Of a DNA stretch of 21,249 nt, positions 1-21,249 are shown one piece after another. Numbering within the stretch: position 1 is the stretch's first letter; every line of letters begins with the position of its first letter. A model generated the notes under the pieces. That model worked only from the letters and a program-made list of their open reading frames with translations. It was not told the DNA's origin and made no database searches. Location of the stretch: IMG/VR virus record IMGVR_UViG_3300047357_000406, positions 1 through 21,249 of that record; one strand, 5' to 3'. This DNA is from a virus. A program made the position numbers and the translations under genes.

Positions 1-381
1 AGGGAGAAGATTTCTTTTTCTTCCCCGCAGGAGGCGGTTGAGATACTTGCAAGGGCTAATGTTACAAGCCTACAGTCTAGGTATCCTGATAACTGGAAGA
101 GTTTCTTTACATGGAACCCTGAAGGCGAGGACAACGAGTTTGATGAAAGTATGATCCTACTTTATGTCAATCAATGTCAGTCAAGAACCAAGGGCTACCC
201 CAAGGTAAGCACTAAGGACCTTTACGGCATGATCAAGTGCTATATGTATCAGTCATGCGAGCATGAGGACTGGGTAAAGTCTGATGCCTATTGGTTATCC
301 AAGGCGTTGCTTGATGTTGTTACTAGTGATCTTATTGGTGACTTCGATGTTTGGGAATATAGACCAGAGGAGGTGGCGTAA
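1..381 (+). CDS. Conserved phage protein of unknown function (5' end cut by window edge)
   Basis: The frame is open from base 1, so the start lies outside the window; 126 residues are visible and end in TAA at 379-381. The ATG at 151 is internal, since convincing protein sequence precedes it (a region with RYPDNW, then GEDNEFDE). The C-terminal half has the pattern KCYMYQSCEHEDW, followed by a hydrophobic helix and an acidic end. I recall this YQSCE-plus-tryptophan pattern from a widespread family of uncharacterised phage proteins, often near replication or nucleotide-metabolism genes. No enzymatic motif is seen. Its stop overlaps the next start by one base, so the two genes are probably translationally coupled. 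Confidence is high that it is a gene and low about function. Confidence 0.8.
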   Translation, partial: REKISFSSPQEAVEILARANVTSLQSRYPDNWKSFFTWNPEGEDNEFDESMILLYVNQCQSRTKGYPKVSTKDLYGMIKCYMYQSCEHEDWVKSDAYWLSKALLDVVTSDLIGDFDVWEYRPEEVA

Positions 382-527
382 TGACTTGTTCAGAATGTGG
401 ATCAGGATCAAGGGTTGTTGATGTCCGTAAGATCATTAACGGAGAGATCATCAAAAGACGAAGGGAATGCCTGAGATGTAAGAAAAGGTTTACTACTTAC
501 GAGGAGGAACACAGAAAGAAAAAATAG
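381..527 (+). CDS. NrdR-like zinc-ribbon mini-protein (48 aa)
   Basis: This 48-residue protein starts MTCSECGSGSRVVDVRK and contains RRRRECLRCKKRFTTYEE. That order matches the N-terminal zinc ribbon of NrdR, the repressor of ribonucleotide reductase operons: CxxC at residues 3 and 6, a basic strand, CxxC at 30 and 33, then RFTTYE. Full NrdR is about 150 residues and has an ATP-cone that senses ATP/dATP. Here translation stops right after the ribbon in a Lys-rich tail, so the nucleotide sensor is missing. The ATG overlaps the previous stop by one base (TAATG), and a terminator follows 13 bases after the stop. The zinc-ribbon homology is visible in the motifs. DNA binding, or interference with host NrdR, is inference. 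Confidence 0.85.
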   Translation: MTCSECGSGSRVVDVRKIINGEIIKRRRECLRCKKRFTTYEEEHRKKK

Positions 528-540
528 ATCGAACAAAAAT

Positions 541-567
541 AAAGCGGGGTCCTTACTCCGCTTTTTT
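541..567. terminator. Bidirectional intrinsic terminator
   Basis: Bases 541-550 pair with 555-564 in a 10-bp stem (AAAGCGGGGT with ACTCCGCTTT, one G-T wobble) around a CCTT loop. The stem is followed by T562-567 on the plus strand. On the minus strand the same stem is followed by CTTTATTTTTG, so it can work in both directions. It lies exactly between the convergent ends of the rightward gene ending at 527 and the leftward gene ending at 570. Confidence 0.88.
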
Positions 568-569
568 GT

Positions 570-767
570 TTATAAGAGATCAATAGCCCTTGATGAATCC
601 TCAAAGTTCTTTCCAAGAACAGACCACTCATCGTCACCAGATATTCTATAAATCCATCCAGTCAACTTGTGTCTTTTGCCGTAGGGGTTTGTTGGAATCC
701 ATCGAAGAGAAACTCTCTCGAATCCTTTTTCTTTAAATAGATTAATGAGTTCTTCTTTTTTGCTCAT
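570..767 (-). CDS. Small hypothetical phage protein (65 aa)
   Basis: The start at 767 gives MSKKEELINLFKEKG and then a mixed alpha/beta sequence with RWIPTNPYGKRHKLTGWIYR near the middle. An in-frame ATG at 797 would add ten residues (MKSIGIGILA), but that stretch is covered in another frame by the convincing coding sequence of the upstream small gene, so I prefer 767. Neither start has a strong ribosome-binding site, and coupling through the 26-nt overlap with the upstream gene is likely. It is the last gene of the leftward early operon, just before the terminator. I do not recognise the family. The pattern of basic, Trp and Gly residues could suit a nucleic-acid-binding fold, but no motif is diagnostic. 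Confidence 0.65.
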   Translation of the reverse strand: MSKKEELINLFKEKGFERVSLRWIPTNPYGKRHKLTGWIYRISGDDEWSVLGKNFEDSSRAIDLL

Positions 768-909
768 TGCTAAAATACCAATCCCAATACTCTTCATAGA
801 TTTCTCTAAATTCTTTTAGCGTTGGGATAATTAAATGTGGGGTTTCTTTAAACGAGGCAACATATTTCCTGTAGGCAGTATGTAATTCCTGTTCGCTATA
901 TAAGATCAC
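742..909 (-). CDS. Small hypothetical protein, GTG start (55 aa)
   Basis: Reading from a GTG at 909-907 gives a 55-residue protein with normal coding character: YSEQELHTAYRKYV, then FREIYEEYWDWYFSNEQ, ending KRRTH. The aromatic- and charge-rich helix near residues 33-50 is unlike random reading of AT-rich DNA. No ATG is available in this frame after the upstream stop. An upstream extension of about ten codons (ISFIIIGV) has no good start codon; if used, it would add a hydrophobic segment. The 3' end overlaps the next gene by 26 nt. The family is not recognised. Residue usage is the main evidence that it is real. Confidence 0.6.
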   Translation of the reverse strand: MILYSEQELHTAYRKYVASFKETPHLIIPTLKEFREIYEEYWDWYFSNEQKRRTH

Positions 910-957
910 ACCTATTATGATAAACGAAATTGTAAATTAATTCATCTCAGATAGATT

Positions 958-1293
958 TTAGGGACTCTTTTTCTTTCCGCCCTTGCCTGCCCATAATACT
1001 TTTCTCGCCCAGTGGTTTGCAGAGAACTTATCATCCTTCGTAAGCCCACCAGATTTGTTCTTGATTCCTGCGGATCGTTTAAGATAGCTGTCCCTAGCTT
1101 TACTAGAGTAATTATGACCATAGTCTTTATGACCAAATCTGACGACCTTAATTTCATTACCCTTTTTAGCAAGAACCTCCATCTTGTGTTTGCTTGATCC
1201 ACTGTTTCTTTTTGGTTTGTTAAACCCAGGGTACTTCTTACCCCTGTAAACGACTCCGTTTGAAACTCTTTTAGTATCTTTTACTGTAGCCAT
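958..1293 (-). CDS. Basic small phage protein with Lys-rich C-terminus (111 aa)
   Basis: The protein begins MATVKDTKRVSNGVVYRGKKYPG, has a central section VEVLAKKGN-like followed by KVVRFGHKDYGHNY, then SARDSYLKRSAGI-like basic residues, and ends WAGKGGKKKSP. The order RFG, basic helix, K-rich loop, then HWARKVLW is what I remember from small basic proteins often annotated only as DUFs in marine phages. The exact family was not checked. Its ATG overlaps the preceding stop by one base (TAATG). It is the last of five consecutive overlapping or abutting genes for very basic proteins. Nucleic-acid binding is likely from charge but not shown. Confidence 0.8.
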   Translation of the reverse strand: MATVKDTKRVSNGVVYRGKKYPGFNKPKRNSGSSKHKMEVLAKKGNEIKVVRFGHKDYGHNYSSKARDSYLKRSAGIKNKSGGLTKDDKFSANHWARKVLWAGKGGKKKSP

Positions 1294-1535
1294 TATCTTT
1301 TCCTACCCTTATGCAATCCGTGTTTGGCATGTTGTTTACCTTTTGCGGTTGCTTTTCTCTTAACTGTGTTAGCCTTGGACAATTTCTTTCTGCCTTTTGC
1401 TGTAGACTTTAACTTAGCAATAGTCTTGGCTGGAGCATAAACTTCTCCAGTCTTGCTAGATTTTTTACCACTAGCAGTTCTCCATTTTTCTTTTGTCCAT
1501 TTTATTAAAGACTTTTGTGTTTTCTTTAAAGGCAT
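1293..1535 (-). CDS. Very basic small phage protein, DUF5872-like (80 aa)
   Basis: The N-terminal 35 residues contain KWTKEKWRTASGKKSSKTGE, a pattern I associate with DUF5872-type small phage and viral proteins. The rest is a Lys/Ala/Gly-rich tail resembling histone H1 tails. Of 80 residues, 23 are Lys and 5 are Arg, against two acidic residues. No hydrophobic core is evident after residue 45, so the tail is probably disordered until bound to nucleic acid. It starts 3 nt after the stop of the upstream 43-residue gene, and its own stop overlaps the next ATG. A DNA-compaction or packaged-protein role is inference from charge alone. Confidence 0.78.
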   Translation of the reverse strand: MPLKKTQKSLIKWTKEKWRTASGKKSSKTGEVYAPAKTIAKLKSTAKGRKKLSKANTVKRKATAKGKQHAKHGLHKGRKR

Positions 1536-1538
1536 AAC

Positions 1539-1670
1539 TTATTTCTTTTTAGCGTTAGCCCTTCGTCTTACCCTTGAAACTCTTTTCTTGGGCTTAGGTT
1601 TTTTCATTAAGTGTTGTTCTTGTCTGTTAAGAGTCCACTCAATAAACCTGTCAAATAATTTACCAATCAT
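1539..1670 (-). CDS. Basic micro-protein with amphipathic N-terminal helix (43 aa)
   Basis: Read from an ATG at 1670, this 43-residue protein has two parts: MIGKLFDRFIEWTLNRQEQH, an amphipathic helix, and a C-terminal tail with KKPKPKKRVSRVRRRA and a final KKK. It has 16 Lys/Arg and three acidic residues. The start forms an ATGA overlap with the upstream gene's stop, typical of reinitiation, and the downstream gene begins 3 nt after its TAA. The seamless fit between two overlapping neighbours supports it being real. No family is recognised. The helix-plus-basic-tail design could suit membrane-surface or nucleic-acid binding. Confidence 0.72.
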   Translation of the reverse strand: MIGKLFDRFIEWTLNRQEQHLMKKPKPKKRVSRVRRRANAKKK

Positions 1671-1852
1671 TTTTTATATCCTCCGCCCTTTGCTTTATAC
1701 ATTCTAGCCAGCATTTGGGCTTTTCTTGCTGACCACTGACCAGCCCTGCCACCTTTTGATCCTCTCTTTATTTGATTAAAAAGATTTTTACGCATGGTTG
1801 GTTTCGTATAGTTACCCGCAGAGTTTACTGTGGATTTCTTTTTAGAAGCCAT
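1667..1852 (-). CDS. Conserved basic phage protein, NYTKP/GQWSARKAQ type (61 aa)
   Basis: Sixty-one residues with no acidic residue at all and 17 Lys/Arg. The sequence carries AGNYTKPTMRKNLF near residues 12-25 and GGRAGQWSARKAQMLARMY near 34-52. I recognise this pattern from small proteins of unknown function found in very many tailed phages. The ATG overlaps the upstream stop by one base, and the stop overlaps the next start (ATGA). The two conserved blocks suggest a folded helical core with basic ends, unlike its Lys-tail neighbours. The function is unknown to me. Confidence 0.85.
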   Translation of the reverse strand: MASKKKSTVNSAGNYTKPTMRKNLFNQIKRGSKGGRAGQWSARKAQMLARMYKAKGGGYKK

Positions 1853-1968
1853 TACGCTTTTTTCTTAGTCTTCTTTTTACCTTTTAACATGCTTTTGATT
1901 TTAGACATTCCCTTTGCTTTTGGTGGTCTTCCTCTTGTTCTTCCGTATGTTCCTTTTCCTTGTGGCAT
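1852..1968 (-). CDS. AT-hook-like micro-protein MPQGKGTYGR... (38 aa)
   Basis: This 38-residue protein starts MPQGKGTYGRTRGRPPKAKG and continues as a Lys-rich tail (15 Lys/Arg, no acidic residue). The MPQGKGTYG start is a recurring phage micro-protein signature in my memory. The RGRPPKAKG segment (residues 12-20) has the Arg-Gly-Arg-Pro core of AT-hooks, which bind the minor groove of AT-rich DNA. It has a strong ribosome-binding site (AAGGAAATAATT before ATG), the best in this small-protein chain, which suggests it is the entry point for ribosomes translating the overlapping genes downstream. AT-hook identity is a motif match only. Confidence 0.8.
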   Translation of the reverse strand: MPQGKGTYGRTRGRPPKAKGMSKIKSMLKGKKKTKKKA

Positions 1969-1970
1969 AA

Positions 1971-2264
1971 TTATTTCCTTTTAAATTTTCTAACTACTCT
2001 ACTATAGACCATTCCCTTCATACTCTTAAGTGATCTGGTATGATCTGGTAATTCTTCCCATGCTTTCTTTCTTTTTTCCCGAGTCGAAAGCCTTGCAATG
2101 GTATTGCAGACTCCCATCTGCATACATAAAAGATACAACAAATCGTAAAACTTTTCATCTACATCTTCTAAGTATTTTATTCTATCCGCCTGTGATGGCA
2201 TGTTGGCGATCTTATGTGCATAACTCAGCAAATCTATATCTCCAAACTCTGTGAGGTGTTTCAC
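1971..2264 (-). CDS. Hypothetical protein, GTG start (97 aa)
   Basis: The start codon is GTG (CAC at 2262-2264 on the plus strand), overlapping the previous stop as GTGA with AAGAA just upstream. The protein is predicted to be mostly helical: a charged segment ADRIKYLEDVDEKFYDLLYLL near residues 26-46, then a mid-region with Cys, and a strongly basic C-terminal end (MKGMVYSRVVRKFKRK). The Shine-Dalgarno site of the next gene lies inside its last codons. I do not recognise the family. Its position between a DUF3310-like gene and the basic mini-proteins says only that it belongs to the early operon. Confidence 0.75.
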   Translation of the reverse strand: MKHLTEFGDIDLLSYAHKIANMPSQADRIKYLEDVDEKFYDLLYLLCMQMGVCNTIARLSTREKRKKAWEELPDHTRSLKSMKGMVYSRVVRKFKRK

Positions 2265-2554
2265 TTCTTGTTTTGCATGTCATGGTTATACAATGCAAAG
2301 AACCCATAATGAATTACTTTAAGTATGTCAGCCCTGTTCTTGCCTTCTTTTTTGCCATAGCGTTGTGCATATTTCATTACATTACCCATGCAGAATCCCT
2401 CTCCATGACCACTGTCCATAATAAATTCTGTAGCCTGAAACTTATTTAAGGAATAGTGTTGCTCATATGTTTTATCTACATACTTTGCAAACTCATTAAT
2501 TAGTTCGCCTTCGTTATACTTATAGTTTATTTTTTCTTTTTTTCTTTTTGGCAT
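2261..2554 (-). CDS. DUF3310-like phage protein (97 aa)
   Basis: The C-terminal half reads GFCMGNVMKYAQRYGKK (residues 53-69), then RADILKVIHYGFFALYNHD. This matches the layout of DUF3310 proteins, where an F-x-G/L-GN-x-x-KY-x-x-R-x-GKK motif is followed by a D-L-x-KA-x-x-Y helix. I recall T7 gp1.7, a nucleotide kinase, being linked to this family, but that does not prove the same activity here. The N-terminal 10 residues are basic. It overlaps the upstream 47-residue gene by 28 nt and the next gene by GTGA. A role in nucleotide metabolism is a possibility, not a conclusion. Confidence 0.75.
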   Translation of the reverse strand: MPKRKKEKINYKYNEGELINEFAKYVDKTYEQHYSLNKFQATEFIMDSGHGEGFCMGNVMKYAQRYGKKEGKNRADILKVIHYGFFALYNHDMQNKK

Positions 2555-2670
2555 TTATCTTCCTTATTTTTTTTATTAAAAATCTTATCCCAGTTTTCTG
2601 AATATAGTTTCTCGTTAGATTTTCTTCTTACAGAACCCTTGCCTCCTATCCATTCACCTTTATTGCTCAT
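2527..2670 (-). CDS. Small basic phage protein, WDKIF type (47 aa)
   Basis: Starting at the ATG at 2670, the protein reads MSNKGEWIGGKGSVRRKSNE, then a segment with YSENWDKIFNKK, and ends in a Lys run. The pairing of RRK(S/C)NEK with ENWDKIF is one I remember from small uncharacterised phage proteins, which supports the call despite its length. It overlaps the end of the HNH gene by 11 nt and runs 28 nt into the next gene in another frame. In that overlap the sequence is mostly Lys codons, so the exact C-terminus is of little structural weight. No function is known to me. Confidence 0.7.
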   Translation of the reverse strand: MSNKGEWIGGKGSVRRKSNEKLYSENWDKIFNKKNKEDKCQKEKKKK

Positions 2671-2965
2671 TATTTATTAACTCCTTAAGCTTTATTAAAA
2701 GATCAGTTTGCTTTCCATATCTTTTTTCAAACTCTCGTTTAAAGGGATGTCGTGAAACATAAAGATCATTGTTGATTCCTTCTCTGTGGTGCCTGTAGCA
2801 CAACCCAAGCGTCATGAGATGTGCCTGTGGTTTTGTTTTTCCGTCTATGTGGTGGACCTCTGCTGGTGAGTAGCAGTCATAGAAAAGATGGCAGACAATA
2901 CATCCAAAGTTAGATATAGAGTCCATCCAATCCCGCTCTTCTTTATTTGGCGATCTGCCCTGCAT
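2660..2965 (-). CDS. HNH nuclease of the Ref / RecA-dependent type (101 aa)
   Basis: This compact HNH-type protein has CxxC at residues 22 and 25, VHHIDG at 37-42, then HLMTLGLCYRHHREG (49-63) and SRHPFKREFEKRYG (71-84). The Cys/His order and the SRHPF segment match the C-terminal nuclease domain of phage P1 Ref (RecA-dependent nuclease family) and many small phage HNH proteins. The HH at 38-39 would supply the general base, and C22, C25, C56 and nearby His residues probably bind a structural zinc. It lies in the replication operon, where such nucleases could process recombination intermediates. Whether it needs RecA cannot be read from sequence. Confidence 0.87.
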   Translation of the reverse strand: MQGRSPNKEERDWMDSISNFGCIVCHLFYDCYSPAEVHHIDGKTKPQAHLMTLGLCYRHHREGINNDLYVSRHPFKREFEKRYGKQTDLLIKLKELINNEQ

Positions 2966-3101
2966 ACTTCTTTAATAACATTTTATTATTGTTCTTAATA
3001 TATTCTTCAAAGGATATTTCTTTTTCACTATGCTTTCTTCTCTCAGATTTACACTCCTCATGCATCATTCTACAAAAGCTTTTAAAGTTATCATGCTCCA
3101 T
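2943..3101 (-). CDS. Small charged hypothetical protein (52 aa)
   Basis: From the ATG at 3101 this gives 52 residues: MEHDNFKSFCRMMHEECKSE, then RRKHSEKEISFEEYIKNNN and a basic end. The composition (two Cys, charged helix, SFEEYIKNN) resembles small phage proteins that I remember with an SFEEYxxK pattern. The site AGAGAGGAACAGAT before the ATG gives a good ribosome-binding site (GAGAGG). It overlaps the upstream gene by 11 nt and the HNH start by 23 nt. It is probably a single helical hairpin. No function can be assigned. Confidence 0.68.
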   Translation of the reverse strand: MEHDNFKSFCRMMHEECKSERRKHSEKEISFEEYIKNNNKMLLKKYAGQIAK

Positions 3102-3426
3102 ATCTGTTCCTCTCTACTCTTAGGTTTGCCATTTTTGTTCTCCATTCTTCAAACTGCATATCTACTGCTAGTTTTTCTGTTTGTAGAGCATCTAGAGATG
3201 CCTTAGCCACTGCAACCTTCATTGATGCCTGTGCATATTCGTCAGTTGCTTCTGCTTTAGATTTTTGTGAGTTGTAACTTCTTTCACCATCTTCCTTGGC
3301 AATACATAGCTCTCTCCAAAAGACTCTTTTAAGACCAACATCTGCCTTCAGTACATTTACCCTAGCCTCTGATATTTTTGGTATTATGTCTCTTAACTGT
3401 TGATGAAAATTCTCAGATGATTCCAT
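3091..3426 (-). CDS. Helical (coiled-coil-like) phage protein (111 aa)
   Basis: The ATG at 3426 (protein starting MESSENFHQQLRD) is preceded by GGAGAAGAGAAG and is preferred over a TTG eight codons upstream. Nearly the whole chain is predicted helix: Ala/Lys/Glu-rich from about residue 15 to 100, including VAVAKASLDALQTEKLAVD and ending in EEWRTKMANLRVERNRYGA. It overlaps the end of the DnaB gene by 14 nt. Small helical proteins next to phage replication genes are common and mostly uncharacterised. A helicase loader or replication accessory role is conceivable from position, but no AAA+ motif is present, so it is not a DnaC-type ATPase. Confidence 0.72.
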   Translation of the reverse strand: MESSENFHQQLRDIIPKISEARVNVLKADVGLKRVFWRELCIAKEDGERSYNSQKSKAEATDEYAQASMKVAVAKASLDALQTEKLAVDMQFEEWRTKMANLRVERNRYGA

Positions 3427-4717
3427 ATTCTTCTCTTCTCCCGAATGCAATGTCCTCTGGGTCTACGAATTTAGACATAGCCCCATCGAAACTTAATTCA
3501 AATGTTCCCGTTTCTCCCATTCTATTTTTCTTAATTATTATTTCAGAGTTCCCCGTTTCCAGAGCATCGTAATAATCTTCTCTGTATAACATTATAACCA
3601 TATCTGCATCTTGTTCTATAGAACCAGAGTCACGCAGATCGGAAAGCACTGGTCTTTTGTCTGGTCTTGATTCCACTCCTCTGTTTAGCTGTGATAAAGA
3701 TATTACTGGGCACCCTATTTCTTTTGCCAGACCCTTTAAAAGGTTTGATATGTAGGTCATTGATGCTGTCCTGTTGTCAGATGTACTGGGTGCTTTGCTG
3801 GAAGTCATAAGTAGCTGTAGGTAATCCACAACTATTAGATCAATGTCTTTAACAGCCTGAATTGCCTTTGTTTTATTGACCAAAGTTTCAATTGTTATTG
3901 GAGACTTGTCATAAATATATAAGTCACACTTAGACAATCTTTCTTTTGATCTCTCAAAGTTTTTCCAATCAGAGCTTGTTAACTCACCACTCAACATTTT
4001 GTCTGTTGATATTCCAGACTCTGAGCTTATGATCTTTTTGATCAACTGTTCGTTTGTCATTTCCAAACTAAAGATCAAAACATTCTTACCGTTATATATA
4101 TTGTTTGATGCAATATTTAGAGCCCATGTAGTCTTTCCCATTCCTGGTCTTCCAGCAACAATAACTAGATCACCAGGTTTGAAGCCTCTAATCTTTGAGT
4201 CTATGCCTTTAAACCCTGTCTTTACAATGTTCTGTGATTCAGTCCCAGCATTCATTAGTTCCGCATGCACCGTCTCAAGAATATCTCTTGCCTCTCTTGG
4301 TGCACCAGAGTTCTTGGTTATTTTATTTTCAATAAGTAATTGATTAACCCTGTCTACTTTTTCATCTATACTGGTTTTCTCTTCAACAATTACTGGTATT
4401 TCTCTTGCAAGCTTCAGTAGTTTGTTGTTTGCTGTTTTTGAATGCATAAGCTTAAGCCAACTGCTAAAGCCAGCAGGACTAACGCAGTGTGCTGTTGCCT
4501 CTTGAACTTCTTTAAATGCAAAATCGTCTTTGAGGTTGCTTCGTATTGTTACTATGTCGTTTGCATTCTTGTCCAGCATGATCTCATATGCTTGCCTGTA
4601 AGAAAAAAATTCAAAGTCCTCTGGCAATAATCCCTTCTCCTGTGCCTCCTGAAACTTGCCGTAGTCCAATACCATGGACCCAATTGTGTTTGCCTCTAAC
4701 TCATAAATATTATCCAT
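3413..4717 (-). CDS. dnaB: Replicative DNA helicase, DnaB family (434 aa)
   Basis: A full-length RecA-fold hexameric helicase that unwinds the phage replication fork 5' to 3'. Residues 1-100 are the DnaB N-terminal helical domain (YELEANTIGSMVLDYG). The ATPase domain has Walker A GRPGMGKT at 189-196, SLEM at 217-220, Walker B LIVVDYLQLL at 294-303, the DnaB-type SLSQLNRGVESR at 340-351, LSDLRDSGSIEQDAD at 358-372, and KKNRMGETG at 396-404, whose Arg is the expected arginine finger. The length, 434, is close to bacterial DnaB. The start overlaps the end of the O-like initiator by 8 nt, with GAGAGG just upstream, so initiator and helicase are made together. No fused primase domain is present; primase would come from the host or from elsewhere in the genome. 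Confidence 0.98.
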   Translation of the reverse strand: MDNIYELEANTIGSMVLDYGKFQEAQEKGLLPEDFEFFSYRQAYEIMLDKNANDIVTIRSNLKDDFAFKEVQEATAHCVSPAGFSSWLKLMHSKTANNKLLKLAREIPVIVEEKTSIDEKVDRVNQLLIENKITKNSGAPREARDILETVHAELMNAGTESQNIVKTGFKGIDSKIRGFKPGDLVIVAGRPGMGKTTWALNIASNNIYNGKNVLIFSLEMTNEQLIKKIISSESGISTDKMLSGELTSSDWKNFERSKERLSKCDLYIYDKSPITIETLVNKTKAIQAVKDIDLIVVDYLQLLMTSSKAPSTSDNRTASMTYISNLLKGLAKEIGCPVISLSQLNRGVESRPDKRPVLSDLRDSGSIEQDADMVIMLYREDYYDALETGNSEIIIKKNRMGETGTFELSFDGAMSKFVDPEDIAFGRREEYGII

Positions 4718-5342
4718 ATCGCCTCTCTATAATTGATTCAAATTGATTTACACTTAACATCGTTACTAGTTGTGGTTTCTTACTCCAGTAAGATCTAATC
4801 CACTTCTTATGACCCTCTGAGTTTGCCACTTCAAAATATTTATACCAGAACTCCTCTAGCGTTAGATCAATGACAATACCAGTCTTTGGTGAGATGATTC
4901 CTTTTCTCCCCAGCTCACGCAGTTCCTTCCATCTTGGTTCTGCCTTAAATGCATTTGCACTATGCACATAAAATACCTTGTCGCATTGCTCTTTAAAAAT
5001 TTCATTAATTCTATTCAACTCAAGTATATATTTCTTTTTAGTATTACCTTTAGTATTGTAGTCACCTCCCGCCCGTGGGTAGTCACCTCCCGCCCATACA
5101 TTTAATTTGTAAAGATTGCTTGTATTGTTTCTCTTTTCCCAGTCCACATAACCAATATCTTTAAGTGCTTTTAAGTTGCTTTTGATTGCGGTCAAGGACA
5201 AATTTGTTAGCTCCGTAAGTTTTTTATGTGATGGGTATGATTGACCAAACTCGTCTGAGTAATTGGCTAAAACTATTAATATAAGTTTCTGGGTGGGCTT
5301 TACCTCCACCTTCAAGACTTTAGTGATGTATTCTAATGACAT
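4710..5342 (-). CDS. Winged-helix replication initiator, lambda O-like (210 aa)
   Basis: Residues 15-80 form a winged helix-turn-helix: KPTQKLILIVLANYSDEFGQ, then YPSHKKLTELTNLSLTAIKSNLKALKDIGY with a wing around 66-80. This is the layout of the HTH_36 type found in phage replication proteins. A low-complexity linker (84-97, AGGDYPR AGGDYNT) leads to a C-terminal domain with WKELRELGRKG and EFWYKYFEVANSEGHKKWIRSYW. It is the first gene of the leftward operon and directly precedes dnaB, as O precedes P in lambda-like phages. By analogy it would bind an origin and recruit DnaB. The start has AAGGGAAAAT before the ATG. A DnaD-like role is an alternative; the N-terminal domain call is secure, the initiator role is inferred from context. 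Confidence 0.85.
   Translation of the reverse strand: MSLEYITKVLKVEVKPTQKLILIVLANYSDEFGQSYPSHKKLTELTNLSLTAIKSNLKALKDIGYVDWEKRNNTSNLYKLNVWAGGDYPRAGGDYNTKGNTKKKYILELNRINEIFKEQCDKVFYVHSANAFKAEPRWKELRELGRKGIISPKTGIVIDLTLEEFWYKYFEVANSEGHKKWIRSYWSKKPQLVTMLSVNQFESIIERRYG
5058..5095. repeat. Two 17-bp direct repeats, 21-bp spacing, inside the initiator gene (candidate iterons)
   Basis: GTAGTCACCTCCCGCCC occurs exactly at 5058-5074 and again at 5079-5095. The 21-bp period keeps the reading frame and encodes the repeat AGGDYxx. The repeats are GC-rich (11 of 17) inside a very AT-rich gene, and the next 50 bases (about 5005-5056) are almost all A/T. In lambda, the O protein binds iterons inside its own gene beside an AT-rich unwinding region, so this arrangement suggests a replication origin. 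With only two copies it could also be a simple tandem duplication. Confidence 0.6.
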
Positions 5343-5362
5343 ATTTTCCCTTGTAAGATCTT

Positions 5363-5392
5363 ATTAAAACACAAGAATATAATTATTGTAAA
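5363..5392 (-). promoter_or_regulatory. Leftward sigma70-type promoter for the replication operon
   Basis: On the minus strand TTTACA (5392-5387) and TTTAAT (5368-5363) are separated by 18 bases, each matching five of six consensus positions. Transcription would start near 5356, leaving a leader of about 14 nt before the initiator ATG at 5342. The -35 box lies only 3 bp from the -35 box of the opposite promoter. Confidence 0.6.
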
Positions 5393-5428
5393 TACTTGAT
5401 TTAATATATTATAAAGAATACAATTATT
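5373..5428. repeat. 15-bp direct repeat pair in the divergent control region (candidate operators)
   Basis: AAGAATATAATTATT at 5373-5387 and AAGAATACAATTATT at 5414-5428 differ at one base and are offset by 41 bp, about four helical turns. The first lies in the spacer of the leftward promoter and the second covers the -10 box of the rightward promoter. A regulator bound to both could control both operons. In such AT-rich DNA partial similarity can arise by chance, but 14 of 15 identities at these two positions is notable. Confidence 0.5.
5396..5424 (+). promoter_or_regulatory. Rightward sigma70-type promoter for the recombination operon
   Basis: TTGATT (5396-5401) and TACAAT (5419-5424) are separated by 17 bases. 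Transcription would start near 5431, just at the AAGGAG ribosome-binding site, giving a leader of about 14 nt before the ATG at 5445. A second perfect TATAAT at 5378-5383 lacks a well-placed -35 box. Confidence 0.62.
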
Positions 5429-5444
5429 CCAAGGAGAAATAATT

Positions 5445-6059
5445 ATGGCAAAAGAAAAAATATATGAGGCGTTGCAAAGCGTACAAACTTACATGATGCA
5501 CAACCCAATTGCAAAAGAGGGTGTCAATAACTATCAGAAATATAAATACAGAGGTATCGATCAGATCATTCAATCTTTTTCAAAACCACTGTATGAAAAT
5601 AAAATACTTACAATAGTTCAACCAGACTTAAATGTATCTACAAAATTCATTGACGGAAAAAACACTCTTACTAGAGTTGTTGGAACTTTAAGGTTCCTGT
5701 GTACTGAAGATGGGTCATATGTAGATAGATCATATGTTGGTCACAGCCTGTCACAACAAGCCAAGGACCTTGAGGCGGCAAGATCATTTGCATATCGAAA
5801 CGCCTTGCTAGAAACATTCTGCGTTCCTTTTGAGGGAGTTGTTGAGCCAGAGCTAGAAGGCGTAGACGAAAACTCAAAACCTGAAAAGGATCAACAAGAA
5901 GTTTCAATGATAGAAGAGTTTAAAAAAGAATTAAAAAAAGTAAAAAATAAAGAAGAGGCTTTAAATCTTTTTCAACAGTATGACAAGGTTGCAGATCTTA
6001 GCAATGACAAAGAAACTAGAGTTCAACTTAATCTTTTATACAGTAAGGTAATTAAGTAA
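5445..6059 (+). CDS. erf: ERF-family single-strand annealing protein (204 aa)
   Basis: ERF proteins anneal complementary single strands and drive phage recombination and genome circularisation. The N-terminal region has VQTYMMHNPIAKEG and then YQKYKYRGIDQIIQSF (30-45), the ERF signature. The core continues with a strand-rich section and ends in QQAKDLEAARSFAYRNALLE (104-123), the ERF helix usually seen as S-x-A-(R/K)-x-YA. From about 140 the chain is a charged, Lys/Glu-rich tail that probably forms a helical C-terminal domain. The start is clear: AAGGAG lies eight bases before the ATG. It is the first gene of the rightward operon, and its stop overlaps the start of the YqaJ exonuclease, the expected synaptase/exonuclease pair. 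Confidence 0.92.
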   Translation: MAKEKIYEALQSVQTYMMHNPIAKEGVNNYQKYKYRGIDQIIQSFSKPLYENKILTIVQPDLNVSTKFIDGKNTLTRVVGTLRFLCTEDGSYVDRSYVGHSLSQQAKDLEAARSFAYRNALLETFCVPFEGVVEPELEGVDENSKPEKDQQEVSMIEEFKKELKKVKNKEEALNLFQQYDKVADLSNDKETRVQLNLLYSKVIK

Positions 6060-7006
6060 TGGCTAAAATAAAACAAGGAACCCCTGAATGGCATGAGCAA
6101 AGGGCTAATAGAATAACTGGCACAAGAATATGCAAGGCGGCAAAGGAATGTATTTGGACCAAGGGTGATCAATGGGAGTCCTTGGGAAGAGATATGTACA
6201 GAGAGGCTAACAAACTAACTCAAGATCCCTTTAATCAATTTGCCATGTATGCGATGAAGCACGGCACAGACAGTGAGCCACTAGCCTTAGCAACACTATC
6301 AGAAATGGGCTACAAGATAACCCAGCCCTCTTTTGTTATACACCCTAAACATAATTGGATGGGTATATCTCCAGACGGTATTATAGTTCAGGGAAGGGAT
6401 GGCAAGGTTTCAGCCGTAGAGGTTAAATGCCCACAAGGAAAACCATGTACCAATGTTAAAGAACAGAAAAGAAATTATTGGCATCAAATGCAAATGGCTA
6501 TGGAGTGCATGGATATAGATGAAATGCTTTTCTTTCAATGGTATAGCAACGATGAGCACTATCAGGAGTGGATTGAAAGAGATAGATCTTGGGCAGAAAC
6601 ATACATACCAAAAGCAGAAGATTTTATGGTTTGGTATAACGAAAAAAGAATAGACCCAAATTACATTGAAAGGTGGAATCAAGAAAAAGAGGAGCCTGGA
6701 ATAAATTACAAAGCAGTTGATGACGAAGATGACACATCTGAATTAGCATCTGTTTTAAAAGAACTGAAGGAGCTCAAGGACAAAATCTCAATCCTAGATG
6801 AAAGGAAAAAGATATTGTCTGCTGTGTTGATAGCAAAACATGGTGGAGCATTTAGTACCTCACAAGTGAAATGTCATATGACACAAGCAAGAGGGAGAAT
6901 AAACTATGCCAGACTGGTAAAGGATCAAGAGATACCCGTGGATGTAATGGAAAGTTACAGATCTGAGGGCGACTCTAGGGTTTATACCAAACTACTGGAG
7001 GAATAA
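6059..7006 (+). CDS. YqaJ-family viral recombinase exonuclease (315 aa)
   Basis: A lambda-exonuclease-like PD-(D/E)XK enzyme that resects DNA ends so that the annealing protein can load. Key pieces: QGTPEWHEQRANRITGT (6-22), HGTDSEPLAL with E73 (68-77), GISPDG with D106 (102-107), AVEVKCP with E121 and K123 (119-125), and NYWHQMQMAM (139-148), whose Gln residues belong to motif IV of the family. Residues 228-258 look like a coiled coil, followed by a C-terminal domain with GRINYARLVKD that many phage YqaJ proteins share. The ATG overlaps the ERF stop by one base. The catalytic set is complete, so it should be active. Confidence 0.95.
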   Translation: MAKIKQGTPEWHEQRANRITGTRICKAAKECIWTKGDQWESLGRDMYREANKLTQDPFNQFAMYAMKHGTDSEPLALATLSEMGYKITQPSFVIHPKHNWMGISPDGIIVQGRDGKVSAVEVKCPQGKPCTNVKEQKRNYWHQMQMAMECMDIDEMLFFQWYSNDEHYQEWIERDRSWAETYIPKAEDFMVWYNEKRIDPNYIERWNQEKEEPGINYKAVDDEDDTSELASVLKELKELKDKISILDERKKILSAVLIAKHGGAFSTSQVKCHMTQARGRINYARLVKDQEIPVDVMESYRSEGDSRVYTKLLEE

Positions 7007-7007
7007 A

Positions 7008-7166
7008 ATGGCTAATGAAAAAAAATCAATTAGCTCAAGAATCGACAGCGATATATACGATAAGCTTGTAAAGGTTAGCAAGATAGAAGGTCATAGATTT
7101 AATGATCGGAAGGTTGCTTATATTGTAAATAAAGTTCTAGAGGACTGGTCTAAAAAGGAGAAATAA
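7008..7166 (+). CDS. Ribbon-helix-helix (Arc/CopG-like) protein (52 aa)
   Basis: The 52 residues show a short strand, KKSISSRIDSDIY (5-17), followed by two helices, YDKLVKVSKIEGHRFNDR and KVAYIVNKVLEDWSKK. That is the size and order of Arc/CopG/MetJ-type ribbon-helix-helix DNA-binding proteins, which dimerise through the strand. The start lies one base after the YqaJ stop, and the stop codon is directly followed by the ATG of the SSB-like gene. Its own AAGGAGAAATAA end doubles as the next ribosome-binding site. It is the only obvious small regulator in the window, so it is a candidate for binding the divergent region at 5343-5444; that link is inference. Confidence 0.78.
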   Translation: MANEKKSISSRIDSDIYDKLVKVSKIEGHRFNDRKVAYIVNKVLEDWSKKEK

Positions 7167-7433
7167 ATGAAACAGTATGATAATAGCAATCGTGGATCTT
7201 TATGGAAAAACGAAAAGAAGGAAAAAGAAACTCAACCAGATTTTACTGGAAGTATAAATGTTGAGGGTAAAGAGTATTTTTTAAATGCTTGGAAAAGAAA
7301 AGACGGGGCTAATCCAAAAGCACCACTTTTAAGTTTTAGTGTAATGCCAAAAACTGAAGGGTATAATACAACACAAAATAAATCAGAAGAAGTTTTTCCA
7401 TCTGGAATTACGGAAGAGGATTTGCCATTCTAA
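7167..7433 (+). CDS. Small SSB-like protein with acidic EEDLPF tip (88 aa)
   Basis: Eighty-eight residues: GSLWKNEKKEKETQPDFTG (10-28), SINVEGKEYFLNAWKRKDG (29-47), a second strand region PLLSFSVMPKTEG, a disordered stretch and a final EEDLPF. The central part looks like one half of an OB-type barrel and resembles small phage proteins often tagged DUF736-like. The last residues copy the D-D-x-P-F tip that bacterial SSB uses to recruit repair and replication partners. Its place just after the annealing protein and exonuclease fits single-strand DNA binding. The core is shorter than a standard SSB fold (about 110 residues), so binding is inferred. The start has AAGGAG six bases upstream. Confidence 0.7.
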   Translation: MKQYDNSNRGSLWKNEKKEKETQPDFTGSINVEGKEYFLNAWKRKDGANPKAPLLSFSVMPKTEGYNTTQNKSEEVFPSGITEEDLPF

Positions 7434-7442
7434 GGAGTAAAA

Positions 7443-7727
7443 ATGGAAGAAGATAAATATATAAAACTAACTGTAGATGGAGAAGTAAGACAGTACGAAG
7501 TACAAACTCTATCTCAAGAAGCAAAAAATCGTTTAGGCGTTTTAGGCTTTCACTCACAATCTATTATGCCACTGCTTACAGAAATCATTAGGTTGGTTCA
7601 GCTAGGCAATCAGGTTGACCAAGGGCAGTTGACAGGGCTTCTACCAGAAAAGTATGAAGTTATTCCTCAAGAGGATGTTGAAGAAGCTGAGGTTGTAGAT
7701 TCTGAGGCTGAAGAAACCAAAGACTAA
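7443..7727 (+). CDS. DUF6447-like small protein with acidic tail (94 aa)
   Basis: The first 60 residues follow the pattern of DUF6447-type phage and bacterial proteins as I remember it: a short strand pair (YIKLTVDGEVRQYEVQTLSQ), then EAKNRLGVL and a long amphipathic helix (MPLLTEIIRLVQLGNQ). From about residue 70 the chain is highly acidic (EEAEVVDSEAEET), which suggests a disordered tail able to mimic DNA or to interact with basic partners. The start has AAGGAG five bases upstream of the ATG. The stop overlaps the next ATG by one base. The function is unknown, and the family link needs a profile search. Confidence 0.7.
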   Translation: MEEDKYIKLTVDGEVRQYEVQTLSQEAKNRLGVLGFHSQSIMPLLTEIIRLVQLGNQVDQGQLTGLLPEKYEVIPQEDVEEAEVVDSEAEETKD

Positions 7728-8002
7728 TGACTGACGATATAGACAAGGGTCTTTCAAACTTTGAGAGACTCTCGGCTATTCTAGGCAAGAGATCGTTATC
7801 TGGATCTCCGTGTACTGGAAGTGTTTGTACTACAACCCTTGGAGATCAAAGGTGTAAGACATGCGGAAGGTATGAAGATGAAATACTTGAGTGGAATCAG
7901 TTGTCAGAGGTTGTTAGAAAGGGAATAAACATGAAGAACATTTCTCAGGGCTATGAAATAAGACAGACCTTTACAAGTAAACCAAAAGACGAAGAAGAAT
8001 GA
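7727..8002 (+). CDS. DUF1289-like cysteine-rich protein (91 aa)
   Basis: Residues 27-62 read SPCTGSVCTTTLGDQRCKTCGRYEDEILEW, the DUF1289 pattern: SPC, a second Cys a few residues on, a short loop, CxxCGR, then the E-I-x-x-W helix. Cys residues at 29, 34, 43 and 46 could bind one zinc ion or an iron-sulfur cluster. In bacteria these are small proteins of uncertain role, and one in a phage recombination operon is uncommon to my knowledge. The N-terminus and C-terminus are charged and probably flexible. The ATG overlaps the previous stop by one base, and the stop overlaps the nuclease start (ATGA). Confidence 0.82.
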   Translation: MTDDIDKGLSNFERLSAILGKRSLSGSPCTGSVCTTTLGDQRCKTCGRYEDEILEWNQLSEVVRKGINMKNISQGYEIRQTFTSKPKDEEE

Positions 8003-8427
8003 CATCATCAGATGCTTTTAAAAAAGATCTGGCGGTTGGACATAAGATAGAAAACAAAATATTAAACTCTTTAAGAAACAAGTACCCATCGGCTGTTCTT
8101 GTTCCTGGAAAGTTTAAACCCTACGACATATTTGTACCAGAAAAAAACCTTAAGATAGAAGTCAAGGTTGATTATAAGAGCCAAGAAACTGGCAACATTC
8201 TTATTGAACTATTCATGTTTAATAAACCATCAGCACTTCTTACTACCGAGGCAGACTTCTGGATCATAGAGACTGGCAAACAAATGTTTTGGATAACACC
8301 ATTAAAAATTATTGAATGCATTATGATTAACAACATAAAGTCTCAATCAATCCTTGGTAAGGGAGATGATCAAGAAAAGATAGCATGTCTGGTCCCCGTA
8401 GACATCTTCAAGAAATATACAATTTGA
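7999..8427 (+). CDS. PD-(D/E)XK nuclease, Holliday-junction-resolvase-like (142 aa)
   Basis: A small restriction-endonuclease-fold protein. HKIENKILNSLRNKYP (15-30) supplies the first helix with Glu18, PYDIFVPEKNLKIEVKVD (41-58) carries Asp43 and the E54-x-K56 pair, and LIELFMFNKPSALLTTEADFWII follows as the next strand and helix. This is the catalytic pattern of VRR/HJR-type phage nucleases that cut branched DNA. The length (142) fits a single-domain resolvase. It is the last gene of the recombination operon and overlaps the previous stop by ATGA. Branched-DNA specificity is inferred from size and neighbours; a general endonuclease role cannot be excluded. Confidence 0.8.
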   Translation: MTSSDAFKKDLAVGHKIENKILNSLRNKYPSAVLVPGKFKPYDIFVPEKNLKIEVKVDYKSQETGNILIELFMFNKPSALLTTEADFWIIETGKQMFWITPLKIIECIMINNIKSQSILGKGDDQEKIACLVPVDIFKKYTI

Positions 8428-8452
8428 CAATTATGAATCAATAAATTACAAT
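8424..8452 (+). promoter_or_regulatory. Near-consensus sigma70-type promoter for the integrase segment
   Basis: TTGACA (8424-8429, perfect -35) and TACAAT (8447-8452) are separated by exactly 17 bases. The -35 overlaps the TGA stop of the nuclease gene. Transcription would start near 8459, about 25 nt before the ATG at 8484. The -10 box has the same sequence as the rightward promoter at 5419. It would let the integrase segment be transcribed independently of the recombination operon. Confidence 0.8.
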
Positions 8453-8483
8453 GTTTACATTATTAATTAAATAGGGAAATAAT

Positions 8484-8774
8484 ATGGACATATATCCAAA
8501 CGCATTACTGGTCTTTAATGAAGACACTAAACATGGAACTGTTGAATGGAGGTGGAAAACAGAAGGGGACCCATCACCAGCATACAAGTCCTTAAACTAT
8601 AATTGGTGGACACCAAAGAAGTCAGACTTTCAAATACTAACAAAACTTAATGCACCACAAAGGCAAGAAGCCAAAGATGAGATCTGGGGAAACATGCAAG
8701 ATGAAATTCAATATTTCAAAAGGCTTTACAAGTTGCACAGAGATAATAAAAAGGCGGCAAAGAATGAAGCATGA
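8484..8774 (+). CDS. Hypothetical phage protein (96 aa)
   Basis: Residues 1-48 are rich in aromatic residues (a VEWRWKTEGDPSPAYKS-like stretch, then YNWWTP), and the C-terminal half is a long charged helix (QRQEAKDEIWGNMQDEIQYF). This looks like a small beta-rich N-terminal domain plus a helical tail. The start is supported by AGGGAAATAAT before the ATG and by the near-consensus promoter just upstream. Three overlapping genes ending with the integrase follow. I do not recognise the family. A role as an integrase accessory is possible only from position. Confidence 0.78.
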   Translation: MDIYPNALLVFNEDTKHGTVEWRWKTEGDPSPAYKSLNYNWWTPKKSDFQILTKLNAPQRQEAKDEIWGNMQDEIQYFKRLYKLHRDNKKAAKNEA

Positions 8775-8844
8775 CACTTTAATTATAATTTCTGTAATGG
8801 GTATGCTTTTATGTGCGGCATTACTGGTTCTGTTAAATGGATAA
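8764..8844 (+). CDS. Single-span membrane micro-protein (26 aa)
   Basis: Twenty-six residues: a short polar start (MKHD), then an almost unbroken hydrophobic run LIIISVMGMLLCAALLVLL, ending NG. This would form one transmembrane helix with a tiny N-terminal tail. AAAGG lies about nine bases before the ATG. It overlaps the end of the previous gene by 11 nt and the start of the next by 8 nt, as expected in this compact operon. Small single-span phage proteins can act in superinfection exclusion, lysis or host membrane modulation; nothing here decides between these. Chance hydrophobic reading is possible, hence the moderate confidence. Confidence 0.5.
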   Translation: MKHDTLIIISVMGMLLCAALLVLLNG

Positions 8845-8992
8845 CATAACAAGAAGGTGCGTTGCTTTAAACGAAGCAAAGAAAAGAGCTAGGGATCCAG
8901 AGTTTAAAAAACTTTGGGCTTTGAAACTAAGAGAATTATTAAATGGACCAAAAAGGATTCACAATGAATACATGGAAAGAAGCCGTTACTGA
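8837..8992 (+). CDS. Small basic helical phage protein (51 aa)
   Basis: From the ATG at 8837 the protein reads RRCVALNEAKKRARDPEF, then KKLWALKLRELLNG and a basic end. I recognise the F-K-x-LW-x-x-K-L-R-E-L-L pattern from short phage proteins, usually uncharacterised. It forms two helices with a strongly basic face. It overlaps the micro-protein by 8 nt and runs 29 nt into the integrase start in another frame, so its last residues are least certain. It might be a small DNA-binding partner such as an excisionase, but it lacks a recognisable winged-helix core; that remains speculative. Confidence 0.68.
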   Translation: MDNITRRCVALNEAKKRARDPEFKKLWALKLRELLNGPKRIHNEYMERSRY

Positions 8993-9764
8993 ATACTACA
9001 GGTTCAATAAGATGGGTAAAAATGACTTTACCTATCGCAAGTATTTTGATCCACTCTTTGATGGGGTTGATCTTAAAGATATTACTAAAGAACATATCGT
9101 GAAGGCGAGATCGGGAATAAAGAAAAGTCCTGGTACCGTTAACAGATATTTAAACTACTTCAGGGCTGTGCTTATGTACGCCTACGAAGAGTTAGGGTGG
9201 TTGGACACCAAGCCCATAATCAAAAGAGTGAAGGAAGATTCTAAAAGAATTAAGTACTTTACCATTGATGATATAAAAAGACTGCAAAGGGAGCTCCCCT
9301 CTCACTTGCAAAAGCCTTTTATATTTAGCCTCCTAACTGGGGTGAGGATGTCCAACTGCTTTAATCTTAAATGGGATGACATAAAAAAAGACCAGATAGC
9401 AATAGACGGTAGTGAAACAAAGAACGGAAAGAGTCTTTGTGTTCCATTAAACAATAAGTGCAGAGAGCTCCTAGGATCGATTAAACAACAGGGTCCTTAT
9501 GTTTTCACCTACTCGGGAAGAAAAATGAACAGGGCTTCTAACACTGGCTGGTATAACGCATTAAAGAAGTCCAACCTAGAAGGTTTTAGGTGGCATGATA
9601 TAAGGCATACTTGGGCTACTCACCATGTGCAGAACGGAACACCGCTTCACACATTACAACATCTTGGTGGTTGGTCAGACTTTAACATCGTCAACAGGTA
9701 TGCACATCTGTCAAAAGATTATTTGAGCGATGCTTGTGAGGTAAGTAATACTCTGATATCTTAG
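8964..9764 (+). CDS. int: Tyrosine integrase / site-specific recombinase (266 aa)
   Basis: A phage integrase of the tyrosine recombinase family, joining phage and host DNA at att sites. I chose the ATG at 8964 because AAAAGG lies 8 bases upstream; an in-frame ATG at 8943 would add seven residues. Residues 3-80 form the core-binding helical domain (TVNRYLNYFRAVLMYAYEELGW). The catalytic domain holds Arg128 (LLTGVRMSN), Lys153 (TKNGKS), His211 and Arg214 (WHDIRHTW), Trp237 in place of the second His (LGGWSD) and the nucleophile Tyr246 (VNRYAHL). The set is complete. It lacks a clear N-terminal arm-binding domain, which makes it small for an integrase. It faces the end of the virion operon. Confidence 0.95.
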   Translation: MNTWKEAVTEYYRFNKMGKNDFTYRKYFDPLFDGVDLKDITKEHIVKARSGIKKSPGTVNRYLNYFRAVLMYAYEELGWLDTKPIIKRVKEDSKRIKYFTIDDIKRLQRELPSHLQKPFIFSLLTGVRMSNCFNLKWDDIKKDQIAIDGSETKNGKSLCVPLNNKCRELLGSIKQQGPYVFTYSGRKMNRASNTGWYNALKKSNLEGFRWHDIRHTWATHHVQNGTPLHTLQHLGGWSDFNIVNRYAHLSKDYLSDACEVSNTLIS

Positions 9765-9821
9765 TTTTACAGCGGGGTTAATAATCTTTGTCATATTTCC
9801 CCCTACTAGTATATGTACTTA

Positions 9822-12800
9822 TTAGTCCCGCTTCTTAGTAGCTTCCATAAAAGCCTTATTAAATCTTTTCATTTCACTTAATATATCAAGTTCAAGTCTG
9901 GCATATTCATCGTGATAATATTCTGGATCTGACTCTTTATATAAATCTTTTGCATCTTGTTGTTGTTTTCTAAGGTTTTGTATGTTTTTTTCAACTCCAT
10001 TTAAAATACTGTTATTGCCATACATTCTTGTGGCTTCTTTATTAAGAAAGTTTCCTACTTCTCTTATAGAACCAATATTGCTGTTGTCATAACCAAGTCT
10101 TTCTAAGAACTGTTCTGGATCTTCTGATGGATCTGGGGATTCAGAAAGTTTTCTATATGCATTTTCTATTCTTTCTACTTTAGATGTATTTTCTTGAAAA
10201 AACTCATAATCAGCCCCATCATCCACGCCAGCAATAAACCTTCTTTGTACAAGAGTTTGCCTTTTCGTTGGTCTATCATAACTAAATAATAGGTTATATC
10301 CCCTTCTACCCGTTCTAAATACACCACCGCCTGCTGCATCTAAAAGATGTTGTATTACAGCTGGATCCCAGTCTTGAGTTCCAGAATAAAACTCATTACC
10401 TCCAGTGGCATTATTAACAGCCTGTGCAGTTCCTTCAATAAAGTCTAAAACTTTTTTACTTTCCCTATACGACTTTGGATCAGTGCTGTTAAACATTGGC
10501 TCATAATAAATTTTACTACCGAAAAAGTTTCTGTTTACCATAAGCTCTGCAATAGGTCTAATTGCTGATGGAGAAATTGTCGGAGATAACTCGGCTATTA
10601 AAGGCTTGTCAGTTTTTTTGTCTGGCAATGCTACTGATAAGGGTGAAAAATTGTGCAAGAAAGATTCTCCAAGATCTATACCAGCCTTAGCGACTGATTT
10701 GTCATAATTATCTAACAGCTTACCCATTGCCATTTCTACTGTAACCCTTCCAGTGTTAGCAAAAATAGCATATCCATATGGCATTGGAATGCCAAGACCT
10801 ATTGGATATTCTCTACCATTTTTTCCTACTACTTTATATCTAGAGCCGCTACCCCATTTTTCAATTTTAAGCTCTCCATCTACAAACTGAGCTTCTGGAA
10901 ACATAATAATATATTTGGTTTGCTTCTCCCAGTCTGGTATTTTTTCGTAGTAAAGCCTGCCATCTTCATCTTCTTCGCTAAATAAAATATTATATAAAGC
11001 ACTAACAGCACCCGTCATTGCAAGGGCTCCTGCTGCTTTTGCTTTTCTAGATGAGAAGTTGTTTGGGGTAAGCCCTCTAAACAAGTTTACTGAACCCTGT
11101 ATACTAGCGTTAAAGAACATATAAAGAGCATTTATATTTGGTCCCATTGTTCCCATTCTATTAAAATTTATTGTTAAGTTTTTAGAAAGTGCAGCAGCTT
11201 TTTCATAAATTGCTGGTGTTGCATTTTCAACCCCTCCCATAGACTCAACATAACCCTCAAAGGCAGTAAACCTAGCAGCGTTTTCAATACCAACATTCAT
11301 ACGCTCAATAACACCTAATACATTTTTTACGCCCTGTTTTGCTGTTCCTTTAAATTTTCCAGCATACATGTCTTGTAGATCTTGAAACTCTTGTGTTAAT
11401 TGATCCATTGTCCTTTGTTCAATGTACCCAGTTTCGCCACCAAACTTTTTAAATTTTCTTGCTAATATTTGCTTTCTAGCCTGACTTGGATTTAGTTTGT
11501 ATTTTTCCTCAACCTGTTTAATAACCTCTGGAGTAATGTCAACACCTTCCATGGCTATAGAATCTAGCTCCATTTTTATATCTTCTTTATTAAGCGATCT
11601 TGATTTCTCAAATTTTACTAAATTAATTGCGTTTGTAAGTATATTTTTAGTTGTATAGTATTTTTTAGATATCTCTAATGCTTGAGCTCTTCCGCCCTCA
11701 ATTTGTTCTTCAGCCATTAAATTGAAGTACCCAGTCTGAACATCTCTCATAAAGTTGTTAATCATGAATGTTGGATCTAGAGACGTATTTACCATTGACA
11801 AATATCTTGTTGCAGCCCTCATGGCTTTCATTCCTGCACTAGTTACGGTAGAGTCAAAGTTATCAAAACCTTGAGCCAGCCTACTGTCATATATTTCAAC
11901 ATATTTTTGTAGACCGTCTTCTTTAAAACCTACCCTTGATTTGCCTTTTACGGGATCCCAACTAGCATCAACCTTTTTAACCTGTCCCACATCTTCAGAA
12001 ACTTCCCAAAGATCACTAGGAAAAGCCCTGGCTAAGTCTGCTAATGATTTTGTTACTCTATTTTTTTCTGCTTCTATTGAGGCGGCGGTAGCTTGTATTA
12101 CAGACTGCTGTAAAGGGGAGCTTGCTTCTGATTCTCTACCAGTAGCTTTTTTAACCAAAGATCCTGATACTGTCATTTGTGTATTTATGCGTTGATTCGT
12201 AGATTTTGGTCTTTCTATTTCTCTACCCGTATCAGGATCAATTAATGTGTCTTCTGCAAAGCCAACTAATGGTACATAATAATTATATCTTGCATCCCAA
12301 TCTAATACAGTTTGTTCTGGAATAAGACCAGAGTCTATATATGTTCTTCTGGTATTATCAATCATTGGTTTTAGATAATCTTCATACGCTTTCAATAAAT
12401 TTTTACCCTTTGTTAATGAGCCTCTGGCTTTCATTTTTTTCATATCAAAAATAACACCATATTTTTTAAGAGTTGCAATTGCATCCTCTGTATAAATACC
12501 TGATCCTCTTTCAGCCTTAGTCATTTTCTTTTGAATGATAGTAAGTTTTCTTCTGGCATTTGCTAAATCTTGTTTGCTAGAAGTTTCACTTGATTCAATT
12601 TCTTTTAATTCTATTTGTGCTTCTAAAAGTTTTTCTTCAAAAAGGGTTGGTAGGTACTTGTTTCTTTCTGGTGCATGTAAGTTGTAAATAAAATGATTAA
12701 ACTCCTCTTCAGAAATATTTTTTTCTGTTAAGAACTCTAACATCGGTATATAAAAATCTTCTCTTATATCTCTAAGCTTGTCTTTCGCACGACCTGAAAA

Positions 12801-15800
12801 AATATCTGTCTGTGTTGTAACTCTCCAGTCTCTGCTATTAGGATCTATACCAACCTCTACTAGTCTATTAATAATTCCGTTAACACCAAACTGTTTGATG
12901 ATATCTTCTTCTATTGTCCAAAGCCTTCCAAATTTATTGGCAACTTTTATATTCATCTCTTCTACAAAATTAGCCCATATGCCAACTTCTTGAGGTGTAA
13001 AATTTCCATTTGGGTCTACGCCACCTGGTGGGGCTGGCGGTGTAGTTGGTGGTGTGTTATTTATAGCCTCATCAATTTTGTCTAATTGATCTTTAGGTAA
13101 GACTATTTTCTTTGCAAGAGGTTTTCCTACTGCTCCTGGTTCTGATCCTGTGCTTGGGAAGCTTGCGTCTGGTCCTTCTGACTGGACTTCGTTTCTGTAC
13201 TTGTAGAGGACATTGTCAACTTCTGACCTGATACCATCAAGCCTTTTGAGTATGCTTCCTTCCTCAAGTCTTCCTTGTATGTAACCTTCTCCATCTGTAT
13301 CCTCGTTCCAATTGTTAGTTAGGTACTGTGTATTATATTTTATATTGTGTTCAACAGCAAACCCAACACCCTCAACCCCAACAGAGTTTAATGCTTGCTC
13401 TACTTTTTCATTAAAACTTTCTATAGAATTTCCATCAAATTTAAAGTTTATAGCAGATATTGAGTCTTGATCCATTTGTGTAAATCCATCAATACCGACT
13501 TTTTCAAAAGCTGTTTGTAGTTGTTTTCTTAATATTCCAGAAATTTCAAAGGGTGCGTTGACGTTTGTGTCTATAAATTTGATGTATGACCCAACATTAA
13601 CTGACTCATTGTTAACATCAAAAGCATCAGCGTCTGATATATTTTCATTAGAAACAAAATATGGCATGGCTTCTTGTCTAAATACATAACCCCAGGCTCT
13701 TAAAAAGTCATCAGCATAAGAAAGATCCAGTTCGCTAAATTGTTGTTGCCCCTGAACTTTTTCTAAAATTAAACTTGTTAATATGTTTGGATTTACTTTG
13801 CCATCATAGGCACCAAAGCTATGTGAAAATTTATACAAACCCGTTCCAGGCAAGGCATCTAAGATTTTATTTTTTCCCTCAGATGTTGTTATTACCTCTA
13901 GAAGTTCTCTAGTTAGCTTTGTTTTTTGTCTTGCATTTAATTTTTCTGCAAAAGCAAACTCTGATAGTTTTTCTGTTGGTATTACTTCACCAGTAACAAT
14001 AGCAGAGGCTTTATCTAAATAAGTCTCATAACCAATATACTCAGGCGTTTTACCCTGGCTTACCATTTCTTTATTTCTAACCCATGTCCAGAGAACTGCC
14101 TGCATCTCCATTGGAGTAAGGTTGTCATTATTTTTTTGATTATATGCTTCAGTAGCTTTTTGTATTACCGCTGTTCCGTATCTGTGGTTTGCTATAGCTC
14201 CCTGACCTTTTTTAAACCCAAGCATTTTAAACATCCAGGTATCCATAGTCACAGCATTGGGATTTTTTGCAGTTAAGTTCTCATAAAAACTTTGTAACTT
14301 AAACCCTACGCCGTTTAGTTTTTGACCAAAATCCTGAGCTTCCATTGCTTTCTTTGCATATTCACCAGCAAGCGGTTGGAATCCTGGCAGCGGATCTCCG
14401 CCCTTAGCTAAAGATACTAAAGATCTTAATGTATAAGCTAGATTGGTTTCTACAGGTGTTTGCGAGGAATAGATCGTTAACATTCTTAAAACATTTTCTT
14501 TAAGAACTGGGTCACCAGCAACCAAAGAGTCTATTTCTTGATTTATATTTCTATACCAGTGTCTGCTCTCGTCAAGAAGTGATATATCTTTTTGTTCTGC
14601 CATTTTGACAAGATCATTTACAAGGCTGTCAAAGTCTTTTTGAGTATTTTTAAATTGTCCTGGTGCTGTTCTTGGTGCACCAGCATAAAGATTGTTTTTA
14701 TCAGGCTTAAGTTCGCCTATTGCTACATAGTTTGATTCTTGTATTGAAGGTCGAATGTCGTCCCTGTCTCGTTTGACTGGAGGTTCACCCATTCTTTCAC
14801 TGGTTGATTCGTATCCAAACTGTTCTTGAGCTTGCTCTCTAGTAAGTCTCTTGGTGTATACTTTAGAATCTGCATCGGAACGAGGTGATTGAAACGCGTC
14901 TCGTAATCCGATACCAGTTTGTGAAAGTTTGTAATTAATAAAGACATTATTTATATCCTGTAAAAGCTTCTTGCTACTTGGATAATTATCCAATAGCTTA
15001 GGGTTAGTATAATTGATTCCTATCATTTGTGCGAATACTTCAGTTGACAAGTCTGTGCGATCCTGTTTATTTACTAATGCACTTTTATCAAGGGTTGGAA
15101 AGTTTTTATATGTATCTATTAAGTATCTGTCAAATGGGTAACTAAATAACTGACCAGAATATGGGCTATTTGAGTTTCTGTTTTTTATATAAAGATTAAA
15201 CATTTCCTGCATCACTGGACCGCCAGTTTCAAATTTATAATCTCTAATTTCCTCAACGGTTATTTCGGACATTGACTGCTTGTTGTTTTTTCTAAGAATA
15301 TTTAAAAATTCAAACGAAAAATCAATAGGTTCAAACAATGGCGATGATGCTGATAAAGGTTCTTGTTGTGCTGACTGTTGCTTGAATTGTACAAAACCAA
15401 AATCTATATGATGACCAATCTCATGAGCCAAAGTTGATTGCAGTTCAGCTAAAGAACCAAGATTAAAGTCATTTTGATTTATATTAGAAAAATCAGCAGC
15501 ACTCTCTTGTGTTACAAATTGTTGTGGAATTTGTGATGCTGCTAATGTTATATATTTATCTGACGCACCAGGAAAGTATTGTCCATAGGATGTGTTTTCT
15601 TGCATCTCAAATTCTTGCATGTTGCTATGAATACCTATAAATGGTATTCCTTCAAACACTTGCTTTGGCAAGCCCATTTCAATTAAATTGTTTACAACCT
15701 CTGAAACAGCGTTGATTTCTGTATCATTAAAATCTCTAATAGATGGAAGCTCTGCGGCACCTGAATAAGTTCTTCCATAATTTTCTACAGTATCTTTATA

Positions 15801-17783
15801 TTCTTTGTCTTGCAAATTTATGCCAAAATTATCAATATCTTCAAATGTTGCTAAGTTAGCTTTATTAAATTTTCTTGGTATAACAATATCTTGTTTTACA
15901 TTATTAATAGATGTTGCTGACGATGGCTCTTGCAGTCTCTTGTCAATAAATGCTTTATTTGCACCTATGTCTGCTTTTCTTTTTGCCTCGTTACCTTCTA
16001 GACCAATATCTTCGCCAAATTCTGGCTTAAAGGTTTTTTGTGCCAGTGGTTTTTGCGGCATTTGTTTTTTAACTAAAAAGTCTTTCAAGGTTTTTTGATC
16101 ATCTCTTAACTGCTGTAGCTTTGTTTCATCTGTAGCTTGTTCTATTTGTAAACCATATTCGTTAATTCTTTTTTGTATCTCGGCATCAAATGTTTGCGGG
16201 TCCAAAGCCTCTGTTAAACCCATAATATTTAAAACCTTTTTACCTTCTGTTAAAATTGTTTTTAAATCAAGACCCTCAAGCTCACCAATTTCTGCTTGTA
16301 AGTCTACAGCTAAATCTATTTCTTCTTGTGTTAGCTCTTCGTTGTAAGGATTATTTTTAATAATTTGTCCAGCAAGAAATTCATCAGCCAACATTTCTGG
16401 CATCACAAAATTATAGTATTCTCTTGATGGTGCAATAAATTCTTCAGCTGTTCTATCCTCTAGAGGAGTAGATGATCCACCTTCTTTTCTAAGAATTGAT
16501 TTACCTGGATCAAATCTTTTGCCAACATCAAGCCACTTATATGTATCATCAATTGCTTTGTAATTTGCATTTACTTGTTTTGCATTAATGTCTAATTCTC
16601 TTGCTATTCTTCTTGCAAGATTTGGGTCTAAAGAATTTAATGCTTTCTTAATGTCTGGTGCAAAGGCTGCTGAACCCTGCATGCTAACCATTCCACCAGC
16701 ACCAACAATAGTAGCTATAGATGTCATGTAAGCATTATCAAGCATAACATCAATCCAAGAAGGACCGTCATAAGCTGGGTTGTCTTTGTTTGCATATGCA
16801 AAAGCTAAGTCAGTATTCACCCCGCTAAGTGCATTGTTTGTTTCTTGAAATATTGTATTAACATTTTCGCCAATTAATTCTAAAGAGGCTGTTGTAAAAC
16901 CATCACGAATAAAAGTTTGGACAGTGCTCCCGTTTGTCTTCCAATATTTTTTCATTGTTTTTGAAACAAATGGTAGTGGAACCAACTCAGTTCCCATTTC
17001 AGACAGGGCATTAAGTGTAGAGTTTCTCATTGCAGCACCATGATCTAGACCACTCATGCGAGCCTGTCTATATGAAGCTGAAGACTCGTAAGCACCAAAC
17101 ACTGGTATCATCCCATACATAAATGAAGGGTTTTTTGTTCCCAAAGTAGCTAAAATACCTGGTGTCATCATAAACAAACTATCAAAACCAGCAGACAAAG
17201 CCTTTTCTGTTTTCTTTAATCCCATAGACTTGTCTATATCAGACATTCTTTCGGTCAATTGATTGTATTGATCGGTGTTTGTTTCTAAAAATTCTACATA
17301 CCCATCTATAATTTTTTGTTTTTCAACAGGCGGTAATTCGTTAAATGACTCTTCTTTTTCTTTTCTGGCTGCTTCTATTAAGTTTTTTTCTTGAGACATT
17401 CCAAGTCTTGATGCAGCCCCTTCTCCAAACCCAATTCCAAAAGAGGAGCGATCTGGGGTTTTACCCATTTCTTTTCTAATTTTTGTTTCTTGGAGTTGAT
17501 AATTTAGATTATTAGCAAAAAGTTTTGCTCCAGATGGTGCCTTTCTAGCGGATGCCGCGAATGACTTTCCAAGAGAGGTTGGACCCCGCATTGTTTGCCT
17601 TATTGAAAAAGGACCAAACCCAGCTCCTGGTAGATCTAAAAATGTGTCAATAAAGGTTGATTCATCTTTTTGATTATCTTCTGGTAAGCTTGTTTGCGGG
17701 TCTAGATTAAGAACATCTTTTACTAAATCGTCCTTGTCTTCTTCTGGAATAAGCGAGAATGGATCAAGTCTTGGATCTTCCAT
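9822..17783 (-). CDS. Giant polyvalent virion protein with zincin-like metallopeptidase region (2653 aa)
   Basis: A very long protein of the large polyvalent type, probably packaged in the particle and ejected with the DNA. Visible parts, in order: an Asp/Glu-rich start; a hydrophobic helical region near 205-260 (GMIPVFGAYESSASYRQARM); a zincin motif HEIGHH at 787-792 with a possible third ligand E915 in STEVFAQMIG; a conserved helical block near 1030-1245 (SSQTPVETNLAYTLRSL, MDTWMFKMLG), DUF7178-like in my recollection; a Pro linker near 1575-1590; a region near 1600-1850 with NLHAPERNKYLP; an LPD38-like block near 1985-2235 (MVNTSLDPTFMINNFMRD and FNASIQGSVNLFRGL); then a hydrophobic stretch and a conserved tail. 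It starts 4 nt after the previous stop, with TTGAGG upstream. Domain names are by memory of motifs; the gene and its size are certain. Confidence 0.93.
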   Translation of the reverse strand: MEDPRLDPFSLIPEEDKDDLVKDVLNLDPQTSLPEDNQKDESTFIDTFLDLPGAGFGPFSIRQTMRGPTSLGKSFAASARKAPSGAKLFANNLNYQLQETKIRKEMGKTPDRSSFGIGFGEGAASRLGMSQEKNLIEAARKEKEESFNELPPVEKQKIIDGYVEFLETNTDQYNQLTERMSDIDKSMGLKKTEKALSAGFDSLFMMTPGILATLGTKNPSFMYGMIPVFGAYESSASYRQARMSGLDHGAAMRNSTLNALSEMGTELVPLPFVSKTMKKYWKTNGSTVQTFIRDGFTTASLELIGENVNTIFQETNNALSGVNTDLAFAYANKDNPAYDGPSWIDVMLDNAYMTSIATIVGAGGMVSMQGSAAFAPDIKKALNSLDPNLARRIARELDINAKQVNANYKAIDDTYKWLDVGKRFDPGKSILRKEGGSSTPLEDRTAEEFIAPSREYYNFVMPEMLADEFLAGQIIKNNPYNEELTQEEIDLAVDLQAEIGELEGLDLKTILTEGKKVLNIMGLTEALDPQTFDAEIQKRINEYGLQIEQATDETKLQQLRDDQKTLKDFLVKKQMPQKPLAQKTFKPEFGEDIGLEGNEAKRKADIGANKAFIDKRLQEPSSATSINNVKQDIVIPRKFNKANLATFEDIDNFGINLQDKEYKDTVENYGRTYSGAAELPSIRDFNDTEINAVSEVVNNLIEMGLPKQVFEGIPFIGIHSNMQEFEMQENTSYGQYFPGASDKYITLAASQIPQQFVTQESAADFSNINQNDFNLGSLAELQSTLAHEIGHHIDFGFVQFKQQSAQQEPLSASSPLFEPIDFSFEFLNILRKNNKQSMSEITVEEIRDYKFETGGPVMQEMFNLYIKNRNSNSPYSGQLFSYPFDRYLIDTYKNFPTLDKSALVNKQDRTDLSTEVFAQMIGINYTNPKLLDNYPSSKKLLQDINNVFINYKLSQTGIGLRDAFQSPRSDADSKVYTKRLTREQAQEQFGYESTSERMGEPPVKRDRDDIRPSIQESNYVAIGELKPDKNNLYAGAPRTAPGQFKNTQKDFDSLVNDLVKMAEQKDISLLDESRHWYRNINQEIDSLVAGDPVLKENVLRMLTIYSSQTPVETNLAYTLRSLVSLAKGGDPLPGFQPLAGEYAKKAMEAQDFGQKLNGVGFKLQSFYENLTAKNPNAVTMDTWMFKMLGFKKGQGAIANHRYGTAVIQKATEAYNQKNNDNLTPMEMQAVLWTWVRNKEMVSQGKTPEYIGYETYLDKASAIVTGEVIPTEKLSEFAFAEKLNARQKTKLTRELLEVITTSEGKNKILDALPGTGLYKFSHSFGAYDGKVNPNILTSLILEKVQGQQQFSELDLSYADDFLRAWGYVFRQEAMPYFVSNENISDADAFDVNNESVNVGSYIKFIDTNVNAPFEISGILRKQLQTAFEKVGIDGFTQMDQDSISAINFKFDGNSIESFNEKVEQALNSVGVEGVGFAVEHNIKYNTQYLTNNWNEDTDGEGYIQGRLEEGSILKRLDGIRSEVDNVLYKYRNEVQSEGPDASFPSTGSEPGAVGKPLAKKIVLPKDQLDKIDEAINNTPPTTPPAPPGGVDPNGNFTPQEVGIWANFVEEMNIKVANKFGRLWTIEEDIIKQFGVNGIINRLVEVGIDPNSRDWRVTTQTDIFSGRAKDKLRDIREDFYIPMLEFLTEKNISEEEFNHFIYNLHAPERNKYLPTLFEEKLLEAQIELKEIESSETSSKQDLANARRKLTIIQKKMTKAERGSGIYTEDAIATLKKYGVIFDMKKMKARGSLTKGKNLLKAYEDYLKPMIDNTRRTYIDSGLIPEQTVLDWDARYNYYVPLVGFAEDTLIDPDTGREIERPKSTNQRINTQMTVSGSLVKKATGRESEASSPLQQSVIQATAASIEAEKNRVTKSLADLARAFPSDLWEVSEDVGQVKKVDASWDPVKGKSRVGFKEDGLQKYVEIYDSRLAQGFDNFDSTVTSAGMKAMRAATRYLSMVNTSLDPTFMINNFMRDVQTGYFNLMAEEQIEGGRAQALEISKKYYTTKNILTNAINLVKFEKSRSLNKEDIKMELDSIAMEGVDITPEVIKQVEEKYKLNPSQARKQILARKFKKFGGETGYIEQRTMDQLTQEFQDLQDMYAGKFKGTAKQGVKNVLGVIERMNVGIENAARFTAFEGYVESMGGVENATPAIYEKAAALSKNLTINFNRMGTMGPNINALYMFFNASIQGSVNLFRGLTPNNFSSRKAKAAGALAMTGAVSALYNILFSEEDEDGRLYYEKIPDWEKQTKYIIMFPEAQFVDGELKIEKWGSGSRYKVVGKNGREYPIGLGIPMPYGYAIFANTGRVTVEMAMGKLLDNYDKSVAKAGIDLGESFLHNFSPLSVALPDKKTDKPLIAELSPTISPSAIRPIAELMVNRNFFGSKIYYEPMFNSTDPKSYRESKKVLDFIEGTAQAVNNATGGNEFYSGTQDWDPAVIQHLLDAAGGGVFRTGRRGYNLLFSYDRPTKRQTLVQRRFIAGVDDGADYEFFQENTSKVERIENAYRKLSESPDPSEDPEQFLERLGYDNSNIGSIREVGNFLNKEATRMYGNNSILNGVEKNIQNLRKQQQDAKDLYKESDPEYYHDEYARLELDILSEMKRFNKAFMEATKKRD

Positions 17784-17787
17784 GACG

Positions 17788-19467
17788 CTACCTCAATACT
17801 TTATTTAATAATTCTAATAATGCATAATCGCTTAAAGGCGGGTTGTTTGGATATCTTGTTTTATATCTTGCATTTATATTTTCAACCAAATCATTAATGT
17901 TTTCTTCTGGATATTGATCTTGTAGCCTTGGCAGGTAGTCTCCTCTAGCTTCATTTCTGCCTATGCTCACACCTTTAAATGTTAAAGATGCACTGGCTCC
18001 TATTTTAATTTCTCTTTCTTCAAAAGCTGTGCCCTTTTTACGCCTTGTTTCTATATCATTAATACTTGGAAGGGAGTCAATGGCTGCTTGTTGTGGTGTC
18101 TTTACCAGCGAACCATCATCATTTCTGTTAAATCTATAAAAAGGACCATCCCCTTCAAAACCAAGATCAACAGCTTCTTTTCCTGAAACTAATGACACAT
18201 CTGCCATAATATCTAAACCAGCAGCGATTATAGATCTAATTCCTCTATCTTCTGCAACGGGATCATTCGATCCAATTTTTGCGGAGGCTGAGTTTAAATT
18301 TGATGTAACCCATTTTTCATTTACAAGCACTGAATTTGCGTTAAATTCATTCACTGCATCGGATTTTATTCTTTGTGCGTCTGTCGGATTTCTTTCCGTC
18401 ATAGCCACCCTTATTTCTTCTGCATCTCTTGAAACTCTAAATACATTTGGATTATTGTTTGAAATGGCTTCACTTACTATATAAATAGAACTAGATGCGT
18501 AATCAATCATGTCATTTAAAGATACAGACCTAGCATCAGTGCTGTCTTGCGTTTCTCTTATTACAGCCTTGCCAGCATCTGGTATAAAAGATGTTTTTTT
18601 ATATTCATTTCCGCTCGAATCTTTATATGTGAATTCTCCCTGCAATACAGCAGTTCCTCCTCCCCTAATGCTTTCTGGATCAATGTTAAAAGAGTTAAAA
18701 TCAAGTGTTACTTTTGTAATTTCTCCCTCAGTACCATCATTCCCAATATATTTTTTTCCAATATACTTTTGTGATTTCATGGAAAACAAATCATTTAGCG
18801 AATCGCCGTAATCTCCAAGGTTTAAATTTTCAAAGGCTTCTGGATTTTTTATTCCTTGGTTTATAATTGGTGCTAAAGTTTCTGAGGCTTTAACAAATGC
18901 AGGTGATATAACTCTTAACATGTCTAAATCGCCATTCTCGTATCCATCCACAGTTTGACCAGCAATATCTATTATTGCTGCGTCATAAGATGCTGTACCC
19001 CTAACCTTATCTCGTTGGGCAGCTACTGCTCTCATGCTTTCAAAAACATTTGCACCAAGCTTTGCGTTCTTATATGATCTAGCGTTTTCGTAATTAAGCT
19101 TATTCATATCATTTTGAATACCAAGACCCTCTATATTTAATTTTTCTATTAAGTCCTGCCTGGCAAGTCTTTCTGGATCTAATTGCACATCAATGAGCTT
19201 ACCTCTTTTTTTAGTGAGTTCTGTTGTCGCTTTGGATGCAGTAATTTGTGCATCTGATGTTCTTAATGAGGTAATATCTTTTGCTTGACCCATGGTTGTA
19301 CCTGGCTGAAATGATTCACCAAGAATTGGGTCGATATCAGTAATAGGCATATCTGCCTCCCCTGCTTCTTTTCTTTTTGCCTCTGCCTCTTCTTCATACA
19401 AGGACAAACGCCTTGCTGAGAGCATCATATTTAATCCTGAATTAAAACCGTCTGCGAATCCTGCCAT
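17788..19467 (-). CDS. Internal-virion-like structural protein (559 aa)
   Basis: The N-terminus MAGFADGFNSGLNMMLSAR has the G-x-x-x-G helix start often seen in podovirus internal core or ejection proteins. Residues 20-180 are helical and charged; the middle (about 230-330) is strand-rich with GGGTAVLQGEFTYKDSSGNEY; the C-terminus returns to helix, ending YALLELLNKVLR. No enzymatic motif is seen. It lies between a glycine-zipper protein and the giant polyvalent protein, like gp15 between gp14 and gp16 of T7, though without clear sequence similarity that I can assert. It starts 3 nt after the upstream stop. A particle component is the best inference. Confidence 0.75.
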   Translation of the reverse strand: MAGFADGFNSGLNMMLSARRLSLYEEEAEAKRKEAGEADMPITDIDPILGESFQPGTTMGQAKDITSLRTSDAQITASKATTELTKKRGKLIDVQLDPERLARQDLIEKLNIEGLGIQNDMNKLNYENARSYKNAKLGANVFESMRAVAAQRDKVRGTASYDAAIIDIAGQTVDGYENGDLDMLRVISPAFVKASETLAPIINQGIKNPEAFENLNLGDYGDSLNDLFSMKSQKYIGKKYIGNDGTEGEITKVTLDFNSFNIDPESIRGGGTAVLQGEFTYKDSSGNEYKKTSFIPDAGKAVIRETQDSTDARSVSLNDMIDYASSSIYIVSEAISNNNPNVFRVSRDAEEIRVAMTERNPTDAQRIKSDAVNEFNANSVLVNEKWVTSNLNSASAKIGSNDPVAEDRGIRSIIAAGLDIMADVSLVSGKEAVDLGFEGDGPFYRFNRNDDGSLVKTPQQAAIDSLPSINDIETRRKKGTAFEEREIKIGASASLTFKGVSIGRNEARGDYLPRLQDQYPEENINDLVENINARYKTRYPNNPPLSDYALLELLNKVLR

Positions 19468-19470
19468 AAT

Positions 19471-19764
19471 TTATCCAAATAATTTACTAACTAAAAATCC
19501 TATTGCTGCACCTACTGCTGCACCTGCGGGACCACCAACGGATCCGCCAACTTTTATACCTTCTGAAACACCAAGAGCCCCGTAGCCAACGACTGCACCA
19601 GCACCAGCAAGAGTTCCTGCTGTTTGTGACTGTGCCAATTTTTTTTGCTGTTTTAATCCTTGCCTTGCTATATCTTGCTGTGCTTCAATTCTAGCCGATG
19701 AAAGCATACCTTTCATGGCTTGTTCTTTTTGTACTCTACCTACGCCTAATAATCCTTTAGCCAT
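19471..19764 (-). CDS. Glycine-zipper membrane protein of the virion cassette (97 aa)
   Basis: The first 48 residues form a charged helix (KEQAMKGMLSSARIEAQQD). From about 50 on, the chain is Gly/Ala/Val-rich with repeated G-x-x-x-G spacing (GTLAGAGAVVGYGALG, then GGSVGGPAGAAVGAAIG) and ends FLVSKLFG. This is a glycine-zipper pair of hydrophobic helices, as found in proteins that pack into membranes or oligomeric pores. The start is strongly supported by AGGAGG upstream of the ATG, and it overlaps the previous gene by 8 nt. A role in building a channel for DNA ejection is plausible from position but not proven. Confidence 0.75.
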   Translation of the reverse strand: MAKGLLGVGRVQKEQAMKGMLSSARIEAQQDIARQGLKQQKKLAQSQTAGTLAGAGAVVGYGALGVSEGIKVGGSVGGPAGAAVGAAIGFLVSKLFG

Positions 19765-20242
19765 CTAATCCTCCTTGTTGGGCAACCGCTTTCTGACTCA
19801 TGCCACCAAGACCTCCGCCAGACATTATCTGCATTCTTCTTTCTTCTGATCTCATTCTTGCAAAGTTTCTTGCCGCAACCAACGAAGATGTTTCCGATCT
19901 TTGATAATCTGCTTCTGGCGTTAGTCCTCTAGTCAACCCAAAGCCAGCTCTTCTTCTTGTTTCCTGACCTCTGGTATTGGCATATTGTCTTGCAACCGCT
20001 GATTGTGCTCTACCTATTTCTTCTTGTTGTAATTGTTCAAAACCTGTTGTCATCTGAGCTATCAGGTCTTGCTCTACAGGAAAGAATCTATTTAAATAAT
20101 CTTGAAACTCTGACTCATAAAGATCTGCCATCATGTCCTGTGCGGATTGATCGCCCGTTCTATATGGATTTACATAAAGGCTACCGTCATTAGGATTATA
20201 TGGATCATCTTTTCTCTCGTCTGTTAAATTGTAAAATGCCAT
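19757..20242 (-). CDS. Hypothetical virion-cassette protein (161 aa)
   Basis: The protein starts with a polar section rich in Asp, Asn and Pro (DERKDDPYNPNDGSLYVNPY), continues as helix (ADLYESEFQDYLNRFFPVEQ, then QLQQEEIGRAQSAVARQYAN) and ends in a Gly-rich tail (SGGGLGGMSQKAVAQQGG). The Arg/Gln/Ala-rich helix with Gly-rich ends resembles small internal core proteins of podoviruses. It begins 7 nt after the upstream stop. Only location and composition support a structural role; no fold is identified. Confidence 0.7.
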   Translation of the reverse strand: MAFYNLTDERKDDPYNPNDGSLYVNPYRTGDQSAQDMMADLYESEFQDYLNRFFPVEQDLIAQMTTGFEQLQQEEIGRAQSAVARQYANTRGQETRRRAGFGLTRGLTPEADYQRSETSSLVAARNFARMRSEERRMQIMSGGGLGGMSQKAVAQQGGLDG

Positions 20243-20249
20243 TATTACT

Positions 20250-20834
20250 TTACACCACCTTTTTACTTGAGCTACCCATCATTCCTAAACCAATTCCCAT
20301 ACCAGCCGCAGATCCAATCATTTGTTGTCTTCCTAAGTAATTTGTAAATGATGTTTTTGCTTCAGCTGCTGCTCTTTGCTGGGCTATATTTCCCACATCA
20401 CCTAAACCAGCTATGGCTTGTCCTGCTTGTCCTTGACCCATTGCTACAATATTTTGCATTCCTTGATAATATCTATCTACCTGCCCCGAAAGACCTTCAG
20501 CTGTACCTAACCCCATTCCCTTGGCTTGTGCTTGTTGAGCTTGTGCTGCTGCTGCTTGATACTGACCACTTGTCGGATCTGCACCCATGGCAAAAGCTTT
20601 TTGTTGCATACCCCTTCTTGCAGCCTGAAATTCTGGCTGCTGTATAGAGTTTACAAAACCCTCAACACTTTCAAACGCTGTTGGGTCTATCATTCCCGCA
20701 ACATCTGCCATAAATTGATTCTCTAAAGGAACATAGTATTGTTGATAAAGATTAAATCTTTGTGCAGCAATAGAGGCTAAAGCCTTCTGTGATTTTGTAT
20801 CTTCTATTGTTGTTGATCCACCGCCTCCACTCAT
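20250..20834 (-). CDS. Internal-virion-like protein, gp14 analogue (194 aa)
   Basis: The protein begins MSGGGGSTTIEDTKSQKALA and is rich in Gln, Ala and Gly throughout. It has a helix with QRFNLYQQYYVPLENQFMAD near residues 26-45, an Ala/Gln repeat-like block near 105-125 (SGQYQAAAAQAQQAQAKG) and a Gly-rich hydrophobic end (IGSAAGMGIGLGMMGSSSKK). The N-terminal YxPLExxF segment is one I recall from small internal or DNA-transfer proteins of podoviruses. Its start overlaps the stop of the GNAT-like gene by one base (TAATG). The C-terminal glycine-rich helix could insert in membranes during ejection, like T7 gp14; that is an analogy only. Confidence 0.78.
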   Translation of the reverse strand: MSGGGGSTTIEDTKSQKALASIAAQRFNLYQQYYVPLENQFMADVAGMIDPTAFESVEGFVNSIQQPEFQAARRGMQQKAFAMGADPTSGQYQAAAAQAQQAQAKGMGLGTAEGLSGQVDRYYQGMQNIVAMGQGQAGQAIAGLGDVGNIAQQRAAAEAKTSFTNYLGRQQMIGSAAGMGIGLGMMGSSSKKVV

Positions 20835-21238
20835 TATAACTCCTTTTCCACTATGTATAATTTCGTTTTATAATCCTTGTGAGATAATGCTTGAGCTAGA
20901 CCTCTCCATGGAGTCCAGAGTTCAACTCTGTCACATCCTCTTTTTCTAGCCATTTCTTCTATGTATTCCATGTACATATCGTTAGCATCTCCTCTTTTAT
21001 CATATGCCACCCAAATAAGTAACGACTTTGTTGGACTGAACATTGCTGGCTTTTCTTGTAAAACAATAAAGCTCTCACACGGCTCTTGCTCTATATCTAT
21101 ATAAAGCTCTGCTACTCCGTTTACTATAGCAGTATATATGTCCTCTGGTCGCCAATCTGGGTTTGCTTCTTTTTTTATTTCCCGCAAACCACGCTTTACG
21201 GAATCCCAATAAACTCTTATATCAACTTGGGTTAACAT
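20834..21238 (-). CDS. GNAT-fold-like phage protein in the virion operon (134 aa)
   Basis: The layout fits a GNAT acyltransferase fold: N-terminal helices (VYWDSVKRGLREIKKE, then WRPEDIYTAIVNG), strands (AELYIDIE, ESFIVLQE, SLLIWVAYD), a helix (MYMEYIEEMARKRGCDRVEL) and a final strand pair (TKLYIVEKEL). Similar small proteins sit beside head or tail genes in many phages. The usual acetyl-CoA loop (Q/R-x-x-G-x-G/A) is not evident between the central strand and helix, so catalysis is doubtful and it may be a structural or adaptor version. An ACAAGAG site lies just before the ATG. The rest of the operon lies beyond the window. Confidence 0.72.
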   Translation of the reverse strand: MLTQVDIRVYWDSVKRGLREIKKEANPDWRPEDIYTAIVNGVAELYIDIEQEPCESFIVLQEKPAMFSPTKSLLIWVAYDKRGDANDMYMEYIEEMARKRGCDRVELWTPWRGLAQALSHKDYKTKLYIVEKEL

Positions 21239-21249
21239 TTCTCTTGTAA

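Follow-up and report, generated by a model that had tools for sequence, protein, structure and literature searches.

A marine phage record of 21,249 bases, analysed here along its whole length (the window), carries on its minus strand a cassette of five open reading frames (ORFs; b1–b5) for small, highly basic proteins. Profile comparisons indicate that two of the five proteins, b2 and b4, each correspond to one half of a single cellular DUF5872-like protein, a finding that is new. A third, b5, is by its family matches a free-standing copy of a domain associated with head-maturation proteases, and this link is new as well. The best reading of the cassette, which we put forward tentatively and as somewhat short of probable, is that its products act together in binding nucleic acid during head assembly or DNA packaging.

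Layout of the cassette and evidence for coding

The five abutting or overlapping minus-strand ORFs described in a first-pass annotation (38, 61, 43, 80 and 111 aa) were confirmed. They lie towards the end of an operon that has the following parts, in the direction of transcription:

1971..5342, minus strand: upstream part of the operon, with an O-like replication protein, a DnaB-type helicase, small genes, an HNH-like gene, DUF3310 and a 97-aa gene
1852..1968, minus strand: b1, 38 aa; MP.G.GTYG...GRP peptide with a lysine tail
1667..1852, minus strand: b2, 61 aa; corresponds to the N-terminal half of a cellular DUF5872-like protein
1539..1670, minus strand: b3, 43 aa; restricted to the window's own phage group
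1293..1535, minus strand: b4, 80 aa; corresponds to the C-terminal half of a cellular DUF5872-like protein
958..1293, minus strand: b5, 111 aa; domain elsewhere fused to head-maturation proteases
742..909, minus strand: small ORF between b5 and the 75-aa gene, retained in part of the group
570..797, minus strand: conserved 75-aa gene closing the operon, co-conserved downstream of b5 in the window's group (pN/pS 0.29)
541..564, no strand assigned: terminator-like palindrome of 10 pairs, then T-rich sequence, between converging operons

The overlaps and gap reported earlier were upheld, with junctions of −1 nt (b1/b2), −4 nt (b2/b3), +3 nt (b3/b4) and −1 nt (b4/b5). The ten closest relatives (L087–L095, and L006 as far as its sequence reaches) have exactly these four junctions; group-wide, the b4–b5 junction stays at −1 and the b2–b3 junction at −4 (once −1), and b3–b4 is variable. 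Lysine plus arginine had been counted correctly for b1–b4 (15/38, 17/61, 16/43 and 28/80) and makes up 30 of the 111 residues of b5, compared with 7–23% in most other proteins of the window. Aspartate plus glutamate number 0, 0, 3, 2 and 7 in b1–b5, and the isoelectric points are 11.8, 11.6, 11.9, 11.6 and 10.5. Pooled pN/pS against 8–10 relatives was 0.10 for b2, 0.20 for b3, 0.08 for b4 and 0.13 for b5, values that show the signature of strong purifying selection on these four genes and not on the tiny b1, for which it was 0.50. On the basis of these pooled values, b1–b5 are genes rather than chance ORFs. An NCBIfam search gave no match for any of the five proteins.

A strong ribosome-binding site had been assigned to the first gene only, which proved wrong. 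AAGGA lies approximately 8 nt upstream of b1, b3 also has a strong Shine–Dalgarno sequence (GGAGG, 9 nt before its ATG and inside the end of b2), and TAGGA is found upstream of b5; the Shine–Dalgarno sequence is weak at b2 and b4 only, with nothing of note there. Synthesis of the proteins in fixed proportion through translational coupling, as proposed in the first-pass annotation, is possible for b2 and b4, and is weakened by the Shine–Dalgarno sequences of b3 and b5. The palindrome at 541–564 is at most suggestive of the end of the transcript, perhaps as a bidirectional terminator: terminator-like sites in the window are not more numerous than in shuffled sequences. Promoter-like sites in the window occur at chance level, and an Rfam search matched no family.

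Comparisons of the DnaB and of a 559-aa protein did not place the phage in any named group. Elsewhere in the window (9822–17783) a 2653-aa protein is encoded that has relatives only in the function-less phage families phrog_14770 and phrog_616.

b2 and b4 as parts of a DUF5872-like protein

Both proteins belong, near full length, to existing phage families: b2 to phrog_17747 (E = 4.5e-35; residues 2–60 on 5–63 of 63) and b4 to phrog_14910 (E = 1.5e-14; residues 1–72 on 1–67 of 80). Neither family carries a function or records a relation to the other. The consensus of b2 reads GNYTKP..R..LF..I....KGG..GQWSARKAQ.LA..YK..GGGY, and the b2 alignment, searched against bacterial and archaeal genomes, yielded 80 loci. 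The phage b2 and phage b4 profiles matched the same cellular ORFs (for example, L247, b2 at 4e-21 and b4 at 5e-20; L236, b2 at 3e-24 and b4 at 1e-20), and at 23 cellular loci the two stand in one ORF in the order b2–b4. Fusions in this order occur in Corallococcus, Spirosoma, Fibrella, Fibrisoma, acidobacteria, Rubrobacter, a member of the Bdellovibrionales and Verrucomicrobia. In Pelagibacteraceae single-cell genomes the fusion is reversed (b4–b2), and both halves are adjacent in 12 of the 99 genomes sampled for this family. Free reshuffling of halves is a usual sign of domains that act jointly; given that these halves occur split, as b2–b4 and as b4–b2, b2 and b4 probably work together. Some loci in the genome collection are clearly phage on reading of the sequence, with a terminase-like gene followed directly by b2 and b4 (L216 and L223).

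The Pfam model of DUF5872 (PF19197) did not match b2 or b4 of the window. It matched 2 of 34 b4 relatives (best E = 3.2e-5), and one fused cellular protein (L240) passed its cut-off (28.6 versus 27.5 bits), other fused cellular proteins scoring 21.7–22.8 bits or giving no match. The model covers parts of both halves (residues 14–125 of L235 and 94–194 of L240). Searched directly against three genomes that hold the gene, it gave no match anywhere, and it is therefore too narrow to be used as evidence of absence. By these comparisons b2 and b4 are related to DUF5872 distantly and in split form, and fall below the Pfam threshold for membership: conserved core residues are common to them and the cellular DUF5872 proteins, whose function is unknown, whereas the phage versions are divided between two genes and are far more basic. 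The literature on DUF5872 consisted of one paper mentioning the family, and the accessible portion of that paper gives no function.

The b4–b2 fusion of Pelagibacteraceae (11155–11571 of L256; 5995–6411 of L257) lies within a group of chromosomal genes that, on reading of the sequence only, seems to comprise an FAD oxidoreductase, DUF1365, cyclopropane-fatty-acid synthase, DUF3833, two short-chain dehydrogenases and TspO, possibly a stress island. In some phages, b2 also forms the C terminus of longer glycine/lysine-rich proteins (L047, 4806–5174; L061, 4269–5174). At two loci b4 stands at the start of a much longer protein, the remainder of which, in L073, partly resembles tape-measure proteins.

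A domain shared with head-maturation proteases

b5 matches phrog_9979 (3.8e-14; b5 residues 4–105 on 172–265 of 278) and phrog_220, annotated as 'minor head protein and DNA pilot' (5.8e-14). It is also approximately 39% identical, over 108 residues, to the C-terminal part of ORF125 (gp125) of phage ICP1, a protease presumed to degrade scaffold (review, PMC9040626). Residues 29–183 of ICP1 ORF125 match the head-maturation protease family phrog_3017 (6e-13) and residues 184–261 the b5-type family phrog_7595. The C-terminal domain is alike in gp125, phrog_9979 and b5, but b5 stands free, without the protease part. In Vibrio phage 1.101.O the b5 domain precedes a protease-like region and is encoded just after the portal gene.

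The predicted fold of b5 is confident (pLDDT 84, pTM 0.75) and consists of a compact beta-plus-helix domain. In the BFVD viral library the model matches a phage XkdF-like protein and ICP1 ORF125, as well as small iridovirus and Tunisvirus proteins (W8QE68 and V9SE36), suggesting that large DNA viruses of eukaryotes and tailed phages have this domain in common. Among solved structures, no sequence match was found for b2, b5 or the family profiles, and no fold match (PDB) for the models of b5 or of b2–b4, the latter being of middling confidence (pLDDT 76, pTM 0.51). The lack of a similar solved structure for b5 or b2–b4 and the middling b2–b4 model both count against the packaging reading.

The association with proteases could also be explained if the proteins were assembly adaptors, that is, basic proteins whose partners are not DNA but acidic proteins of the scaffold, portal or core, with b5 as a docking domain that brings cargo into the prohead; in the ICP1 relatives this cargo would be the protease. 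The position of the b5 domain, N- or C-terminal to protease-like regions encoded between the portal gene and genes for scaffold or capsid, fits such a role, as does its predicted compact fold, which is not that of a disordered tail. Adaptors of this kind would leave the cellular b2–b4 proteins unexplained, as these have no phage head to assemble, and we consider this account decidedly unlikely.

Gene order and neighbourhood in other phages

Retention of the gene set in related phages, named in the first-pass annotation as a check on its reading, was borne out by 78 viral loci that had been drawn by b2 alone and do not belong to the window's group. In all 78, b4 comes after b2 on the same strand (median gap, 6 nt), and b4 was found within 2.5 kb in each of the 65 loci that have at least 2.5 kb downstream of b2. 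b5 lies at most 3 kb from the pair, before or after it, in 56 of the 78 loci, and a b1-type motif is present in 13; the order of b5 and b1 varies across relatives. Of the 16 isolate records that contain b4, 15 contain b2 too, in every case upstream and on the same strand. The pair is found in HMO-2011-type phages, Zobellviridae (MEP401) and other phages of SAR11, Roseobacter and Methylophilales. In HMO-2011 itself (L261, 6386–7468), a gene annotated as methanesulfonate monooxygenase hydroxylase alpha subunit is located between b2 and b4.

We tallied the nearest genes of 130–700 aa on either side of b2. In these raw counts, which carry no background control, the most-matched families were the terminase large subunit, portal and head–tail adaptor, and endolysins were also matched. 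Annotated isolates give the same picture: the cassette has spanin, endolysin and terminase genes nearby in CRP-345, terminase and portal genes in MEP401, and lysozyme and terminase genes in HMO-2011.

In the window's group, by contrast, the cassette follows the replication genes in one operon, without adjacent head genes. Close relatives retain the entire operon order, from the O-like replication protein and DnaB through b1–b5 to the 75-aa gene; distant members of the group retain b5 and the replication genes, with b2 and b4 in only some. The location within a replication operon argues against packaging and favours the main rival explanation, in which the proteins would remain in the cell, unpackaged, and bind replicating phage DNA, the host chromosome or RNA during infection (for protection, compaction or takeover). 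Also consistent with an intracellular role, the cellular relatives of b2 and b4 are encoded on the chromosomes of ordinary bacteria and in some cases carry lysine/alanine tails or a Rho_N/SAP-like extension, and their chromosomal location implies that the ancestral role was inside cells. An intracellular role fits poorly with the placement of the set beside packaging and lysis genes in many other phages and with the joining of the b5 domain to head proteases; we regard it as doubtful, though a real contender.

Charge and possible function

Net charge per residue is +0.26 and +0.27 in phage b2 and b4 versus +0.10 in the cellular fusions, and because the cellular relatives are so much less basic, charge does not define the fold. 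Their lower charge, together with their lack of a known function, weighs against the packaging reading. Many of the fused cellular homologues nevertheless have long lysine/alanine-rich tails, and the C-terminal extension of one (L220) matches Rho_N and, weakly, SAP. A nucleic-acid-binding role of the set is supported indirectly, by the charge of the phage proteins and by these tails and this extension. The first-pass annotation was right about the general class and about a real, selected gene set, and misread the specific motifs; condensing of phage DNA, which it had suggested, is possible.

The five proteins also resemble small ribosomal proteins in size and charge, and could be directed at RNA or the ribosome in a takeover of translation. 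The resemblance would be in charge only: no ribosomal family was matched in Pfam or NCBIfam, and the context in other phages is linked to packaging, making such a role very improbable.

In the packaging reading, which we prefer, b2 and b4, split from one DUF5872-like protein and made more basic, would probably form one complex. b5 is the stand-alone form of a domain found joined to the head-maturation protease in other phages, and b1, joined by b3 in the window's group, would serve as short basic accessory peptides. The set would bind phage DNA, in the interior of the prohead or during the packaging step, and would be expressed late and present in the head. In favour of this reading are the b2–b4 fusions in cells, the constant b2–b4 order in phages, the joining of the b5 domain to head proteases, the terminase, portal, head–tail adaptor and endolysin genes near b2, the tape-measure-like remainder of the b4 protein in L073 and the b1-like gene beside the portal gene of HTVC115P. 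A literature search for virion proteomics of HMO-2011-type phages found none.

Small basic virus proteins, such as those of chloroviruses and P6.9, have been proposed to neutralise packaged DNA, and no evidence is said to exist for basic proteins contributing much to the neutralisation of phage DNA (PMC3281028). Entry of the proteins studied here into the head would contradict the latter statement. Any likeness to the basic DNA-binding proteins of chlorovirus virions or to the protamine-like P6.9 of baculoviruses would be in working only, with no sequence relation shown. The wider proposal of a dedicated charge-neutralising protein set for DNA packaging in abundant marine tailed phages, consisting of a split DUF5872 protein and a head-protease-associated domain, is in our estimate unlikely. 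Carriers of b2–b4 are very abundant in the ocean, so any function of the pair would apply widely. In addition, the split/fused relation ties the phage families phrog_17747 and phrog_14910 to the bacterial DUF5872 family, all three uncharacterised, and makes their functions jointly testable.

b1, b3 and motif assignments

Two motifs had been pointed out in the first-pass annotation, an AT-hook-like sequence in b1 and an H1-like lysine/alanine tail in b4, and neither withstood comparison with relatives. An alignment of 15 sequences defines a b1 family with an invariant MP.G.GTYG...GRP and a basic tail, the motif occurring in 29 of 160 viral loci. AT-hook proteins are likewise basic and share the GRP core, but b1 scored 15.7 bits against a Pfam AT_hook cut-off of 17.4 bits and the arginine of RGRP precedes GRP in only 2 of the 15 family members; b1 was rejected as an AT-hook protein. 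The lysine/alanine stretch of the 80-aa b4 aligns within its conserved domain, which has invariant W, Y, P, G and Q columns and is not a low-complexity tail. b4 was accordingly rejected as a histone H1-like tail protein: H1-like proteins are also basic, and lysine/alanine tails are present in cellular b2–b4 relatives but not in the b4 domain.

Relatives of b3 were sought and none was found outside the window's group, and a long relative of b1 (L022) had no match among phage records. In HTVC115P, a b1-like gene adjoins the portal gene.
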